DNA from: Thermopolyspora flexuosa
Lineage (GTDB): Bacteria; Actinomycetota; Actinomycetes; Streptosporangiales; Streptosporangiaceae
Direction: 5' to 3'
NCBI RefSeq assembly: GCF_006716785.1
Contig: NZ_VFPQ01000001.1
Span: forward strand, 1,426,001-1,490,000
DNA: 64,000 nt
Part shown: piece by piece, positions 1 to 64,000 of the stretch
Layout: each line of letters opens with the position of its first letter
Position numbering within the stretch: the stretch's first letter is position 1
Position numbers and translations under genes: made by a program
Notes under the pieces: generated by a model
Told to the model about the DNA's origin: nothing
Seen by the model: the letters and a program-made list of their open reading frames with translations, nothing else
Databases searched by the model: none

Positions 1-1009
1 CCTGGCCGACGCCGGGCAGGTAGCCGGGCACGTCCACGAGCACCACGAGCGGCACCCCGAACGCGTCACACATGCGGACGAACCGGGCGGCCTTCTCGGC
101 GGAGGCGGAGTCGAGGCAGCCGCCGAGCCGCAGCGGGTTGTTCGCGAGCACGCCCACGGTGCGCCCGCCCAGCCGGCCGAGCACGGTGACCATGTTCGGC
201 GCCCACTTGGGGTGCAGCTCGACCGAGGCGGCGAGGCCGCCGTCGAGCAGGCCGTCGACGATCGGGTGCACGTCGTAGGCGCGGCGGGGCGACTCGGGCA
301 GCAGCGCGCCGAGGTCGGTGTCGCGGATGTCGTCGAGGCGCACCCGGCCCTGGTGGCCGAGGAGCACGGCGAGCCGGCGCGCCTGCAGCAGCGCCTCGGC
401 GTCGGTGGGGGTCACCACGTGGACCACGCCGGACTTCTTCGCGTGCGGCTCGGGCCCGCCCAGCCCGGCCATGTCGATCTTCTCGCCGGTGACCGACTCC
501 ACCACCTGGGGGCCGGTGACGAAGATCCGGCCCTGCTCGGAGAGGATGACGATGTCGGTGAGCGCCGGGCCGTAGGCGGCGCCGCCCGCGGCCGGGCCCA
601 GCACCACCGAGATCTGCGGCACCACGCCGCTCGCCCGGGTCATCGCGGCGAACACGGTGCCCACCGCGTGCAGCGAGGCGACCCCCTCGGCGAGGCGGGC
701 GCCGCCGGAGTGCCAGATGCCGATGATCGGCAGGCGCTCCCGGACCGCGGTGTCGTAGGCGGCCACGATGTGCTCGCAGCCCTTGCTGCCCATCGCTCCG
801 CCCTGCACGCGGGGGTCGGAGCAGAAGGCCGCGACCGGCACCCCCTCGATCCGGCCCAGCGCGGCCTGCACGCCACTGTCGTCTGCCGGCGCCAGCAGCC
901 GCATCGAGCCCTCGTCGAACAACGCCGACAGCCGGACCACGGGATCACGCGGATCGGCGACCTCCGGATCCGAAGTGGGCGTCACCACCCCGGTGTCGAG
1001 AATCGTCAC
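1..1009 (-). CDS. Acyl-CoA carboxylase carboxyltransferase (beta) subunit, 3'-truncated by window edge
   Basis: Carboxyltransferase subunit of the biotin-dependent acyl-CoA carboxylases (AccD/PccB family), which transfers carboxyl from biotin to acetyl- or propionyl-CoA to give malonyl- or methylmalonyl-CoA. About 336 residues are visible; the C-terminus lies beyond base 1. Visible motifs are GGAMGSKG, GIWHSGGARLAEG, the oxyanion-hole GPAAGGAAYGPAL and PGYLPGVGQ at the cut. The GTG at 1009 is chosen because AAGGAG sits about 5 nt upstream. It is last in line after fabD-fabH-acpP-fabF, 181 nt downstream of fabF, which fits malonyl-CoA supply for fatty-acid synthesis. Acyl-CoA preference cannot be read from this fragment. 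Confidence 0.9.
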   Translation of the reverse strand, partial: MTILDTGVVTPTSDPEVADPRDPVVRLSALFDEGSMRLLAPADDSGVQAALGRIEGVPVAAFCSDPRVQGGAMGSKGCEHIVAAYDTAVRERLPIIGIWHSGGARLAEGVASLHAVGTVFAAMTRASGVVPQISVVLGPAAGGAAYGPALTDIVILSEQGRIFVTGPQVVESVTGEKIDMAGLGGPEPHAKKSGVVHVVTPTDAEALLQARRLAVLLGHQGRVRLDDIRDTDLGALLPESPRRAYDVHPIVDGLLDGGLAASVELHPKWAPNMVTVLGRLGGRTVGVLANNPLRLGGCLDSASAEKAARFVRMCDAFGVPLVVLVDVPGYLPGVGQ

Positions 1010-1190
1010 GGTCGCTCCTTCTCAGATGGTGGCCTCACTTGGTGGCCTGCGGTGATGGCTCGGACGGTGGCACCTGTCAGGTGGCCCCGAGAGTGGCCGA
1101 CAGGCGGCGGTCCGCGACGGCGGCCCCGCGGAACCGGCCGGTGTGGACGGGTGCGCGGCGAGCGGCCGCGCACCTCGCACGGACGCGGAT

Positions 1191-2423
1191 CTAGAGGGTG
1201 ACGAAGGCGACGGCGACGTTGTGGCCGCCGAAGCCGAACGAGTTGTTGACCGCGGCGATCCGGCCCTGGGGCAGCTCGCGCGGCTCGCCGTACACGATGT
1301 CCACCTTGATGCCGTCGTCGAGGTCGTCCACGTTCGCGGTGGCCGGGACGACGCGCTCGTGCAGCGCCTTCACGGTGAACACGGTCTCGATGCCGCCGGC
1401 GCCGCCGAGCAGGTGGCCGGTGAGCGACTTGGTCGAGGTGACCAGCGGGTGCGGGCCGATCGTCTCGGCGATGGCGATCGTCTCCACCACGTCGCCGGCC
1501 GGGGTCGAGGTGGCGTGCGCGTTGACGTGCTTGATGTCCTCGCCGGACAGGCCGCTGTCGGCGAGCATGCGCCGGGTGGCCTTCTTGATGCCCTCACCGG
1601 TCGGCTCGGGCTGGGCGATGTGGTGCGCGTCGGCGGAGTAGCCGACGCCGGCCGCCTCCGCGTAGATGCGGGCGCCGCGGGCCTTCGCGTGCTCGTAGGA
1701 CTCCAGCACGAGGATGCCCGCGCCCTCGCCGAGCACGAAGCCGTCGCGGTTCTTGTCGAACGGGCGCGAGGCCCGCTCCGGCTCGTCGTTGCGGGTGGAC
1801 ATCGCGCGCATCGCCGCGAACGACGCGATGTTGAGCGGGTGGATCGCCGCCTCGGTGCCGCCCGCGATCACCACGTCGGCCCGCCCCGAGCGGATCATGT
1901 CGATGGCGTACCCGATCGCCTCCGCGCCGGTGGCGCAGGCGCTCACCGTGGCGTGCACGCCGGCGGTGGCGCCGAACTCCAGGCCGATCCAGCCGGCCGG
2001 GCCGTTCGGCATCAGCATGGGCACGGTGAACGGGGACAGGCGCTGCCAGCCCTTCTCCCGGAAGGTGTCGTACGCCGACAGGATCGTGGTGATCCCGCCG
2101 ATGCCGCTGCCGACGACGACGCCGAGCCGGTCCGAATCGACCTCCGGGCTGCCCGCGTCCTTCCACGCCTCCCGGGCGGCGATGAGCGCGAACTGCTCGG
2201 CGCGGTCGAGCCGGCGCGCCTCCGGCCGCGGGATCACCGTGGACGGGTCGACCGCGGCCGGCCCGGCGAACTTCACCGGCACCGTGTCGACCCAGTCCTC
2301 GGTGAGGGTCTTGATGCCCGACCGCCCTTCGAGGAGCGCCGACCAGGACGAGGCGACATCTCCACCGACGGGCGTCGTCGCGCCGAGCCCGGTGACGACG
2401 ACACGTACCCGGTCTTTACTCAC
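1191..2423 (-). CDS. fabF: Beta-ketoacyl-ACP synthase II (FabF)
   Basis: Elongating condensing enzyme of type II fatty-acid synthesis: decarboxylates malonyl-ACP and condenses it with acyl-ACP. 410 residues, normal for the family. The Cys-His-His triad is visible: nucleophile C163 in SACATG, first His in NAHATSTPAGD, second His in KSLTGHLLGGAGG; the C-terminal NSFGFGGHN glycine-rich motif is present. GTG start with AAGGAG 6 nt upstream. It follows acpP after a 165-nt spacer that can form a long stem-loop, and precedes the carboxylase gene. Confidence 0.96.
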   Translation of the reverse strand: MSKDRVRVVVTGLGATTPVGGDVASSWSALLEGRSGIKTLTEDWVDTVPVKFAGPAAVDPSTVIPRPEARRLDRAEQFALIAAREAWKDAGSPEVDSDRLGVVVGSGIGGITTILSAYDTFREKGWQRLSPFTVPMLMPNGPAGWIGLEFGATAGVHATVSACATGAEAIGYAIDMIRSGRADVVIAGGTEAAIHPLNIASFAAMRAMSTRNDEPERASRPFDKNRDGFVLGEGAGILVLESYEHAKARGARIYAEAAGVGYSADAHHIAQPEPTGEGIKKATRRMLADSGLSGEDIKHVNAHATSTPAGDVVETIAIAETIGPHPLVTSTKSLTGHLLGGAGGIETVFTVKALHERVVPATANVDDLDDGIKVDIVYGEPRELPQGRIAAVNNSFGFGGHNVAVAFVTL

Positions 2424-2478
2424 GTTGAGCTCCTTGCTGATCGGGGGGCGGGCCGTCCGGGCGGCGCCGCGTGGGGTT

Positions 2479-2531
2479 CAGGGGCCCGCCGCCCGCCGTG
2501 GCGGAACCCGATGGCGCCGCGAGGGCCCCTG
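2479..2531 (-). promoter_or_regulatory. Stem-loop in the acpP-fabF spacer
   Basis: Perfect 9-bp arms CAGGGGCCC (2479-2487) and GGGCCCCTG (2523-2531) enclose 35 nt. A second GC-rich pair (GGCGCC cores near 2464 and 2514) competes with it. No T-run follows, so it is more likely an RNA-processing or partial-attenuation element separating acpP from fabF than a full terminator. That role is inferred. Confidence 0.4.
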
Positions 2532-2588
2532 CCGGACGCCGCGCCGCTGACCGCGCCCGCGGACGACCCTGAGCCGACCTCGGGGAAA

Positions 2589-2828
2589 TCAGGACTGGAT
2601 GAAGTTGATGACGTCCTTGACGGTCTTGAGGTTCTTGAGCTGGTCGTCGGGGATCTCGACGCCGAACTCGTCCTGCGCGGCGACGGCGATCTCGACCATG
2701 GAGAGCGAGTCGATGTCGAGGTCGTCCACGAAGCTCTTCTCCGGGGTCACCTCGGCGGCCGGGATGCCGGTGATCTCGTTGATGATCTTGCCGAGGCCGG
2801 CGAGGATCTCCTGCTCGGTCAGTGCCAT
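2589..2828 (-). CDS. acpP: Acyl carrier protein
   Basis: 79-residue acidic four-helix carrier protein that holds acyl intermediates on a 4'-phosphopantetheine arm. The attachment serine is S41 in the DIDSLSMVE motif. Starts MALTEQEIL and ends in a short VKDVINFIQS helix, typical of primary-metabolism ACPs rather than polyketide carrier domains. ATG start with AAGGAG upstream. It lies between fabH and fabF, the usual actinobacterial order. Spacers on both sides contain dyads, which may allow the higher ACP level cells normally need. Confidence 0.97.
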   Translation of the reverse strand: MALTEQEILAGLGKIINEITGIPAAEVTPEKSFVDDLDIDSLSMVEIAVAAQDEFGVEIPDDQLKNLKTVKDVINFIQS

Positions 2829-2865
2829 GTCGCGTCTTCTCCTTGAGTGAATGATCTTTTTCGGT

Positions 2866-2881
2866 GTACGGCGCGCCGTAC
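2866..2881. repeat. 16-bp perfect palindrome in fabH-acpP spacer
   Basis: GTACGGCGCGCCGTAC is its own reverse complement and ends 3 nt before the fabH stop codon on the minus strand. It could fold as a short hairpin in the mRNA just upstream of the acpP ribosome-binding region, or be a protein site. Confidence 0.4.
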
Positions 2882-2884
2882 GGT

Positions 2885-3841
2885 CTACGGGATCTCGATG
2901 ACCTGCCCGGCGTAGGTGAGCCCGGCGCCGAAGCCGAGCAGCAGGGCGAGCCCACCGGAGGGCACCTCGCCGCGCTCGATCATGCGGGACAGGGCGAGCG
3001 GGATCGAGGCCGCGGAGGTGTTGCCGGAAAGGACGATGTCCTTGGCGATCACCGCCTTCTCGGCACCAAGCTTACGGGCGATCGCCTCGACGATGCGCAG
3101 ATTGGCCTGATGGGGGACGAAGGCGGCGAGATCCTCGGGACGCACGCCCGCGCGCTCGCAGGCGCGGCGCGCCACGGGGTGCAGGGCGGTGGTCGCCCAG
3201 CGGAACACGGCCTGACCCTCCTGCTGGAGGAAGGAGTTCCGGTCCTTGACCTTGATCGCGTCGGCCTTCTCGCCCACGCTGCCCCAGACCACCGGGCCGA
3301 TGCCGGGGGTGTCGGAGGGGCCGACCACGGCGGCACCGGCGCCGTCGCCGAAGATCACGGCGGTGGTGCGGTCGGTCCAGTCCACCCACTGCGACAGCTT
3401 CTCCGACCCGACGACGAGCACGTGGGTCGCCGAGCCGCCCCGGATCGCGTCCGCGGCGGCGGCGAGCGCGTAGCAGAAGCCCGCGCAGGCGGCGTTGACG
3501 TCGAACGCCCCGGGGGCGACGATGCCGAGCCGGTGGGCCACCCGGCTCGCGGCGTTGGGGATCTGGGTCTCCAGCGTGCAGGTGGCGACGATCACCAGGT
3601 CGATGTCGCTCGCGGAGAGCCCGCTCGCCGCCAGGGCCTTGCCGCCCGCCTGCACCGCCAGGTCGACCTCGGACTCCTCCGGACCCGCGACCCGGCGTTC
3701 GACGATGCCGACCCGGCTGCGGATCCACTCGTCGCTGGTGTCCATGGTCTTGGCGAGGTGCTCGTTCGTGATCACGTTGGCGGGCTGGTAGCCGCCGAAT
3801 GCCAGCACCCTCGCGCCGGGAGCGCCCTGAGTCTGCCTCAC
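2885..3841 (-). CDS. fabH: Beta-ketoacyl-ACP synthase III (FabH)
   Basis: Initiating condensing enzyme: joins an acyl-CoA primer with malonyl-ACP. With the GTG at 3841 the protein has 318 residues, the family norm; longer upstream readings run into fabD and have no family-like sequence. Catalytic C119 in NAACAGF, His in FVPHQANLRI and Asn in SGNTSAASIP are all present. Its GTG overlaps the fabD stop as GTGA (3838-3841), so translation is probably coupled. In branched-chain-fatty-acid actinobacteria FabH usually prefers branched acyl-CoA primers; that preference is inferred from the family, not seen. Confidence 0.95.
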   Translation of the reverse strand: MRQTQGAPGARVLAFGGYQPANVITNEHLAKTMDTSDEWIRSRVGIVERRVAGPEESEVDLAVQAGGKALAASGLSASDIDLVIVATCTLETQIPNAASRVAHRLGIVAPGAFDVNAACAGFCYALAAAADAIRGGSATHVLVVGSEKLSQWVDWTDRTTAVIFGDGAGAAVVGPSDTPGIGPVVWGSVGEKADAIKVKDRNSFLQQEGQAVFRWATTALHPVARRACERAGVRPEDLAAFVPHQANLRIVEAIARKLGAEKAVIAKDIVLSGNTSAASIPLALSRMIERGEVPSGGLALLLGFGAGLTYAGQVIEIP

Positions 3842-4791
3842 CTGCCGGTCTCCTCCTTGATCAGGTCCCGTGCCGCGTCGAGGTCGTCGGGCGTCTTCAG
3901 CGCGACGGTCCGGACACCGCGCAGGGCACGCCTGGCCAGTCCGGTCAGCGTCCCCCCGGGAACGAGCTCGATCATCGCGGTGACGCCGAGCTCGGCCATC
4001 GTGTTCATGCACAGGTCCCAGCGCACCGGGCCGGCCACCTGGTCGATCAGCCGGGACAGGAACTCCGCGCCACTGCCGACCACGGCGCCGTCGGCGTTCT
4101 GCAGCAGCCGGGTGCGGGGGTCGGCGGGGGTGACCGCGGCCGCCGCGCTGCGCAGCTGGTCGACGGCGGGGGCCATGTGGTGGGTGTGGAACGCTCCGGC
4201 CACGGAGAGCGGGATGAGCCGCGCCCGGGCCGGCGGGTCGGCCTTGAGGGCCTCGAGCGCCTCGACGGTGCCGCCCGCGACGATCTGGCCGGCGCCGTTG
4301 CGGTTCGCCGGCGTGAGGCCGTGCCGCTCGAGCGCGGCGAGCACCTCGGCCTCGTCACCGCCGAGCACCGCGGTCATGCCGGTCGCGGTGACCGCGGAGG
4401 CCTTCGCCATGCCCTGGCCGCGCTCCCGGATGAGGGTGAGCGCCTGCTCGGGGGTGAAGACCCCGGCGAGCACCGCCGCGGTGAATTCGCCCACGCTGTG
4501 GCCCGCCACCACGCCCGCGACGTCGGCGATCGCGCCGCTCAGGGCCCCCTCGGCCCCGACCGTCCCGGTCAGCGCCTCGGCGGAGGCGATCCCGGCGGCG
4601 ACGAGGAGCGGCTGGGCGACCGCGGTGTCGCGGATCTCCTCGGCGCTCGCGGTGGTGCCGTACGCGATCAGGTCAAGCCCGACGATCTCCGACCACGCGG
4701 ACAGACGGTCGGCGAGTCCGGGGATTTCGAGCCAGGGAGTGAGGAAGCCGGGGGCCTGCGCACCCTGGCCTGGAGCAACGATGACGAGCAC
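3838..4791 (-). CDS. fabD: Malonyl-CoA:ACP transacylase (FabD)
   Basis: Loads malonyl groups from CoA onto ACP. 317 residues from the GTG at 4791 (VLVIVAPGQGAQ), which matches the usual GQGAQ N-terminus and has AAGGTGG about 6 nt upstream; a longer reading to 4899 adds non-homologous residues. Catalytic S99 lies in GHSVGEF; the second catalytic His is in the FHTHHM segment. First gene of the fab operon; its stop overlaps the fabH start. The promoter region holds a dyad at 4852-4872 that may be the site for the regulator encoded just upstream. Confidence 0.94.
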   Translation of the reverse strand: MLVIVAPGQGAQAPGFLTPWLEIPGLADRLSAWSEIVGLDLIAYGTTASAEEIRDTAVAQPLLVAAGIASAEALTGTVGAEGALSGAIADVAGVVAGHSVGEFTAAVLAGVFTPEQALTLIRERGQGMAKASAVTATGMTAVLGGDEAEVLAALERHGLTPANRNGAGQIVAGGTVEALEALKADPPARARLIPLSVAGAFHTHHMAPAVDQLRSAAAAVTPADPRTRLLQNADGAVVGSGAEFLSRLIDQVAGPVRWDLCMNTMAELGVTAMIELVPGGTLTGLARRALRGVRTVALKTPDDLDAARDLIKEETGR

Positions 4792-4851
4792 GCAATCCAC
4801 CTTGCCCTGTAGGAGTTCACCACACAGGTGGAGATCCGCACGAACTTTCGC

Positions 4852-4872
4852 GGAATCATCTTGTGCGATTCC
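4852..4872 (-). promoter_or_regulatory. Dyad upstream of fabD, candidate FasR-type operator
   Basis: GGAATC-N9-GATTCC lies 61-81 nt upstream of the fabD GTG, in the gap between fabD and the PucR-type regulator gene. Regulators of this type in Streptomyces and mycobacteria bind the fab promoter region. Assigning this dyad to the neighbour is inference. Confidence 0.4.
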
Positions 4873-4972
4873 TACAACATCACCATCGGGAGCCCACACC
4901 GCGCGCCGGGCGTGTACCGGCCGTGTGTCGCCCCCGTGACGGCCGCGTGTCGGCCGGTACGGCCGGCCTCGG

Positions 4973-6136
4973 CTAGCCGGGCTGGATGCCGGACAGCCGG
5001 CCGAGGATGAGCCCGACCTGGAGGGTGAACGCGGAGCGGCCCTCGGTCGGCTGGTAGCCGGTGAGTTCGGTGATCTTGCGCAGCCGGTAGCGCACGGTGT
5101 TCGGGTGCACGAACAGCAGCCGGGCGGTGGCCTCGAGCGAGGTGCCCTGTTCCAGGTAGGTGGCGAGGGTGTCGAGCAGCGGGGTGCCCGCCAGCGGCCG
5201 GTAGACGGTGTCGATGAGCTGCGCCCGGGCGTCCTCGTCGCCGTCGAGCGCCCGCTCGGCGAGCAGCTCCTCGGCGAGCACCGGACGGGGGGCGTCCGGC
5301 CAGGCGGGGGCGGCGCGCAGCCCGGCGACCGCGGCCCGGGCCGACTTCGCCGCGGCGTGCAGGTCCGGCACCTCCGGGCCGATGACGATGGGGCCGGGGC
5401 CGAACTTCGACACCACGCCGCGCGCGGCGTCCTTGATGCTCGTGGCGCCGCCCACGATCACGATGAGGCGGTCGCCCTGCACGCCGGCGAGCAGGTCGAG
5501 GCCGATGCGCCGGCCCCGGTCGCGGAGGCTGTCGATCACCGCCCGGGGGTCGTCGTCGGGGGCGAAACCGGCGAGCACCACCACCGGGGAGGAGGTCCAC
5601 CCGAGCGCCGCCGCCCAGGAGTGCAGGCCGTCGTCGACCTCGCCGCGCACCAGCGCGTCGACGATCAGCGCCTCCAGGCGGGCGTCCCAGGAGCCGCGCA
5701 CCTCGGCCTCGCGCGCGTACAGCTGGGCCGCGGCGAAGGCCACGTCGCGGGTGTAGCGCAGGATGGCCTTCTCCAGCTCCTCCAGGCCGCCGGGCGCGGC
5801 CAGGTCCTCGACCTGGGCCTCGACGACCTCGACGATCACGCGCACGATGTCGACCGTCTGCTGCAGCGACACCGAGCGCTTCAGCTCGCGGGGGGCGGTG
5901 CCGAAGAACTCGATGCTGGGCGCGGGCCGTTCGTCTGCGGCGTGCGAGAACCACTCGACGAACCCGGCGATGCCCGCCTGGGCGACCAGGCCGATCCACG
6001 AGCGGTCCTCCGCCGACAGGGCACGAAACCAGGGAAGGCGCTCCTCCATGCGCGCCATCGCGGCGGTGCCGAGCGCGCCCATCGCCTTCTCCAACCGCCG
6101 CGCGGTGTCCTCACGTACCCGGTCGTTCACATGCAC
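4973..6136 (-). CDS. PucR/CdaR-type transcriptional regulator, FasR-like
   Basis: 387-residue cytoplasmic DNA-binding protein. The N-terminal two thirds are helical followed by a GGDEF-like ligand region (around GDRLIVIVGG); the C-terminus carries the PucR-type helix-turn-helix (LARLLFVHPNTVRYRLRKI, about residues 330-352). Located directly upstream of fabD on the same strand, the position of FasR, activator of the fab operon in Streptomyces, so it probably controls fatty-acid synthesis in response to acyl-CoA. ATG at 6136 taken as start; no strong ribosome site is visible. Confidence 0.82.
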   Translation of the reverse strand: MHVNDRVREDTARRLEKAMGALGTAAMARMEERLPWFRALSAEDRSWIGLVAQAGIAGFVEWFSHAADERPAPSIEFFGTAPRELKRSVSLQQTVDIVRVIVEVVEAQVEDLAAPGGLEELEKAILRYTRDVAFAAAQLYAREAEVRGSWDARLEALIVDALVRGEVDDGLHSWAAALGWTSSPVVVLAGFAPDDDPRAVIDSLRDRGRRIGLDLLAGVQGDRLIVIVGGATSIKDAARGVVSKFGPGPIVIGPEVPDLHAAAKSARAAVAGLRAAPAWPDAPRPVLAEELLAERALDGDEDARAQLIDTVYRPLAGTPLLDTLATYLEQGTSLEATARLLFVHPNTVRYRLRKITELTGYQPTEGRSAFTLQVGLILGRLSGIQPG

Positions 6137-6162
6137 AAGACTGCCAGGTCACCCGGGCCGGG

Positions 6163-6179
6163 TCCGCAACCCGGTGCGG
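6163..6179 (-). terminator. Possible hairpin after the DUF350 gene
   Basis: CCGGGT-CCGCA-ACCCGG, a 6-bp stem with 5-nt loop, lies between the end of the DUF350 gene and the start of the fasR-like gene. A T-run exists only on the plus-strand side (TTTTT near 6187), so termination of the minus-strand transcript is uncertain. Confidence 0.3.
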
Positions 6180-6204
6180 AGTGGCCTTTTTGTTCACACC
6201 CCGT

Positions 6205-6732
6205 TCACAGCAGCGCGACGGCCGTGATCAGGCCGATGGCCAGGTGGGTCACGGCGAGCAGGATCGTCGCGGGCTGCAGCGTGGGCTCCGCGACGAGCCG
6301 GCGCACCGAGATCCCGGCCACCAGGTCGAACACGATCATGCCGACGGTCTGCGCCGCGATCCCGACCAGGCCGAACACCAGCGTGGCGATCAGCCCTTCG
6401 CGCAGCAGCCCGCCCGAGGACCAGATCGAGGCGGCGACGACGAGCCCGATGCCGGTGACGCCGGACGCGGCGATGAGCGTGGCGTTCGGATTGCGCTCGG
6501 TGCGCACCAGCCGGTTCAGCTTGCCCGGGGTGACCAGGTCGATCACGTAGAAGCCGACGATGAGCAGCAGCACGCCGACCACCGCGTACGCCGCGATCGC
6601 CAGGGCGCCGTCGGCGAGCACGTCGGCGAGGTCGAGGCTCGGCGCCGACGGGAGGGCGGGCGGCTCGGTCGCGCCCGGTACCGCGGTGATCGGCGACGGA
6701 TCGGCGGGAAACGGCGAGGGACTGGGTGACAT
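6205..6732 (-). CDS. DUF350 family membrane protein (YjfL-like)
   Basis: 175 residues with four hydrophobic segments in the DUF350 pattern of two repeated two-TM units (around residues 40-65, 80-105, 115-140 and 150-175). The short N-terminus before TM1 is Pro/Ser-rich. Function unknown; the family is often found beside ATP-grasp glutathionylspermidine-synthase-like ligases, as here, where that gene ends 18 nt upstream. The two are almost certainly co-transcribed. CGGAGAT precedes the ATG. Confidence 0.85.
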   Translation of the reverse strand: MSPSPSPFPADPSPITAVPGATEPPALPSAPSLDLADVLADGALAIAAYAVVGVLLLIVGFYVIDLVTPGKLNRLVRTERNPNATLIAASGVTGIGLVVAASIWSSGGLLREGLIATLVFGLVGIAAQTVGMIVFDLVAGISVRRLVAEPTLQPATILLAVTHLAIGLITAVALL

Positions 6733-6750
6733 GTCTCGATATCTCCGGCA

Positions 6751-7905
6751 CTAGAGCGGGATGCGGTGCGGGACGAACGACGAGGTGTCGTCGGTGATCA
6801 GGGTGGAGGTCTCGCGGATGCCGAGCCCGGCGGCCTCGTCGTGCACGACCCACGCGCCGAGCACGGGACGCCGGCCGTCGAACTCCGGCAGGGGCGCGAA
6901 CTCCTGGTAGACGTGGCCTTCGGCGCCGTACGCGCCCGGGGTGGTGACCGTGCCCTCGGGCGCGACCACGGTGATCGACGCGCCCTCGCGGCCGAGCAGC
7001 GGCTTGCGCACGTAACTCGTCAGGTCACGCGGCCCGTCGAGGTAGGCGGGCAGCAGGTTCGGGTGGCCGGGGTAGAGCTCCCACAGGATCGCCAGCAGGG
7101 CCTTGTTCGACAGCAGCATCTTCCACAGCGGCTCGATCCACGTCATCGACACCTGCTGCGCCACCGCGTGCGGGCCGAACGGGTCGGCGATCGCCCACTC
7201 CCAGGGGTAGAGCTTGCACAGCGTGCGCATGGTGCGGCCCTCGAGGTCGACGAAGCGCCGCGCCTCGGGGTCCCACCCGATGTCCTCCATCGCGATCGCC
7301 ACCGTGGTGAGCCCGGCCTGGTCGGCGGTCTCCTGCAGGTAGCCGAGCGTCATCACCTCCTCGCCGGTCTCGTCCATCCGCGTCCAGGCGAAGTGGACCG
7401 GGCCGGTGGGGAGCTCGAGCCCTTTCCAGCGGTCGACGAGCCGCTCGTGGATCGAGTTCCACTGGTCGTCGCCGGGGTGCACGTCCTGCAGCCAGTACCA
7501 CTGCACCACCGAGCTCTCCAGCAGGCTCGTGGGCGTGTCCGCGTTGTACTCCAGCAGCTTGGCCGGGCCGTTCCCGTCGTAGCGCAGGTCGAAGCGGCCG
7601 AACACGTGCGGGTCGCGCCGCCGCCACGACTCGGCCACGGCCGGGGCCGCCCACTCCGGGATGGCGAAGTCGGCGAAGCGCCACTCCCGCACCACGTGGT
7701 CGGCCGCGGCGAGGCACATCCGGTGCAGCTCCTCCACCTGCTCCTCGAGGGCGAGCACCTCGTCCATCTCGAGCACGTACTCGGCGCCCTCGTCCCAGTA
7801 CGGCCGGCCCAGGTGGGCCGGGTGCGCGGACCGGTGGAAGGCGAGCCCTTGCGACTCGACGATCGACTCCCAGTTCTCCCGCGGCGTGCGGGTCAGCCGT
7901 CGCAT
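6751..7905 (-). CDS. Glutathionylspermidine synthase family ATP-grasp ligase (YgiC/YjfC-like)
   Basis: 384-residue cytoplasmic protein matching the C-terminal synthetase domain of E. coli Gsp but without the N-terminal amidase. Recognisable family blocks are RFDLRYDGNGPAKLLEYNAD, TPTSLLESSVVQWYW, LYPWEW, NKALLAILWELYPGHPNLLPA and the closing GIRETSTLITDDTSSFVPHRI. E. coli YgiC and YjfC are the closest known type; they bind ATP but their substrate is unsettled. It sits between a small YgiB-like membrane protein and a DUF350 protein. ATG at 7905 is preceded by a G-rich stretch about 9 nt upstream. Confidence 0.9.
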   Translation of the reverse strand: MRRLTRTPRENWESIVESQGLAFHRSAHPAHLGRPYWDEGAEYVLEMDEVLALEEQVEELHRMCLAAADHVVREWRFADFAIPEWAAPAVAESWRRRDPHVFGRFDLRYDGNGPAKLLEYNADTPTSLLESSVVQWYWLQDVHPGDDQWNSIHERLVDRWKGLELPTGPVHFAWTRMDETGEEVMTLGYLQETADQAGLTTVAIAMEDIGWDPEARRFVDLEGRTMRTLCKLYPWEWAIADPFGPHAVAQQVSMTWIEPLWKMLLSNKALLAILWELYPGHPNLLPAYLDGPRDLTSYVRKPLLGREGASITVVAPEGTVTTPGAYGAEGHVYQEFAPLPEFDGRRPVLGAWVVHDEAAGLGIRETSTLITDDTSSFVPHRIPL

Positions 7906-7997
7906 CGTTGATCATCCCCCCCTCGCGCGTGCCGGACGCCCGCCCGGCACGTCGCCGACCTGCGCGGACGGGTACGGCAGGCCGCGCCCGCGGTACG

Positions 7998-8405
7998 TCA
8001 GCCGCCACCGAACGAGCGCCCGCCGAAGCCGCCGCGCTGGATCGTGCGGCCGGTGCGGGTGTGGATGGTGGCGTCGGCCGGCCGGATCGTGGTGCCGTCG
8101 CCGACCCGGTCGCCGACCCGGCGGCCCCCGTAGTACCAGCGGTACGCGTACCGCGACGAGGAGTAGTGCGATCCGTCGTCATCGTCGTCGCAGTACCGGT
8201 CGTCGACCACGCGGTACCGGAAGGAGTCGTCGATGTCGGTCAGGTCGACGCAGTCGGCGACGATCTCGCGGGGGCGGTTCTGCGCCACGCAGAATCCGAC
8301 CACCAGTGCCGACAGCGCGGTGACCGTGCCCAGCTTCACCACCTTCGACGCGAGCCGCGGCGGTGGCGAGGATCGGCCGCCGGCGAGGTCCCCCCTTATG
8401 ACCAT
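7998..8405 (-). CDS. Small single-TM protein with Tyr/Arg/Gly-rich tail, YgiB-like position
   Basis: 135 residues: a short cytoplasmic head, one TM segment (about residues 24-41, VTALSALVVGFCVA), then a tail with two further cysteines (C52, C71), a run of Asp, the stretch RYAYRWYYGGRR and a Gly-rich end RGGFGGRSFGGG. AGGAG 6 nt before the ATG supports the start. First gene of the three-gene minus-strand unit with the Gsp-like ligase and DUF350 protein. Its place and layout recall E. coli YgiB (DUF1190), always beside YgiC; homology is not evident by eye, so the match is by context. Confidence 0.65.
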   Translation of the reverse strand: MVIRGDLAGGRSSPPPRLASKVVKLGTVTALSALVVGFCVAQNRPREIVADCVDLTDIDDSFRYRVVDDRYCDDDDDGSHYSSSRYAYRWYYGGRRVGDRVGDGTTIRPADATIHTRTGRTIQRGGFGGRSFGGG

Positions 8406-8558
8406 TGGCGCTCCTGCCTGTCAAAACCGAACCGGCGTCCGGAGTCCCGCGAACGTGCAAGCGACGCCGATCGCGGCAAGCCCCCCCGAAGGCCACAACC
8501 CCGTAACCAAGGGCAATCTAGCGGAGATTCACGAATAGATCGGCATAGCGTCACGAAT

Positions 8559-9188
8559 GTGAACCGCACCGACCGGCTGTACGCCCTCGCCGTGGAACTT
8601 TCCGCGAGCGCGCCGCGGTGCGTGCCGGCCCGGGCGCTCGCCGCGCGGCTCGGGGTGAGCGTGCGGACCGTGGAACGCGACGTGGCCCGGCTGCGGCGGC
8701 TCGGCCTGCCGGTCGAGCCGCGGCGGGGCGAGGGCTACCGGCTGGCGGAGGAGGCGGGCGCGGGCGGCGTGCTGCCGCCGGTCGTGCTCACCGCCGAGGA
8801 GGCCGCCGCGGTGGCCGCCGCGCTCCGCGACGTCGAGGAGGACGGCCTCGCCGCGCCCGCGCGCAGCGCGCTCCGCAAGATCGCCGCGGCGCTGTCGGTG
8901 CCGGAACGGGAGCCGGCCGGCCCGCCGCCGGTCGCCCGCACGGTCGAGCGCGCCCTCGCCCGCGGGCGCGCGCTGCGCATCGGGTACGCCGACCGCACCG
9001 GCGCGGTCACCTCGCGGGACGTGGAGCCGAGGATCCTGCTCGCCGGCCGGGGCTCGGTCCGCTACCTGGTCGCCTGGTGCCGGCTGCGCGACGACGTCCG
9101 CGTGTTCCGGCTCGACCGCATCGCCTCGGCCGTCGAGCTCGACGACGCCACCGCGGGCGGTGCGGCCGCGCAGGCATCCGGGCGGTGA
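8559..9188 (+). CDS. HTH-WYL domain transcriptional regulator
   Basis: 209 residues: N-terminal helix-turn-helix of the DeoR/HTH_11 type (ARALAARLGVSVRTVERDV, about residues 20-38), then a WYL-like ligand domain with RALRIGYADRTG, VEPRILLAGRGSVRYLVAW and RVFRLDRI near the C-terminus. Start taken at the GTG (VNRTDRLYAL); there is no ribosome site, so a leaderless message is likely. WYL regulators sense nucleic-acid-type ligands in several defence loci, but this one stands alone between the YgiB-like gene and aceE. Confidence 0.85.
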   Translation: MNRTDRLYALAVELSASAPRCVPARALAARLGVSVRTVERDVARLRRLGLPVEPRRGEGYRLAEEAGAGGVLPPVVLTAEEAAAVAAALRDVEEDGLAAPARSALRKIAAALSVPEREPAGPPPVARTVERALARGRALRIGYADRTGAVTSRDVEPRILLAGRGSVRYLVAWCRLRDDVRVFRLDRIASAVELDDATAGGAAAQASGR

Positions 9189-9240
9189 GGGCCGCCGGCG
9201 GGACGGCGGGCCGTACCCGGGGGACCGGACCGGACACGAC

Positions 9241-9270
9241 GGCGCCGCCGCGACGTCCCGCGGCGGCGCC
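9241..9270. terminator. Bidirectional terminator hairpin between WYL gene and aceE
   Basis: Perfect 12-bp stem GGCGCCGCCGCG / CGCGGCGGCGCC with a 6-nt loop, placed between two convergent genes (stops at 9188 and 9291). No T-run on either side, as is common for actinobacterial hairpin terminators. Confidence 0.65.
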
Positions 9271-9290
9271 GACTCAACGCGTGACCTCGG

Positions 9291-12047
9291 CTACACGCCC
9301 ATCGACTGGGTCTTGTTGCTCTCCGGGGTGGCCATGGAGCCGACCTCGGTGACCCCGTTCTTCAGGTGGTAGCGGGCGATCGCCTCGCGCAGCGTCTCCG
9401 GCCGCACCTCGCCCCGCTTGGCGAGCTGGGTGAGCACCGCGAGCGTGATCGAGGCGGCGTCCACGTGGAAGTGGCGGCGCAGCGCCGGCCGGGTGTCGGA
9501 GAGGCCGAACCCGTCGGTGCCGAGCGAGGTCCAGTCGCCGGGCACCCACGGGGCGATCTGGTCCGGCACCGCCCGGAGGTAGTCGCTCACCCCGAGGAAC
9601 GGCCCGGACGCCTGCGACAGCACCTTGGTCACGTACGGCACGCGCTGCTCGGCCTCCGGGTTGAGCAGGTTGTGCTCGTCCGCGGCGAGCGCGTCGCGGC
9701 GCAGCTCCGACCAGGACGTCGCCGACCACACGTCGGCCTCCACGCCCCACTCCTCGGCGAGCAGCCGCTGCGCCTCCAGCGCCCAGCGCATCGCCACGCC
9801 CGAGGCGAGGATGTTCGCCCGCGGCCGCCCCTTCCGCTCGGCCGGGGCGTACAGGTAGAGGCCCTTGAGCAGGCCCTCGACGTCGAGGTTCTCCGGCTCG
9901 GCCGGCTGCGGGTACGGCTCGTTGTAGACCGTGAGGTAGTAGAAGATGTCCTCCGGCTTCTCGCCGTACATGCGGCGCAGGCCGTCCTTGATGATGTGCG
10001 CGATCTCGTACGCCCACGCCGGGTCGTACACGACCGCCGCCGGGTTGGCCGAGGCGAGCAGTGGCGACTGGCCGTCCTCGTGCTGCAGGCCCTCACCGTT
10101 GAGCGTGGTACGGCCGGCCGTGGCGCCGAGCATGAAGCCGCGGCCGAGCTGGTCGGCGAGCTGCCAGATCTGGTCGCCGGTGCGCTGGAACCCGAACATC
10201 GAGTAGAAGATGTACACCGGGATCATGTGCTCGCCGTGCGTGGCGTAGCTGGTGCCCGCGGCGATCATGGAGGCCATCGAGCCGGCCTCGCTGATGCCCT
10301 CGTGCAGGATCTGGCCGTCGACGGCCTCCTTGTACGAGAGCAGCAGGTCGCGGTCGACCGGGTCGTAGGTCTGGCCCACCGGCGAGTAGATCTTCGCGGT
10401 GGGGAACATCGCGTCCATGCCGAACGTGCGCGCCTCGTCCGGGATGATCGGCACGAACCGGAAGCCGATCTCCTTGTCCCGCATGAGGTCCTTGAGCAGG
10501 CGCACGAACGCCATGGTGGTGGCGACGTTCTGCTTGCCGGAGCCCTTGCGCAGGCCCTTGTAGACCTCGTCGCCGGGGAGCTTGAGCGGCTTGGCGCGTA
10601 CCACCCGCTTGGGCAGGAAGCCGCCGAGCGCCGCCCGGCGCTCCTTCATGTACTGGATCTCCTCGCTGTTCTCGCCCGGGTGGTAGTAGGGCGGCAGGTC
10701 CTCCTCGAGGGCCTTGTCGGGGATCGGCAGGTACAGCCGGTCGCGGAACTCCTTGAGCTCGGCCTTGGTGAGCTTCTTCATCTGGTGGGTGGCGTTCCGC
10801 GCCTCGAAGTCCTTGCCGAGGGTCCACCCCTTGATCGTCTGCGCGAGGATGACGGTCGGCTGGCCGACGTGCTCGCGGGCCGCCTTGAACGCGGCGTACA
10901 CCTTGCGGTAGTCGTGGCCGCCGCGGGACAGCTTGCGGATCTCCTCGTCGGACAGGTGCTCGACGAGCTTGCGCAGCCGCGGGTCGTCGCCGAAGAAGTG
11001 CTCGCGGATGTACGCCCCGGACTCCACGGCGTAGGTCTGGAACTGGCCGTCCGGCGTGGTGTTCATCTTGTTGACGAGCACGCCGTCGACGTCGGCGGCG
11101 AGCAGCGGGTCCCACTCGCGGCCCCAGATCACCTTGATGACGTTCCAGCCCGCGCCACGGAAGAACGCCTCCAGTTCCTGGATGATCTTCCCGTTGCCGC
11201 GTACCGGGCCGTCCAGCCGCTGCAGGTTGCAGTTGATGACGAAGGTGAGGTTGTCGAGCTCCTCGCGGGCGGCGAGGCCGATGGCGCCGAGCGACTCCGG
11301 CTCGTCCATCTCGCCGTCGCCGAGGAAGCACCACACGTGCGACCGCGAGGTGTCCTTGATCTTGCGGTTGAGCAGGTAGCGGTTGAACCGCGCCTGGTAG
11401 ATCGCGGCGATCGGGCCGAGGCCCATGGAGACGGTCGGGAACTCCCAGAAGTCCGGCATGAGCCGGGGGTGCGGGTAGGACGGCAGGCCCCGCACGCCCT
11501 TGGACAGTTCCTGGCGGAAGGCGTCGAGCTGGGCCTCGGTGAGCCGGCCCTCCAGGTACGCCCGGGCGTAGATGCCGGGGGAGGCGTGGCCCTGGATGAA
11601 CACCTGGTCGCCGGACTCGCCGTGGTCCTTGCCGCGGAAGAAGTGGTTGAAGCCGACCTCGTACAGCGACGCCGCGGACGCGTAGGTGGCGATGTGACCG
11701 CCCACGTTCGTGCGCGCGTTGGCTCGGGTGACCATGACCGCGGCGTTCCAGCGGATGTAGGCCCGGATCCGGCGCTCGATGTACTCGTCACCGGGGAACC
11801 AGGGCTCGCGCTCCGGCGGAATGGTGTTGATGTAGTCGGTGCTGCGCAGACCGGGCACGCCGACCTGGTGCTCTCTCGCGCGCTCCAGCAGCCGCAGCAT
11901 CAGGTAGCGGGCACGAGCCCGACCCTCCGTCTTGACGACGGAGTCGAGCGACTCAAGCCACTCTTGGGTCTCGCTCGGATCGACATCAGGAAGCTGGCTC
12001 GGTAGGCCGTCACTGATGATCGAGAAACGCTGGCGTCCGGAAGTCAC
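9291..12047 (-). CDS. aceE: Pyruvate dehydrogenase E1 component, homodimeric type (AceE)
   Basis: Thiamine-diphosphate enzyme that decarboxylates pyruvate and acetylates the lipoyl domain of E2. 918 residues, close to E. coli AceE. The ThDP/Mg motif runs from [10 protein letters not shown] to [11 protein letters not shown]; other family blocks are [10 protein letters not shown] near residue 117, [15 protein letters not shown], and the transketolase-like centre [19 protein letters not shown]. The GTG start has GGAAGG about 10 nt upstream, and a TAGGCT -10 box lies at about 12077-12082. Monocistronic: no E2 or E3 gene adjoins it, the usual arrangement in actinobacteria, where E2 is encoded elsewhere. 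Confidence 0.97.
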
Positions 12048-12456
12048 TGGGTCTCGCCTTCCGCGGATGGACTTGTAGCCTATTTGTGGTCGTCTTGGTC
12101 GTTACTCATCCTGGCTGACGTACCCCGAAAGCGCACCTCTACTGTCGGGTAACCAGAATGTCCCCGCTGCCCGTGAGCAGGGGTTTGGCCTAGACCACCG
12201 ATGGTAGGACGATTTCACATTACCGCTTCGCGGTCTGTTGCGCTCCCTCCGGTTCCGTGGTCGTGCCGGTGCGTAAAGTAAACGGAACGCGCATGGCCGG
12301 ACCGTCGGGCGGTGCGGCCGGGGGAGCCCGCGTAACGTTTCGGTCTAGTTGCCGCTTCCTGGCGTCGTCACATGGGACACCCCCCTTTTCGGCGGGCACG
12401 AGCCGTACGAATGTGGAAGGCAACGGTAGGCACCCGAGCACTCGAGGGAGGGTCGC
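12048..12456. other. Divergent intergenic region aceE / DUF1918
   Basis: 409 nt without a credible gene. It holds the aceE promoter on the minus strand (-10-like TAGGCT at 12077-12082) and the DUF1918 promoter and its strong GGGAGGG ribosome site at the other end. An imperfect hairpin CCCCGCTGC/GCAGGGG near 12163-12183 is the only dyad I noticed. Short readings across the region show no family resemblance. Confidence 0.5.
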
Positions 12457-12651
12457 ATGCTGGCCGCTGTGGGGGATCGTCTCCTGGTACGCGGCAACGC
12501 AGTCGGCAGTCCGGACCGCCAGGGCGAGATCATCGAGGTCCGGGGGTCCGACGGCGGCCCGCCGTACCTGGTGCGGTTCGACGACGGGCACACGGGCCTG
12601 GTGTTCCCCGGCCCCGACGCCGTCGTCATCCCAGCTCAGCGTCAGGGCTGA
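12457..12651 (+). CDS. DUF1918 domain protein
   Basis: 64-residue small beta-rich protein typical of actinobacteria: VGDRLLVRG, RQGEIIEVRG, GPPYLVRFDDGHTGLVFPG. The fold resembles SH3-like barrels; function is unknown, and similar proteins occur as stand-alone genes near metabolic or stress genes. GGGAGGG 4 nt upstream of the ATG supports the start. Followed closely by the YjbQ gene, which seems to have its own promoter. Confidence 0.88.
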   Translation: MLAAVGDRLLVRGNAVGSPDRQGEIIEVRGSDGGPPYLVRFDDGHTGLVFPGPDAVVIPAQRQG

Positions 12652-12669
12652 GACCCTAAGATCGGGCAC

Positions 12670-13077
12670 GTGAGATCTACGACAATCACGGTGACGACCG
12701 GGTCACGGGAGCGGGTGTACGACATCACCCCGCAGTGCCGGGACTTCGTCCGCTCCTGTGGCGGCGACGGGCTGCTGCACGTGTTCGTGCCGCACGCCAC
12801 CGCCGGCGTCGCGCTGATCGAGCTCGGGGCGGGGAGCGACGACGACCTGCTCTCCGCCCTGGGCGAACTTCTGCCCGCCGACGACCGGTGGCGGCACGCC
12901 CACGGATCGCCGGGTCACGGGCGCTCGCACGTGATGCCGGCGTTCATCCCGCCGTACGCCACCATCCCCGTGCTCGACGGACGTCTCGCCCTGGGGACGT
13001 GGCAGTCGATCGCGATCGTCGATCTCAACGTGGACAACCCGGAACGTAGTGTTCGTCTGTCGTTTTTGTCGGATTAG
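12670..13077 (+). CDS. YjbQ/UPF0047 family protein (secondary thiamine-phosphate synthase enzyme)
   Basis: 135 residues, the family length. Contains HATAGVALIELGAG, the central HGSPGHGRSHVMPAF with conserved His residues, and GTWQSIAIVDLNVD near the end. The family shows weak thiamine-phosphate synthase activity in E. coli YjbQ; the physiological role is not settled. GTG start, apparently leaderless: a TAAGAT -10 box at about 12657-12662 lies only 7 nt upstream. Confidence 0.88.
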   Translation: MRSTTITVTTGSRERVYDITPQCRDFVRSCGGDGLLHVFVPHATAGVALIELGAGSDDDLLSALGELLPADDRWRHAHGSPGHGRSHVMPAFIPPYATIPVLDGRLALGTWQSIAIVDLNVDNPERSVRLSFLSD

Positions 13078-13235
13078 GAAATAACGGTGCGGGTCACCGC
13101 TCGTGGCGACCGTTGACGACGATGGGTCACAGCGTGTGGACTGTGCCGAGCGGCTCCGAAGGGGAGACGAAGCGAACCCGGAGGGCGTCGCGCATGACCG
13201 CAACGGGCGGGGCCACTCAAGCAGGAGGGATAAAC

Positions 13236-13664
13236 GTGAGCGCGACCGCGGGTCAGGCGCAGGGCGAACGCGGCCTGGCCGAACGGCTCGGCCTCAAGCC
13301 GGGCCAGGTGGTGCAGGAGATCGGCTGGGACGAGGACGCCGACGAGGACCTGCGTGCCTCGATCGAGGAGCTGACCGGCAACGAACTGGTGGACGAGGAC
13401 TACGACGACGTCGTCGACGTCGTGCTGCTGTGGTGGCGGGACGGCGACGGCGACCTGTTCAACGCCCTGACCGAGGCGAAGACCTCGCTCGCCGACGGCG
13501 GCCAGATCTGGCTGCTGACGCCGAAGGCGGGCCGGGAGGGGCACGTCGAGCCCAGCGACATCGGTGAGGACGCCGCCACCGCCGGTCTGTCCCAGACCAG
13601 CAGTATCAGCGCGGCGCGGGACTGGTCCGGCACCCGGCTCGTCGCGCCGAGAGCGCGCCGCTAG
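13236..13664 (+). CDS. DUF3052 family protein
   Basis: 142-residue acidic protein conserved next to aceE and a peroxiredoxin gene in actinobacteria, as here. Recognisable core: LGLKPGQVVQEIGWDED, VDVVLLWWRDGDGDL, SLADGGQIWLLTPKAGR and the C-terminal SQTSSISAARDWSGTRLV. Function unknown. The GTG at 13236 is chosen over in-frame upstream ATGs (13113, 13194) because AGGAGG lies exactly 7 nt before it. A perfect hairpin 44 nt after the stop probably ends the transcript. Confidence 0.9.
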   Translation: MSATAGQAQGERGLAERLGLKPGQVVQEIGWDEDADEDLRASIEELTGNELVDEDYDDVVDVVLLWWRDGDGDLFNALTEAKTSLADGGQIWLLTPKAGREGHVEPSDIGEDAATAGLSQTSSISAARDWSGTRLVAPRARR

Positions 13665-13707
13665 GCGATCGACACGCCGCCGGGCGCAGGTCCGGCGAAC
13701 GCTGCCC

Positions 13708-13739
13708 CTGCCGTACGGTCCGCCGAGGCCGTACGGCAG
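13708..13739 (+). terminator. Hairpin terminator after DUF3052 gene
   Basis: Perfect 11-bp inverted repeat CTGCCGTACGG / CCGTACGGCAG around a 10-nt loop, between the DUF3052 stop and the AhpE start; no T-run. It could also be the site of a regulator of the downstream gene. Confidence 0.5.
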
Positions 13740-13808
13740 GATGGTGTATGTCCAAGTCCCATACGCACGGCGATGCCGCGGCGCGCCCGCGGCGGAAATG
13801 GACCCGAC

Positions 13809-14267
13809 ATGGCGGTCGACGTCGGTGATGTGGCCCCGGACTTCACCCTCCGGGATCAGCACGGCACGCCCGTCAGGCTCTCCGACCACCGCGGCAGGAA
13901 GGTCGTGCTGATCTTCTACCCGCTCGCGTTCAGCGGGGTGTGCCACGGGGAGCTCAACGCGATCCGGGACGAGTTCCTGCCCGCGGTCGCCGACGACGTG
14001 CAGGTGCTCGCCGTCTCGGTGGACTCGATGTTCGCCCAGCGGGCCTGGGCGGACCGCGAGGGGTACCGTTTCCCCCTGCTGTCCGACTTCTGGCCGCACG
14101 GCGAGGTGGCGCGCGCCTACGGCGTGTTCGACGAGGAGAAGGGCGTCGCCACCCGGGGAACCTTCATCATCGACGGCGAGGGCGTGGTGCGCTGGAAGGT
14201 GGTCAACCCCCTCTCCGCCGCCCGCGACATCGCCGCCTACCACAAGGCGCTCGCCGAGATCTCCTGA
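13809..14267 (+). CDS. ahpE: 1-Cys-type peroxiredoxin, AhpE-like
   Basis: 152-residue thiol peroxidase that reduces peroxides and peroxynitrite. The active site reads [13 protein letters not shown] with peroxidatic C45, the same position as in mycobacterial AhpE; no second conserved cysteine is present, so it relies on an external thiol such as mycothiol/mycoredoxin (inferred from the family). [16 protein letters not shown] is the typical C-terminal block. ATG at 13809 gives [14 protein letters not shown]; a longer reading from 13773 is possible but adds a basic, unconserved stretch. Confidence 0.92.
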
Positions 14268-14306
14268 CACCCGCCCGTACCCCGGGCCGAGCCGTTGGAG
14301 GCCAAC

Positions 14307-14639
14307 ATGCCCTGCTTCCGCTGCGGGGCGCGGCAGACCGACCCCGTCCGCGGCGCGAGCCCCTGGAAGCGCGGCGTCCGCCACGAGACCCAGGTGCTCA
14401 TCTGTCCCGACTGCCAGCGATCCGGCGACCTCGACCTCGACACCTGCCACAGCTGCGGCTCCACCTCCCTCATCTGCCGCCTCGGCGAGGTTGAGTGCCG
14501 CTCCTGCGGCGCCGTACGGCTCGCCACCGGCCGCCACGGCACCTGCTCGGCCCCACCGCGGCCCACCGGCGCCCCCGGCCTCTCCGAGGAGGTCGCCGCC
14601 GCCCTCGACCGCGTCCTCGGCCGCACCCCCCGCCGCTGA
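14307..14639 (+). CDS. Zinc-ribbon protein with three CxxC-type pairs
   Basis: 110 residues with CFRC, CPDC, CHSC and CRSC pairs (about residues 3-6, 37-40, 50-53 and 68-71), enough for two zinc ribbons, then a Pro-rich linker and a short helix (LSEEVAAALDRVL). A DNA-, RNA- or protein-binding adaptor is plausible; no enzymatic motif is visible. ATG at 14307 has GGAGG 5 nt upstream. It stands 39 nt after the peroxiredoxin gene and may be co-transcribed. Followed by the tRNA-Val gene. Confidence 0.7.
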   Translation: MPCFRCGARQTDPVRGASPWKRGVRHETQVLICPDCQRSGDLDLDTCHSCGSTSLICRLGEVECRSCGAVRLATGRHGTCSAPPRPTGAPGLSEEVAAALDRVLGRTPRR

Positions 14640-14767
14640 CGGCCCGGCCCCCGGATTCCGCCCCGCCCGTAATCCCCGGCCGCGCCCGACCACTTGGCCG
14701 CGGTACGCCTGTCGATGTGCCGAACACCCCCGCAGTGCCGTAAGGTGTTGTCGTCCCGTGTTCACCC

Positions 14768-14842
14768 GGGCGGTTAGCTCAGCGGTAGAGCACTCGCCTT
14801 ACAAGCGAGGGGTCACTGGTTCGAACCCGGTACCGCCCACCA
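14768..14842 (+). tRNA. tRNA-Val(TAC), CCA encoded
   Basis: Acceptor GGGCGGT (14768-14774) pairs with ACCGCCC (14832-14838), followed by ACCA. D-arm GCTC...GAGC, anticodon stem CTCGC/GCGAG with loop CTTACAA giving anticodon TAC, and T-loop TTCGAAC are all present. TAAGGT at 14741-14746 is a likely -10 box. Tyrosine recombinases commonly target tRNA 3' ends; here an integrase remnant and a degenerate copy of the 3' end lie downstream. Confidence 0.95.
14811..14841 (+). repeat. Putative attL: 3' end of tRNA-Val
   Basis: GGTCACTGG through CCGCCCACC at the tRNA 3' end matches 19349-19378 in the same orientation, with four substitutions and one deleted base over about 31 nt. Interpreted as the intact member of an attL/attR pair flanking an old integrated element. 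Confidence 0.45.
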
Positions 14843-14848
14843 GCCCAA

Positions 14849-14880
14849 ACGCCCCGGATTCGATCATGAAGCCGGGGCGT
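14849..14880 (+). terminator. Hairpin terminator of tRNA-Val
   Basis: Perfect 9-bp stem ACGCCCCGG / CCGGGGCGT with a 14-nt loop begins 6 nt after the tRNA CCA end. Confidence 0.6.
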
Positions 14881-14886
14881 GAGTGG

Positions 14887-15150
14887 CTAACCGAGTGTCC
14901 AAGCCTCGGCGGCCGATCCTCGGCCTGGGGCGCTCTGCATGACCACGGTAGGCACGTTGCGCGGCGAGGCCGTGGCTGTCTCGTCGAGGACGGCGCGAGC
15001 CGGCACATAGGTGAAGGCCTTGGGGGCGACCTGTGCGCCCTCTCGGGAACTTCAAAGAGATCAAGACGTTGCGCTTCACCTTGTCCCGGCGCATCGCGCT
15101 CTTGACCGCAGGATCTGAGATCCCATGGATCGGCTTGAGCGCCTTCGCCT
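14887..15150 (-). pseudogene. Tyrosine recombinase (integrase) remnant, frameshifted
   Basis: Reading the minus strand gives, in one frame, DPAVKSAMRRDKVKRNV followed by RGRTGRP, and in a shifted frame KAFTYVPARAVLDETATAS. Together these resemble the linker between core-binding and catalytic domains of actinobacterial phage-type integrases (pattern AIRxAxxxxLVRRNV...GRxGRPSKSLTxxQAxAVL). No catalytic domain or intact frame is left. Its place just inside the tRNA-Val gene is where an element integrase would sit. The match is by eye. Confidence 0.5.
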
Positions 15151-15203
15151 TTGCGGTTCATCTCGGTTGGTGCGTTCAGCGTGCTTCGCTTGCGATGCCT
15201 AGC

Positions 15204-16235
15204 TCACCTGCGAGCGGCGCGTCCTGCCCTGCCCGAGTCGGTCGCGAGGCGGCTTTGTGCGGGTGACGCGGCCTCGGGCCGGGCGTCGCCTCGGCGGTTG
15301 CGGCTTACCTCGGTGAGTACGGCGAGCATGGCCGTCACCGCAGGGAGGCGGAAGGGTGGGGACGGGGTGGCGGCGTAGAGGCGGCGGCGGGGGAGTGACG
15401 GGGTGGTGGGGCGCAGCACGATGCCGGGGTGGGCGCTGTCCTGGGCCAGGGTGGGGACGAGCATGATGCCGGAGCCGCCGGCGACCAGGGCCTGCTTGCC
15501 GTTCCAGTCCTCGCAGAAGAATCCGATGCGCGGTGGGCCGCCCAGGGCGTTCGCCAGTTGGGGGATCGGGCCGAGGCAGTCGGGGTGGCCGCCTTCGATC
15601 CAGGTTTCCTCGCGCAGGTCGCTGAGCCGTACCCGGCGGTGGCGGGCGAGCGGGTGGTCGGCGGGCAGGGCCACGTGGAACTCCTCGTCGAGAAGCGGGA
15701 CGAGGTCGAGTCCGTCGAGCTCCGAGGGGTCGAGCGGCTCGGGGGAGATCGCGGTCCTGGCGGCCTCCAGGTCGGCGTACAGGCTCCAGGCGGTGATCAG
15801 CGCCAGGTCGACGCGGTCGTCGCGGAGCGCGGCGAGGGGGCCTGCGGGGCCGGGCTGTACGAGGGTCACGCCGACGCCGGGGTGGGCGCGGCTGAAGCGG
15901 TGGATCACCTCGGGCATGAAGGACGTGTTCGCGCTGGAATAGGCGGACATGCGCAGGTGGCCGGACTCCAGGCTGGTGAACGTGCCGAGCCGGGCCTCCA
16001 GCGCGCGCAGCCGGGCGAGGATGTCCCGCGCCTGCTCGACGGCGATCCTGCCCGCCGCGGTGGGCCGGACCCCGCGGGGGACCCGCCGGAACAGGCTCAC
16101 GCCGAGACGGCGCTCCAGGCCGCCGATCTGCCGCGACACGGCCGGTTGGGTCAGGGACAGCGCCTCGGCCGCCGCCGAGAACGAGCCACGCTCCGCAACC
16201 TCGACCATCACCCGAAGCGTCCACGGATCAAGCAT
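15204..16235 (-). CDS. LysR family transcriptional regulator
   Basis: 343 residues: N-terminal winged helix (MLDPWTLRVMVEVAERGSF, then AEALSLTQPAVSRQI, residues 1-60), then a type 2 periplasmic-binding-fold effector domain (AYSSANTSFMPEVIHRF..., about residues 90-300). The last 30 residues are a polar Arg/Ala-rich tail, longer than usual, perhaps through read-through into decayed sequence. Divergent from the saccharopine-dehydrogenase-like gene across 273 nt, the classic arrangement for a LysR regulator and its target. ATG at 16235 matches the conserved N-terminus. Confidence 0.9.
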   Translation of the reverse strand: MLDPWTLRVMVEVAERGSFSAAAEALSLTQPAVSRQIGGLERRLGVSLFRRVPRGVRPTAAGRIAVEQARDILARLRALEARLGTFTSLESGHLRMSAYSSANTSFMPEVIHRFSRAHPGVGVTLVQPGPAGPLAALRDDRVDLALITAWSLYADLEAARTAISPEPLDPSELDGLDLVPLLDEEFHVALPADHPLARHRRVRLSDLREETWIEGGHPDCLGPIPQLANALGGPPRIGFFCEDWNGKQALVAGGSGIMLVPTLAQDSAHPGIVLRPTTPSLPRRRLYAATPSPPFRLPAVTAMLAVLTEVSRNRRGDARPEAASPAQSRLATDSGRAGRAARR

Positions 16236-16508
16236 GCATCGAGCGTATGGCGGGCCGAGGAAACCGGGACTCGAGCGCATGTGTCCCAGGTGCCGGGCCG
16301 GCCGGCCGCCATATCGCGCCTTCCCGCATCTGCCGTGGAAAAGGGTGCCGAGCGAGCCTCCTCCCATGCCTGCGATGCATGGGTCGCATAAGAAATCCGC
16401 AGTTGTGTTCGCGTTCGCCTGCTGCGGATGCTGAGGGAACGGGCGGCGGGGCCGGCGCCCGGTCGGACACTCGCGGCCCCGGCGTATCGCGAAGGAAGGC
16501 GAACACGG

Positions 16509-17621
16509 ATGGGGAGGAACGAGGACCGGCCCGGCGCCCCGATCGTGATCGTGGGCGCCTACGGTGCGGTCGGCCGGGTGGCGGCGCACACGCTCACCTC
16601 GTGGTACCCGGAACGAGTGATCGTGGCCGGACGCGACCCGGCGCGGGCACGGGAGATGGTGCTCTCCGGCGGCGCGGCGCGGGCGATCCGCGTCGACGTC
16701 ACCGACCCCGGCGACATCGCCCGCATGCTGGACGAACGCCCGGCCGTCGTGGTCATGTGCGTCGAACGCGGCAACGCGGCCGTGGCCCGCGCGTGCCTCG
16801 AACGCGGCGTGCACCATGTCGACATCAGCGCGACCGCCGCCATCCTGAACGAGATCGCCGAGCTGGACTCGCTCGCGGTACGGCACGCCGCCACCGCCCT
16901 GCTCAGCGTGGGCGTCGCCCCAGGGCTCAGCAACGTGCTCGCCCGCCACTGCGTCGAGGCGCTGCCGTCGGCCCGGAGCGTCGACATCGACCTGCTGCTC
17001 GGCATGGGCGGTGCGCACGGCGACGACTCGGTGCGGTGGGTCGTCGCGAACCTCGCCGCCGGAAACGCTCCGGGCCGCGCCGACCGGATCCGCGTACGGC
17101 TGCGCGGCTTCGGCGTGCGGACCGTGCACCCGTTCCCGTTCTCCGACCAGTACACGATCCGCGACAAACTGGGTCTGCCGGCCACGACGCGGATGTGCTT
17201 CGACTCGGCCGCGGCGACGTCCCTGCTGTTCGCCCTCCGCTCGGCCCGGTTCTTCGAGGCGGCCCGGCGGCTGCGCGCCGAACGCCTGATCACCTCGCTG
17301 TTCTCGCGCCTGCACTTCGGCTCCCGCCGCTTCGTCGTACAGGCCCGCGCCGCCGACGCGCACGGCGCGGCGGTGTCGAGCACGGTAACCGGCCTCGGTA
17401 CGGCCCGTGCGACCGGCGTCGTAACGGCGCTGGCCGTACGACGCCTGCTCACCGGCGATGCCGCGCCCGGCGTCCGTCACCTTGACGAACTCGTCCCCGT
17501 AGGCCAATTCATTGACGAACTGCACGAATACGGCATGACCGTGCACCACGACCCGCCGCCGCAGGATGACCGGTTCGGCCCTCGAATCACCACCCCCGAC
17601 GACCCGGCGAACCGCCCCTGA
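16509..17621 (+). CDS. Saccharopine dehydrogenase-like NAD(P)-binding protein
   Basis: 370 residues. N-terminal Rossmann fold with IVIVGAYGAVGRVAAHTL (GxxGxxG, about residues 14-31), VIVAGRDPARA, and VDISATAAILNEI in the pattern of saccharopine dehydrogenase and trans-acting enoyl reductases. Substrate unknown; it is a reductase or dehydrogenase of an amino-acid or lipid-type substrate. The ATG at 16509 is preceded by GGAAGG about 11 nt upstream. Probably controlled by the divergent LysR gene. It lies within the region bounded by the putative att repeats, but its GC-rich codon use looks native. Confidence 0.8.
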   Translation: MGRNEDRPGAPIVIVGAYGAVGRVAAHTLTSWYPERVIVAGRDPARAREMVLSGGAARAIRVDVTDPGDIARMLDERPAVVVMCVERGNAAVARACLERGVHHVDISATAAILNEIAELDSLAVRHAATALLSVGVAPGLSNVLARHCVEALPSARSVDIDLLLGMGGAHGDDSVRWVVANLAAGNAPGRADRIRVRLRGFGVRTVHPFPFSDQYTIRDKLGLPATTRMCFDSAAATSLLFALRSARFFEAARRLRAERLITSLFSRLHFGSRRFVVQARAADAHGAAVSSTVTGLGTARATGVVTALAVRRLLTGDAAPGVRHLDELVPVGQFIDELHEYGMTVHHDPPPQDDRFGPRITTPDDPANRP

Positions 17622-18044
17622 ATGAAGCCGTCACGTCCGTCGGCCGCGTTGTCCCCTGCGCATCCGCTGCCCTAAGCGCTGTCCGGACCGCAGGATCTTC
17701 CGCGCTCTCGAACACCCACCCTCCGAAGTGAATGCCGCCTGACGAACCTTGAAGCGTCACGCGATGGCCGTTCCTGTGGCCGGCGGCGCGCCTGTCACCT
17801 GGTCGAACTTCTGCACCACCTCCGTGGGCGCGGCTTCAAGCGGAGAACCGAATGTGAGGGTGATTCCGAAGGCCGGGCGGGCGGGACGACGGCCCACCGA
17901 GCAGTTGGTCGCCGTCTGTTCTAAAACGTACTCGGGTGGGCCAAAATTGGGAGAGCCGGTCCGCAAGGAGCGATTGCTCGGCTCCCCGGCGGGAGGGCGA
18001 AGCCTTAATAGCGTGCGCGCCTGGATGCGGGAAAGGAGGGAGGG
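17622..18044. other. Intergenic stretch before the orphan two-gene cassette
   Basis: 423 nt with no gene I can support. GC is visibly lower towards 17930-18040 (for example TTCTAAAACGTACTC and CCAAAATTGGGAG). It leads into the strong AAAGGAGGGA ribosome site of the next gene, so the cassette promoter must lie here. A minus-strand reading of 69 codons at 17757-17966 has no recognisable family. Confidence 0.4.
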
Positions 18045-18575
18045 GTGCCGATAAATGAGATAAATGAAACCATGGAGCAGGTCGCCAACTACAGCGCGAT
18101 CCCGCTTGCTCTAATAGGCTTCGGATTGACCCTGTGGCAGCTCGCCAAAACGAAGAGGGCGGCGGAGGCGGCTCAGGAGTCCGCGCGCTCGGCGCAGGTG
18201 GCCATCAGTCGCAATCATCTGCTCATATTGATCCCCCAACTGCAGCGCATTGAGGAGGAGCTAGAGAGGTCGGTGCGGGCGAACTCGATTGAGCTCACTC
18301 TTTCCTGGTTGGCGAACTGGCGCTGGCAGGCGGGCCAACTCCGGGGATTTCTGCTTGCCTCGTCGTATGACGACGAGAAAACTATGCGAGCGTTACAGTC
18401 TTCCATTGCGAAGGCGGCGGTCGCGAGGAAGGCCATCATCGACAGCAAGCATGGCGATCTGCTGAAGGCCACCCGGCCGGCGCGCGACGCGATAGCGGTT
18501 GTGACGAACGAACTCGGCATGCTCGCGGCCCACCAGGGGATCAAGACAGGAGGGCAGGAGAATGGATCTCTATGA
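18045..18575 (+). CDS. Hypothetical single-TM protein with cytoplasmic helical domain
   Basis: 176 residues, not recognised. One TM segment close to the N-terminus (about residues 17-33, IPLALIGFGLTLWQLAK), followed by an Ala/Glu/Arg-rich helix and a mostly helical soluble domain (IPQLQRIEEELERSVRA, LTLSWLANWRWQAGQLRGF, ALQSSIAKAAVARKAIIDSK). GTG start with AAAGGAGGGA upstream. Overlaps the next gene by 14 nt, so the two form a coupled unit. Base composition is less GC-rich than the neighbours, suggesting transfer. It lies inside the putative eroded element. Confidence 0.7.
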   Translation: MPINEINETMEQVANYSAIPLALIGFGLTLWQLAKTKRAAEAAQESARSAQVAISRNHLLILIPQLQRIEEELERSVRANSIELTLSWLANWRWQAGQLRGFLLASSYDDEKTMRALQSSIAKAAVARKAIIDSKHGDLLKATRPARDAIAVVTNELGMLAAHQGIKTGGQENGSL

Positions 18576-18984
18576 AGCGTCTCGCGACGAGAGATTCCCC
18601 CGGCTGGTCAACTTACTCATCACGAAGACCAAGGCTGGTCAGGTGCAGTGGGAGGTGGCACGCATTCCCGACGACGGGGAAAGCGACGGATTCTCGTTCT
18701 CGACGCGCCGGAGCACGGTCATAATCGGAAGCGTCAAGGGGGATGGGCAGGCTCCCTTCTACCTGTCGATCCTCAATGAGCACGGCTTCGAGGTCGAGCG
18801 CATCTTGGCCGAACCTCCTGATCTGGAGGTGGGGCCCGATGAGACCAGGGAGTCCGCCCGTTTCAGATATATGCAGGTCTCTCATCTCCTGAATCAGATC
18901 ACCACCCTTTACAAGCAGGCGCGTCGCGTGGCACTCCAGACGGATCAGGTCATTGATCACCTGTTGCAGGACCTCGCCTTGTAG
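18562..18984 (+). CDS. Hypothetical cytoplasmic partner protein
   Basis: 140 residues, not recognised. No TM or signal peptide. An N-terminal beta-rich part (VQWEVARIPDDGESDGFSF, TVIIGSVKGDGQAPFYLSIL) is followed by a helical C-terminus (RFRYMQVSHLLNQITTLYKQA, VALQTDQVIDHLLQDLA). ATG at 18562 has CAGGAG just upstream, inside the preceding gene. The overlap with the membrane protein gene suggests a two-component complex, perhaps sensor plus membrane effector; that is inference. Confidence 0.7.
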   Translation: MDLYEASRDERFPRLVNLLITKTKAGQVQWEVARIPDDGESDGFSFSTRRSTVIIGSVKGDGQAPFYLSILNEHGFEVERILAEPPDLEVGPDETRESARFRYMQVSHLLNQITTLYKQARRVALQTDQVIDHLLQDLAL

Positions 18985-19348
18985 GCTCCTGGTGCGAGTG
19001 CGGTGCCCACGCGCCGGATGTAGAGGTGTCTGGGGGAGCGGGGAGGGTGATTCCGAGTCTTGCCATCCGTGGGCGAACTTCCACCCCGCGGAGTATGGGT
19101 GACGGCAAAAGGGGCGGGCCCGACCAAGAAGTAGCCGGGCAGGTATTCGTCGACCCCGATACCTTGCAACAAGGACACCTCGATCGGATGAGACGGCCCG
19201 CCGGGCCACCCGCTTCTGCGGGAGTCGCACTCGCAGCGCTGCCGGCAACGCCGAAACCGATTGTGATCCGGAGATTCCCGCCCACCTGCATGACGCGTAA
19301 TCCCATGTGCTGCTTGTCCGGCCGGGGACGATGCGGCGCGAAGGCGCA

Positions 19349-19378
19349 GGTCACCGGCTTGAAGCCGGTACCGCCACC
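19349..19378 (+). repeat. Putative attR: degenerate copy of tRNA-Val 3' end
   Basis: GGTCACCGGCTTGAAGCC followed by GGTACCGCCACC aligns with the tRNA-Val T-arm and acceptor strand at 14811-14841. An 11-nt exact block CCGGTACCGCC is shared; overall about four substitutions and one deletion. Same orientation as the tRNA. The T-arm part forms the palindrome ACCGGCTTGAAGCCGGT (19353-19369). Confidence 0.45.
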
Positions 19379-19383
19379 GGCGG

Positions 19384-19512
19384 AACCGAGCCCTGTGGCG
19401 CGCACTGCCGGATGCCGGCCATCAGGGCGACGTTGACGTCCCTGAAGGTCCGCTCCGAGGTTCTCGCGGCTGAAGCCGGTTGGCCACATCCTCCACACCG
19501 AGAGGCGTATGC
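19384..19512 (-). pseudogene. Possible TnpB (IS200/IS605-type) C-terminal remnant
   Basis: The minus strand encodes SRCGGCG, AARTSERTF, then RDVNVALMAGIRQC. This looks like the end of a TnpB zinc finger (CxxCG...NRTSQAxF...CxxCG...HADVNAAxNI) from which the second CxxC pair has been lost. No RuvC catalytic part is recognisable upstream. The resemblance is short and only by eye, so chance is possible. Confidence 0.3.
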
Positions 19513-19856
19513 ATCGCCTATGTATCGCCTCGCCGACCTGGTACGACCCCCGCTCACCCGAAGCCCTCTGTTGCCGGCCATGAGTGTCCGTATGCAGACG
19601 AGCGCGACCTGCCGGCCGTCCACGGATTGGCCGATGCGCTCCCGCCGCGTTCTTCGCGTGGCCGACTCGTCGATGGTGCGGGTGATGGCGGTGCCGTACG
19701 CCCGGCTCTGACAGGTGGTCGGCCCGCCGCGCCGTACGCTCGTCTCGATAGGGGTGACCTGCCTGGTCTGCGTGGTGTGCGACCGACCGGATCGTTCCGC
19801 ATCCGGGCTTGATCGTGCCTTCCGGGATGGTGCCCCGGATGCGGAGGATCGGAGCC

Positions 19857-20480
19857 GTGAACAGAGCCCTTCTCGTCATCGATGTACAGGAGTCCTTCCG
19901 GCAGCGGCCGAACTGGCGGGCGGTGTCCGCGCCCGACATCGCCGATCGGGTGGCGCGTCTGGTGCGGGCCTCCCGCGCCAACGGTGACCTGGTGGTGTGG
20001 GTGCTGCACACCGACCCGGGGAGCGGCGGGCCGTTCGATCCGGAGCGCGGTTTCGTCCGCCCGATCGAGGGCCTGGAGCCCGCGCCCGGTGAGCCGGTGG
20101 TGACGAAGACCTCCTACAACGCCTTCACCACCACGAACCTCCACCAGCTGCTCACCCGGCACGGCGTCCGGGAGGTGATCGTGTGCGGCATCAAGACCGA
20201 GCAGTGCTGCGAGACGACCACCCGTCTCGCCTGTGACCTCGGCTACGACGTCACGTTCGTGATCGACGCCACCGCGACCTTCCCGCTCGAGCACCGGGAC
20301 GCGCCCAAGGGCCGCCCGATCGAGGAGATCCTCGCGGACCCGAGAACGCTGTCCACCGACGAGATCATCCGCCGCACCGAGTACACCCTCTCGGGGTGGT
20401 TCGCCACGATCCGGACCGTCGCCGAGCTGACGGGGGAGCCCGCCGAGAAGGTCGGGGCGGGTTCCGCTGCGGGAGGCTGA
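19857..20480 (+). CDS. Isochorismatase-family cysteine hydrolase
   Basis: 207 residues. Core motifs: catalytic Asp in ALLVIDVQESF, a Lys in VVTKTSYNAF, the cis-peptide-type block VIVCGIKTEQCCETTTRLA with the nucleophilic Cys, and FVIDATATF. The family hydrolyses amides or vinyl ethers (nicotinamidase, isochorismatase, N-carbamoylsarcosine amidase); the substrate cannot be told. The GTG at 19857 has GGAGG 9 nt upstream; an in-frame ATG at 19839 is an alternative. Only 7 nt separate it from the GlxA-type regulator gene, so they form an operon, and such regulators often control their amidase neighbour. Confidence 0.88.
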   Translation: MNRALLVIDVQESFRQRPNWRAVSAPDIADRVARLVRASRANGDLVVWVLHTDPGSGGPFDPERGFVRPIEGLEPAPGEPVVTKTSYNAFTTTNLHQLLTRHGVREVIVCGIKTEQCCETTTRLACDLGYDVTFVIDATATFPLEHRDAPKGRPIEEILADPRTLSTDEIIRRTEYTLSGWFATIRTVAELTGEPAEKVGAGSAAGG

Positions 20481-20487
20481 CCGGATC

Positions 20488-21450
20488 GTGCCCCGCGTGG
20501 TGTTCGTGCTCGTCCCCGATTTCCACCTGCTCGACCTGTCGGGCCCCGCGCAGGTGTTCTCCGCGGCCGCCAACCTCGGCTACGACTACCGCCTGAGCTA
20601 CGTCGCCGAGCGGCCCGAGGTGACCAGCGCGCAGGGCCTGCCGGTCCGGGCGGAGGTGGACTGGCCCGAGACGGACGCCGACGATCTGGTGATGGTGCCG
20701 GGCTGGCGGGCGCCGACCCTCGCCGGCCACGGCCACCTCACCGCGGCGACGCTGCGCCGCCTCGCCGCCCACCATGACGCGGGCGGTACGGTGGCCAGCG
20801 TGTGCGCGGGCGCGGACGCGCTGGGCCGTGCCGGGCTGCTCGACGGCCGCCGGTGCACCACCCACCACGCGCTGCAGGAGGAGCTGGCGCGGCGCTACCC
20901 GCGGGCCACCGTGGTACGCGACGTGCTCTACGTCGTCGACGGCAGGGTGGTGACGTCCGCCGGCATCGCCAGCGGCATCGACCTCGCGTTGCACCTCGTC
21001 GCGGTACGGCACGGCCCCGGCGTGGCCGGGCGCATCGCCCGCAACCTGGTGGTCTTCGCCCGCCGCAACGGCGACGAGCGGCAGGCCAGCGTGATGCTGC
21101 GGTACCGCTCCCACCTGTGCGACGCCGTACACCGCGCGCAGGACATGATCGACGCCCGGTACACCGAGCGGCTGCGGCTGGCCGAGCTGGCCGCGGCGTG
21201 CGGGGTGGGGGAGCGGACGCTGACCCGCCTGTTCACCAAGGCGATCGGGATGACGCCGCTGCGCTACCAGCAGGCGCTCCGGCTCGAGCGGGCCGAGCAT
21301 CTGATCGGCCAGGGGGCGACCGTCGAGGCCGCGGCCCGGGCCGTCGGCTTCCAGGACGCCCGCATGCTGCGTCGCCTGCGCGCCCGTACGGCCCGAGGCC
21401 GGGCGGTCCCCGGGCCTGTCGCGGCCGGTCAGAGGGCGCAGATCGCGTAG
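20488..21450 (+). CDS. GlxA-type AraC family regulator (DJ-1/PfpI + AraC HTH)
   Basis: 320 residues. N-terminal class I glutamine-amidotransferase-like domain (VVFVLVPDFHLLDLSGPAQVF; nucleophile-elbow region SVCAGADALGRAGLLDGRR at about residue 103), then a C-terminal AraC HTH (RLAELAAACGVGERTLTRLF and MTPLRYQQALRLERAEHLI). Acts as a DNA-binding regulator, probably of the adjacent hydrolase. The last 22 nt overlap the 3' end of the convergent secreted-protein gene. GTG start. Confidence 0.9.
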   Translation: MPRVVFVLVPDFHLLDLSGPAQVFSAAANLGYDYRLSYVAERPEVTSAQGLPVRAEVDWPETDADDLVMVPGWRAPTLAGHGHLTAATLRRLAAHHDAGGTVASVCAGADALGRAGLLDGRRCTTHHALQEELARRYPRATVVRDVLYVVDGRVVTSAGIASGIDLALHLVAVRHGPGVAGRIARNLVVFARRNGDERQASVMLRYRSHLCDAVHRAQDMIDARYTERLRLAELAAACGVGERTLTRLFTKAIGMTPLRYQQALRLERAEHLIGQGATVEAAARAVGFQDARMLRRLRARTARGRAVPGPVAAGQRAQIA

Positions 21451-21821
21451 ACGCTGATGCCGACGGTGTTGCCCTTCGACTGGCGGCCGAGGGCGATCCA
21501 GCCGCGGCCGTCCGAGGTGGGGAACGAGCCGACGAGGACCGCGTTGGGCCCCTGGGCCTCGCCGCCACCGCCGATCACCCGCTTGTTGTGGGGGCACCAG
21601 GCGGTGCGGCGCTGGAAGTTCGGCACGTTCTTGTTGGGGAGCACGACGACCTGGTAGCCGGGCGGGAGCGCCGAGGCGGTCGAGGCCGCGGTCCGTGCGG
21701 ACGTGCCCGATCCGGTGGCGTTGGCCGGGGCGTTGCCGATGGCGAGCGCGGTCACGGTGGACGCGAGGGCCGCCGCGACGAGCGTGGAGAGGGCGGTCTT
21801 GAGAGCGGGCTTCAGCGGCAT
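21429..21821 (-). CDS. Small secreted protein of unknown function
   Basis: 130 residues with a Sec signal peptide (basic MPLKPALKT, hydrophobic LVAAALASTVTALAI, cleavage after APANA, about residue 35). The mature part contains QVVVLPNKNV, TAWCPHNKRVIGGGGEAQG and GISVYAICAL, with two cysteines that could form a disulfide. The Gly-rich pattern is common in actinobacterial secreted proteins of unknown role. AAGGAG before the ATG supports the start. Convergent and overlapping by 22 nt with the GlxA-type gene. Confidence 0.75.
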   Translation of the reverse strand: MPLKPALKTALSTLVAAALASTVTALAIGNAPANATGSGTSARTAASTASALPPGYQVVVLPNKNVPNFQRRTAWCPHNKRVIGGGGEAQGPNAVLVGSFPTSDGRGWIALGRQSKGNTVGISVYAICAL

Positions 21822-21945
21822 CCGGATCTCCTTATGGTCTCCGCCGCGCGAGGCGGTTCGGGGGAATCGGCGGTGACGTCAGGTGAGACGCGGCGGTCGC
21901 CGCCGTTGTTCGGCCGCGGGCGTGGGCGTCTCGGCCCACGTGCGG

Positions 21946-22659
21946 TCACTCCGAGTCCAGGGGGAGGCCCGGGACGGATCCGGAACGGCCGGTCGTGGGC
22001 TGGTAGCGCAGCTCGGGGCGCCCCACCGAGCCGTACCGGGGGAGGCGGCGGGCGGCGCCGGTCTCGATCAGGTACTCAAGGTAGCGCCGCGCGGTGACCC
22101 GGGAGACGCCCACCGCCGCGCCGACCTCCTGGGCCGAGACGCCGTCGGGGTACTTGCGCAGCTCGGCCGCGATCAACTCCAGGGTGGCGAGGGACATGCC
22201 CTTGGGCAGCGCGGCTCCGGCGCCGCCGCGCAGGGTGGCGAGGGCGCGGTCCACCGCGTGCTGGTCGGCCTCGGCGGCGCCGTCCATGGTGGCGCGGAAC
22301 TCGGCGTACCGCTTGAGCTTCTCGGCCAGCGCGGCGTAGGTGAACGGCTTGATCAGGTACTGGGAGACGCCGATCGACACCGCGGCCCGTACCACCGACA
22401 GGTCCCGCGCGGAGGTCACCGCGATCACGTCGCAGAGCAGCCCGGCGGCCCGCAGGCTGCGGCACAGCTCAAGCCCGTGCATGTCCGGCAGGTAGAGGTC
22501 GAGCAGGATCAGCTCGACCCGCCGTTCCCGCAGGAACCGCAGCGCCTCCCCGGCGGACCGGGCCACCCCGGCGACCTGGAAGCCGCCGACCCGCTCGACG
22601 TACCGGCGGTTCGCCTCCGCCGCGATCTCCTCGTCCTCGACGACCAGCACCGGGATCAC
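21946..22659 (-). CDS. Response regulator, CitB/DpiA/DctR family
   Basis: 237 residues. Receiver domain with phosphoacceptor Asp in LILLDLYLPDMHGLEL (about residue 54) and Lys in YLIKPFTYAAL; C-terminal HTH (GVSAQEVGAAVGVSRVTARRYLEYL) typical of the citrate/dicarboxylate family. Its GTG start overlaps the stop of the kinase gene as GTGA (22656-22659). With the kinase it should control the divergent dicarboxylate symporter gene. Confidence 0.93.
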   Translation of the reverse strand: MIPVLVVEDEEIAAEANRRYVERVGGFQVAGVARSAGEALRFLRERRVELILLDLYLPDMHGLELCRSLRAAGLLCDVIAVTSARDLSVVRAAVSIGVSQYLIKPFTYAALAEKLKRYAEFRATMDGAAEADQHAVDRALATLRGGAGAALPKGMSLATLELIAAELRKYPDGVSAQEVGAAVGVSRVTARRYLEYLIETGAARRLPRYGSVGRPELRYQPTTGRSGSVPGLPLDSE

Positions 22660-24263
22660 GGCTCACCCCCGCGCAGCGGCAGCCGTACGGTGAACACCGC
22701 GCCGCCCAGACCGGTGCCCGGGGCGCCGCGCCCGACCTCGATGGTCCCGCCGAGGCGGCGTACCGCCTGCCCGACCAGGGCGAGCCCGAGGCCCCGGCCG
22801 TCGCCCTTGGTGGACCAGCCCTTCCGGAACGCCTCCGCCGCGGTCGCCGGGTCCATGCCCGGCCCGCTGTCGGCGACCCGGACGACCAGCGTGCCGTCGT
22901 CGGCGCGCAGCCGTACCGCCACCCGTTGCGGGGGCGGGCCGGCGCCCGCGGCGTCGATCGCGTTGTCGATCAGGTTCCCGACGATGGTCACGAGCGCGCG
23001 CTCGTCCACGCAGATCGTGTCGAGCTCGCCGTCGGGGTCGATCGCGAGCTCGACCCCGCGCTCGGCGGCGACCGCGGACTTGCCGAGCAGCAGCGCGGCG
23101 AGCACCGGCTCGCGTACCGACTCCACCACCCGGTCGGTGAGCCGCTGCACCGTGCGCAGCTCCTCGGTGGCGAACGCCACCGCCTCCTCGGTACGGCCCA
23201 GCTCCACCAGCGACACCACGGTGTGCAGCCGGTTCGCCGACTCGTGCGCGGCCGACCGCAGCGACTCGGCGAACCGGCGCTCTGCGTCGAGCCGGCTGGT
23301 GAGCGCCTGCAGCTCGGTGTGGTCGCGCAGGGTGACCACGGTGCCGAGCGACCGCGCCCCGGCGCGCACCACCGACACGCTCACCAGCAGCACCCGGTCC
23401 GCGGTGAGGTGGATCTCGTCGGTGCGGGTGTGCCCGGAGGCGAGCAGCTCGACGAGGGACGGCGGCAGGCCGAGCTCGGTGACGTGCCGACCCTCGGCGT
23501 CGGGTGGCAGCCTGAGCAGCTCGCGCGCGCCGTCGTTGGCGAGGGTGAGCCGCCGTTCGGCGTCGACGAGCAGCAGGCCCTCGCGCACCGCGTGCAGGAT
23601 CGCCTCGTGGTACTCGTACATGCGGCTCAGCTCGACCGGGTCGAGCCCGTGGGTCTGCCGCCGGAGCCGGGCGCCGACGGCCGCCGCCCCGGCGATGCCC
23701 ACGGCGAGCCCGGCGAGGACGATCAGCGCGGTCCAGGCGAGCTGGCCGCGCAGCCAGCCGCTGATCTTCTGCACGGTGATGCCCGCGCTCACCAGCGCCA
23801 CGATCCGGCCGGTCTGCGGGCTGCGCACCGGGGTGACCGCGCGCACCGAGGGCCCGAGGGTGCCGGTGTAGGTCTCGGTGAAGGTACGGCCGGCGAGGGC
23901 GGGCGCGGTGTTGCCGAGGAAGAACCCGCCGATGCGCCGCGGGTTGGGGTGGGTGTAGCGGCGGCCCTCCGGGCTCATGATCGTGATGAAGTCGACGCCG
24001 GTGGCGGTGCGGATGCCTTCCGCGTACGGCTGCAGCGCCCGGGACGGCTCGGGGTCGTCGAGCGCCTCGGGCACCACCGGTGAGTGGGCCACGCCGATCG
24101 CCACCGCCCGGGCCACCGCCGCGGCCTCGTCGGAGAGCAGTGACCGGGTCTGGACGACCGCGAGCAGGGTCGCGCCGAGCACGGTCACCCCGACCACGGC
24201 GATCTGCAGCGCCAGTATCTGCCGGGCGAGGCTCCACCGCCGCGGGCGCGCCGCCTGCGCCAT
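22656..24263 (-). CDS. Sensor histidine kinase, CitA/DcuS type
   Basis: 535 residues: TM1 (about 17-37), extracellular PASC-type sensor domain (about 40-175, TGVDFITIMSPEGRRYTHPN), TM2 (about 178-200), a cytoplasmic PAS, then a SpoOB-type phosphoacceptor (SLRSAAHESANRLHTVVSL) and HATPase domain (N-box VGNLIDNAIDAAG, DSGPGMDP, GRGLGLALVGQ). This architecture senses extracellular C4-dicarboxylates or citrate. First gene of the pair with the response regulator; divergent from the symporter gene. Confidence 0.93.
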   Translation of the reverse strand: MAQAARPRRWSLARQILALQIAVVGVTVLGATLLAVVQTRSLLSDEAAAVARAVAIGVAHSPVVPEALDDPEPSRALQPYAEGIRTATGVDFITIMSPEGRRYTHPNPRRIGGFFLGNTAPALAGRTFTETYTGTLGPSVRAVTPVRSPQTGRIVALVSAGITVQKISGWLRGQLAWTALIVLAGLAVGIAGAAAVGARLRRQTHGLDPVELSRMYEYHEAILHAVREGLLLVDAERRLTLANDGARELLRLPPDAEGRHVTELGLPPSLVELLASGHTRTDEIHLTADRVLLVSVSVVRAGARSLGTVVTLRDHTELQALTSRLDAERRFAESLRSAAHESANRLHTVVSLVELGRTEEAVAFATEELRTVQRLTDRVVESVREPVLAALLLGKSAVAAERGVELAIDPDGELDTICVDERALVTIVGNLIDNAIDAAGAGPPPQRVAVRLRADDGTLVVRVADSGPGMDPATAAEAFRKGWSTKGDGRGLGLALVGQAVRRLGGTIEVGRGAPGTGLGGAVFTVRLPLRGGEP

Positions 24264-24320
24264 CGCGCTCCCTCACCTTCCTGAACGACCGGATGTGTGC
24301 TGAACGAAATGTACGCAATG

Positions 24321-24334
24321 GTGACGTAGGTCAC
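24321..24334. promoter_or_regulatory. CRP-type dyad between kinase and symporter genes
   Basis: GTGACGTAGGTCAC fits the CRP/FNR-family core GTGA-N6-TCAC exactly. It sits 58 nt upstream of the kinase start and 64 nt upstream of the symporter start, so it could act on both. Binding by a Crp homologue is inferred. Confidence 0.45.
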
Positions 24335-24397
24335 GCGTTCGGCACATAGTGGCTCGACCGCGGTCTCCAGCTCAGCGTTTCAGGAAGGTCGAGTCTC

Positions 24398-25786
24398 ATG
24401 TCAGCCGAGACGCCACGACAGGCCTCGGGCGGCGCCACCCCGGCCGCCCGACGGGACCGCACCCACTACCTCTACCTCGCCGTCATCGTCGCGGTGCTCG
24501 CCGGGATCGCCGTCGGGTTCCTCGCCCCGGACGTCGGCAAGGAGCTGCGGCCGCTCGGTACCGCGTTCGTCAACCTGATCAAGATGATGATCAGCCCGAT
24601 CATCTTCTGCACGATCGTGCTCGGCGTCGGCTCGGTGACCCAGGCGGCGAAGGTCGGCCGGGTCGGCGGGCTCGCCATGGCCTACTTCCTGGCGATGTCC
24701 ACGATCGCGCTCGTCATCGGCCTCGTCGTCGGCAACCTCGTCGACCCGGGCGCCGGGCTGCAGCTCACCGACGAGGCCCGGAAGGCGGCGGCGACCGAGG
24801 CGGCGAAGGCCGCGGAGAGCGACACGGTGGAGTTCCTGCTCGGCATCATCCCGACCACGCTGGTGTCGGCCTTCACCGAGGGGGAGATCCTGCAGACGCT
24901 GCTGGTGGCGCTGCTCGCCGGGTTCGCGCTCCAGGCGATGGGGGAGCGGGGCGCGCCGATCCGCACCGGCATCGCGCACATCCAGCGGCTCGTGTTCCGC
25001 ATCCTCGCCATGATCATGTGGGCGGCGCCGGTGGGGGCGTTCGGCGCTATCGCCGCCGTGGTCGGCGCGACCGGGATCGACGCGCTCACCAGTCTCGCCA
25101 TGATCATGATCGGGTTCTACGTGACCTGCGTGCTGTTCGTGGGCGTGGTGCTCGGCCCGCTGCTGTGGTTCGCCGCCCGGATCAACCTGTGGTCGCTGCT
25201 GCGCTACCTCGCCCGCGAGTTCCTGCTCATCGTGTCCACCTCCTCCTCCGAGTCGGCGCTGCCGCGGCTCATGGCGAAGATGGAGCACCTCGGGGTGAGC
25301 AGGCCGGTCGTCGGCATCACCGTGCCGACCGGGTACTCGTTCAACCTCGACGGCACCGCGATCTACCTCACCATGGCCACGCTGTTCGTGGCCACCGCGA
25401 CCGGCTCGCCGCTGTCCCTGGGCGAGCAGGTGGCGCTGCTCCTCTTCATGATCATCGCGTCGAAGGGCGCGGCCGGGGTGACCGGTGCGGGCCTCGCCAC
25501 CCTCGCCGGCGGCCTGCAGGCGCACCGGCCGGACCTGGTGGACGGCGTCGGCCTCATCGTCGGCATCGACCGGTTCATGTCCGAGGCCCGGGCGCTCACC
25601 AACTTCGCCGGGAACGCCGTGGCCACCGTGCTCATCGGCCGGTGGACCGGCGAGCTCGACCGGGAGCGCGCCGCGCAGGTGCTCTCCGGCCGCCTGCCGT
25701 TCGACGAGACCACCCTGCTCGACGAGGAGGCGCACGACGACCGCGCCGCCGCCGCGCCCGCCGAGCGCGAGATGGCGCACGCCTGA
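24398..25786 (+). CDS. Dicarboxylate/amino acid:cation symporter (DAACS, DctA-like)
   Basis: 462-residue inner-membrane transporter. About eight TM segments and two re-entrant loops: the Ser-rich hairpin STSSSESALPRLMAKME, TM7 PTGYSFNLDGTAIYLTMATLF, hairpin 2 IIASKGAAGVTGAGLATLAG and TM8 IDRFMSEARALTNFAGNAVA. These are the substrate- and Na+-binding parts of the glutamate/C4-dicarboxylate family; the Arg in FMSEAR suits dicarboxylates. Divergent from a CitAB-like two-component system, which probably induces it with external C4-dicarboxylate. Confidence 0.94.
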   Translation: MSAETPRQASGGATPAARRDRTHYLYLAVIVAVLAGIAVGFLAPDVGKELRPLGTAFVNLIKMMISPIIFCTIVLGVGSVTQAAKVGRVGGLAMAYFLAMSTIALVIGLVVGNLVDPGAGLQLTDEARKAAATEAAKAAESDTVEFLLGIIPTTLVSAFTEGEILQTLLVALLAGFALQAMGERGAPIRTGIAHIQRLVFRILAMIMWAAPVGAFGAIAAVVGATGIDALTSLAMIMIGFYVTCVLFVGVVLGPLLWFAARINLWSLLRYLAREFLLIVSTSSSESALPRLMAKMEHLGVSRPVVGITVPTGYSFNLDGTAIYLTMATLFVATATGSPLSLGEQVALLLFMIIASKGAAGVTGAGLATLAGGLQAHRPDLVDGVGLIVGIDRFMSEARALTNFAGNAVATVLIGRWTGELDRERAAQVLSGRLPFDETTLLDEEAHDDRAAAAPAEREMAHA

Positions 25787-25814
25787 CCCGGCCGCCGGTA
25801 CGGCACGGCCGCCC

Positions 25815-26813
25815 CTAGCAGGCGGGTCCATCGGCGAGACCATCGGGGGACTCGCCGACGGACCCGCCCGCGTTCCGCTCGTGCAGGAACGCCTCGACCT
25901 CGGCACGGGTGGGCGGCGCCGCGCCCTCGCGGGTGCAGGTGAGCGCGGCGGCCGCCACGGCGAACCGCAGCGCCGCATCGAGGTCCGCGGCCGGGAACGC
26001 GGCGCCCGGGCGCTCCGGCAGCGCGCCGCGGGCGGCGAGCGCGTGCAGCAGCGCCCCGGTGAACGTGTCCCCGGCGCCCACCGTGTCGGCCACCCGCACC
26101 GGGAAGCCCGGCACGTGCCGCGGCGGCCCGTCCGGCGTCACCGCCACCGCGCCCCGCTCCCCGCACGTGATCAGCACCAGGGCGAGCCCGTGGCCGTCGA
26201 GCCAGGCGCGGGCCACGTCGAGCGGCTCGGCGTCCGGGTGCAGCCAGGCCACGTCCTCCTCGCTCGCCTTCACCACGTGGGCGGTCTTCAGCCAGGGCTC
26301 GACGGCCGCGCCGTACCGGGCCCGGTCGGGCAGCAGGGCGGGCCGTACGTTCACGTCGTAGACGACCGTGTACCGCTCGCGCCGGGCGGCCGCCCACTCC
26401 CGCAGCACCTCGGCCCCGGGCGGCAGGATCGAGGCGAGGGTGCCGAAGTGGAGCACCCGGGTGCCGGGCGGCGCGTCGGCCGGGAGCTCGGCCGGCCGCC
26501 ACTGCCAGTCCGCGGTGCCCTGCACGTAGAACGCGTACGTGGGGCCGCCGGACGCGTCGAGCCCGACGACCGCGGCCGTGGTCGGCTCGTCCGCCGCCAC
26601 CGCGAGCGAGAGGTCGACGCCCCCGGCGACGAGGTGCTCGCGGATCCGCCGCCCGAAGCCGTCGCCGGACAGCCGGCACAGCAGGTACGCGGGGGTGCCG
26701 AGCCGGGCGAGGGCGACCGCCGTGTTCGCCGGGCCGCCGCCGGGCACGGCCCGGAAGGTGTCCGGCCCGGTGGGCACGAGGTCGATCAGCGCCTCACCAC
26801 AGACGACGATCAT
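25815..26813 (-). CDS. PfkB-family carbohydrate kinase (fructokinase-like)
   Basis: 332 residues. N-terminal signature GGGPANTAVALARLG and C-terminal DTVGAGDTFTGALLHAL with the catalytic Asp of the GAGD anion hole. Start MIVVCGEALIDLVPTG at 26813, with AGGAGG just upstream. Phosphorylates a sugar such as fructose or ribose; the exact substrate is not evident. The gene stands alone, divergent from the Nudix regulator gene. Confidence 0.9.
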   Translation of the reverse strand: MIVVCGEALIDLVPTGPDTFRAVPGGGPANTAVALARLGTPAYLLCRLSGDGFGRRIREHLVAGGVDLSLAVAADEPTTAAVVGLDASGGPTYAFYVQGTADWQWRPAELPADAPPGTRVLHFGTLASILPPGAEVLREWAAARRERYTVVYDVNVRPALLPDRARYGAAVEPWLKTAHVVKASEEDVAWLHPDAEPLDVARAWLDGHGLALVLITCGERGAVAVTPDGPPRHVPGFPVRVADTVGAGDTFTGALLHALAARGALPERPGAAFPAADLDAALRFAVAAAALTCTREGAAPPTRAEVEAFLHERNAGGSVGESPDGLADGPAC

Positions 26814-27018
26814 GTGCTCCTCCTGGAATCCTGCGCCCGCACGTGGCCACCCGGGCCGACGCCGCGAAGCGCGCCCACGCGCCGCCGGCAGGTGTGAGTA
26901 GATCATCGGCGCCCGCCCCGGCGCAACGGCCGGCGGCGCGGGCGGCGGGGCCGTGCCGTACGAAAAAACCTTGCCGCAGGGACTTCCTGTCGAACTGACA
27001 AAAAGTTACCGTGGGAGC

Positions 27019-27741
27019 GTGGCCGACGAACCGTGGGAGCCGCCGAGGATTCTGCTCGCGGTCGACCTTGTGATCCTGACGCTGCGGGACGACCGCCTCC
27101 ACGTGCTGCTCGTCGAGCGCGGCATCGAGCCGTACCAGGGGACCTTCGCCCTTCCGGGGGGTTTCCTCCGGGACGAGCACGAGGCGATCGACGCGGCGGC
27201 GCGGCGCGAGCTCGCCGAGGAGGCCGGGCTGGCCGACGTGCACCTGGAGATGCTGGGGGTGTACGGCGAGCCGGGCCGGGACCCGCGGGGCCGCGTGGTG
27301 TCCGTCGCCTATCTCGCGGTGGCGCCCCGCCTGCCGGAGCCCGTCGCCGGCACGGACGCGGCCGACGCCCACTGGATTCCGGTGGACGAGGTGCTGTCCG
27401 GCCGCCTGGAGCTCGCCTTCGACCACCGGCGGATCGTCGAGGACGGGGTGGAACGCGCCCGCGCCAAGCTCGAGCACACCGCGCTCGCCACCGCGTTCTG
27501 CGGCGAGACCTTCACGATCGCGGAGCTGCAGCGGGTCTACGAGGCGGTGTGGGGCGTCCGGATCGATCCCCGGAACTTCTACCGCAAGGTGAAGAGCACG
27601 CGCGGGTTCGTCGTCCCGGCCGGGCCGATGCGGCGGAACGCGAACGGCCGGCCCGCCCGGCTCTACCGGGCTGGCCCGGTCCGGGTGCTGTACCCCCCGA
27701 TGGTCCGCGCTGGCCAGGCCGAGGAAGGGCAGAGGTCATGA
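27019..27741 (+). CDS. Nudix-winged helix regulator/hydrolase (NrtR-like)
   Basis: 240 residues. N-terminal Nudix fold (ILLAVDLVILTLRDDRLHVL; Nudix box from GGFLRDEHEA to RRELAEEAGL with one extra residue in its first loop), then a C-terminal winged helix (ETFTIAELQRVYEAVWG, DPRNFYRKVKSTRGFVV). NrtR proteins bind ADP-ribose or related nucleotides and repress NAD metabolism genes; others are ADP-ribose hydrolases. The GTG at 27019 (VADEPWEPP) is chosen over the longer frame from 26953, whose extra residues cover a promoter-like stretch. Its stop overlaps the nucleosidase gene start (ATGA, 27738-27741), so the two are coupled. Confidence 0.85.
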   Translation: MADEPWEPPRILLAVDLVILTLRDDRLHVLLVERGIEPYQGTFALPGGFLRDEHEAIDAAARRELAEEAGLADVHLEMLGVYGEPGRDPRGRVVSVAYLAVAPRLPEPVAGTDAADAHWIPVDEVLSGRLELAFDHRRIVEDGVERARAKLEHTALATAFCGETFTIAELQRVYEAVWGVRIDPRNFYRKVKSTRGFVVPAGPMRRNANGRPARLYRAGPVRVLYPPMVRAGQAEEGQRS

Positions 27742-28907
27742 GCGAGCGCCCCATCGTGGTCCTGACCGCATTCGACCTGGAGTACCAGGCGGTCCGGCGG
27801 TATCTCTCCCGGCCCCGGGTGCACCGCCACCCGGCCGGTACGCGGTTCGAGGTGGGCCGCCTGGCGGACTGCCCGGCGCCGGTGGCGCTGGGCCTGGTCG
27901 GCAAGGGGAACCATCCCGCGGCCGTGCTCGCCGAGCGCGCCATCGGCGAGTTCTCGCCGTCCGCCCTGATGTTCGTGGGGATCGCCGGGGCCCTGTGGCC
28001 CGACATCCGCCTGGGGGACGTGGTGGTCGCCACCCACGTCTACGCCTACCACGGCGGCACGAGCGAGGACGACGGATTCAAGGCGCGTCCCCGGGTCTGG
28101 GAGGCCTCGCACGTGTCGGACCAGATCGCGCGGCACGTGCACCGGACCGGCACGTGGACGCGGTACCTGCCGCCGGGCGCGGGGGTGCCCACGGTGCGGT
28201 TCGGCCCGATCGCGGCCGGCGAGGTCGTGCAGAACTCCAGCATCTCCGCGCACGCCCGGTGGGTGCGGCTGACGTACAACGACGCGCTCGCGATCGAGAT
28301 GGAGGCGGCGGGCGTGGCGCAGGCCGCCCATCTGAACCACGCGCTGCCCACGGCGGTGGTGCGCGGCATCAGCGACCGCGCCGACGGCACCAAGGTGGCC
28401 ACCGACGGCAAGGGCTGGCAGACGGTGGCGGCGGCGAACGCCGCGGCCTTCGCGGTGGCCCTCGCCGGCGAGCTGGCGCGGGAGATCGGCATGGGGCACA
28501 AGGACGAGGCCGCCCGTCCGGCGGGGCGGCCGGAAAGGGCGGCGATGATCAACAAAGTGGTGAACAAGGCCCAGGGCAATGCCCGGGTCGGCATACAGGT
28601 CGGGGCCGTCTACGGCAACGTGACCATCGGCCAGGAGACGGGGGCCGGCCTCGACCTGTGGGGGCGGATCGAGGAGCTGCGCGGCCGCCTCGAGCAGGCG
28701 CGCCGGAACCGCGAGATCGACGAGGCGACCTACGCCGCGGCGGCGGAGGAGCTGTCCGCCGCGTCCGGCTCGCTGAAGGAGGGCGGCGGGCGCGGCACGC
28801 AGAAGGCGCTGCTCTCGCTGAAGAAGCTGCGCGGCCTGCTGGCCGACTCGTCCGAGCTGGTGGCGCTCGTGGCGACCGTCATCTCCATGATCGCGGGGGC
28901 GTCGTAG
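27738..28907 (+). CDS. PNP/MTAN-family nucleosidase with tag motif and C-terminal helical domain
   Basis: 389 residues. Residues 1-250 form a phosphorylase/nucleosidase (PNP_UDP_1) fold: IVVLTAFDLEYQAVRRYL, ALGLVGKGNHPAAVLAER, FVGIAGALWPDIRLGDVVVA, then EMEAAGVAQAA (187-197) and RGISDRADG with catalytic-type D213. A linker leads to the tag IQVGAVYGNVTIG (286-298), a charged coiled coil (305-345) and a hydrophobic end (372-389). MTAN enzymes are about 230 residues; the extra C-terminus is the kind of tail that recruits effectors in conflict systems. Related PNP domains cleave ATP in Detocs-type defence. Coupled to the Nudix regulator. Substrate unknown. Confidence 0.8.
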   Translation: MSERPIVVLTAFDLEYQAVRRYLSRPRVHRHPAGTRFEVGRLADCPAPVALGLVGKGNHPAAVLAERAIGEFSPSALMFVGIAGALWPDIRLGDVVVATHVYAYHGGTSEDDGFKARPRVWEASHVSDQIARHVHRTGTWTRYLPPGAGVPTVRFGPIAAGEVVQNSSISAHARWVRLTYNDALAIEMEAAGVAQAAHLNHALPTAVVRGISDRADGTKVATDGKGWQTVAAANAAAFAVALAGELAREIGMGHKDEAARPAGRPERAAMINKVVNKAQGNARVGIQVGAVYGNVTIGQETGAGLDLWGRIEELRGRLEQARRNREIDEATYAAAAEELSAASGSLKEGGGRGTQKALLSLKKLRGLLADSSELVALVATVISMIAGAS

Positions 28908-29383
28908 CGGTGCCGGTGGTGTCCTGGCGTATCCGCCGCCGTTCCGAATCGTCTCCGTTGTCCCACATATCCATATAACCGGAATTGGATCGTATATGCA
29001 TATTGTGGGAATTTCGCGAGCCGGCGGGGTGTGATGGTGACGATTTTGAAATCCACCGGAAACCGAATTACGCCATGCCGTCTGGGTAAGGTGGGCAGCC
29101 AGGTTTTCGCGCTCGCGGGCGAAGGGCGTCAGGGGGTGTCCCGGCACGCGTGGAACGTGAATGGGTACGGCCGTGGCCGGCGTCTCGGCCGCAGCGGAAT
29201 TCAGAGGGTCTTCTGGGTGTGATCGCCAGAAAACCCCTGGACGGCGGCGGGGCGGGCCGCTGCGGCGCGGCCCTTCCCGCTTTTGGGAGGACACCGGTCG
29301 TTCCGGTGGAACGGCACGTTATCGGATGTGAACGTGGAACTCCATTTCCATACTGAAATCTTCTCCAGGAAGGTCCCGGGCCG
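28908..29383. other. 476-nt spacer with AT-rich inverted repeat
   Basis: Contains the imperfect inverted repeat at 28961-29010 in unusually AT-rich surroundings, then lower-GC sequence (GATTTTGAAATCC near 29041). A 63-codon reading at 29031-29222 has no ribosome site or recognisable family. The last 50 nt (AACTCCATTTCCATACTGAA) probably hold the promoter of the four-TM protein gene. Confidence 0.45.
28961..29010. repeat. Imperfect 17-bp AT-rich inverted repeat
   Basis: Left arm TCCCACATATCCATATA (28961-28977), right arm TATATGCATATTGTGGGA (28993-29010), loop 15 nt. One bulged base and one C-C mismatch. Lies 53 nt after the nucleosidase stop. No T-run follows, so it may be an operator, an RNA structure or the scar of a mobile element. 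Confidence 0.55.
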
Positions 29384-31492
29384 ATGAACCACGTGCCACC
29401 GAACGTGACCAACGTCGCCATGGACGACGCGCATGTGGAGGCGCAGATCGGTTATGTCCACGGCGACGTCACGATCTATTCGCTGTCGAGCGGGGACCCG
29501 CGCCACAAGTACGAGACCGGCCTGCGCTATCTGGAGGGCGACAACCCCCGGCAGGCCGAGCGGCTGATCGAGGAGGCGGCGATGGCCGGCCACCGGTCGG
29601 CCGAGGTGGCGTACCACTGGGTCCTGGCGATCCTCAGCGACCGCTCGTTCGACCACCTCGGGCAGGAGGAGTTCCGCCGCCTGCACACAGCGATCACGAT
29701 GGCCCACGAGTTCCCGCGCGACGCCTGGCGGGACGCCCTCGACGTGGTCATCGAGCTGGTGAACTGCCTGGACGAGGAGACGAACGGCCCGTCCGACTCG
29801 GAGACCCTCACCAAGGCCCTCGAGCGCTACACGGCGCTGCCGCAGGAGCGGCAGGACGAGATCCACCGCCACCTGGACATGGTGCTGAACGGGTGGATCC
29901 AGGACAAGATCAGCGAGCTGCAGGCGCAGTACGTGCAGCGGATGCGCTTCGCGAACAACCGCGAGCAGCGGGTCTGGAAGTTCTTCGAACCCGTGCCGAT
30001 GCCGCCGCGGAAGGCGGTCCCGCCCCCGCCGGCGATCGCCCCCGCCGACCGGGGCCGGATCATCGCCGGGTGTGTGCTCGGCGGCTTCTCGCTGTTCATC
30101 ATCACCGCCGTGCTGCTGTTCAGCGCGCCGGCCCACGCGGTGGTCGCGTGCACGCTGGCCAGCCTGTGGGTGCTCATCACCGTCACCATGGCCCTGCCCC
30201 GCCGCCGCCTGCGCCACCCGGCGTCGCAGGGGTGGTGGAACGAGCGCTTCGCCCAGGCCGTCTCCGACAGCGTCGACCACTGGTTCCGGGTGGCGGGGCC
30301 GCAGGACCCCGCGGGCGCGGCGCGGTGGGCCGCCGACAGCGAGCGGCTGCGGGCTCAGCTCAAGGAGGATCTCGTCCTCCGCTACGGGGCCGACCTGTCC
30401 CGCGTGGGACCGATCCGGTGGCTCATCCGGTGGCACGCCCACACCACCGCCGAGCGGTTCTTCACCGGCCGCATCCGGCTCCCGGTGGACGAAACGTCGG
30501 TCCCGCTGCCGGTCCGGGCGAGCAAGTACCTGCTGTACGTCGCGATCCTGCTCGGCCTTGCCGGATCGGTCGAGGCCGGGGCGGGCATGCTCGTGTTCTG
30601 GGGCCTGCTCGCCGTGGGCGCCCTGGTGAGCGGGTCGGAGCTGCTCGACTACGCCGCGGCGCGGCAGCGGTACCAGCGCGAGGCCGCCGAGGCGGAGCAG
30701 CGGTACGCCGAGGAGCTGCAGGAGTACGAGCGCTGGCGCCAGGTGCTCGCCGACCGCCCCAGCGACATCGAGATGGCGACGTGGCTCGCCTACGACAAGC
30801 TGACGTTCAAGTCGTGGGCGCTGCGCGAGTACGGCCTGAGCAACCGCGACGTCCTCGCCCACCTCATCCTGACCGAGGCGGCCCCGAACAGCCGCCGCGC
30901 CCGGGTCCCGTACGGCCCGCCGCGGTACTCGGCCTACACCGTGCTGCTCTTCCTGCTCACCGAGGGCGGCGTGCGCCAGGTCACCGCGACCCTCGACTTC
31001 GCCACCGGCAGGTTCTACAACCAGCGGCGCGACACGTTCCGGTACGACATGATCGCCTCCGCGCGCGTCGAGGAGGTGGGCGTGCGCTTCGAGGCCGGCA
31101 ACCGGCGCGTGGTCGCCCGGGAGGAGATGGGCCCCTACGACCACCAGGCCCTCATCCTCCGGCGCGCCTTCCGGCTGTCGCTCGTCAACAACCAGGACGT
31201 CAACGTCCTCGTGGACGGCTTCGAGGAGGGGGCGTACGACCGGATGCCGGAGGACCACGCGTTCCTTGAGGAGCTCGCCATGAACTCCTCCGGGGTGAGC
31301 GGGGCGCTGCGCATCCTCGAGTCGGTGTGCGCCGAGGGCAGGGAGTGGCTCGCCCTGGAACGGGCCCGCCGCCGGCGCCGGCTGCAGGACTTCCGGGAGA
31401 GCAGGCACGTCCCCGGTGCGATCGGCTTCCTGCGCCGTTCCATGCTCACGGCCGGGCCGGGAGAGAAGCCCGCGCCGGACACCGCGGGCTGA
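29384..31492 (+). CDS. Four-TM protein with N-terminal tag and helical repeat region
   Basis: 702 residues, not a known family. Residues 19-31 carry EAQIGYVHGDVTI, the same tag as in the upstream nucleosidase. Residues 40-200 are helical, TPR/Sel1-like (KYETGLRYLEGDNPRQAERL, EEAAMAGHRSAEVAYHWVL). Two TM pairs follow (about 226-266 and 380-420) separated by a soluble loop; then a coiled coil (YQREAAEAEQRYAEELQEYE) and a C-terminal cytosolic domain with YTVLLFLLTEGGVRQVTATL. AGGAAGG lies upstream of the ATG. Probably the membrane partner of the nucleosidase; function unknown. Confidence 0.75.
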   Translation: MNHVPPNVTNVAMDDAHVEAQIGYVHGDVTIYSLSSGDPRHKYETGLRYLEGDNPRQAERLIEEAAMAGHRSAEVAYHWVLAILSDRSFDHLGQEEFRRLHTAITMAHEFPRDAWRDALDVVIELVNCLDEETNGPSDSETLTKALERYTALPQERQDEIHRHLDMVLNGWIQDKISELQAQYVQRMRFANNREQRVWKFFEPVPMPPRKAVPPPPAIAPADRGRIIAGCVLGGFSLFIITAVLLFSAPAHAVVACTLASLWVLITVTMALPRRRLRHPASQGWWNERFAQAVSDSVDHWFRVAGPQDPAGAARWAADSERLRAQLKEDLVLRYGADLSRVGPIRWLIRWHAHTTAERFFTGRIRLPVDETSVPLPVRASKYLLYVAILLGLAGSVEAGAGMLVFWGLLAVGALVSGSELLDYAAARQRYQREAAEAEQRYAEELQEYERWRQVLADRPSDIEMATWLAYDKLTFKSWALREYGLSNRDVLAHLILTEAAPNSRRARVPYGPPRYSAYTVLLFLLTEGGVRQVTATLDFATGRFYNQRRDTFRYDMIASARVEEVGVRFEAGNRRVVAREEMGPYDHQALILRRAFRLSLVNNQDVNVLVDGFEEGAYDRMPEDHAFLEELAMNSSGVSGALRILESVCAEGREWLALERARRRRRLQDFRESRHVPGAIGFLRRSMLTAGPGEKPAPDTAG

Positions 31493-31581
31493 CGCGATCC
31501 GCCGCCCGCGCGGACGCGCCGCGATCGCGCACGCTCGTCCGCCCGCCGTGCGGGGCCGGGCCGTACGAGCCGTACGAAGGG

Positions 31582-32523
31582 TCAGGCGCCGGTGGGCTCG
31601 GGGCGGCCGAGGCGCCAGTAGCCCATGAAGGCGACGGCCCGGCGGTCGAGGCCGACCTCCTGGACCAGGTGGCGGCGCAGGGTCTTCACCACCGACGCCT
31701 CGCCGGCGAGCCAGGCGTACAGGCCGTCGCAGGAGGTGACCGAGGTCGGGTCGGGGACCTCCCAGAGCAGCTCGGTGTCGACGTCGACGTCGTTGAGCTC
31801 GCCCGCCGGTGCGGTGGCGAGCTCGCGGGCGAGCTCGGCGGTGGCCTCGCGCACCGCGGGGATGAGGCGGTCGCCGTGGGCGGCGCCGTCGCGGGGCAGC
31901 CAGGTGACCTCGACGCCGGGGCGGGTGCGCAGCTCGAGGATGTCCTCGTGGTGCGGCACCTCGAGCAGGACCGTGGCCGGGACGTCGCCGGAGAGCGACT
32001 CGGCGATCACCGAGATCGCGGGCACCGCGGTCTCGTCCCCGGCGAGCAGCAGGCGGCGCGCGTCCACCGGGGGCGCCCACTCGCGGCCCGCGATCGGGCC
32101 CTGGTAGCGGGCGTCGGGGCCGACGAGCGCGACGCGGTCGCCGGGGCGGGCGTGCGAGGCCCAGCGGGAGGCGGGCCCGCCGTCGCCGTGCAGCACGAAG
32201 TCGACGTCGACCTCGCGCCGGTCGGCCCGTACCGCGCGCACGGTGTAGGTGCGGAGCGGGTGGCGGCGCTCGTCCGGGAGCTCCCGCCAGCGCAGGTACC
32301 AGTCGGGGCCGTCGGGGAACTCGTCGAGGTCGGCGCCGGGGATCGGGAGGACCACCTTGATGCGCTGGTCGTGCCCGAGGTCGGCGAAGTGCGCCAGCGG
32401 CTCGCCGGTGAACGTGACCCGCAGGAAGCTCGGGCTGAGCCGCCGGGTGCGGGCGACCTCGACGTGGAAGATCGAGTACGGCTGGATCTCCGCGACCTGC
32501 GACTCGGTGGATGTGGTGCTCAC
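31582..32523 (-). CDS. Siderophore-interacting protein (FAD-dependent ferric-siderophore reductase)
   Basis: 313-residue cytoplasmic flavoprotein (SIP/ViuB type) that reduces ferric siderophores to release iron. FAD-binding barrel with SPSFLRVTFTGEPL, RTYTVRAVRADRREVDVDFV and HGDGGPASRW; C-terminal NAD(P)-binding part with RLLLAGDETAVPAISVIAE, and GEASVVKTLRRHLVQEVGLD followed by GYWRLG. GTG at 32523 (VSTTSTESQ) preferred to the longer frame, which would run through the iron box upstream. The box at 32568-32586 implies iron repression. Confidence 0.92.
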   Translation of the reverse strand: MSTTSTESQVAEIQPYSIFHVEVARTRRLSPSFLRVTFTGEPLAHFADLGHDQRIKVVLPIPGADLDEFPDGPDWYLRWRELPDERRHPLRTYTVRAVRADRREVDVDFVLHGDGGPASRWASHARPGDRVALVGPDARYQGPIAGREWAPPVDARRLLLAGDETAVPAISVIAESLSGDVPATVLLEVPHHEDILELRTRPGVEVTWLPRDGAAHGDRLIPAVREATAELARELATAPAGELNDVDVDTELLWEVPDPTSVTSCDGLYAWLAGEASVVKTLRRHLVQEVGLDRRAVAFMGYWRLGRPEPTGA

Positions 32524-32567
32524 GGCCGGTGCCTGCCTCCGCTCGGTGGTCTCGTATCCCGGGTAAC

Positions 32568-32586
32568 TTAGCTTTGCCTTACCTAA
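32568..32586 (-). promoter_or_regulatory. Iron box (IdeR/DmdR type)
   Basis: Minus-strand TTAGGTAAGGCAAAGCTAA matches 16 of 19 positions of the actinobacterial iron-box consensus TTAGGTTAGGCTAACCTAA. It lies 45-63 nt upstream of the siderophore-interacting protein start, where iron-loaded repressor would block transcription. Confidence 0.75.
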
Positions 32587-32644
32587 GGAGGCAAGCCGGG
32601 GTCCCGGCCTGACGTCCGATAGGCGGTGAAACGCCCAGGTCTGT

Positions 32645-32664
32645 CCCCATTTCACCGAATGGGG
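32645..32664. promoter_or_regulatory. Dyad upstream of the IlvD/Edd gene
   Basis: CCCCATT-TCACCG-AATGGGG, a perfect 7-bp inverted repeat, lies 68 nt before the dehydratase start and just upstream of an AT-rich promoter-like stretch (AAATTAATCC, TACAAATAGG). Candidate operator; the regulator is unknown. Confidence 0.35.
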
Positions 32665-32731
32665 CTGTCCAAATTAATCCAGAAAAGTTACAAATAGGGG
32701 CGACCGGACCGGCTCGAGGAACGGGGGAGGC

Positions 32732-34429
32732 ATGGCGCTGCGATCGCAGGCGTGGTACACCGGGCTGAACCGAAGCGCGTTCCACCACCGGGCATGGATG
32801 CGCCGGGGCCTGCCCGACGACGCCTTCGACGGCAGGCCGCAGATCGCGATCTGCACCACCTGGTCGGACCTGAGCCCGTGCAACCGCCACCTGCAGGAGG
32901 TGGCCGAGTACGTCGCCCGCGGCGTGTGGGAGGCCGGCGGGGTGCCGCTGGAGATGCCCGTGCCGAGCATGGGCGAGAACCAGATGCGGCCCACCGCCAT
33001 GCTCTACCGCAACCTGGCGGCGATGGCCGTCGAGGAGATGATCCGCGCCAACCCCGTCGACGGCGTGGTGCTGCTCGGCGGCTGCGACAAGACGATCCCC
33101 GCGCTGCTGATGGGCGCCTGCTCGGTGGACCTGCCCGCGCTCGTCGTGGCCGGCGGCCCGATGCTCACCGGCACCTGGCGGGGCCGTCCGCTCGGCTGCG
33201 GCACCGACGTGTGGCGGCTGTCGGAGGAGATGCGGGCCGGCACGATCACCGCGGACGAGTTCCGGGCGGCCGAGCAGTCGATGATCCGCAGCCGGGGCCA
33301 CTGCAACACGATGGGCACCGCCTCCACCATGGCCTGCGTGACCGAGGCGCTCGGCATGACCCTGCCCGGCAACGCCGGCATCCCCGCGCCCGACAGCCGC
33401 CTGCTGCAGCTCGCCCACCACGCCGGACGCCGCATCGTGCGGATGGTCGAGGAGGACCTCACCCCCAGCCGGGTGCTCGGTCCCGGCTCGTTCCGCAACG
33501 CGCTCGCCACGCTCGCCGCGATCGGCGGCTCCACCAACGCCGTGGTGCACCTGCTCGCCATCGCCGGGCGGGTCGGCGTGCCGCTGTCGCTCGACGACGT
33601 GGACGCCTTCCACGACGTGCCGCTCCTGGTCAACCTGCAGCCCGCGGGCGCCCACCTCATGGAGGACTTCTTCCGCGCCGGTGGCCTGCGCGCCGTGCTG
33701 CGCGAGATCCGCGACCGGCTCGACCCCAAGGCGATCACCGTGCTCGGCCGCCCCCTCGTCGAGGGACTGGAGACCGCGGAGATCGTCGATCCCACCGTGA
33801 TCCGCCCGGCCGCCGATCCGCTCAAGCCCGCCGCGGGCATCGCCGTGCTGCGCGGCAACCTCGCCCCCGACGGCGCGATCATCAAGCCCGCCGCGGCGAG
33901 CCCGCACCTGCTCCGCCACCGCGGCCGGGCGATCGTGTTCGAGTCGCCCGAGGAGCTGCACCACCGCCTCGACGACCCCGGCCTCGACGTGGACGAGACC
34001 AGCGTCATGGTGCTGCGCGGCTGCGGCCCCAAGGGCTACCCCGGCATGCCCGAGGTCGGCAACATGCCGCTCCCCGCCAAGCTGCTCGAGCGCGGGGTCC
34101 GCGACATCGTCCGGATCAGCGACGCCCGGATGAGCGGCACCGCGTACGGCACCGTGGTGCTGCACGTCGCCCCCGAGTCGGCCGCGGGCGGCCCGCTGGC
34201 GCTGGTGCGCACCGGCGACGAGATCACCCTCGACGTGGAGCGCCGGCTCCTGCGGTTGGAGGTGCCGGACGACGAGCTGGCCCGCCGCAGGCCGGTGCTC
34301 CCCGAGCGCACGCTCCGCGGCGGCTACGAGGCCCTGTACGTCGAGCACGTCATGCAGGCCGACAAGGGAGCCGACCTCGACTTCCTCGTCGGCGCGCGCG
34401 GCCGCGCCGTACCGCGTGAGTCACACTGA
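32732..34429 (+). CDS. IlvD/Edd family dehydratase (sugar-acid dehydratase type)
   Basis: 565 residues. Iron-sulfur ligands: Cys in DLSPCNRHL, GGCDKTIPALLMGACS and SRGHCNTMGTASTMACV. C-terminal TSVMVLRGCGPKGYPGMPEVGN and SDARMSGTAYGTVVLHVAPE. The N-terminal HHRAWMRRGLPDDAFDGRP resembles L-arabinonate/D-xylonate dehydratases rather than branched-chain DHAD, so removal of water from a pentonate is the likeliest reaction. No other sugar-acid gene is adjacent. GGGGGAGG precedes the ATG. Confidence 0.88.
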   Translation: MALRSQAWYTGLNRSAFHHRAWMRRGLPDDAFDGRPQIAICTTWSDLSPCNRHLQEVAEYVARGVWEAGGVPLEMPVPSMGENQMRPTAMLYRNLAAMAVEEMIRANPVDGVVLLGGCDKTIPALLMGACSVDLPALVVAGGPMLTGTWRGRPLGCGTDVWRLSEEMRAGTITADEFRAAEQSMIRSRGHCNTMGTASTMACVTEALGMTLPGNAGIPAPDSRLLQLAHHAGRRIVRMVEEDLTPSRVLGPGSFRNALATLAAIGGSTNAVVHLLAIAGRVGVPLSLDDVDAFHDVPLLVNLQPAGAHLMEDFFRAGGLRAVLREIRDRLDPKAITVLGRPLVEGLETAEIVDPTVIRPAADPLKPAAGIAVLRGNLAPDGAIIKPAAASPHLLRHRGRAIVFESPEELHHRLDDPGLDVDETSVMVLRGCGPKGYPGMPEVGNMPLPAKLLERGVRDIVRISDARMSGTAYGTVVLHVAPESAAGGPLALVRTGDEITLDVERRLLRLEVPDDELARRRPVLPERTLRGGYEALYVEHVMQADKGADLDFLVGARGRAVPRESH

Positions 34430-34439
34430 GCCGCGGCAC

Positions 34440-34466
34440 GGGTACGGCGGGCCGCCCGCCGTACCC
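34440..34466. terminator. Bidirectional terminator hairpin
   Basis: Perfect 12-bp stem GGGTACGGCGGG / CCCGCCGTACCC with 3-nt loop between the convergent dehydratase and Mut7-C genes (stops 34429 and 34479). Confidence 0.7.
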
Positions 34467-34478
34467 ACGAAGACGGCG

Positions 34479-35210
34479 TCAGACGCCCACGGCCCCGACC
34501 ACCCGGGTGGCCCGCTCCACGATCTGCTGGAGCCGCCGGTGGTGGGCCCCGCGCCAGTAGACGCGGTCGCACGACGAGCAGCGGGCGAACACGTCGTAGG
34601 TGCGGCGCGTGCCCGGCTCCAGCAGCGCCTCCACCTCGCTCTTCTCGGCCGCCACGAGCGGGGCGTTGCACGCGGTGCACCGCGTCCACGGGGCGAGCGG
34701 CGGGGCGAACCGGCCCAGCACCTCGTCGAGCTGGTCGTCGGGGTTCGCGTTCCGCACGTGCGCCCCGAGCCACAGGCTGCGGCGGCGCAGCAGGCCGCGG
34801 TCCCGGGTGAGCAGGATGCGGCGCTCGGCGTTCGCGATCTCCACGAGCGTGTCGTCGTCAAGGTCGTTGTCGTAGGCGGTGTCCACCCCGACCAGGCGCA
34901 GCCGCCGGGCGAGCGTGCCGAGGTGCACGTCGAGCAGGAACCGCGGCGGGTCGATCGGCACCGGCTGCGGGCGGGCGACCGGGAGCACCCGTACCAGCGT
35001 GCCCGGCGCGGCCCGCTCGTCGGCGGTGACGGCACGCCCGTCCACCTCGATGCGGCCCACCTCGGGCAGCGGAACGCCCACCGACTCGATCACGTGCCCC
35101 AGCGTCGTGGTCTCGTCGGCGGGCACGGAAAGCTCCCGTCCCCTGGCGCCGGGCGCGAGGAAATGCCACAGCTCGGCGTCCACCTCGATGCGAACATTCG
35201 CGCTGTCCAC
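34479..35210 (-). CDS. Mut7-C RNase-domain protein with N-terminal ubiquitin-like domain
   Basis: 243 residues. N-terminal ThiS/ubiquitin-like domain (NVRIEVDAELWHFLAPG to GTLVRVLPV, residues 5-85), then the Mut7-C PIN-like nuclease domain (FLLDVHLGTLARRLRLVGVD, with Asp-rich YDNDLDDDTLVEIA and ILLTRDRGLL), ending with a zinc ribbon (CTACN ... CSSCDRVYW). Predicted RNase; the domain trio is known from comparative genomics but the substrate is not. GTG at 35210 starts right at the ubiquitin-like strand; no ribosome site, so possibly leaderless. Confidence 0.82.
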   Translation of the reverse strand: MDSANVRIEVDAELWHFLAPGARGRELSVPADETTTLGHVIESVGVPLPEVGRIEVDGRAVTADERAAPGTLVRVLPVARPQPVPIDPPRFLLDVHLGTLARRLRLVGVDTAYDNDLDDDTLVEIANAERRILLTRDRGLLRRRSLWLGAHVRNANPDDQLDEVLGRFAPPLAPWTRCTACNAPLVAAEKSEVEALLEPGTRRTYDVFARCSSCDRVYWRGAHHRRLQQIVERATRVVGAVGV

Positions 35211-35305
35211 GGTTTCAGCATGCCAGCCCGCGCCGTGCCGGGCCGGTGACGACGGGCAAAACGGTTGGCGTCCCGCCGAGGGGCATTGCCTATCCTTGCT
35301 GTGCC

Positions 35306-38300
35306 ATGAAAACGTCACCGCAACGGCCGTCGTCGAGGTCGTCCGCTTCCCGGGGGCCGTCGCAGCGCTCCCCGTTCGCCGACCTGCACGCCCGGATCGG
35401 CGCGCTCATGCTGCGCGACCAGCGCCGGCTGCGCCGCCGCATCGACGGCGCGCGCAAGGTCCGCGACGCGGCGGCCCGCCAGGCGATCGCCGAGCAGATC
35501 GCCGCCGACATCGAGGCGGCCGAGCGCCGGATCGCGGCGCGCCGGTCCGCCGTGCCCGCGGTGACCTACCCCGAGCAGCTGCCGGTCAGCCAGAAACGGG
35601 ACGAGATCCTCGCCGCGATCCGCGACCACCAGGTGGTGGTGATCGCGGGCGAGACCGGGTCCGGCAAGACCACCCAGATCCCCAAGATGTGCCTGGAGCT
35701 CGGCCGGGGCGTGGCCGGGCTCATCGGGCACACCCAGCCGCGCCGGATCGCGGCCCGCTCGGTCGCCGCGCGCATCGCCGACGAGCTCGGCACCGAGCTC
35801 GGCGAGGCGGTCGGCTACAAGGTGCGCTTCACCGACCAGGTGTCCGACGGCACCCTCATCAAGCTGATGACCGACGGCATCCTGCTCGCCGAGATGCAGC
35901 AGGACCGGCTGCTGTCCCAGTACGACACGCTCATCATCGACGAGGCGCACGAGCGCAGCCTCAACATCGACTTCATCCTCGGCTACCTCAAGCAGCTGCT
36001 GCCGAAGCGCCCCGACCTCAAGGTGATCATCACCTCGGCGACCATCGACCCCGAGCGGTTCTCCCGCCACTTCGGCGACGCGCCGATCATCGAGGTGTCG
36101 GGCCGCATGTACCCGGTCGAGGTGCGCTACCGGCCCGTCGACGAGGGGGACGGCGACGAGGACCGGGACCAGATCCAGGCGATCTGCGACGCGGTCGACG
36201 AGCTGTGCGCCGAGGGCCCCGGGGACATCCTGGTGTTCCTCTCCGGCGAGCGGGAGATCCGCGACACCGCCGAGGCGCTCGGCAGACGCGAGGGCGTGGA
36301 GATCCTCCCGCTGTACGCCCGGCTGTCCGCGGCCGAGCAGCAGCGGGTGTTCCAGCCGCACCGGGGCCGCCGCATCGTGCTCGCCACGAACGTCGCCGAG
36401 ACCTCGCTCACCGTGCCCGGCATCAAGTACGTCATCGACCCCGGAACGGCCCGCATCTCCCGGTACAGCCACCGCCTCAAGGTGCAGCGGCTGCCGATCG
36501 AGCGCATCTCCCAGGCGTCGGCGAACCAGCGCAAGGGACGCTGTGGCCGTACCTCGGACGGCATCTGCATCCGCCTCTACTCGGAGGAGGACTTCCTCAG
36601 CCGCCCCGAGTTCACCGACCCGGAGATCCTGCGCACCAACCTCGCCTCGGTCATCCTGCAGATGACCACGCTCGGGCTCGGCGACATCGAGGCGTTCCCG
36701 TTCATCGACGCCCCGGACAAGCGGCAGATCCGCGACGGCATCAACCTGCTCGTCGAGCTCGGCGCGTTCGACGCCCAGCGCCGCATCACCCCGCTCGGCC
36801 GCAAGATCGCCCAGTTCCCGATCGACCCGCGGCTCGCCCGCATGATCCTCGAGGCGGAGAAGAACGGCTGCGTGCACGAGGTGATGGTGATCGCCGCCGC
36901 GCTGTCCATCCAGGACCCGCGCGAGCGCCCCCTCGACAAGCAGCAGGCCGCCGACGAGAAGCACAACCGGTTCCGCGACCCCGAATCCGACTTCCTCACC
37001 TTCCTGCGGCTGTGGGAGTACCTGCAGGAGCGGCAGCGGGAGCTGTCCTCCGGCCAGTTCCGCCGCATGTGCAAGGCCGAGTTCCTCAACTACCTGCGGG
37101 TACGCGAGTGGCAGGACATCTACTCCCAGCTCCGCCAGGTGGCCCGGTCGCTCGGCATCTCCATGCGGGACGACCGCCCGGCCGACCCGTACCGCATCCA
37201 CGTGTCGCTGCTCGCCGGCCTGCTGTCGCACATCGGCATGCTCGACCTCGACCGCAAGGAGGAGGGGCCGGGCGGGCGGCGCCCGATGCGCGAGTACCTC
37301 GGCGCGCGCAACGCCCGGTTCGCGATCTTCCCCGGGTCGGCGCTCGCCAAGCGGCCGCCGCGCTGGGTGATGTCGGCCGAGCTGGTGGAGACCTCCCGGC
37401 TGTGGGCGCGGATCAACGCCAAGATCGAGCCCGAGTGGATCGAGCCGCTCGCCCAGCACCTGGTCAAGCGCACCTACAGCGAGCCGCACTGGGAGAAGGA
37501 CCAGGCGGCGGTGATGGCCTACGAGAAGGTCACCCTGTACGGCGTGCCGATCGTGGCCCAGCGGAAGGTCAACTACGGCCGCATCGACCCCGAGCTGTGC
37601 CGCGAGCTGTTCATCCGGCACGCGCTCGTGCAGGGCGAGTGGGACGCCCACCACAAGTTCCTGCGCGACAACCGCAGGCTGCTGGAGGACGTCGAGGAGC
37701 TGGAGAACCGGGCCCGCCGCCGCGACATCCTCGTCGACGACGAGACCCTGTTCGACTTCTACGACCGGCGCATCCCCGCCGAAGTCGTCTCCGGCCGCCA
37801 CTTCGACGCCTGGTGGAAGAAGGCCCGGCACGAGAACCCGGACCTGCTCACCTTCACCCCGGAGATGCTCGTCAACGAGGGCGCCGACGTCAGCGCCCGC
37901 GACTATCCGGACACCTGGCGGCAGAACGGCCACCGGCTGAAGCTGAGCTACCAGTTCGAGCCCGGCTCCGACGCCGACGGCGTCACCGTGCACGTGCCGC
38001 TCCACCTGCTCAACCAGGTCGATCCGGACGGCTTCGACTGGCAGATCCCCGGGCTGCGCGAGGAGCTGGTCACCGCGCTCATCCGCTCGCTGCCCAAGCA
38101 GCTGCGCCGCAACTTCGTGCCCGCCCCCGACTACGCCCGGGCGGTGCTCGAGTCCGCGGCGAAGCAGGGCGTCAAGCCCGGCAGCGCGCCCCTGCTCGAC
38201 GTGCTCGAACGCGAGCTGCTCCGGCTCACCGGGATCGCCGTGCCGCGCGACGCGTGGAACCTGGAGGCGGTACCGGCCCACCTGCGCATGACCTACCGCG

Positions 38301-39277
38301 TGGTGGACGAGCGCAAGCGGGTGATCGCCGAGGACAAGGACCTCGACGCGCTCAAGCGCCGCCTCGCCCCCACGCTGCGCGAGCGCCTCGCCAAGGCCGG
38401 TCAGGACCTGGAGCGCACCGGGCTGCGCCGCTGGGACTTCGGCGAGCTGCCCAAGGTGTTCCAGCAGGGCCGGGTGAAGGCCTACCCGGCGCTCGTCGAC
38501 GAGGGCGACAGCGTCGCCATCCGCATGTTCGAGACCGAGCAGGAGCAGCGCCGCGCCATGTGGGCGGGCACCCGCCGCCTGCTGCTGCTCGCCATCCCGT
38601 CCCCGGCCAAGCGCATCCTCGGCACGCTGAGCAACCAGCAGAAGCTCGCGCTCAGCCGCAGCCCGCACGGCGGGGCGGTGGCGTTCTTCGACGACTGCGC
38701 GGCGTGCGCGGTGGACAAGCTCATGGCCGAGGCGGGCGGGGTGGTCTGGACGCCCGGCGACTTCACCCGGCTGTACGACCACGTGCGCGCCGAGCTGTAC
38801 GACACGATGGCCGAGGTCGTGGCGCGGACCGAGCGCGTGCTGGTCGCCTGGCATTCGGCGGTGACCCGGCTGCGCTCGATGACCGCCACCACCCCGGCGC
38901 CGCGGCTCGCCCCCGCGCTCGAGGACGTCACCGAGCAGCTCGAGCACCTGGTCTACCCCGGGTTCGTGGCCGGCACCGGGTTCGACCGGCTGCCGGACCT
39001 GCTCCGCTACATCCGGGCGATCGACCGCAGGCTGGAGCGGCTGCCCGACGACCCGCACCGGGACGCCCGGTGCATGGACGTGGTCCACGACCTCGAGGAC
39101 GAGTACCACGACCTGCTCGACCGGCTGCACCCGGACCGGCGCGAGGACGAGGACGTGGTCCGCATCCGCTGGATGCTCGAGGAGCTGCGGGTCAGCCTCT
39201 TCGCCCAGACCGTGGGCACGCCGTACCCGATCTCGGAGAAGCGCATCCGCAAGGCGATGGAGCAGCTCGCCGCCTGA
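35306..39277 (+). CDS. hrpA: ATP-dependent RNA helicase HrpA
   Basis: 1323 residues, the length of E. coli HrpA (1300). Walker A GETGSGKTTQIPKM, DEAH box IIDEAHERSLNIDF, motif III ITSATID, motif V LATNVAETSLTVPGIKYVID and motif VI GRCGRTSDG, followed by HA2, OB-fold and the large HrpA-specific C-terminal region. DEAH helicase acting on mRNA and stalled ribosomes. ATG at 35306 is chosen; a TATCCT -10 box only 9-14 nt upstream indicates a leaderless or nearly leaderless message, and a longer frame from 35246 would cross that promoter. Confidence 0.96.
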   Translation: MKTSPQRPSSRSSASRGPSQRSPFADLHARIGALMLRDQRRLRRRIDGARKVRDAAARQAIAEQIAADIEAAERRIAARRSAVPAVTYPEQLPVSQKRDEILAAIRDHQVVVIAGETGSGKTTQIPKMCLELGRGVAGLIGHTQPRRIAARSVAARIADELGTELGEAVGYKVRFTDQVSDGTLIKLMTDGILLAEMQQDRLLSQYDTLIIDEAHERSLNIDFILGYLKQLLPKRPDLKVIITSATIDPERFSRHFGDAPIIEVSGRMYPVEVRYRPVDEGDGDEDRDQIQAICDAVDELCAEGPGDILVFLSGEREIRDTAEALGRREGVEILPLYARLSAAEQQRVFQPHRGRRIVLATNVAETSLTVPGIKYVIDPGTARISRYSHRLKVQRLPIERISQASANQRKGRCGRTSDGICIRLYSEEDFLSRPEFTDPEILRTNLASVILQMTTLGLGDIEAFPFIDAPDKRQIRDGINLLVELGAFDAQRRITPLGRKIAQFPIDPRLARMILEAEKNGCVHEVMVIAAALSIQDPRERPLDKQQAADEKHNRFRDPESDFLTFLRLWEYLQERQRELSSGQFRRMCKAEFLNYLRVREWQDIYSQLRQVARSLGISMRDDRPADPYRIHVSLLAGLLSHIGMLDLDRKEEGPGGRRPMREYLGARNARFAIFPGSALAKRPPRWVMSAELVETSRLWARINAKIEPEWIEPLAQHLVKRTYSEPHWEKDQAAVMAYEKVTLYGVPIVAQRKVNYGRIDPELCRELFIRHALVQGEWDAHHKFLRDNRRLLEDVEELENRARRRDILVDDETLFDFYDRRIPAEVVSGRHFDAWWKKARHENPDLLTFTPEMLVNEGADVSARDYPDTWRQNGHRLKLSYQFEPGSDADGVTVHVPLHLLNQVDPDGFDWQIPGLREELVTALIRSLPKQLRRNFVPAPDYARAVLESAAKQGVKPGSAPLLDVLERELLRLTGIAVPRDAWNLEAVPAHLRMTYRVVDERKRVIAEDKDLDALKRRLAPTLRERLAKAGQDLERTGLRRWDFGELPKVFQQGRVKAYPALVDEGDSVAIRMFETEQEQRRAMWAGTRRLLLLAIPSPAKRILGTLSNQQKLALSRSPHGGAVAFFDDCAACAVDKLMAEAGGVVWTPGDFTRLYDHVRAELYDTMAEVVARTERVLVAWHSAVTRLRSMTATTPAPRLAPALEDVTEQLEHLVYPGFVAGTGFDRLPDLLRYIRAIDRRLERLPDDPHRDARCMDVVHDLEDEYHDLLDRLHPDRREDEDVVRIRWMLEELRVSLFAQTVGTPYPISEKRIRKAMEQLAA

Positions 39278-39284
39278 CGCCGCG

Positions 39285-39337
39285 CCCGGCCGGGTGCCCG
39301 CGCCGCCGCGTCGGGCGTGCGGGCCGTACCGGCCGGG
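39285..39337. terminator. GC-rich stem between hrpA and hemerythrin gene
   Basis: Arms CCCGGCCGG (39285-39293) and CCGGCCGGG (39329-39337), 9 bp, around a 35-nt GC-rich loop between convergent genes. Probable bidirectional terminator. Confidence 0.45.
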
Positions 39338-39343
39338 CCCGGC

Positions 39344-40021
39344 TCAGTGGTGCTTCCTGAGCGCCTCGGCCAGCTCGTCCTTGGTCATCCCGGAGCGGCC
39401 GGGGATGTGGGCCTGCTTGGCCTGCTCGTAGAGCTCCTCCTTCGACCGGCCCTCGGTGGGCTTCCCGGCCGGTGCCGCCTTCCCGGAGGCGCGGGCCCCC
39501 TTCGCCCCGCCGGTCCTCCTCGCCCCGGCCTTCTCCGGCGCCGTGGCGGTCTGTTTGATGCTCTCCGGCGTGATCGCGCTGGGGTTGCGCAGCACCTCGG
39601 CCTTGCCCTCGCTGAACGCGCGGCCCAGCTCCTGCAGCAGCCTCTTCGGCGCGGCCTTCGCCAGCACCGGGAGCACCTGCGACTCCTCCTCCTGCACGTG
39701 TTCGTGCACGGCCGCGATGAACTCGTCGAGCACGCGCTCGAACTCCGGCGAGTCGCAGTCCATGTCCTGCAACGCGAACAGCATCTCCTCGGCCTTGTGG
39801 TGCTCGGACGTGCCGTGCTCCACCTCCGGCCGCTCCTCCGGCACCAGCTTGGCGATCTCCGGGTAGACGCGCTCCTCCTCGGCCACCGAGTGCGCGAGGA
39901 ACTTTGCGCACACCTCCGCGAACAGCGCGGGCCGGTTCTCCGGGTGCCGCTTCATCTCCGCGAAGAGCGCCTCGACGTCACGATGGTCGGCGGTGATCAG
40001 TTCGATGACATCAGCGGGCAT
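39344..40021 (-). CDS. Hemerythrin HHE-domain protein with Rho-N/SAP-like tail
   Basis: 225 residues. Hemerythrin-like four-helix bundle in residues 1-140 with di-iron ligands in ADHRDVEALF, HSVAEEERVYPE, EHHKAEEML and AVHEHVQEEESQVLP. A Lys/Ala/Gly-rich linker follows, then a small helix-extended-loop-helix module (SKEELYEQAKQAHIPGRSGM, TKDELAEALRKH) of the kind found in Rho N-terminal and SAP domains, so it may bring an iron/oxygen or redox sensor near nucleic acid. ATG at 40021 has GAGGAGG 6 nt upstream. Confidence 0.85.
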   Translation of the reverse strand: MPADVIELITADHRDVEALFAEMKRHPENRPALFAEVCAKFLAHSVAEEERVYPEIAKLVPEERPEVEHGTSEHHKAEEMLFALQDMDCDSPEFERVLDEFIAAVHEHVQEEESQVLPVLAKAAPKRLLQELGRAFSEGKAEVLRNPSAITPESIKQTATAPEKAGARRTGGAKGARASGKAAPAGKPTEGRSKEELYEQAKQAHIPGRSGMTKDELAEALRKHH

Positions 40022-40126
40022 GATGATCCTCCTCGCCCGGCCGCTACCCGCGCCACCTGCCGCTACACGGCGCCGGCGGCAAAGCGTCCCGCCCGCCATC
40101 CGGTACGGCGAGCCCGCCCGGGCGGG

Positions 40127-40801
40127 TCAGAGGGCCTGCGGCGGGGCGAGGGTGAACGTCGCCTCGACCGAGGCGTGCACCTGGATCGGGTGCGGCTCCA
40201 GGTCGAGCGGGGGCGGGGCGGACTCGGGCGCGGCCCCGGGGACGGCCGCGGTGAACGCGAACGGGACGGGCGGAGGGTGGATCGTGTCGTGGGAGAGGCC
40301 GGTGTCGGCGATCTCCACCAGGCCGGTGATCTCGGCGCCGAGCGCGCCCGCGTACGTGCGCGCCCGGGCGAGCGCGGCCTGCACGGCCTGCTCGGCCGCA
40401 CGGCGGTAGGCGTCCGAGCCGGGCCGCAGCTCCCAGCTCGGGCCCTCCACGGTGACCGGCTCCTCGTCGGCGAGCCGGCTGACCAGCTCGCCGAGCACGG
40501 TGAAGTCGCGCACGGTGACGCGGAGCCGTACCGCGCCGTGGTAGGCCCGCACCCGCTCCGCGCGGCCCTCGCGCAGCTCCGGGGTGATCACCACCGCCGA
40601 GGTGCCGACGTCCTCGACCGCCTCCTCGTACCGGTCGATGAGCCTGCGGCACGACCGCTGGCGCTCGGTGAGCCGCTCCAGGGTCCGGCGCCGGTTCTTG
40701 TCCTGCGCCCGGACCACCACGGTCAGCCGGGCGATCTCCGGCTCCACCTCGAGCGTCGCCTCCCCGCGGACGCGGACCAGGGGTTCGGCTCGTTCGGCCA
40801 T
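40127..40801 (-). CDS. SIMPL (DUF541) domain protein
   Basis: 224 residues. Typical pattern: RVRGEATLEVEPEIARLTV, ERVRAYHGAVRLRVTVRDF near residue 95, and the C-terminal IQVHASVEATFTLAPP. SIMPL proteins are mostly exported in proteobacteria; this one has no signal peptide or TM and should be cytoplasmic. Role unknown. Probably its own transcription unit, 105 nt from the hemerythrin gene. Confidence 0.82.
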   Translation of the reverse strand: MAERAEPLVRVRGEATLEVEPEIARLTVVVRAQDKNRRRTLERLTERQRSCRRLIDRYEEAVEDVGTSAVVITPELREGRAERVRAYHGAVRLRVTVRDFTVLGELVSRLADEEPVTVEGPSWELRPGSDAYRRAAEQAVQAALARARTYAGALGAEITGLVEIADTGLSHDTIHPPPVPFAFTAAVPGAAPESAPPPLDLEPHPIQVHASVEATFTLAPPQAL

Positions 40802-41026
40802 CTCGCTCCCATCGATCGACGGTGCCGGTGAGGAGCACTCTAGGCCGCCGCGCGCCGCCCCGCGGCGCCGTGCCGTACCGCGGGTTTATCCCCGGCACGG
40901 CGGGTAAGGGCAGCGGGCTCTCCGGCGCGTCCCCGTCGGTCGCGCCGCCGACGTCGCGTTCGCCGAGCGGCGGCCGGGCACGCCCCACCGGCCGGGGCAC
41001 GCCCCGTCCCGCCGAGGAGGATGGTC

Positions 41027-41545
41027 ATGAAGCGCCGCGTCTCCGCCGTCCCCGACCTGCACGTCCGCGAGCACCGCCTGGCGGGCGGGCGGCGCCTGTT
41101 CACGGTGACGCTCGCCGACGGCACGCTCGTCAGCGTCGCCGTGGACCCCGCCACGTCGACCCGCGAGCTCGCCATCACCCCGCCCGGAGGCGACGCGGCG
41201 ACCGCCCGGGCCGCGTTCCGCGACCCCGAGGCGACCGTGGTCGCCGCGATCCTCGGCGGCATGCGGTTCGTGGTCGAGGGCTACGAGGAGTACGGCGAGC
41301 CGCCGGTCCGCGCCCTCAACCTGCGCACGGTCACCATCGGCCCCTCCTCGCCCGCCGTGGGCCGCCGCCTCCACGAGATCGAGGTACCGTCCCCGGACGA
41401 CGCCGAGGTGATCGGGGTCATCCACGAGGACGAGCCCGGCCTCATCCAGCGGGACCCCGGCCGTACCTGCCGCCCCGGGGACCGGCTCGTGATCGTGGGC
41501 CGCCCGGGGGCGATGTCGCGGACCGTCGCCCACCTGCTCGGCTGA
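41027..41545 (+). CDS. TrkA-C domain cation-transport regulatory protein (KhtT-like)
   Basis: 172 residues. The N-terminal half (VREHRLAGGRRLFTVTLADG) is of unknown fold; the C-terminal half is an RCK-C/TrkA-C domain (SSPAVGRRLHEIEVPSPDD, EVIGVIHEDE, CRPGDRLVIVGRPGAM). Such proteins gate K+/H+ antiporters by binding small ligands, often c-di-AMP; no transporter gene is adjacent, so a partner elsewhere is assumed. ATG at 41027 has GAGGAGG 6 nt upstream; the ATG at 41021 lies too close to it. Confidence 0.8.
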   Translation: MKRRVSAVPDLHVREHRLAGGRRLFTVTLADGTLVSVAVDPATSTRELAITPPGGDAATARAAFRDPEATVVAAILGGMRFVVEGYEEYGEPPVRALNLRTVTIGPSSPAVGRRLHEIEVPSPDDAEVIGVIHEDEPGLIQRDPGRTCRPGDRLVIVGRPGAMSRTVAHLLG

Positions 41546-41709
41546 CCGCCCGCGCGGCGGGGCCACCGCCCCCGGACCGTGTGCCGATAAATCGGTGATC
41601 GCGCGGAACGTGCGCGATGGCGGGCCGATCCGGCGTCACCGGCGGTATCTTTCTCCTCGCCCGGCGAGCATGGGCACACGGGGGACGGGCCCGAGTCGGA
41701 AGGTGTGCG

Positions 41710-44382
41710 ATGCCCGGACGGTCGCGACGAACGGGGGGCCGAAGGCGCCCGGGGCGATTGACGAGATCGCTCGCCGCGCCCGCCGTCGCCGGTCTGCTCG
41801 CGGGGGTGGCGAGCGTGCTGGCGACCTCGACGGAGATCCTCGCCGACCAGCTCGAGACCCCCATGCGGATCGTCATCGTCGGGGTCTCCTCGGTGCTCGC
41901 GGGCGTGACCACGTGGGCGACCTCCCGGGAGCGGGCGGTGGAGCCGGGGCGTGACGAGACGCCGTCGCCCACCCAGCTCCCGCCGATCATCGCGCACTTC
42001 ACCGGCCGCACCGAGGTGCTCGCCGATCTCCACCGGTGGTTCGCGGCGCATCGGCGCAGGGAGCCGGGCACGCCCCCGGTCCTGACCATCTACGGCCAGG
42101 GCGGGGTGGGCAAGTCGGCGCTCGCCACCCGGTTCGCGCACGAGGTGGCCGGGCACTTCCCGGACGGCCAGCTCTACTTCGACCTGAGCGGCGGCGTCGG
42201 CGAGTCGGACGGCGCCCGGATCCGGCCCGAGGAGGTGCTCGCGGGCTTCCTGCGCGCCCTCGGCGTACGCCTCACCACGGACCCGGGCGGCCTGCGCGAG
42301 CTGCAGACACTGTGGCGCACCTGGACCAGCGGCAAACGCATCCTGATCTTCCTCGACAACGCGCAGCGCACCGAGCAGGTGCTCGACCTCATCCCGCCCG
42401 AGCCGCGGTGCGCGGTGATCGTCACCTCCCGGCGGCCGCTCTTCCTGCGCAACCACCACGACATCCGGCTCGAAGTGTTCACCGAGGCCCAGGGCGTGGA
42501 GCTGCTCGCCCGGCTGGCGGGCGGGGACCGGGTCGCCGCCGACCTGGAGTCCGCCCGGGAGATCGTACGGCTCTGCGACCACCTGCCGCTGGCGATCAGC
42601 ATCTGCGGCGGACGCCTCGCCACCCGCCCCAGCTGGACGCCGCGCGACCTCGCCGAACGGCTGCGGGACGAGCGGCGCCGCCTCGACCATCTGGAGGTGG
42701 GCCGGCAGGTCGACACGAGCGTGCGCGCCTCGGTGCAGCTCTCCTACGAGGCCTGCACCGAGCTGCAGCGGCGGCTGCTGCGCATGCTCGGCCTGCTCAC
42801 CGTGCCGGACGTGAGCGCGTGGGCGGCCGGCGCGCTGCTCGACACCTCCGAGCTCGACGGCGCCGACCAGCTCGAGGCGCTCGTGGACGCCCAGCTCGCC
42901 GAGACCTCCGGCAGCGACGTCACCGGCCAGACCCGCTACCGCCTGCACGACCTGGTGCGCCTGTACGCCCGGGAGCAGGCGCTGCGCAGCGACCCGCAGC
43001 CGGTGCGCCGCGCCGCCATCGAGCGCTTCCTGTCCGGGTACCGCCGCCGCGCCGAGGCGTACGCCACCTCCCGCTGGCCGCAGGACTGGAGCCGCAGCGG
43101 GGTACGGCGGCGCCCGCCCGCGGGCGCGATCCCCGGGACGGCCGGGCAGGCGGCCGCCTCGGACTGGTTCGCCGCCGAGTGGCTGGGCCTGCTCGCCGCC
43201 GTGCACCTCGCCCGCGACCGGCACATGTGGGAGCAGGCGTGGCGCATCGGCCGGGCGTACTGCTCGCTGTGCCACTCGATGCGGGCGTTCTGGGCCGACT
43301 GGCGTGGCGTCGCCGAGATCACCTACGAGGCCGCGAAGGAGCTCGGGGACGAGCGCGCGATCGGCATCGCGCTGCTCGAACGCGCCACCGCCGCCGGCAA
43401 CTACGGCAACGCCGCCCACGCGCGGGCCGACGCGGAGCAGGCGCTGGAGATCTTCGAGCGCCTCGGCGAGGCCTGGTGGGCGGCGCGGGCGATGCGCACC
43501 ATCGGCATGACCTACTTCAACGACGGCAGCCTCGACCGGGGCGAGACCCACCTGCTCGACGCGATCGCGGCGTTCCAGGCCGCGGACGACCCGTGGTGGC
43601 GCGCCCGCACCCAGCGCAACCTCGCCGAGCTGCGGCTCGCCCAGCACGCGCACGACGCGGCCCGCGAGCACGCCGAGCAGGCGCTCGCCGTCTTCCAGCG
43701 GAACGGCAACCGCTACTCGGAGGCGCAGACCCAGCGGGTGCTCGGCGAGGTGCTCGCCGCCGAGGCGCGGGCCCTGCTCGAGCGCGGCGAGGAGCGCGAG
43801 GCGGCCGCCCGGTTCACCCTCGCGGAGAACGCCCTGCGCTTCGCGATCCAGGCGTTCCGCGACCGCCGGGAGACCTGGGAGGAGGCCCGCGCGCTGCGCG
43901 CCGCCGGGAGCGTCGGCAACCCGGCCAACCTGCTTCAGGAGCACCAGCACGTCCGGGACGCCAAGGAGATGCTGGAACGGCTCGGCGACTCGTGGGGCGT
44001 GGCCCGGGCCGAGTACGCCGAGGGGCACGCCCTGCACCGGCGGGGCCGCCTGCCCGCGGCGATCGAGGCGCTGCGCCGCGCCGCCGACCGGTTCGCCGAG
44101 CTCGGCGACCGCTGGTGGCAGGCCCGCAGCCTGCGTACCCTCGCCGCCTTCCTGCTCGAGGCCGGGCGGACCGTGGGGGCCCGCGACATGGCGGCCACGG
44201 CGCTCGACATCTACACCGGCATCGGCAACGCCGGCGGCATCGCGCGCGCCCGCGCCGTCCTCGACCGCGCCGAGGCCGCGCTCGGCGGCCGCCGTGACGG
44301 GCCGTCGCCGGGGGAGGAGCGCCGCAGGAGGAACCCGGGCGAGGAGGAAGCGCCCGGGGGGACACCGAAGCGGGACCCCTGA
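41710..44382 (+). CDS. Membrane-anchored STAND (NB-ARC-like) ATPase with helical repeats
   Basis: 890 residues. Two TM segments near the N-terminus (about 20-37 and 52-70), then HFTGRTEVLADLHRWF and a STAND NTPase: P-loop YGQGGVGKSALATRF (129-143), Walker B ILIFLDNA, VIVTSRRP, GLPL-like DHLPLAISICGGRLA and a winged-helix YRLHDLVRLYAREQA. The C-terminal 450 residues are TPR-like repeats (AIGIALLERATAAGNYGNAA, EARALRAAGSVGNPANLLQE). STAND proteins are switch ATPases in signalling and immunity. No DNA-binding or effector domain is visible; the membrane anchor may be the output. GGAAGG precedes the ATG. Confidence 0.85.
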   Translation: MPGRSRRTGGRRRPGRLTRSLAAPAVAGLLAGVASVLATSTEILADQLETPMRIVIVGVSSVLAGVTTWATSRERAVEPGRDETPSPTQLPPIIAHFTGRTEVLADLHRWFAAHRRREPGTPPVLTIYGQGGVGKSALATRFAHEVAGHFPDGQLYFDLSGGVGESDGARIRPEEVLAGFLRALGVRLTTDPGGLRELQTLWRTWTSGKRILIFLDNAQRTEQVLDLIPPEPRCAVIVTSRRPLFLRNHHDIRLEVFTEAQGVELLARLAGGDRVAADLESAREIVRLCDHLPLAISICGGRLATRPSWTPRDLAERLRDERRRLDHLEVGRQVDTSVRASVQLSYEACTELQRRLLRMLGLLTVPDVSAWAAGALLDTSELDGADQLEALVDAQLAETSGSDVTGQTRYRLHDLVRLYAREQALRSDPQPVRRAAIERFLSGYRRRAEAYATSRWPQDWSRSGVRRRPPAGAIPGTAGQAAASDWFAAEWLGLLAAVHLARDRHMWEQAWRIGRAYCSLCHSMRAFWADWRGVAEITYEAAKELGDERAIGIALLERATAAGNYGNAAHARADAEQALEIFERLGEAWWAARAMRTIGMTYFNDGSLDRGETHLLDAIAAFQAADDPWWRARTQRNLAELRLAQHAHDAAREHAEQALAVFQRNGNRYSEAQTQRVLGEVLAAEARALLERGEEREAAARFTLAENALRFAIQAFRDRRETWEEARALRAAGSVGNPANLLQEHQHVRDAKEMLERLGDSWGVARAEYAEGHALHRRGRLPAAIEALRRAADRFAELGDRWWQARSLRTLAAFLLEAGRTVGARDMAATALDIYTGIGNAGGIARARAVLDRAEAALGGRRDGPSPGEERRRRNPGEEEAPGGTPKRDP

Positions 44383-44495
44383 GCACCCGTGCCGCCCGGG
44401 TACGGCCGGCGGCGTGGCAGCGGCGCGTTCCGGGGCCGTCCTCCCGGCGGCGGCCGGGCTCCGGGCCGTTCCGCGCAGGGCGGCCCCGCCGCCTG

Positions 44496-45593
44496 CTACC
44501 GCCGCGGGGAGGGGTCCTCCGGCCCCTCGGGATCCGCGCCGGTGCTCCCGGCGCCGTCGGCCGTGTTCGCTGTCGGGGCGTCCCCGGCGTCCGGGGAAGC
44601 GGATGCGGGCTGGGCCGGGGCCCGGGGCGACGGCGGGGGAGCGGGAGGAGGCAGGGGACCGGGGGGCCGGGCCGCGTCCAGCAGGTAGTCCGCGGCCTGC
44701 CGGGCCTCCGCGATGCTGTCCCGCAGCCGCTGCTCGACCTGCTCCACCTCGGTGCCGAGCTCCTCGGGGCCGGAACCGACCACCTCGTCGGCGGCGAGCT
44801 CGGCGCGGAGCCGCTCGAAGCGGGGGTGGTGCTCGCGCAGCCGCTCCATGTTCCGGTAGACCTCGAAGTGCCGGTCGGCGCGCCGTACCTTCTCGGCGTA
44901 GTCCTCGAGGGCCTCGACCTTGGCGGTGAGCGCGGCGAAGCCGGTGCGCAGGGTCTCGTCGTAGGGGCGGAAGGCCTCGGCGAACTCGTCCGGCACGTCG
45001 TCGCCCACGATCGCCGTGTAGTCGGCGGCGATCCGGCTGAGCTCGGCGAGGCGCCGGGCGAGCTGCCAGGTCTCCTCCCGCAGCCGGACCGCGTTCAGCG
45101 TGCCGTCGAGCATGCCCCGCCTGCCGATCTCGGAGGAGAGCACGGCGTCGGCGGCGTCCTGGGCGCGGCGCAGCAGCGGGCGGGTCCGCTCGTCGAGGTC
45201 GGTGGCGAGCACGAAGCCGTCGGGGTGCTCGGCCGCGTACCGCAGGGCCTGGTTCACCTTGAGCTGCGACAGGTTCGGCAGCAGCTCGACGGCGGCGGCG
45301 ATGCCGAAGAACCCGCCGGAGAAGGTGAGCCCGAAGGCGAGCGCGGACGCGACGTCGCCGGGGTTGAGGCCGTCGCCCACGCCCGCGGTGACGGCGAGGA
45401 TGAGCAGGCTGACGACGGCGAGCAGGATGGCGGCGGCGCGGGCGAGCTGCGGGATGCGCGCCGGCCAGAACGGGTGCGGACGCCACCCGTCGCGAATTTT
45501 CCGCAGCAGATCCGGGTGCTCGCTCAGGAGCCGGGCCATCGGCTCGGGTATGTCGGGGTCGAACGCCGGCCGGGGTGCCTGACTCTCCTCCAC
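44496..45593 (-). CDS. Two-TM protein with long cytoplasmic helical domain
   Basis: 365 residues, not recognised. An N-terminal cytoplasmic head (ARLLSEHPDLLRKIRDGW) precedes two TM segments (about 50-72 and 80-100, AILLAVVSLLILAVTAGVG and ALAFGLTFSGGFFGIAAA), then a charged helical domain (LATDLDERTRPLLRRAQDAA, TAKVEALEDYAEKVRRADRH) and a Pro/Ala-rich disordered C-terminus. GTG at 45593 has GGGAGG 9 nt upstream; a GTG at 45626 would add 11 residues but has no ribosome site. Convergent with the STAND ATPase gene. Confidence 0.72.
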   Translation of the reverse strand: MEESQAPRPAFDPDIPEPMARLLSEHPDLLRKIRDGWRPHPFWPARIPQLARAAAILLAVVSLLILAVTAGVGDGLNPGDVASALAFGLTFSGGFFGIAAAVELLPNLSQLKVNQALRYAAEHPDGFVLATDLDERTRPLLRRAQDAADAVLSSEIGRRGMLDGTLNAVRLREETWQLARRLAELSRIAADYTAIVGDDVPDEFAEAFRPYDETLRTGFAALTAKVEALEDYAEKVRRADRHFEVYRNMERLREHHPRFERLRAELAADEVVGSGPEELGTEVEQVEQRLRDSIAEARQAADYLLDAARPPGPLPPPAPPPSPRAPAQPASASPDAGDAPTANTADGAGSTGADPEGPEDPSPRR

Positions 45594-46307
45594 CTGATCT
45601 GACCTCCCAGGCTCAGGCCGCTGCACCGTTTGCCGTACGTCGCCACGGAGACCGTCTACCTGGTCAACGAACTCGGCCGGTGGATGGTTCTAGCCGGTAC
45701 GGTTGACTCGCGTGGTTTGAGAATTTTTTCCGCCAATGCGTGGTGAATAACCGGGCTCGACGGAAACCCGCGATGTGACGCTCGTCTCTCCCTCGCGGCT
45801 CGCGCGGTTCGCGCCGCCGAGGCGGAGCGGGAAACGGCCGAATGCCGGCCGGCCCCGGGAAAGCCGGGGGAAAGGCGTGGCGCGGTTCCGCCGGAAAGCG
45901 GTGGGGCGGAGACCCTCATGGCCCACACAACGGCGACGGGGGAAGAGGTCTTCGACGACGATGCGCCACGATCGTCGTGATTTCGATTCCGGCCGGCTCC
46001 GCTGGTCCCGCCGGGCGTCGTCACGTGGACGCCCGGCGACCTCATCGGGTGAGCCAGGCGCGGGTGATGCCCGTGGCGTCACCCGCGACGACCGTCGCCG
46101 GGCGGATCGTCCGGCGGCGGGCGAGCGGTGCGCAGGCCCGCCCGGCTCCACGCCCGTGCCGCCCGCCGCCCGAACGCCGGCGTTCCTCAGGCGGCCCGCA
46201 CCCGCGCGGGCCGCGTACCCGGCCCGCCCGCGGACGCGGACCGCTCCACTGCTCCGGTACGGCCGGGCGGGGCGGCCACATCCGGCGTGCCCGCCCGCTC
46301 GTTCAGG
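45594..46307. other. 714-nt region without a supportable gene
   Basis: The upstream region of the two-TM protein gene and the downstream region of the PAC2 gene. Several overlapping readings of 80-280 codons exist on both strands but all are Arg/Pro/Gly-rich with no ribosome site or family pattern. An AT-rich patch (TTGAGAATTTTTTCCGCC, 45717-45734) near the two-TM gene may belong to its promoter. Confidence 0.45.
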
Positions 46308-47222
46308 TCAGGAGTCCCGCTCCTCGCGCTCGGCGAGGAAGCGCTCGAACTGGGCGGCGAGCTCCTCGCCGGTCGGCACCCGGATGTTCTCGATCAGGTT
46401 GTTCTGCTGGGCGCCGCCGGTGAAGGCGTCGTACTGCTGCTCCAGGCCCTTGATCGCGGTGGCGAGCTCCTCGGAGGCCTGGATCTGCTCCTGGATCTCG
46501 GCGGTGGTGCGGGCGGCCGCGGCACGCAGCTCGTCCATCGGGAAGATGAGGCCGGTGCAGAGGCTGATCGCGTCCAGCGCGGTGACCGCGGCCTGCGGGT
46601 ACTCCGCCTGGGCGAGGTAGTGCGGCACGTGCACGGCGAGGCCGACCGCGTCGCGGCCGTCCGCGCCGAGCCGGTACTCGATGAGGGCGGCCACGCTCCC
46701 GGGTACCTGGACCCGGCCGAACGGGCTGACCCCGTACCCGGCCAGGTTCTGCAGCGCCTCCGGCTTGGTGCCGTGCGGGGTGAGGCCGAGCGGGCGGGTG
46801 TGCGGCACGGCCATCGGGATGCCGTGCGCGGTCACCAGGCGGGAGACGCCGAACCGGTCGGCCAGCGCCCGCACCGCCCCGACGAACGCCTCCCACTCCC
46901 GGTCCGGCTCCGGGCCGGTCATCATCAGGAACGGCCTGCCCTCCAGGTCGTGCACGAGGTGGATCGCGAGCCGCGGCGTGTCGAAGTCGGTCCACCGGTC
47001 GGTGTCGAAGATCATGATGGGCCGTCGTGACCGGTAGTCGAGCAGGCGGTCGTGGTCGAACGTCACGATGACCCGGTTGTCCAGCTTGGCGAGCAGGTGG
47101 GCCATGGCGAGGCGACCCGTGGCGCCGGCGTCCACAAAACCCTCGAAGTGGTAGAGCAGCACCGGATCGGTCAGCTCGGGGATGTCCTCGTCGAGCCGGT
47201 AGAGATCCGTCGGGTCGAACAC
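46308..47222 (-). CDS. PAC2 family protein
   Basis: 304 residues, the size of actinobacterial PAC2 proteins, relatives of proteasome assembly chaperones and of the ATP-grasp partner family. Recognisable: VLLYHFEGFVDAGATGRLAM, NRVIVTFDHDRLLDYRSRRP, TGPEPDREWEAF, TAHGIPMAVPHTRP and LAVHVPHYLAQAEYP. A helical C-terminus follows (EIQEQIQASEELATAIKGLE). Probably an ATP-independent chaperone-like role tied to the Pup-proteasome system; no proteasome gene is adjacent. GTG start with GAAGGA upstream; a TAGGGT -10 box lies at about 47360-47365. Confidence 0.87.
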   Translation of the reverse strand: MFDPTDLYRLDEDIPELTDPVLLYHFEGFVDAGATGRLAMAHLLAKLDNRVIVTFDHDRLLDYRSRRPIMIFDTDRWTDFDTPRLAIHLVHDLEGRPFLMMTGPEPDREWEAFVGAVRALADRFGVSRLVTAHGIPMAVPHTRPLGLTPHGTKPEALQNLAGYGVSPFGRVQVPGSVAALIEYRLGADGRDAVGLAVHVPHYLAQAEYPQAAVTALDAISLCTGLIFPMDELRAAAARTTAEIQEQIQASEELATAIKGLEQQYDAFTGGAQQNNLIENIRVPTGEELAAQFERFLAEREERDS

Positions 47223-47810
47223 CTTGTGTCCTTCCTGTCTTCTTCAGCCGAGCCCGCTTGGGTGAACGGGGTCTTGCCGGGAGCTCCGGCGTCGGAGCGT
47301 CGGGAGTCCGCCTGTCTCTCCCGGGTGAACCTGTGGCGGCCCTGAGGAATTCCTTAACCCTATCGGTGTCGTGTTGATGGCAGCATGGGAGCGTGGGGTC
47401 GGATCCGGGTACGAAAGCGGTCGTGACCAGGCCGTTCGGGCACCGGCCGGGTGCCTCGCGGGGGCGGCGGCCGAGGACGCGGCCCGGCCTGGGCGGCCCG
47501 CCGCGGGACGGGTCGGTGCGCGGCGCGCCGAGCCCGCGGGCGACGCCCGGCGCCGACCGGGGCGGCCGGGCGCGAAGGCCGCTCGCCGTACCGCCCTTCG
47601 CGCAGGTCACCGGACCCGTCACGGCACCGATCAGGGTACCGGTCGCGGACGTCGGCCACGGCGTCGGACCGGACGCACGTGCCCCGGACACCGGCGCCGC
47701 CCGAACCTTAAGAATCAGGACATTATCGGCCCTCGTAAGTGATTTATCGTGATTTATAGCGATTCTACGTCATTCTGGCTTCAAGGCCGCTCGCGGTGCA
47801 TTATTGGCCG
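47223..47810. other. 588-nt divergent region PAC2 / terpene synthase
   Basis: GC-rich part (47400-47690) with Arg/Pro-rich readings and no credible gene, then a sharp AT-rich block (47705-47780) holding 10-bp phased repeats and presumably the terpene synthase promoter. The PAC2 leader is about 130 nt from its likely -10. Confidence 0.5.
47739..47778 (+). promoter_or_regulatory. Four 10-bp tandem repeats upstream of terpene synthase
   Basis: GTGATTTATC, GTGATTTATA, GCGATTCTAC and GTCATTCTGG follow one another without spacer, ending 32 nt before the ATG. Repeats at helical period on one DNA face suit a multimeric activator; antibiotic-regulator (SARP) sites are also short direct repeats near the -35. 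Regulator unknown. Confidence 0.5.
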
Positions 47811-48779
47811 ATGACAGCCACTCAGGGGCGCACTGCCGTTTCATTGCAGATTCCGTCCATCCCGTGTCCGTTTCCCAGCGAGATCAACCCGCACGTCGAG
47901 GAGACCGAGCGGGAGAGCTTCGCCTGGCTGTGCGCGTCGGGGATGATCCCCGACGAGGAGACGGTCGAGCGGTACCGGAGGGCCCGGTTCGGTGATCTCG
48001 CCGCCCGCACCTACCCGCGGGTGGACCGGGAGATGCTCCGGCTCGTCACCGACTGGTGCATGTGGCTCTTCGCCTTCGACGACGGGTTCTGCGAGTCGGT
48101 ACGGCACGGCCGCCGTCCCGGGAAGCTCGTGCGCGAGCTGCCGGAGCTGCTGCGGGTCCTCGACGACCTCACCCCGCCCGAGCACTTCCGCTCCCCCTAC
48201 GCCCGCACGCTCCTGGAGGTCAGGAACCGGGTCGCCGCGCACGCCCTTCCCGACCAGCTCGACCGCTGGTGCGCCGCCACCCGCGACTATCTCTACGCCC
48301 AGGTGTGGGAGGCCGGCAACCGGGAGGCCGACGTCGTCCCCACCGTCGAGGACTACCTCTTCATGCGCCGCCGTACCGGCGCCATGCCCCCGGTGGTCAC
48401 GCTGATCGACATCGCGGGCCGCTTCCACCTCACCCCGGAGCACTGGATGCACCCCCAGGTGCGCGAGCTCACCCAGCTCTGCTACGACCTGGTGGTCTGG
48501 GACAACGACATCTTCTCCTACGCCAAGGAGCAGCGGCACGACCGGGCCCGGCACAACCTGATCAACGTGCTCGTGGCGCACCGCGGCCGCAGTGAGGAGG
48601 AGGCGCTCGAGGAGGTCCTCGCGATGCACCGCCGGGCCGTCGACCGCATGGTGGAGCTCGACGCCGCCGTGCGCGCCTGGGCGCCGCGCGAGGTGATCGA
48701 GTTCGTGCAGGGCCTGGAGCACTGGGTGAGCGGCCACATCGCCTACGCGCTCGCCAGCTCCCGCTACACGCAACCCTGA
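47811..48779 (+). CDS. Type I terpene synthase (sesquiterpene cyclase-like)
   Basis: 322 residues, the single-domain bacterial size. Acidic motif FAFDDGFCE (D90-E95), NSE triad NDIFSYAKE (N232, S236, E240) and the C-terminal Arg-Tyr pair in SSRYTQP are all present, so it should bind three Mg2+ and cyclise a prenyl diphosphate, most likely farnesyl diphosphate. The product cannot be predicted. No prenyltransferase, P450 or methyltransferase is adjacent, so it does not look like 2-methylisoborneol synthase. ATG at 47811 chosen; an in-frame GTG lies at 47796. Confidence 0.9.
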   Translation: MTATQGRTAVSLQIPSIPCPFPSEINPHVEETERESFAWLCASGMIPDEETVERYRRARFGDLAARTYPRVDREMLRLVTDWCMWLFAFDDGFCESVRHGRRPGKLVRELPELLRVLDDLTPPEHFRSPYARTLLEVRNRVAAHALPDQLDRWCAATRDYLYAQVWEAGNREADVVPTVEDYLFMRRRTGAMPPVVTLIDIAGRFHLTPEHWMHPQVRELTQLCYDLVVWDNDIFSYAKEQRHDRARHNLINVLVAHRGRSEEEALEEVLAMHRRAVDRMVELDAAVRAWAPREVIEFVQGLEHWVSGHIAYALASSRYTQP

Positions 48780-48785
48780 CCCGCC

Positions 48786-48805
48786 CGGCCGGGACTCGGC
48801 CGTTT
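48786..48805 (+). terminator. Terminator after terpene synthase
   Basis: CGGCCG-GGACT-CGGCCG followed by TTT, 6 nt after the stop codon and before the convergent NB-ARC gene. Confidence 0.5.
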
Positions 48806-48820
48806 CGCCCTGAAGGCACC

Positions 48821-50929
48821 CTAGACGCGGGCGTGCCGCCCGGTCGGCCGCGGCGGGATGTCGTGCACCGCGAACGCGATCGCCTCCTCGACGGTCATGC
48901 GCGCGCCCGCGTCGAAGGTACGCCGGAACACCTCCTCGCCCAGCGCCTTCTGGCACTCCTTCACGCACCGCTCCCGGTCGTCGACGACGAGCCGCGGCAC
49001 GCTCCCGTAGCGGCGCCAGTTCGCCTCGGTCGCGCCGAGCAGCATCGCCGCCCGCTCCGCGTCGCCCTGGTCGACCGCGAGCGCGGCGAGCGTCCCCATC
49101 GCCATCAGCACGCCGAACACGTCGTGCATGACCCGCTTGATGCGCATCGACTCCTTGGCGTTCGTCACGGCCTCCGCGATCCGGCCGGTCGCCCGCTGGG
49201 TGAGCGCGATCGCCCACAGCGCGTGCGACAGCAGCCACTTCTCGCCGCGCTCCTCGCAGAGCTGCCGGCAGTCCTCGAGCAGCTCCTCGGCGTCGGCGTG
49301 CGAGCCCTGGTGGTGGAGGACGAGGGCCTGCTCGACGATCGCGGGCAGCAGGCCGGGGTTGAGCTCCCGGCCGCCCTGGTAGAGCTCGATCGCCACGCCC
49401 AGGTAGGCCTGGGCCTGGGGCAGGTTGTTCTGCAGCAGCGCGGCCGTGCCGAGCATCTTCGCGGCGAGGATGATCGCGTGGTGGTCGCCGACGAGCAGGG
49501 CCTGCCGCTCGCACTCCTCGGCGGCCTCGATCGCGCCGTGGATGTCGCCCTGCGCGCTGCGCACGTACGAGAGCACCCACAGCGCCTTGCACCGCTCCTT
49601 GCTCGGCTTCGCCGCGGCGATGGCGCGCTCGAGCAGTGTCCGCCCCTCCCGGGTGAAGCCGCAGGCCGCCCAGAGGAACCACAGCGACGACATCATCCGC
49701 AGCCCGGCGGGCACCTCCGCCGGGTCGCTCAGGCAGAAGTCGAGCGCGGAGCGGAAGTTGTCGCGCTCCCGGCGCACCCGCAGGAACCAGTCCAGCTGCT
49801 GCGGCCCGGACCAGGCCTCCTCGGCCCGCTCGGCGAGCCAGAGGAAGTGGTCGCGGTGCCGGGCCCGGATCCGGTCGATCTCGCCCAGCTCCCGGAGCCA
49901 CTCCAGGCCGTACTCGCGCAGCGTGTCGATGAGCCGGTACCGCACGGTGGCGGCGCCGGGCGTGCACAGCAGGATCGACTTCTCCACGAGCCCGGTGAGC
50001 AGGTCCACGATCCGCTCCTCGGGCAGCCCGTCCCCGGCGCACACCCGCCGGGCGGCCTCGAGGTCGAAGTCGCCCGCGAAGATCGACGCGCGGGCCCACA
50101 GCAGCCGCTCGCCCGGCTCGCACAGCTCGTGACTCCAGCCGATCGCCGCCCGCAGCGTGCGGTGCCGCGGCAGCGCGGTACGGCTCGCCCCGGTGAGCAG
50201 GCTGAACCGGTCGGTGAGCAGCGAGAGCATCTGCCGGAGCGAGAGCGTGCGCAGCCGTACCGCGGCGAGCTCGATGGCGAGCGGGATGCCGTCGAGGCGG
50301 CGGCACAGGTCACAGACGATCTCGATGTTCGACTCGTCGACGGTGAAGTCGGGCACCACGGCACGGGCCCGCTCGGCGAACAGCCGTACCGACTCGTTGT
50401 CGTACGGGCTCTCCTCCGGGTCGTCGCCCGGCAGCGCCATCGGCGGCACCGGCACGGTGTGCTTGCCCGGCACGCCGAGCGACTGGCGGCTGGTCACCAG
50501 CACGCGCAGCCCGGAGCACCGGCTCAGCAGCTCCTCCACCAGGCGCGCGCACTCGGCGACCAGGTGCTCGCAGGCGTCGAGCACGAGCAGCAACCGGCGG
50601 TCGGCGGCCCACTCGGCGAGCACGTCGAGCTCCGGCCGGTGGGTGTCCCCGAGACCCAGCGCCGAGACCACCGCCTGCGGCACCATGCCCGCGTCCTGCA
50701 GCCGGGACAGGTCGACGTACCACACGCCGTCGGGGAAGCAGGAGCGGACCTCGTGCGCGACCCGCAGCGCCGTGCGGGACTTGCCGACGCCGCCGATGCC
50801 GGTCACCGTGACCAGCCGCTGCTCGGTGAGGTGCCGGGTGATGGTCGCCAACAGGCGCGTCCGGCCCACGAAGCCGGTCAGCTCCATCGGCAGGTTGCCG
50901 TCGTGGCTCCATCCTGTCGGCGAGACCAT
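48821..50929 (-). CDS. NB-ARC ATPase with TPR-like repeats, LuxR/AfsR-related but lacking an HTH
   Basis: 702 residues from the ATG at 50929 (MVSPTGWSHDG); an ATG at 50983 adds 18 residues. LTGFVGRTRLLATI, P-loop VTGIGGVGKSRTALR, Walker B RLLLVLDACEHL, VLVTSRQSLGVPG, DGIPLAIELAAVRLR and WSHELCEPGERLLWARAS identify the NB-ARC core of the large actinobacterial regulators. TPR-like helices follow, and the end (EVFRRTFDAGARMTVEEAIA) is the spot where a LuxR HTH normally begins, but translation stops. It may act by protein contact. Convergent with the terpene synthase gene. Confidence 0.85.
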   Translation of the reverse strand: MVSPTGWSHDGNLPMELTGFVGRTRLLATITRHLTEQRLVTVTGIGGVGKSRTALRVAHEVRSCFPDGVWYVDLSRLQDAGMVPQAVVSALGLGDTHRPELDVLAEWAADRRLLLVLDACEHLVAECARLVEELLSRCSGLRVLVTSRQSLGVPGKHTVPVPPMALPGDDPEESPYDNESVRLFAERARAVVPDFTVDESNIEIVCDLCRRLDGIPLAIELAAVRLRTLSLRQMLSLLTDRFSLLTGASRTALPRHRTLRAAIGWSHELCEPGERLLWARASIFAGDFDLEAARRVCAGDGLPEERIVDLLTGLVEKSILLCTPGAATVRYRLIDTLREYGLEWLRELGEIDRIRARHRDHFLWLAERAEEAWSGPQQLDWFLRVRRERDNFRSALDFCLSDPAEVPAGLRMMSSLWFLWAACGFTREGRTLLERAIAAAKPSKERCKALWVLSYVRSAQGDIHGAIEAAEECERQALLVGDHHAIILAAKMLGTAALLQNNLPQAQAYLGVAIELYQGGRELNPGLLPAIVEQALVLHHQGSHADAEELLEDCRQLCEERGEKWLLSHALWAIALTQRATGRIAEAVTNAKESMRIKRVMHDVFGVLMAMGTLAALAVDQGDAERAAMLLGATEANWRRYGSVPRLVVDDRERCVKECQKALGEEVFRRTFDAGARMTVEEAIAFAVHDIPPRPTGRHARV

Positions 50930-51118
50930 GGCCGCCCCCGGGGATCGCGTTCGGCGTGTGCGGTGGCACTCCTGCACCGGCATGGTACTCAGGAAGGGCC
51001 GAATACGACCCTATGCAGAGCAGGGCCGTGGATTCCGTCTTATCTTCCCGATGTCGGTTTTCTTGTCCTCGGTGTGACCATTCCATCGGGCCGCGGGCCG
51101 GTTCGCTATCCTGGTCGC

Positions 51119-51250
51119 GTGACAGCGCATGTGCCGGACGAGCTGCGTCCGGTGGACCTCAGCGATGACGATCTCGGCTGGGCCGACGACGAGCCCGAGG
51201 ACGACACCGCGCGTCTGCTGGAGGAACGCCCGCCACACTGGTCCGAGTGA
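51119..51250 (+). CDS. Small acidic protein (43 residues), leaderless
   Basis: VTAHVPDELRPVDLSDDDLG, then a DDEPEDD stretch and LLEERPPHW near the end. Very acidic with a conserved-looking RPPHW tail. GTG start directly behind a TATCCT -10 box (51107-51112), so the mRNA would be leaderless. A strong terminator follows. The 43-codon length and clean promoter-terminator bracketing make it credible. Function unknown; I recall similar short acidic proteins in related actinobacteria, but this needs a search. Confidence 0.7.
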   Translation: MTAHVPDELRPVDLSDDDLGWADDEPEDDTARLLEERPPHWSE

Positions 51251-51379
51251 ATTACGCGATTGATTGTCGCCGATTCAACGGACCATCCCGTTTTTCGGTT
51301 TTGGTGGCCTCTGTGGCATGCCCGGTCATCCCGGCACCGTCCGACAGGGAAAACCGTCCGAGAACCCGTCATCACCCGT

Positions 51380-51419
51380 AACGGGTCGGCGCCGCCCGTC
51401 GCGACGCCGACCCGTTTTT
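51380..51419 (+). terminator. Rho-independent terminator with T-run
   Basis: AACGGGTCGGCG / CGCCGACCCGTT, 12 bp with a 13-nt loop, running directly into TTTTT. One of the few classical T-tailed terminators in the window; it ends the transcript of the 43-residue gene and faces the convergent ABC permease gene. Confidence 0.85.
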
Positions 51420-51465
51420 CCATTGCCCGCCGGAAATATTCACGGGGCGCGTTTGTCAGGCGCGC

Positions 51466-52404
51466 TCACGACACGACGTCCTTGCGCCGGAAGCGCCGGA
51501 AGGCGAACGCGATGAGGATCGCCGCGTAGGTGACCGACACCGACGTGCCCTTGATCATGCCGCTGAAGTCCATGTCCAGCGCGAGGGCGTCCATCCAGGC
51601 GGTGTTCCAGTACGTGGGCAGGAACTCGCGCACCGAGCCCAGCGTGTCCACCGCCTGGAGGATGTTGCTCACGATCACCAGCCCGACCGCGCCGCCGACC
51701 GCGCCGAGCGGCGAGTCGGTGCTCACCGAGAGCAGGAACGCCAGCGCGGCGACGACCAGCTGGCTCACCAGGGCGTACCCGATCACGATGCCGAACCGGG
51801 GCAGCACGTCGAGCGCGGGGATCGTCTCGCCGGTGCCCGGCACGATGATGTCGTTCCAGCCGAACGCGAGCGTGCCGGCGATCAGCGCCATGACCGGCAG
51901 GCAGATCACCGCGGCCGCGGAGAAGCCGAGCGCGACGATCAGCTTCTGCCGCAGCAGCCGGTCCCGGGGGACCGGGGCGGCGAGCAGGTAGCGCAGCGAG
52001 GACCAGCTCGCCTCGCTCGCCACGGTGTCCCCGCAGAACAGCGCCACCGCCACCACGAGCAGGAAGTTCGCCGACACCGACAGGGAGAACGCGGCGAAGT
52101 TGAGCCCGCTCTGGGTGGCGAGGTCGGACAGCCGCAGCCCGCCCTGCCGCCCGGCCGGGCCCAGCTCGAACGCGACCACCAGGATCCACGGCAGCAGGAG
52201 CAGCAGGCCGAACATCACCGCGGTACGGCGCCGCCGCAGCTGCCGCACGATCTCCACCCGCAGCGGCAGGGTGCGCCCGGCGGCGTAGCCGGGCGCGCCG
52301 CCGTGGGCGGTGCCGCCCGGCGTGCCGGTCGCCCTGCCCTTCGGGTCGTCCTTCGGGCCGGTGCTCGTCATGTCCGGTGTTGTGGCCCGGGCCGCGCCGC
52401 TCAT
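51466..52404 (-). CDS. ABC-2 type transporter permease
   Basis: 312 residues. Cytoplasmic Pro/Gly-rich head (1-50), then six TM segments: AVMFGLLLLLPWILVVAFEL, FLLVVAVALFC, LGFSAAAVICLPVMALIAG, IGYALVSQLVVAALAFLLSV, LGAVGGAVGLVIVSNIL and SVTYAAILIAFAF. DTVASEASWSSLRYLLAAPV is the typical ABC-2 coupling segment. ATG overlaps the stop of the hydrolase-ATPase fusion (ATGA, 52401-52404), so the two form one transporter. The final RRFRRKDVVS is the usual export-permease tail. Confidence 0.9.
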   Translation of the reverse strand: MSGAARATTPDMTSTGPKDDPKGRATGTPGGTAHGGAPGYAAGRTLPLRVEIVRQLRRRRTAVMFGLLLLLPWILVVAFELGPAGRQGGLRLSDLATQSGLNFAAFSLSVSANFLLVVAVALFCGDTVASEASWSSLRYLLAAPVPRDRLLRQKLIVALGFSAAAVICLPVMALIAGTLAFGWNDIIVPGTGETIPALDVLPRFGIVIGYALVSQLVVAALAFLLSVSTDSPLGAVGGAVGLVIVSNILQAVDTLGSVREFLPTYWNTAWMDALALDMDFSGMIKGTSVSVTYAAILIAFAFRRFRRKDVVS

Positions 52405-55049
52405 ACCTTCTCCCCGATCAGGTCCAGGAACACGTCCTCAAGCCGTCCCCGCGTGCCGTTCTCCGCGGCGGAGCCGAGCAGCTCGCCGACCGGCCCGGTC
52501 GCCACCAGCCGCCCGCGATGCATCACGACCACGTGCGTGCAGGTCTGCTCGACCTCGGCGAGCAGGTGACTGGAGACGATCACGGTACGGCCGTCGGCCG
52601 CGTACCGGGTGAGCACCCGGCGCATCTCGGCGATCTGCGGCGGGTCGAGGCCGTTCGTCGGCTCGTCGAGCACGAGCAGGTCCGGCAGGCCGAGCATCGC
52701 CTGGGCGATGGCGAGCCGCTGCCGCATGCCCTGCGAGTAGGTGCGCACCGGCCGGTCGACCGCCGCGCCGAGCCCGGCGATCTCCAGCGCCTCCTCCAGG
52801 TGGGCGTCCTCGGCCGGGCGGCCGGTCGCCCGCCAGTACAGCTCGAGGTTGGCCCGGCCGGACAGGTGCGGCAGGAAGCCCGGCCCCTCCACGAACGACC
52901 CCAGCCGGGACAGCACCGGCGCGCCCGGCGTGACCCGGTGGCCGAAGATGCGGATCTCGCCCGCGTCGGGGTGGATGAGCCCCATCAGCATGCGCAGGGT
53001 GGTGGTCTTGCCCGCGCCGTTCGGGCCGAGCAGGCCGAGCACCTGGTTGCGCTCGACCCGGAACGACAGGTCGTTCACCGCGAACTCGCCGTCCCGGTAC
53101 CGCTTGGTGAGGCCGGTGATCACCAGCGGCACGTCGCGCAGCTCGGGGTCGGCGTCGCGGTCCTCGCGGCGGCGCCGCCGCCCGGCCAGCGTGATCGCCA
53201 CCGCGGCCGCGACCGCGGCGAGCGGCAGCGCCCACGTCCAGGCGTCCGGGCCGGTGGCGGGCGCGGCGAGCTCCGGCGCGAGCGGCACGGTCACCGCGGG
53301 CTCGGCGAGCGCGACCCGGTGCACCGCGGCCTTGGCCGGGTTCGCGTACGCCATGTCCGTGGTGCTGACCACGAGCCGCAGCCGGTGGCCCACGTCGAAG
53401 GAGTGGTCGATGGCGGGCAGTGTGACCGCCACGTCGGTCCCCGACCCACTGGCCCGCACCTTGAACGGCGCCACCTGGCCCTCGGGCAGCGTGGCCTGCC
53501 CCGGCGCGGTCTCGTCGTACAGCTTGGCGAACAGCGTCACCTCGCCCTCGCCGTACACCCGCAGGCGCACGGTGGGCGCGCCGGTCACGGTGAGCGGCCG
53601 GGTGAGCGGCTCGGAGGCGAAGGTCGCGAACTGGCCCGGCATGTCGACCGCGACCCCGAACCCGCCGCCCCCGCCGGCGATGCCCGCCAGGCCGGGCACC
53701 GCGGAGATCGCCGCGGGCGAGCCGCCGGGCGGGGACGCCACCGGCTGGGCCGGGCCCGCGAGCGGGACGCGCCGGGTCTGGGTGCCGGCGAGCCCCGGGT
53801 AACGGCCGGAGGTGGCGTGCACGAGCACCGGGCGCCGGGTGCCCGGGTCACGGCCGCCGTCCCGGGTCACCGTGAAGGCGGGCGCCGCCGCCTCGGCCGC
53901 GTCGGTGCGCTTGAGGTACCGGTCGAACCAGGCGACGATCTGCTCGTCCACCCAGTCGGTCTCGTCGTCCCCGCCGTCGTGGCCGCCGGCGTACCAGGCC
54001 ACCCGGACCGGCGCGCCGGTCGCGGCGATCGCGCGGGCGTTCGCGTCGGCGTGGGAGAGCGGGAACAGCGAGTCGCGCTGCCCCTGGATGAGCAGCGTGG
54101 GCACCCGGATGCGGCCCTCGACCGAGATCGGGCTGGACCGGCGCAGCAGCTCGATCGCCTCGGGCGTGGGCGTGCCGGTCTCCGCGACCTGCCGGTAGAT
54201 GTCGCAGATCTCCGGCAGGAACCGCCCGCACCGCACCTCCTGCTCGGTCGGCGCGCGCCCCTGCCCGCGGGTCGCGGACGGGGAGGGCCGCCCGGACCCG
54301 TCCGGGGCCGTGCCGGCGTCGTCCCGGCCCGCCTCGTTCCCGCCGTCGGGGCCGCCCCCGGCGCCCCCGGCCGCGCCGCCGAGGCCGCCGACCCCGCTGA
54401 TCGACGGGGTGCCGCCGCCCCGGTTGAAGAACAGGCCCGCCCACATGCGCTTGAACACCCCGTTCTCCGGGCCGCCGCCGGTGGCGTTGGGGAACAGCGC
54501 GTCGGCGAGGTCGTGCCAGGTGATCATCGGGACGATGGCGTCCACCCGCGTGTCGTAGGCGGCGGTCATGAGCGCGATCGCGCCGCCGTATGAGGCGCCG
54601 GTCATGCCGACCCGCGGGTCGCCGGGCGCGTCGAGCACCACCTCGGGCCGCTTCGCCGCCCAGTCGATGAGCTGCTTGACGTCCTTGACCTCGTAGTCGG
54701 GGGAGTTGAGCGCGATCTGCCCGGTGGAGCGGCCGAAGCCGCGGGCCGACCAGGTGAGCACCGCGTACCCCTGCCGGGCGAGCAGCATCGCCTGCTCGCG
54801 CACGCTCTGCTTGCTGCCGCCGAACCCGTGGCCGAGCAGCACGAGCGGCCCGCGGCCGCCGCCCGCCGGCGGGAAGAACGTCGCGTCGATCGTGACCCGC
54901 TGGTCGTCCGCGGGCCCGTCCACGACGGTGATGGTATGGTCCTCGCCCCGCACCTCCGGGCCGGACGGCCACAGCACCCATCCGACGGTGGCGAGGAGCA
55001 TCAGCGCGACCAGCACGATCGCCGGTCGGCGTCCGCCGAGCAGCTTCAT
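52401..55049 (-). CDS. Fusion of an X-Pro dipeptidyl-peptidase-like hydrolase with an ABC ATPase
   Basis: 882 residues. TM1 (about 10-27), an extracellular alpha/beta hydrolase of the CocE/S15 type (about 40-580: VLLGHGFGGSKQSVREQAML, nucleophile in GMTGASYGGAIALM, then VAWYAGGHDGGDDETDWVDE with a His of the triad, then a C-terminal jelly-roll), TM2 (about 605-625, WALPLAAVAAAVAITLAG), and a complete cytoplasmic ABC ATPase (637-870: LLGPNGAGKTTTLRML, YSQGMRQRLAIAQAML, LLVLDEPTNGLDPPQI). Start MKLLGGRRPA at 55049. It couples an outside peptidase or esterase to export through the adjacent permease. Substrate unknown. Confidence 0.9.
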   Translation of the reverse strand: MKLLGGRRPAIVLVALMLLATVGWVLWPSGPEVRGEDHTITVVDGPADDQRVTIDATFFPPAGGGRGPLVLLGHGFGGSKQSVREQAMLLARQGYAVLTWSARGFGRSTGQIALNSPDYEVKDVKQLIDWAAKRPEVVLDAPGDPRVGMTGASYGGAIALMTAAYDTRVDAIVPMITWHDLADALFPNATGGGPENGVFKRMWAGLFFNRGGGTPSISGVGGLGGAAGGAGGGPDGGNEAGRDDAGTAPDGSGRPSPSATRGQGRAPTEQEVRCGRFLPEICDIYRQVAETGTPTPEAIELLRRSSPISVEGRIRVPTLLIQGQRDSLFPLSHADANARAIAATGAPVRVAWYAGGHDGGDDETDWVDEQIVAWFDRYLKRTDAAEAAAPAFTVTRDGGRDPGTRRPVLVHATSGRYPGLAGTQTRRVPLAGPAQPVASPPGGSPAAISAVPGLAGIAGGGGGFGVAVDMPGQFATFASEPLTRPLTVTGAPTVRLRVYGEGEVTLFAKLYDETAPGQATLPEGQVAPFKVRASGSGTDVAVTLPAIDHSFDVGHRLRLVVSTTDMAYANPAKAAVHRVALAEPAVTVPLAPELAAPATGPDAWTWALPLAAVAAAVAITLAGRRRRREDRDADPELRDVPLVITGLTKRYRDGEFAVNDLSFRVERNQVLGLLGPNGAGKTTTLRMLMGLIHPDAGEIRIFGHRVTPGAPVLSRLGSFVEGPGFLPHLSGRANLELYWRATGRPAEDAHLEEALEIAGLGAAVDRPVRTYSQGMRQRLAIAQAMLGLPDLLVLDEPTNGLDPPQIAEMRRVLTRYAADGRTVIVSSHLLAEVEQTCTHVVVMHRGRLVATGPVGELLGSAAENGTRGRLEDVFLDLIGEKV

Positions 55050-55168
55050 GCGGCAGAGCCTACTGCCGACTGCTGAGAGATCTATGAGACAAACCGCCGC
55101 GCACCCTCCCACGGCGCCCGCCCGCCGCCGCGTACGGCCCGGCCGTCACGCCCGTGACCTCGGGCTTC

Positions 55169-55202
55169 GCGGCCGGTGCCCCGGGTACGGCGAGCCGGCC
55201 GC
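55169..55202. terminator. Hairpin after LacI gene
   Basis: GCGGCCGG / CCGGCCGC, 8 bp with an 18-nt loop, 67 nt after the LacI stop on the minus strand. No T-run. Confidence 0.4.
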
Positions 55203-55268
55203 ACCTCGCGGCGATACCGGCCGGTGCGGCGGTCGTGGTGCGTGCCCCGGCCGGACGGCCGCGGAGGC

Positions 55269-56282
55269 TCACCGCTGCCGGGGCGGGGCGGTGCTCTCCC
55301 GGATCATCAGGTCGGTGGCGAGCTCGACCCGGGACGGCTCGGGCTTGCCGCCGCGGCCGATGGTGAGCACCATGCGCGTGGCGAGCGCGGCCATCTCCTG
55401 CAGCGGCTGGCGCACCGTGGTGAGCGGCGGCCAGGCCGAGCGGGCGAGCGGCAGGTCGTCGAACCCGACCACGCTCAGGTCGTCGGGGACCCGCAGCCCG
55501 CGCTGCCGGGCGGCCTCGAACACCCCGAACGCCTGCAGGTCGCTTCCCGCGAAGATGGCGGTCGGCGGGTCGTCGAGGTCGAGCAGCGCGTGCCCGTGGT
55601 CGTGCCCGGAGTTGACGAGGAAGTCGCCGTACCGGATGAGCTCGGGGTCGATCGGGATGCCCGCGGTCTCCAAAGCGGCCTTGTAGCCGTCGATCCGGGC
55701 CCGGCTGCACAGCATGTCGGCGGGGCCGCCGATCATGCCGATGCGGCGGTGGCCGAGCTCGATCAGGTGGCGGGTGGCGGCGAGGCCGCCGTTCCAGTTG
55801 GTGGCGCCGACCGACGGCACGCCCGGCGCGGGCTCGCCCTCCGGGTCCACCGTGACGAACGGGATGGACCGGGCGGTGAGCTGCCCGCTCTGCCGCGCCG
55901 ACAGCCGGGAGCCGATGATGATCACCCCGTCGGTACGGCGGGCCGCGATGCGGTCCACCCAGTCGCGGCCGGGACCGGCGTGGGTGTGCAGCACCGAGAT
56001 GACCACGCTGGCGTCGGCCTCGTGGGCGGCCTGTTCGGCGCCGCGGATCAGCTCCATCGCCCACGGGCTCTCGATCTCGGCGAAGACCAGGTCGATGAGT
56101 CCGACCGGCCCGTCCCCCTGCCCGGTGCGCCGCTGGTAGCCGTGCTTGTGCAACAGACGCTCGACGCGCTGCCGGGTCTCGGGGGCAACCTCGGGCCTCC
56201 CGTTGATGACCTTGGAGACCGTGGGGATCGAAACCCCGGCCTCCTCGGCGATCAGCGCGATGGTCACTCGCCTTTTCTGCAT
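55269..56282 (-). CDS. LacI family repressor (XlnR/BxlR-like by operator type)
   Basis: 337 residues. N-terminal LacI HTH (VTIALIAEEAGVSIPTVSKV with hinge NGRPEVAPETRQRV), then the periplasmic-binding-type effector domain (LIDLVFAEIESPWAMELIRG, SVGATNWNGGLAATRHLIEL, GFDDLPLARSAWPPLTTVRQ). ATG at 56282. A perfect CCGAAA-GT-TTTCGG dyad 14 nt upstream suggests autoregulation, and two more such sites lie further upstream. These fit the GAAANTTTC operators of Streptomyces xylanase repressors, so the ligand may be a xylo-oligosaccharide; no xylanase gene is in the window. Confidence 0.9.
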   Translation of the reverse strand: MQKRRVTIALIAEEAGVSIPTVSKVINGRPEVAPETRQRVERLLHKHGYQRRTGQGDGPVGLIDLVFAEIESPWAMELIRGAEQAAHEADASVVISVLHTHAGPGRDWVDRIAARRTDGVIIIGSRLSARQSGQLTARSIPFVTVDPEGEPAPGVPSVGATNWNGGLAATRHLIELGHRRIGMIGGPADMLCSRARIDGYKAALETAGIPIDPELIRYGDFLVNSGHDHGHALLDLDDPPTAIFAGSDLQAFGVFEAARQRGLRVPDDLSVVGFDDLPLARSAWPPLTTVRQPLQEMAALATRMVLTIGRGGKPEPSRVELATDLMIRESTAPPRQR

Positions 56283-56296
56283 GTCGAGAAGTGTAT

Positions 56297-56310
56297 CCGA
56301 AAGTTTTCGG
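56297..56310. promoter_or_regulatory. LacI-type operator at its own gene
   Basis: CCGAAAGTTTTCGG, a perfect 6-2-6 dyad 14 nt upstream of the LacI ATG. It belongs to the GAAANTTTC operator type known from actinobacterial xylanase regulators. Confidence 0.6.
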
Positions 56311-56408
56311 GCACCGCCCGCCGGGTGACGCCGTGCCGTACCGTTCCGTGCCGATCTCCCCGTGACCGCAGGGTCATCGACGTCACGGGAGCAATACCGG
56401 CAACCCTA

Positions 56409-56438
56409 TTGACGAGCGGCCCGGGTTTTGCGTAGCCT
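56409..56438 (+). promoter_or_regulatory. Plus-strand promoter upstream of orphan transcript
   Basis: TTGACG (-35) and TAGCCT (-10) with an 18-nt spacer. Transcription would start near 56445, at the edge of the next operator-like dyad. Confidence 0.45.
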
Positions 56439-56446
56439 CCGGAGCA

Positions 56447-56477
56447 CGAAACATTCGGGAAGTTGGCGAAAGTTTCG
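56447..56477. promoter_or_regulatory. Two GAAANTTTC-type operators just downstream of the orphan promoter
   Basis: CGAAACATTCG (56447-56457, one mismatch in the dyad) and CGAAAGTTTCG (56467-56477, perfect) lie at about +1 and +22 of the inferred start, a typical repression position for a LacI protein. Confidence 0.5.
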
Positions 56478-56550
56478 ATCGGTGCCCCCGCAGAGGGGGC
56501 GCGGGGCGCGCCGATGACCCAGACGTCCGGCCGGACGGGGCCGGACAACC

Positions 56551-56596
56551 GGGCTTGTGTGGTCCCGTTTTGGAGCGCGCGGGATCACACAAGCCC
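56551..56596. repeat. Strong 17-bp hairpin in divergent region
   Basis: GGGCTTGTGTGGTCCCG (56551-56567) and CGGGATCACACAAGCCC (56580-56596) pair along all 17 positions with a single G-U. Loop 12 nt; TTTCC follows. A terminator for a short transcript from the promoter near 56440 is the simplest reading. Confidence 0.6.
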
Positions 56597-56927
56597 TTTC
56601 CATTTGTCGCCGCCGTCGCCTCGTTCGTTCGCCCGTGTCCCGGCGGCCCGGGTGCGCCCCGGCGCCGGACGCCGCGCCGCGGGCGGGATGCCGCCCTCGC
56701 CGTCATGCTCCGCCGTCACCTCGGCCGCGTGGTTCCCTCGTCTCCCTGGGAACGCGCCCGGGCGATCGGATCGCCGGCACACCGTACCGGACATACCGCC
56801 CCCCGGTTTCGCCGGGGTGACCGATGCCAACCCGGCTGGGTCACTCTTCATCCCGGGTGGTACAGGACCACACTGACTCGCGCAATGTCAGCGAGCCATC
56901 GCAGACGGTGAATGCGATCCTGCCGCC

Positions 56928-57878
56928 ATGGCAGCGCCTCCCGCTCCGCGCCCGTTCCTCGGGGCCGCTCTCCTCCTCTTCGTCAGCGCCGCATGGGGGT
57001 CGGCGTTCCCGCTGACGAAGGACGTGATCGATCGTATGCCCGTCGCCGACCTGCTCACCGAGCGCTACGCGATCGCGACGCTCGCCCTCGTCGCGGTGCG
57101 GCCCCGGTGCCTCGCCGGGCTGCCGCGCCGTACCTGGCTCACCGGGGTGTTCGCCGGCCTGCTGTTCGGCTCCGGCCAGACCGCGCAGTCGGTCGCGCTG
57201 CACGAGCTGCCGAGCACGGTCTCCGGCTTCGCGGTCGGCACCTACGTGGTGATCACCCCGCTGCTCGGCATGCTCTTCCTGGGCGCCCGCATCGCCGCCC
57301 GGGTGTGGCTCGCCGCCGGGCTCGCCCTCGCCGCGCTCACCGTGTTCACCCTGCTCCGCGACGCGCAGGACACCGAGATCTCGCTGCCCGCGCTCGTGCT
57401 CACCCTGCTCGCCGCGGTCCTGTACGCGGTGCATGCCCTCGTGCTCGGCCACCGGCGCCGCCACGCCTACGCGGTCGCGGTCATCCAGCTCGGCACGATC
57501 GCGGTGCTCACCGGGGTGGCGGCGCTGCCCGGCGGCCTCGCGCTGCCGGGCAGCACGGCCGACTGGCTGGTGCTGCTGCACCTCGCCCTGGTCGCCTGCG
57601 CCCTCGGCTTCCTCGCCCGGTCGTTCGCCCAGCAGCACGTGCGCCCGGTGACCGCCGCGGTCATCCTCGCCGCCCAGCCGCTGTGGGTCACCGCGTTCTC
57701 CGTCGTGCTGTACGGCGATCCGCTCACCTGGCGGGTGTTCGTCGGCGGCGCGCTCACCGTCGTGGCCGTGCTGCTCGTGCTGCCGAACAAAGCGGTTGAC
57801 CTGGAGTGCACTCCAGGTGGCAGAGTCGGGAGCCGGACAACCCACGCGACCGAGAGCAAACGAGAGGAGTCACGGTGA
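56928..57878 (+). CDS. DMT family transporter (EamA domains)
   Basis: 316 residues with ten TM segments in two EamA repeats (ALLLFVSAAWGSAFPLTKDV near the N-terminus, GFAVGTYVVITPLLGMLF, LLAAVLYAVHALVLGH, PVTAAVILAAQPLWVTAFSV). Exports or imports small metabolites; substrate unknown. The last 25 residues are a polar tail encoded by DNA that also holds the MerR-type promoter of the next gene. Stop overlaps the aldo-keto reductase start (GTGA, 57875-57878). Confidence 0.9.
   Translation: MAAPPAPRPFLGAALLLFVSAAWGSAFPLTKDVIDRMPVADLLTERYAIATLALVAVRPRCLAGLPRRTWLTGVFAGLLFGSGQTAQSVALHELPSTVSGFAVGTYVVITPLLGMLFLGARIAARVWLAAGLALAALTVFTLLRDAQDTEISLPALVLTLLAAVLYAVHALVLGHRRRHAYAVAVIQLGTIAVLTGVAALPGGLALPGSTADWLVLLHLALVACALGFLARSFAQQHVRPVTAAVILAAQPLWVTAFSVVLYGDPLTWRVFVGGALTVVAVLLVLPNKAVDLECTPGGRVGSRTTHATESKREESR
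57796..57826 (+). promoter_or_regulatory. MerR-type promoter with 20-bp palindromic operator
   Basis: TTGACC (57796-57801) and CAGAGT (57821-57826) are separated by 19 nt, the over-long spacer typical of MerR-activated promoters. The perfect palindrome ACCTGGAGTGCACTCCAGGT (57799-57818) fills the spacer. It lies inside the 3' end of the transporter gene, 49 nt upstream of the aldo-keto reductase GTG. Confidence 0.75.
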
Positions 57879-58903
57879 GCGTTGCCAAGCGGACGCTCGG
57901 CCGCAGCGGCATCGAGGTCAGCGCGATCGGGTTCGGCGCCTGGGCGATCGGCGGCCCGCTGTGGTCCCCCGACGGCACCGCCCTCGGCTGGGGCGAGGTC
58001 GACGACGACGAGTCGCTCGCGGCGTTACGGCGGGCCCTCGAGCTCGGGATCACCTTCATCGACACGGCCGACGTGTACGGCGCGGGCCACAGCGAGCGGA
58101 TCATCGGCCGGGCGATCGCGGGCCGCCGGGACGAGGTGGTGATCGCCACCAAGTTCGGCAACGTGTTCGACGAGACCACCCGTACCCTCACCCACACCGA
58201 CGTCTCGCCCGAGTACATCCGGCGGGCCTGCCGGGCCTCCCTCAAGCGGCTCGGCACCGACTACATCGACCTCTACCAGCTGCACGTGGGGGACATGCCG
58301 CTGGAGCGGGTCGACGAGACCATCGCCACCCTGGAGGACCTCGTCGCCGAGGGGCTGATCCGCGCCTACGGGTGGAGCACCGACGACCCCGAGCGGATCG
58401 CCGCCTTCGTCAAGGGCCCGCACTGCACCGCCGTCCAGAACCAGATGAACCTGTTCGACGACGCGCCGCGGATCCTCGCCGTGTGCGAGGCCTACGACCT
58501 GGCGAGCGTGAACCGGGGCCCGCTCGCCATGGGCCTGCTCACCGGCAAGTTCTCGGCCGGGTCCACGCTGCCGCGCGACGACGTGCGCGGCATGAACCTG
58601 GAGTGGCTGACCTACTTCAGCGACGGCCGCCCGAACCCGGAGCTCCTCGCCCGGCTCGACGCGGTCCGCGAGATCCTCACCTCCGGCGGCCGCACCCTCG
58701 CCCAGGGCGCGCTCGGCTGGCTGCTCGCCCGCAACGGCCGTACCGTGCCGATCCCGGGCATCCGCACGGTCGCCCAGGCCGAGGACAACGCCGGGGCGCT
58801 GCGCCACGGGCCGCTCACCGCCGAGCAGTTCACCGAGGTGGAGACGCTGCTTCGTCGTTGGTCTCCGGATACGGCAGACGCAGTACGAACCGAGCCCCGC
58901 TGA
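57875..58903 (+). CDS. Aldo-keto reductase
   Basis: 342 residues, (beta/alpha)8 barrel. Catalytic tetrad region: Asp in FIDTADVYGAGHSERIIG (with Tyr), Lys in EVVIATKFGNV and His in YIDLYQLHV. SVNRGPLAMGLLTGKFSAG and RNGRTVPIPGIRTVAQAEDN form the cofactor-binding end. NADPH-dependent reduction of aldehydes or ketones. GTG at 57875 with GAGAGGAG upstream. A MerR-type promoter drives it, which suggests induction by electrophile, thiol or redox stress. Its last 74 nt overlap the convergent kinase gene. Confidence 0.92.
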   Translation: MSVAKRTLGRSGIEVSAIGFGAWAIGGPLWSPDGTALGWGEVDDDESLAALRRALELGITFIDTADVYGAGHSERIIGRAIAGRRDEVVIATKFGNVFDETTRTLTHTDVSPEYIRRACRASLKRLGTDYIDLYQLHVGDMPLERVDETIATLEDLVAEGLIRAYGWSTDDPERIAAFVKGPHCTAVQNQMNLFDDAPRILAVCEAYDLASVNRGPLAMGLLTGKFSAGSTLPRDDVRGMNLEWLTYFSDGRPNPELLARLDAVREILTSGGRTLAQGALGWLLARNGRTVPIPGIRTVAQAEDNAGALRHGPLTAEQFTEVETLLRRWSPDTADAVRTEPR

Positions 58904-60233
58904 GGCTGTCCTCGATGGTGAGCGTGCCGCCGTGCGCCTCGGCGATCTGACGGGCGATGGCGAGGCCGAGGCCGGTGCCGCCCGCGTCCCTGCTGCGGGC
59001 GGCGTCCAGCCGGGTGAACCGCTGGAACACCACCTCCCGGTGCTCGGGCGGGATGCCCGCGCCGTCGTCGAGCACCTCGAGCACGGCCGCGTCCGGCTCG
59101 CGCCGTACCGTCACCATGATCAGCGACCTGGCGTGCCGCTCGGCGTTGTCGAGCAGGTTGGTGAGCACCCGGGTGAGCCGCTGCAGGTCGCCGATGACCA
59201 CCACGCCGGACTCCAGGCGGGTCTGCACCCGGGGCTCGCGCGGGCGGCGCTCCAGCTCCGCCCGCACCAGCTCGGCGAGGTCGACCAGGTCACGGGAGCC
59301 GGCACCGCCCGCGTCGAGGGTGGCGACGAGCAGCAGGTCGGTGACGATCGCCTGCAGCCGGTCCACGCTCGCCAGGATCGCGCGGGCGGTGGCGGGCCAG
59401 TCGGTCTCCTCCGGGGCGAGCAGGCCCTCCTCCACCTGGGCGCGGATCGCGGTGAGCGGGCTGCGCAGGTCGTGCGAGGCGTCCGAGGCGAACCGGCGCT
59501 GCTGCTCCACGAGCCCTTCCAGCAGGTCGAGCGTGCGGTTGACGGTGAGCGCGAGCTGCCGGAACTCGCCGTGCGACTTCGGGACCGTCACCCGCCGGCC
59601 GAGGTCGGTGGTGGTGATCTCGGTGAGCTCCGAGCGGATCACCCGCACCGGGTGCAGCACCCGGTCGATCACCCGGTAGGTGAGCAGCCCGTTGACCGCG
59701 ACGGTGAGCAGGGTGGCCGCGACGAGCAGCTCGGCGTACGGCGGGGGGAAGTGCCGCTGCCGCGTCCCCGTGTAGACCACCCAGCGCCCGCCCGGCACCT
59801 TCCCGTCGCCGAACACCTGCACCTGGGCGGGCGCGTCGACGGCGAGCGCGACCACGTGCAGGCAGTCGCCGAGCGTGATCGGGCGGTCGCACAGGTGCAG
59901 GAACTCGGGGGCGTCCGGGCGCGACGGCCGCACGCTCGACATCGGCGGGCGCCCGGCGAGCCCGGAGCTCGCGGTCACCACCCGGCCGCGGGAGTCCACC
60001 ACCTGCACGTCGACGAGCTCGGACGGCACCGGTCGCGGCGCGTATCCCTGCCGGATCTCCGCGGCCACCTGGCGGGCGATGCCGCGCAGCTCGTCGTGGG
60101 TGCGGTCCTCGGCGCGGGCGGCGATGATGACGAGCGCGATGGCGAGCGGGGTCAGCGCGGCCACCGCGAGGGCGGCGGTGTTGAGCACGGTCAGGCGGGT
60201 CCGGAGCGACCGGTCCCGCCACCTTTTCACCAT
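58830..60233 (-). CDS. Sensor histidine kinase (EnvZ/OmpR-class)
   Basis: 467 residues. TM1 (about 17-37), an extracellular domain of about 130 residues (VDVQVVDSRGRVVTASSGLA, HLCDRPITLGDCLHVV with two Cys that may pair), TM2 (about 165-185), HAMP (RVIRSELTEITTTDLGRRV), HisKA with FASDASHDLRSPLTAIRAQV and HATPase (NLLDNAERHA, DDGAGIPPEHREVVFQRF, GTGLGLAIARQ). Start MVKRWRDRS at 60233. No response regulator gene adjoins within the window. The 3' end overlaps the aldo-keto reductase gene by 74 nt. Confidence 0.92.
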   Translation of the reverse strand: MVKRWRDRSLRTRLTVLNTAALAVAALTPLAIALVIIAARAEDRTHDELRGIARQVAAEIRQGYAPRPVPSELVDVQVVDSRGRVVTASSGLAGRPPMSSVRPSRPDAPEFLHLCDRPITLGDCLHVVALAVDAPAQVQVFGDGKVPGGRWVVYTGTRQRHFPPPYAELLVAATLLTVAVNGLLTYRVIDRVLHPVRVIRSELTEITTTDLGRRVTVPKSHGEFRQLALTVNRTLDLLEGLVEQQRRFASDASHDLRSPLTAIRAQVEEGLLAPEETDWPATARAILASVDRLQAIVTDLLLVATLDAGGAGSRDLVDLAELVRAELERRPREPRVQTRLESGVVVIGDLQRLTRVLTNLLDNAERHARSLIMVTVRREPDAAVLEVLDDGAGIPPEHREVVFQRFTRLDAARSRDAGGTGLGLAIARQIAEAHGGTLTIEDSLSGARFVLRLPYPETNDEAASPPR

Positions 60234-60329
60234 CTCGGCATCCCCCCGCACCGATACCGCTCGCGAGCACGGCCCGCGACGGGGGGATGTCATTCAGTAG
60301 AGGGTTTTCACGAAAGGGTGGGGCACAAA

Positions 60330-60407
60330 CCCCGCCGGCCCGGTCCGGTGACCGGCCGGGCCGCGGCGCCGGCCCGGGTCAGCGGGCGCCGCGCCGGGCC
60401 GGCGGGG
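60330..60407. repeat. Nested GC-rich inverted repeats
   Basis: Outer arms CCCCGCCGGCCCGG (60330-60343) and CCGGGCCGGCGGGG (60394-60407), 14 bp perfect; inner arms GCGGCGCC (60363-60370) and GGCGCCGC (60386-60393). Together a branched structure in the region between the divergent kinase and Nif3-like genes. Confidence 0.55.
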
Positions 60408-60495
60408 CCGGCCGTACCCGGGGGACGGCCAAGATTTGGCGAACCGGTGGAACGGTTGACGGGAAGGCGGCGCGTTGGGCGATAGGCTGTCGCAG

Positions 60496-61359
60496 GTGGC
60501 CGGATCAACCCTTGCCGTCGTGACGGCTGAGCTCGAATCGTTGTACGACCCCGCGTGGGCGGAGTCCTGGGACGCGGTCGGACTCGTGTGCGGGGACCCG
60601 GGACAGATCGTGCGGCGCGTGCTGTTCGCGGTCGACCCGGTCTCCGCGGTGGTGGACGAGGCGATCGAGTGGGGCGCGGACCTCATCGTCGCCCACCACC
60701 CCCTCTACCTGCGCGGGACCACCAGCGTCGCGGCCAACACCGTCAAGGGCCGCGTGATCCACAGGCTGATCAAGAACGACATCGCCCTCTACACCGCGCA
60801 CACCAACGCCGACGTCGCCGACCCCGGTGTGTCGGACGCGCTCGCCTGGGCGGTGGGCCTCGTCGGCCCGCTGCGCCCGCTGCAGCCGCGGCCGGACGAC
60901 ACCCGGCGCGGCCTCGGCCGCATCGGCGAGCTGCCCGAGCGCATGCCGCTGCGCGAGTTCGCCGACCTCGCCGCGAAGGGCCTGCCCGCCACGGCCGGGC
61001 CGCTGCGCGTCGCGGGCGACCCCGACCGCATGGTGCGCACGATCGCGGTGTGCGGCGGCGCGGGCGACTCACTGCTCGACGTGGCGCGGGCCGCCCGGGT
61101 GGACGTGTACCTCACCGCCGACCTGCGGCACCACCCCGCCGGCGAGTTCATGGAGGCGGCCGCGCTCAACAACGGCCCCGCGCTCATCGACGCCGCGCAC
61201 TGGGCCACCGAGTGGCCGTGGCTGGCGGATGCGGCGAACCGACTGGCGTCCAGGCTCGGCATGAAGGGGACTACGGTAGAGACGCGCGTCTCCGATAAGG
61301 TCACGGACGCGTGGACGGCCGTCGCATCGAGCCCGGTACGGCTGGACTCGCTGCCGTAG
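60496..61359 (+). CDS. Nif3-like dinuclear metal center hexameric protein (GTP cyclohydrolase I type 2 homologue)
   Basis: 287 residues. Metal ligands in LIVAHHPLYLRG, TAHTNADVAD and DAAHWATEWPWL near the C-terminus. A cytoplasmic toroid of unsettled function. GTG at 60496 directly behind a TAGGCT -10 box (60483-60488), thus leaderless; a TTG at 60475 lies upstream of that box and is rejected. First gene of a plus-strand run with the zinc-ribbon protein and RNase H/phosphatase, an arrangement I recall as conserved in actinobacteria. Confidence 0.92.
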   Translation: MAGSTLAVVTAELESLYDPAWAESWDAVGLVCGDPGQIVRRVLFAVDPVSAVVDEAIEWGADLIVAHHPLYLRGTTSVAANTVKGRVIHRLIKNDIALYTAHTNADVADPGVSDALAWAVGLVGPLRPLQPRPDDTRRGLGRIGELPERMPLREFADLAAKGLPATAGPLRVAGDPDRMVRTIAVCGGAGDSLLDVARAARVDVYLTADLRHHPAGEFMEAAALNNGPALIDAAHWATEWPWLADAANRLASRLGMKGTTVETRVSDKVTDAWTAVASSPVRLDSLP

Positions 61360-61392
61360 CCGTCACACCGCCCCGCCGTACATGTCGCATAT

Positions 61393-62148
61393 ATGGATGG
61401 TCCAGTTGTGAAAGCGGCACCGGAAGCACAGAAGCGCCTGCTCGATCTCGCCGAGCTGGACTTGGTCATCCACAGGCTGATGCACCGCCGCCGGACCCTG
61501 CCGGAACTGGCCGAGTACGAGGAGACCAGCGCCCGCCTCGCGCGCCTCGCGACCCAGGTGATCGCCGCCGAGACGGAGGCGGGCGACCTCGCCCGGGAAC
61601 AGGCGAAGGTGGAGAGCGACGTCGAGTCGGTGCGCGCCCGCGCCGCCCGGGACCAGCAGCGACTCGACTCCGGCCAGGTCTCCTCGCCGCGGGACCTGGC
61701 GAGCCTGCAGTCCGAGATCGCCTCCCTCAAGCGGCGGCAGAACGACCTCGAAGAGGTCATCCTGGAGATCATGGAGCGGCGGGAGGCGGCCGACGCCCAG
61801 GTGCAGAAGCTCACCGCCGAGCGCGACTCCCTCAGCGCCGCCCTCGAGGCGATCGCCGCGCGCCGCGACGCCGCCCTCGCCGAGATCGACCGGGAGCTGG
61901 CGGAGACCCGGGACAGGCGCGGCAAGGTCGCCGGGGAGATTCCCCCGGACCTGCTCGGGCTGTACGAGAAGCTGCGCGAGCAGTACGAGGTCGGCGCGGC
62001 GATGCTGCAGCACGGCCGGTGCCAGGGCTGCAAGGTCGTGCTGTCCATCGCCGAGCTCAACGCCATCCGGGCCGCCGCCCCCGACGAGGTGGTGCGCTGC
62101 GAGGAGTGCCGCCGCATCCTCGTCCGCACGCCGGAGTCCGGCCTGTGA
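61393..62148 (+). CDS. C4-type zinc ribbon protein with coiled coil (CT398-like, DUF164)
   Basis: 251 residues. A long antiparallel coiled coil (about 10-190, ARLARLATQVIAAETEAGDL, ALEAIAARRDAALAEIDREL) and a C-terminal zinc ribbon with CQGC and CEEC. Probably an RNA/ribosome-associated factor, as in the CdsZ-type proteins; role unproven. Start taken at the ATG at 61393; a GTG at 61408 is an alternative. Its stop overlaps the next start as GTGA (62145-62148). Confidence 0.88.
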   Translation: MDGPVVKAAPEAQKRLLDLAELDLVIHRLMHRRRTLPELAEYEETSARLARLATQVIAAETEAGDLAREQAKVESDVESVRARAARDQQRLDSGQVSSPRDLASLQSEIASLKRRQNDLEEVILEIMERREAADAQVQKLTAERDSLSAALEAIAARRDAALAEIDRELAETRDRRGKVAGEIPPDLLGLYEKLREQYEVGAAMLQHGRCQGCKVVLSIAELNAIRAAAPDEVVRCEECRRILVRTPESGL

Positions 62149-63473
62149 CGTCCCGGCCCGCGGCGCCGTACGTCATCGAGGCGGACGGCGGCGCCCGCGG
62201 GAACCCGGGCCCGGCCGGTTACGGGGCGGTGGTGAAGGACCCGTCCGGTGCGGTGATCGCCGAGGTGGCCGAGGCGATCGGCACCGCGACGAACAACGTC
62301 GCCGAGTACCGGGGCCTCATCGCCGGGCTCACCGCGCTCTCCGCGGCGGTCGGGGAGGAGGCCGGGGTCCCGGTCGAGGTGCGCATGGACTCCAAGCTCG
62401 TCATCGAGCAGATGTCGGGCCGCTGGAAGGTCAAGCACGCGAACATCCGCCCGCTCGCCGCGCAGGCCGCCGCGCTCGCCCGGCGGCACCGCGTCACCTG
62501 GCGCTGGGTGCCGCGCGAGCGGAACGCGCACGCCGACCGCCTCGCCAACGAGGCGATGGACGCCGCCGCGCGCGGCGAGCCCTGGCGGGCCGGAACCGCT
62601 CCGGCGGCGCCGCCGGCTCCGGATCGGGCCGCGGAGCCCGGCGCCGGGCCCGGCGGGGATGCCGCGGGGCCGGAGGGCGCGGCGGAGGCGCGGGCGGACA
62701 CCGTTCCGGGCGTCGGCCCGGACACCGGTGCCGGCTCGCGGCGCGTTCCGGGTACGGACGCGGAGGCGGCCGGTTCCGGTGCCGAGGCCGCGCGGGCCGC
62801 CGGTGCCGCGGCCGACGCGCGGACCACGGGCACCGGGTGGATGCCGCGGCCGACGCGGACGCCGACCACGCTGTTGCTGCTCCGCCACGGCGAGACCCCG
62901 CTCTCGGTGGAGAAGCGGTTCTCCGGGGTCGGCGATCCCGTGCTCACGGCCACGGGCCTCGCCCAGGCCGAGGCGGCGGCGGCACGGCTGTCGCGCGAGC
63001 CGTACCGGATCGACGTGATCGTCAGCTCGCCGCTCAAGCGGGCCCTGCAGACCGCCGAGGCCGTGGCCGCCGCCACCGGGCTGAAGGTCGTCGTCGACGA
63101 GGGCCTGCGGGAGACCGACTTCGGCGCCTGGGAGGGGTACACCTTCGCCGAGATCCAGCGGCGCTGGCCGGACCTGCTCACCGCCTGGCTCGCCGACCCC
63201 GCCGTGGCGCCGCCTGGCGGGGAGAGCTTCGAGCAGACCGCGCGCCGGGTGGAGGCCGCGGTCGGGCGCATCACCGCCCGGTACGCGGGCCGCACGGTCC
63301 TGGTGGTCTCGCACGTCACCCCGATCAAGACGATCCTGCGCCTCGCCCTGCTCGCCCCGCCCGCCGCGCTCCACCGCATGCACCTCGACCTCGCCTGCCT
63401 GTCCGTCGTCGACTACTACGCCGACGGCCCGGCGGTGGTGCGCTCGATCAACGACACCGCCCACCTTCGCTGA
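62145..63473 (+). CDS. Bifunctional RNase HI / acid phosphatase (histidine phosphatase)
   Basis: 442 residues. N-terminal RNase HI (1-145) with catalytic acids in EADGGARGNPG, NNVAEYRGL, MDSKLVIEQM and RNAHADRLANEAMD. A disordered Ala/Gly/Pro-rich linker (about 146-238) leads to a histidine phosphatase domain (LLLRHGETPLSVEKRFSG, SSPLKRALQTAEAV, RETDFGAWEGYTF, VVSHVTPIKTIL). In Mycobacterium and Streptomyces the two-domain protein (SCO2299 type) removes RNA-DNA hybrids, and the second domain resembles CobC alpha-ribazole phosphatase. Translationally coupled to the zinc-ribbon gene. Confidence 0.95.
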   Translation: MTSRPAAPYVIEADGGARGNPGPAGYGAVVKDPSGAVIAEVAEAIGTATNNVAEYRGLIAGLTALSAAVGEEAGVPVEVRMDSKLVIEQMSGRWKVKHANIRPLAAQAAALARRHRVTWRWVPRERNAHADRLANEAMDAAARGEPWRAGTAPAAPPAPDRAAEPGAGPGGDAAGPEGAAEARADTVPGVGPDTGAGSRRVPGTDAEAAGSGAEAARAAGAAADARTTGTGWMPRPTRTPTTLLLLRHGETPLSVEKRFSGVGDPVLTATGLAQAEAAAARLSREPYRIDVIVSSPLKRALQTAEAVAAATGLKVVVDEGLRETDFGAWEGYTFAEIQRRWPDLLTAWLADPAVAPPGGESFEQTARRVEAAVGRITARYAGRTVLVVSHVTPIKTILRLALLAPPAALHRMHLDLACLSVVDYYADGPAVVRSINDTAHLR

Positions 63474-63580
63474 GCGGATCGTCGTACCGGGCGGAGGAAG
63501 GATTCGCGCGCGCCGGGCGTTCCGCGGTGATGACGGCCCGGCCGGGGGACCGTACACGATCCACTAGGCTGGGTCGTACG

Positions 63581-63988
63581 GCGGACGAGCCGGCCGGGCG
63601 GCCGCGTCGGGGTCCTCCGTACGGAGGCCTCGCCGAGGAAGGTCCGGGCTCCACAGGGCAGGGTGGTCGGTAACACCGACCCGGGGTGACCCGCGGGAAA
63701 GTGCCACAGAAAGCAGACCGCCTCCGGCGCACGCCAGGAGGTAAGGGTGAAAGGGTGGTGTAAGAGACCACCAGCGTCCGTGGTGACACGGGCGGCTAGG
63801 TAAACCCCACCCGGAGCAAGGTCAAGAAGGGATCCCTCGGGATCCCGCGCGCGGCGCCTGAGGGTGGCCCGCCCGAGCCGCGCGGGTAGACCGCTTGAGG
63901 CCGTCGGCAACGACGGTCCTAGATGGATGGCCGCCGGTTCCGCGCCAGCGGAATCACAGAACCCGGCCTACAGGCCGACTCGTCCGCC
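63581..63988 (+). ncRNA. rnpB: RNase P RNA (rnpB), bacterial type A
   Basis: Outer helix GCGGACGAG (63581-63589) pairs with CTCGTCCGC (63979-63987). Hallmarks: GAGGAAGGTCCGGGCTCC (P4/J region), ACAGGGCAGGGTG, GAAAGTGCCACAGAAAGCAG, the GGTAAGGGTGAAAGGGTGG core and the closing ACAGAACCCGGCCTACAGG (the conserved ACAGAA-type P4 strand). Catalytic RNA of RNase P, which trims the 5' ends of tRNA precursors. TAGGCT at 63565-63570 is a likely -10 box, giving a start near 63577. The exact 3' end is estimated from the helix. Confidence 0.95.
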
Positions 63989-64000
63989 GTTTCCCTGTCC

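Follow-up and report, generated by a model that had tools for sequence, protein, structure and literature searches.

Organization of the lacI–DMT Intergenic Region

The window (the whole 64,000-nucleotide stretch of Thermopolyspora flexuosa DNA that was analyzed) contains a gap between a LacI-family repressor gene and a DMT transporter gene. The following features are located in this gap and at its borders:

55269–56282, minus strand: LacI-family repressor gene, 337 aa (Pfam LacI, PF00356, and Peripla_BP_3, PF13377)
56297–56310, unstranded: third operator-like dyad CCGAAAGTTTTCGG at the lacI 5′ end (match at this end in 80/80 ortholog loci)
56409–56438, plus strand: predicted promoter, TTGACG (56409–56414), spacer of 18, TAGCCT (56433–56438) (sequence; TTGAC box in 72/80 ortholog loci)
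56444–56600, plus strand: predicted non-coding transcript of about 150 nt with putative start and end (fold z-score, conservation block, no conserved frame)
56447–56457, unstranded: operator 1, CGAAACATTCG (sequence; exact in 21/80 ortholog loci)
56467–56477, unstranded: operator 2, CGAAAGTTTCG (sequence; its dyad CGAAACTTTCG is the BxlR site in the available text of PMC4743123)
56478–56515, plus strand: hairpin 1, 14 pairs, one bulge in the window copy (fold)
56525–56546, plus strand: hairpin 2, 8 pairs, same in the congener (fold)
56551–56596, plus strand: hairpin 3, 18 pairs, candidate terminator with a compensatory change at 56560/56587 (fold, congener comparison)
56928–57875, plus strand: DMT transporter gene, downstream of hairpin 3 and on the same strand as the promoter

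The first-pass annotation had described promoter boxes, two LacI operators, and a hairpin in this gap, and the sequence contains all of them where they had been placed. It had taken the two dyads to be identical; two operators are indeed present, but the first, CGAAACATTCG, is one mismatch from GAAANTTTC. Both the helix-turn-helix and the periplasmic-binding-like domain (PF00356 and PF13377) are present in the repressor, and a CGAAACTTTCG-type operator lies at the predicted regulated promoter. Adjacent transporter and glycosidase genes are absent; according to Pfam, the flanks encode an S15-hydrolase/ABC protein, the DMT transporter, and an aldo/keto reductase. The start of transcription is presumably near 56444, so both operators sit just inside the transcript. 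Consensus scans contain no entry for the TTGACG/TAGCCT promoter or for hairpin 3 as a terminator; the evidence for both thus comes from relatives and from conservation. With a single copy in its genome, the block is not a repeat element.

Two peculiarities of the neighboring genes can be noted. A single frame at 52401–55061 (minus strand) joins a PF02129 X-Pro-dipeptidyl-peptidase-like alpha/beta hydrolase to a PF00005 ABC ATPase; it resembles an unusual fusion and has matches to the left of lacI in several ortholog loci. An aldo/keto reductase gene lies between the DMT and histidine kinase genes of the window (57875–58903), and no aldo/keto reductase match is found between these two genes in L036, L055, and L075.

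Probable Loss of a Sugar Operon

LacI orthologs were compared in the best 80 of 224 relatives, all of them named (81–99% identity). With a loose pattern, operators are matched in all 80 loci on both sides of the gap, next to the lacI start and at the divergent end; the second sites of L069 and L071 are degenerate. On the divergent side, 68 of the 80 loci encode an ABC solute-binding protein (SBP) and/or a GH5 glycosidase, and the other 12 encode neither (L044, L045, L046, L047, L065, L069, L070, L071, L074, L081, L090, and L095). The ortholog of the window DMT gene is located further downstream in seven of the 68 gene-bearing loci (L055, L064, L067, L075, L078, L085, and L088; in L075 the GH5 match covers only residues 1–211 of 457). 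In the loci read, minus-strand genes separate the operon from the DMT gene, including an SDR-like frame named from its sequence, whereas in the window the DMT gene comes directly after the site. The GH5 protein of the relatives matches Pfam Cellulase; among solved structures, it is closest to 9ku5 (glycoside hydrolase/putative beta-xylosidase GE32 by its label; E 6.6e-97).

A search for this protein in 54 genomes gave matches in 15, ten of them near full length, and none in the window genome; the congener has only a 57% GH5 paralog on another contig. Since the window genome gave no GH5 match, a sugar operon once present at the site was probably lost by deletion. Judging by gene order, deletion of the operon together with the intervening minus-strand genes would be the simplest history; insertion in the relatives instead is formally admissible. 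The earlier suggestion that the operon once served by the site had been deleted, to be checked by looking in relatives for a lost glycosidase or transporter operon, is thus supported by synteny and by the GH5 search. The accompanying label "xylanase-type" is supported in part, by the operator 2 dyad, which is the site of the xylobiose repressor BxlR in the available text of PMC4743123, and by the putative beta-xylosidase closest to GH5.

The state of the promoter also varies with the presence of the genes. Of the 68 gene-bearing loci, 66 have the TTGAC box, compared with 6 of the 12 without genes (Fisher p 7e-5, calculated on related genomes, which are not independent); when the box is required 30–65 nt before the last operator, the count in gene-bearing loci is 65/68 (p 2e-4).

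Hairpin 3 was also considered as the terminator of the old operon, and the gap as a place of lost-gene remnants. The relatives' operon regions (the fetched ortholog loci minus that of the congener) were searched, with 60 first-order resampled sequences as a control. Resampled sequences matched at least as well in 53/60 cases for 56479–56520, 27/60 for 56521–56600, and 55/60 for 56479–56600. Both candidates were rejected, as their matches are no better than those of resampled sequences; the promoter–operator control was clearly above them (0/60). A borderline match to L075 was obtained for 56597–56927 (E 3.6e-4, 5/60 resampled at least as good), and there is no detectable trace of lost genes within the window. 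As for a leader hairpin common to GH5-first operons, 14 sequences align poorly, with a mean column identity of 55%.

In 19 of the 80 loci (e.g., L045, L046, L048, L071, and L074), a CelR-like box such as TGGGATCGCTCCCA occurs within 300 nt upstream of lacI, which suggests a second, cellobiose-type control in those gaps; the pattern was taken from the available text of PMC3377646. The window gap has no exact match to it, and the best one in 56283–56480 has 4 mismatches.

Predicted Structured Transcript

A 17-bp hairpin with a short T-tract had been reported for the downstream end of the block. The hairpin is there, with 18 contiguous pairs including G-U and a 10-nt loop (−35.3 kcal/mol over a 55-nt stretch), but the T-tract is poor: the tail 3′ of the stem reads TTTCCATTT in the window and TTCGTCATT in the congener, weak in both species. 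In 150 dinucleotide shuffles of 56283–56927, uninterrupted hairpins reached at most 15 pairs, compared with the 18 observed. Relative to 200 shuffles, the predicted RNA (56444–56612) has a fold z-score of −5.3. A scan of 56000–57200 with the Rfam 15 covariance models (E up to 1) gave no matches, so membership in a known RNA family from this collection was discarded.

Conservation and Distribution of the Element

The single congener met in the searches is G001 (locus L044, MAG ZC4RG28; 78% complete), and it has the same gene-less arrangement. The two species differ at 12 of 194 sites (6.2%) in the block spanning the −35 box through the hairpin (56401–56596), at 31/90 in the upstream flank (56311–56400), and downstream at 35/82 in 56597–56700 and 34/99 in 56701–56800; in 56801–56927, closest to the DMT gene, 19/125 sites differ. 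The contrast of the block with its near flanks is strong (Fisher p below 1e-8). However, the near flanks diverge beyond fourfold degenerate sites, so this contrast may partly reflect indels, misalignment, or replacement, and the flanks are not a clean neutral baseline. In lacI and the four genes around it, 189/1466 fourfold sites differ (10.4–16.5% per gene); compared with them, the block is significantly conserved (p 0.007; p 0.006 without lacI), while the excess for the leader and hairpins alone is modest (7/116, p 0.028).

These values bear on the possibility that the block is a neutral fossil, i.e., that the operon was deleted recently and that the promoter, operators, and junction are too young to have decayed. 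In its favor, two species represent little evolutionary time, and fourfold sites exceed the block in divergence by a factor of two rather than ten. Nevertheless, divergence in the block is below that of fourfold sites, the changes in its stems preserve pairing, and decay after gene loss does occur, as half of the 12 gene-less loci (6/12) are without the TTGAC box. We consider this explanation improbable.

All three hairpins are kept in the congener. Nine substitutions distinguish the two species in 56444–56596: four are at unpaired positions, and the five in stems are all pair-preserving, with 56483, 56486, and 56502 pairing via G-U and 56560 and 56587 forming a compensatory pair. Across the two species, 78/78 scorable cells are paired. 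Conservation of the hairpin, on which the small-RNA reading of the first-pass annotation depended, is therefore found for hairpin 3, and pairing is preserved through stem changes in all three hairpins taken together. The covariance analysis proposed with that reading yielded one compensatory double change, and its shuffle control was uninformative (243/500). With the element present in just two species, this double change is the sole covariation available, and a statistical signal is impossible.

Three 1-nt indels (at 56507, after 56516, and at 56547) affect a bulge and linker bases, all of them unpaired. Their net effect is −1, and frames crossing the block are thereby broken. Open frames on both strands do cross the block in the window and could encode a small peptide or leader peptide. 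Given the disruption of these frames between congeners and the lack of Pfam matches for the three ORFs tested, coding is highly improbable. This agrees with the earlier statement that the transcript encodes no clear protein. Thus, between these two species, structure is kept without a conserved reading frame.

Another explanation is confined to DNA: the three operators would be kept for LacI autoregulation, through looping or titration, hairpin 3 would prevent transcription from the promoter from running into the DMT gene, and the RNA would be inert. The third dyad CCGAAAGTTTTCGG may well be an autoregulation site of lacI, and 56283–56310, where it lies, is fully conserved (28/28 bases same in the congener). 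LacI itself has 99.4% amino acid identity to that of the congener, compared with 86–92% for the proteins of the four surrounding genes. In addition, no other hairpin in the gap has as long an uninterrupted stem as hairpin 3, and the DMT gene follows it on the same strand. What this explanation leaves aside is the leader: hairpins 1 and 2 with their linker are as conserved as the operators (4/70 sites differ versus 2/35), and insulation needs none of them. We regard it as rather unlikely, though the strongest of these three rivals.

A covariance model of the three hairpins, run with strict filters on 250 genomes of the family drawn from a larger group, matched two genomes, those of the window and the congener (one of 68 genera). 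A DNA search of 60 genomes gave nine matches, and the whole block was found only in these same two genomes. G048 and G023 match the promoter–operator part, and the other five only 30–47 bases. Both searches confine the RNA part to the genus among the genomes searched.

Operator Sites Elsewhere in the Genome

When a pattern derived from the window site was searched with up to 3 mismatches, the 5.77-Mb window genome had two copies of the operator pair and no match to the reversed control pattern. Besides the window site itself, the pair immediately precedes an ABC SBP–permease operon (C1:2745150), and no match to the window LacI was found in the 19 kb read near it (E up to 1e-3). Thus, the repressor may have been retained for this sugar-transporter operon elsewhere in the chromosome.

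In a scan of eight other genomes, the pair was found at SBP genes away from lacI in G010, G013, and G023, at an SBP gene a few kb from lacI in G006, and at the lacI-divergent site in G001, G004, G010, G016, and G023. The sole site in G048 is near a LacI paralog of 35% identity. The congener G001 (78% complete) has only the orphan site and one degenerate match.

Single CGAAANTTTCG sites (up to 1 mismatch) number 39 in the window genome, compared with 12 for the reversed control pattern; their surroundings were read in part, in 20 stretches. All 39 are more than 30 kb away from the three GH10 genes, and operator control of these genes was rejected. Pairing of the RNA with the transporter leader was rejected as well, since 81/200 resampled leaders had a duplex energy at least as good.

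Two further sites of the window genome are worth recording. Three (T/C)GAAATTTTCG dyads lie within 300 bp (G000:C1:1770766–1771064, L154) before a lipoprotein frame that by eye resembles another ABC solute-binding protein. Near 718.9 kb (G000:C1:718879–718919, L155), CGATACTTTCG and CGAAAGTATCG dyads are 30 nt apart.

Gene-less Sites in Planotetraspora

In four Planotetraspora species (L045, L046, L047, and L074), the operon is absent, and the promoter, the operators, and a different hairpin persist. Their mean pairwise difference is 22.6% before the −35 box, 15.7% from the −35 box to operator 2, 15.1% from operator 2 to the hairpin end, and then 57.5% and 47.4%. The upstream edge is not sharp, given the first two values. 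The hairpin arms vary with pairing mostly kept, as judged by eye, with one C-A mismatch in L045; this hairpin has no T-tract. A fifth species (L071) retains the promoter and operator 1, and that hairpin is absent. Six further gene-less loci lack the TTGAC box. Planotetraspora silvatica (G023) keeps a short GH5-like stub, recognized by eye, and encodes a 59% GH5 paralog elsewhere.

Many copies of GTGATCATGCA / TGCATGATCAC are scattered after the orphan site, upstream of lacI, in L045, L046, L047, and L071; perhaps they are a dispersed palindromic repeat.

Comparison with Known Systems

BxlR-type regulation of Streptomyces xylan genes is a close parallel, sharing with the window a LacI-family repressor and a CGAAACTTTCG operator; the available text of PMC12772271 gives the operator type as CGAANxTTCG. 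As described there, bxlEFG, bxlA, and bxlR are found together, whereas the window has no adjacent structural genes and the enzyme of the relatives is GH5. Dyads like those of the window, GAAA(G/C)TTTC, occur at cellulase genes of C. acidiphila and, as TGAAANTTTCA, in A. robiniae; in the available text of PMC3377646 they precede genes and no gene-less sites are described, unlike the window site, which precedes none.

SgrS and Spot 42 are sugar-regulated small RNAs. The likeness is a short structured transcript under a sugar-responsive regulator; in contrast, the RNA of the window is a prediction and has no Rfam match. Searches of the open-access literature, at the level of abstracts, gave no match for a LacI-controlled small RNA in actinomycetes or for small RNAs born from lost operons.

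Possible Origin and Role of the RNA

The first-pass annotation left a choice between a sugar-controlled small RNA and the remains of a deleted operon. Both gain support and are compatible. For the small RNA this support is indirect: between two species, conservation has sharp limits and the stem changes preserve pairing. Taken together, the comparisons show that an operon present in relatives is absent here, that a unit with no conserved frame has been conserved, and that its operator pair recurs at a transporter.

We propose that the site is the promoter–operator region of a xylo-oligosaccharide-type operon, which in relatives consists of ABC transporter genes and/or a GH5 glycosidase gene divergent from lacI and which has apparently been deleted in this genus. 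Most likely, LacI still blocks initiation via the two operators just 3′ of the −10 box. A xylo-oligosaccharide-like sugar would free LacI, and RNA polymerase would then make a non-coding RNA of about 150 nt with three hairpins, ending at hairpin 3. This RNA might pair with a message, bind a protein, or be an insulated by-product. A deleted operon with a kept, regulated, and structured transcript seems to us somewhat more probable than all other explanations combined, and a sugar-induced structured RNA of this length, with predicted expression and function, is the leading reading. Granted that much, the chances that the RNA functions in trans are about even. That operon loss gave birth to a new regulatory RNA, so that the sugar signal acts via RNA where an enzyme acted before, is a tentative idea.

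To our knowledge, the origin of new bacterial small RNAs has rarely been caught in the act. If the idea is true, Planotetraspora would provide another example, since the same operators are followed there by a distinct conserved hairpin and by no gene. Relatives with an intact operon, a decayed promoter, or a promoter with a hairpin make the step from operon to RNA experimentally testable. Predictions of regulons based on operators should also be treated with caution, as they may point to promoters without genes.
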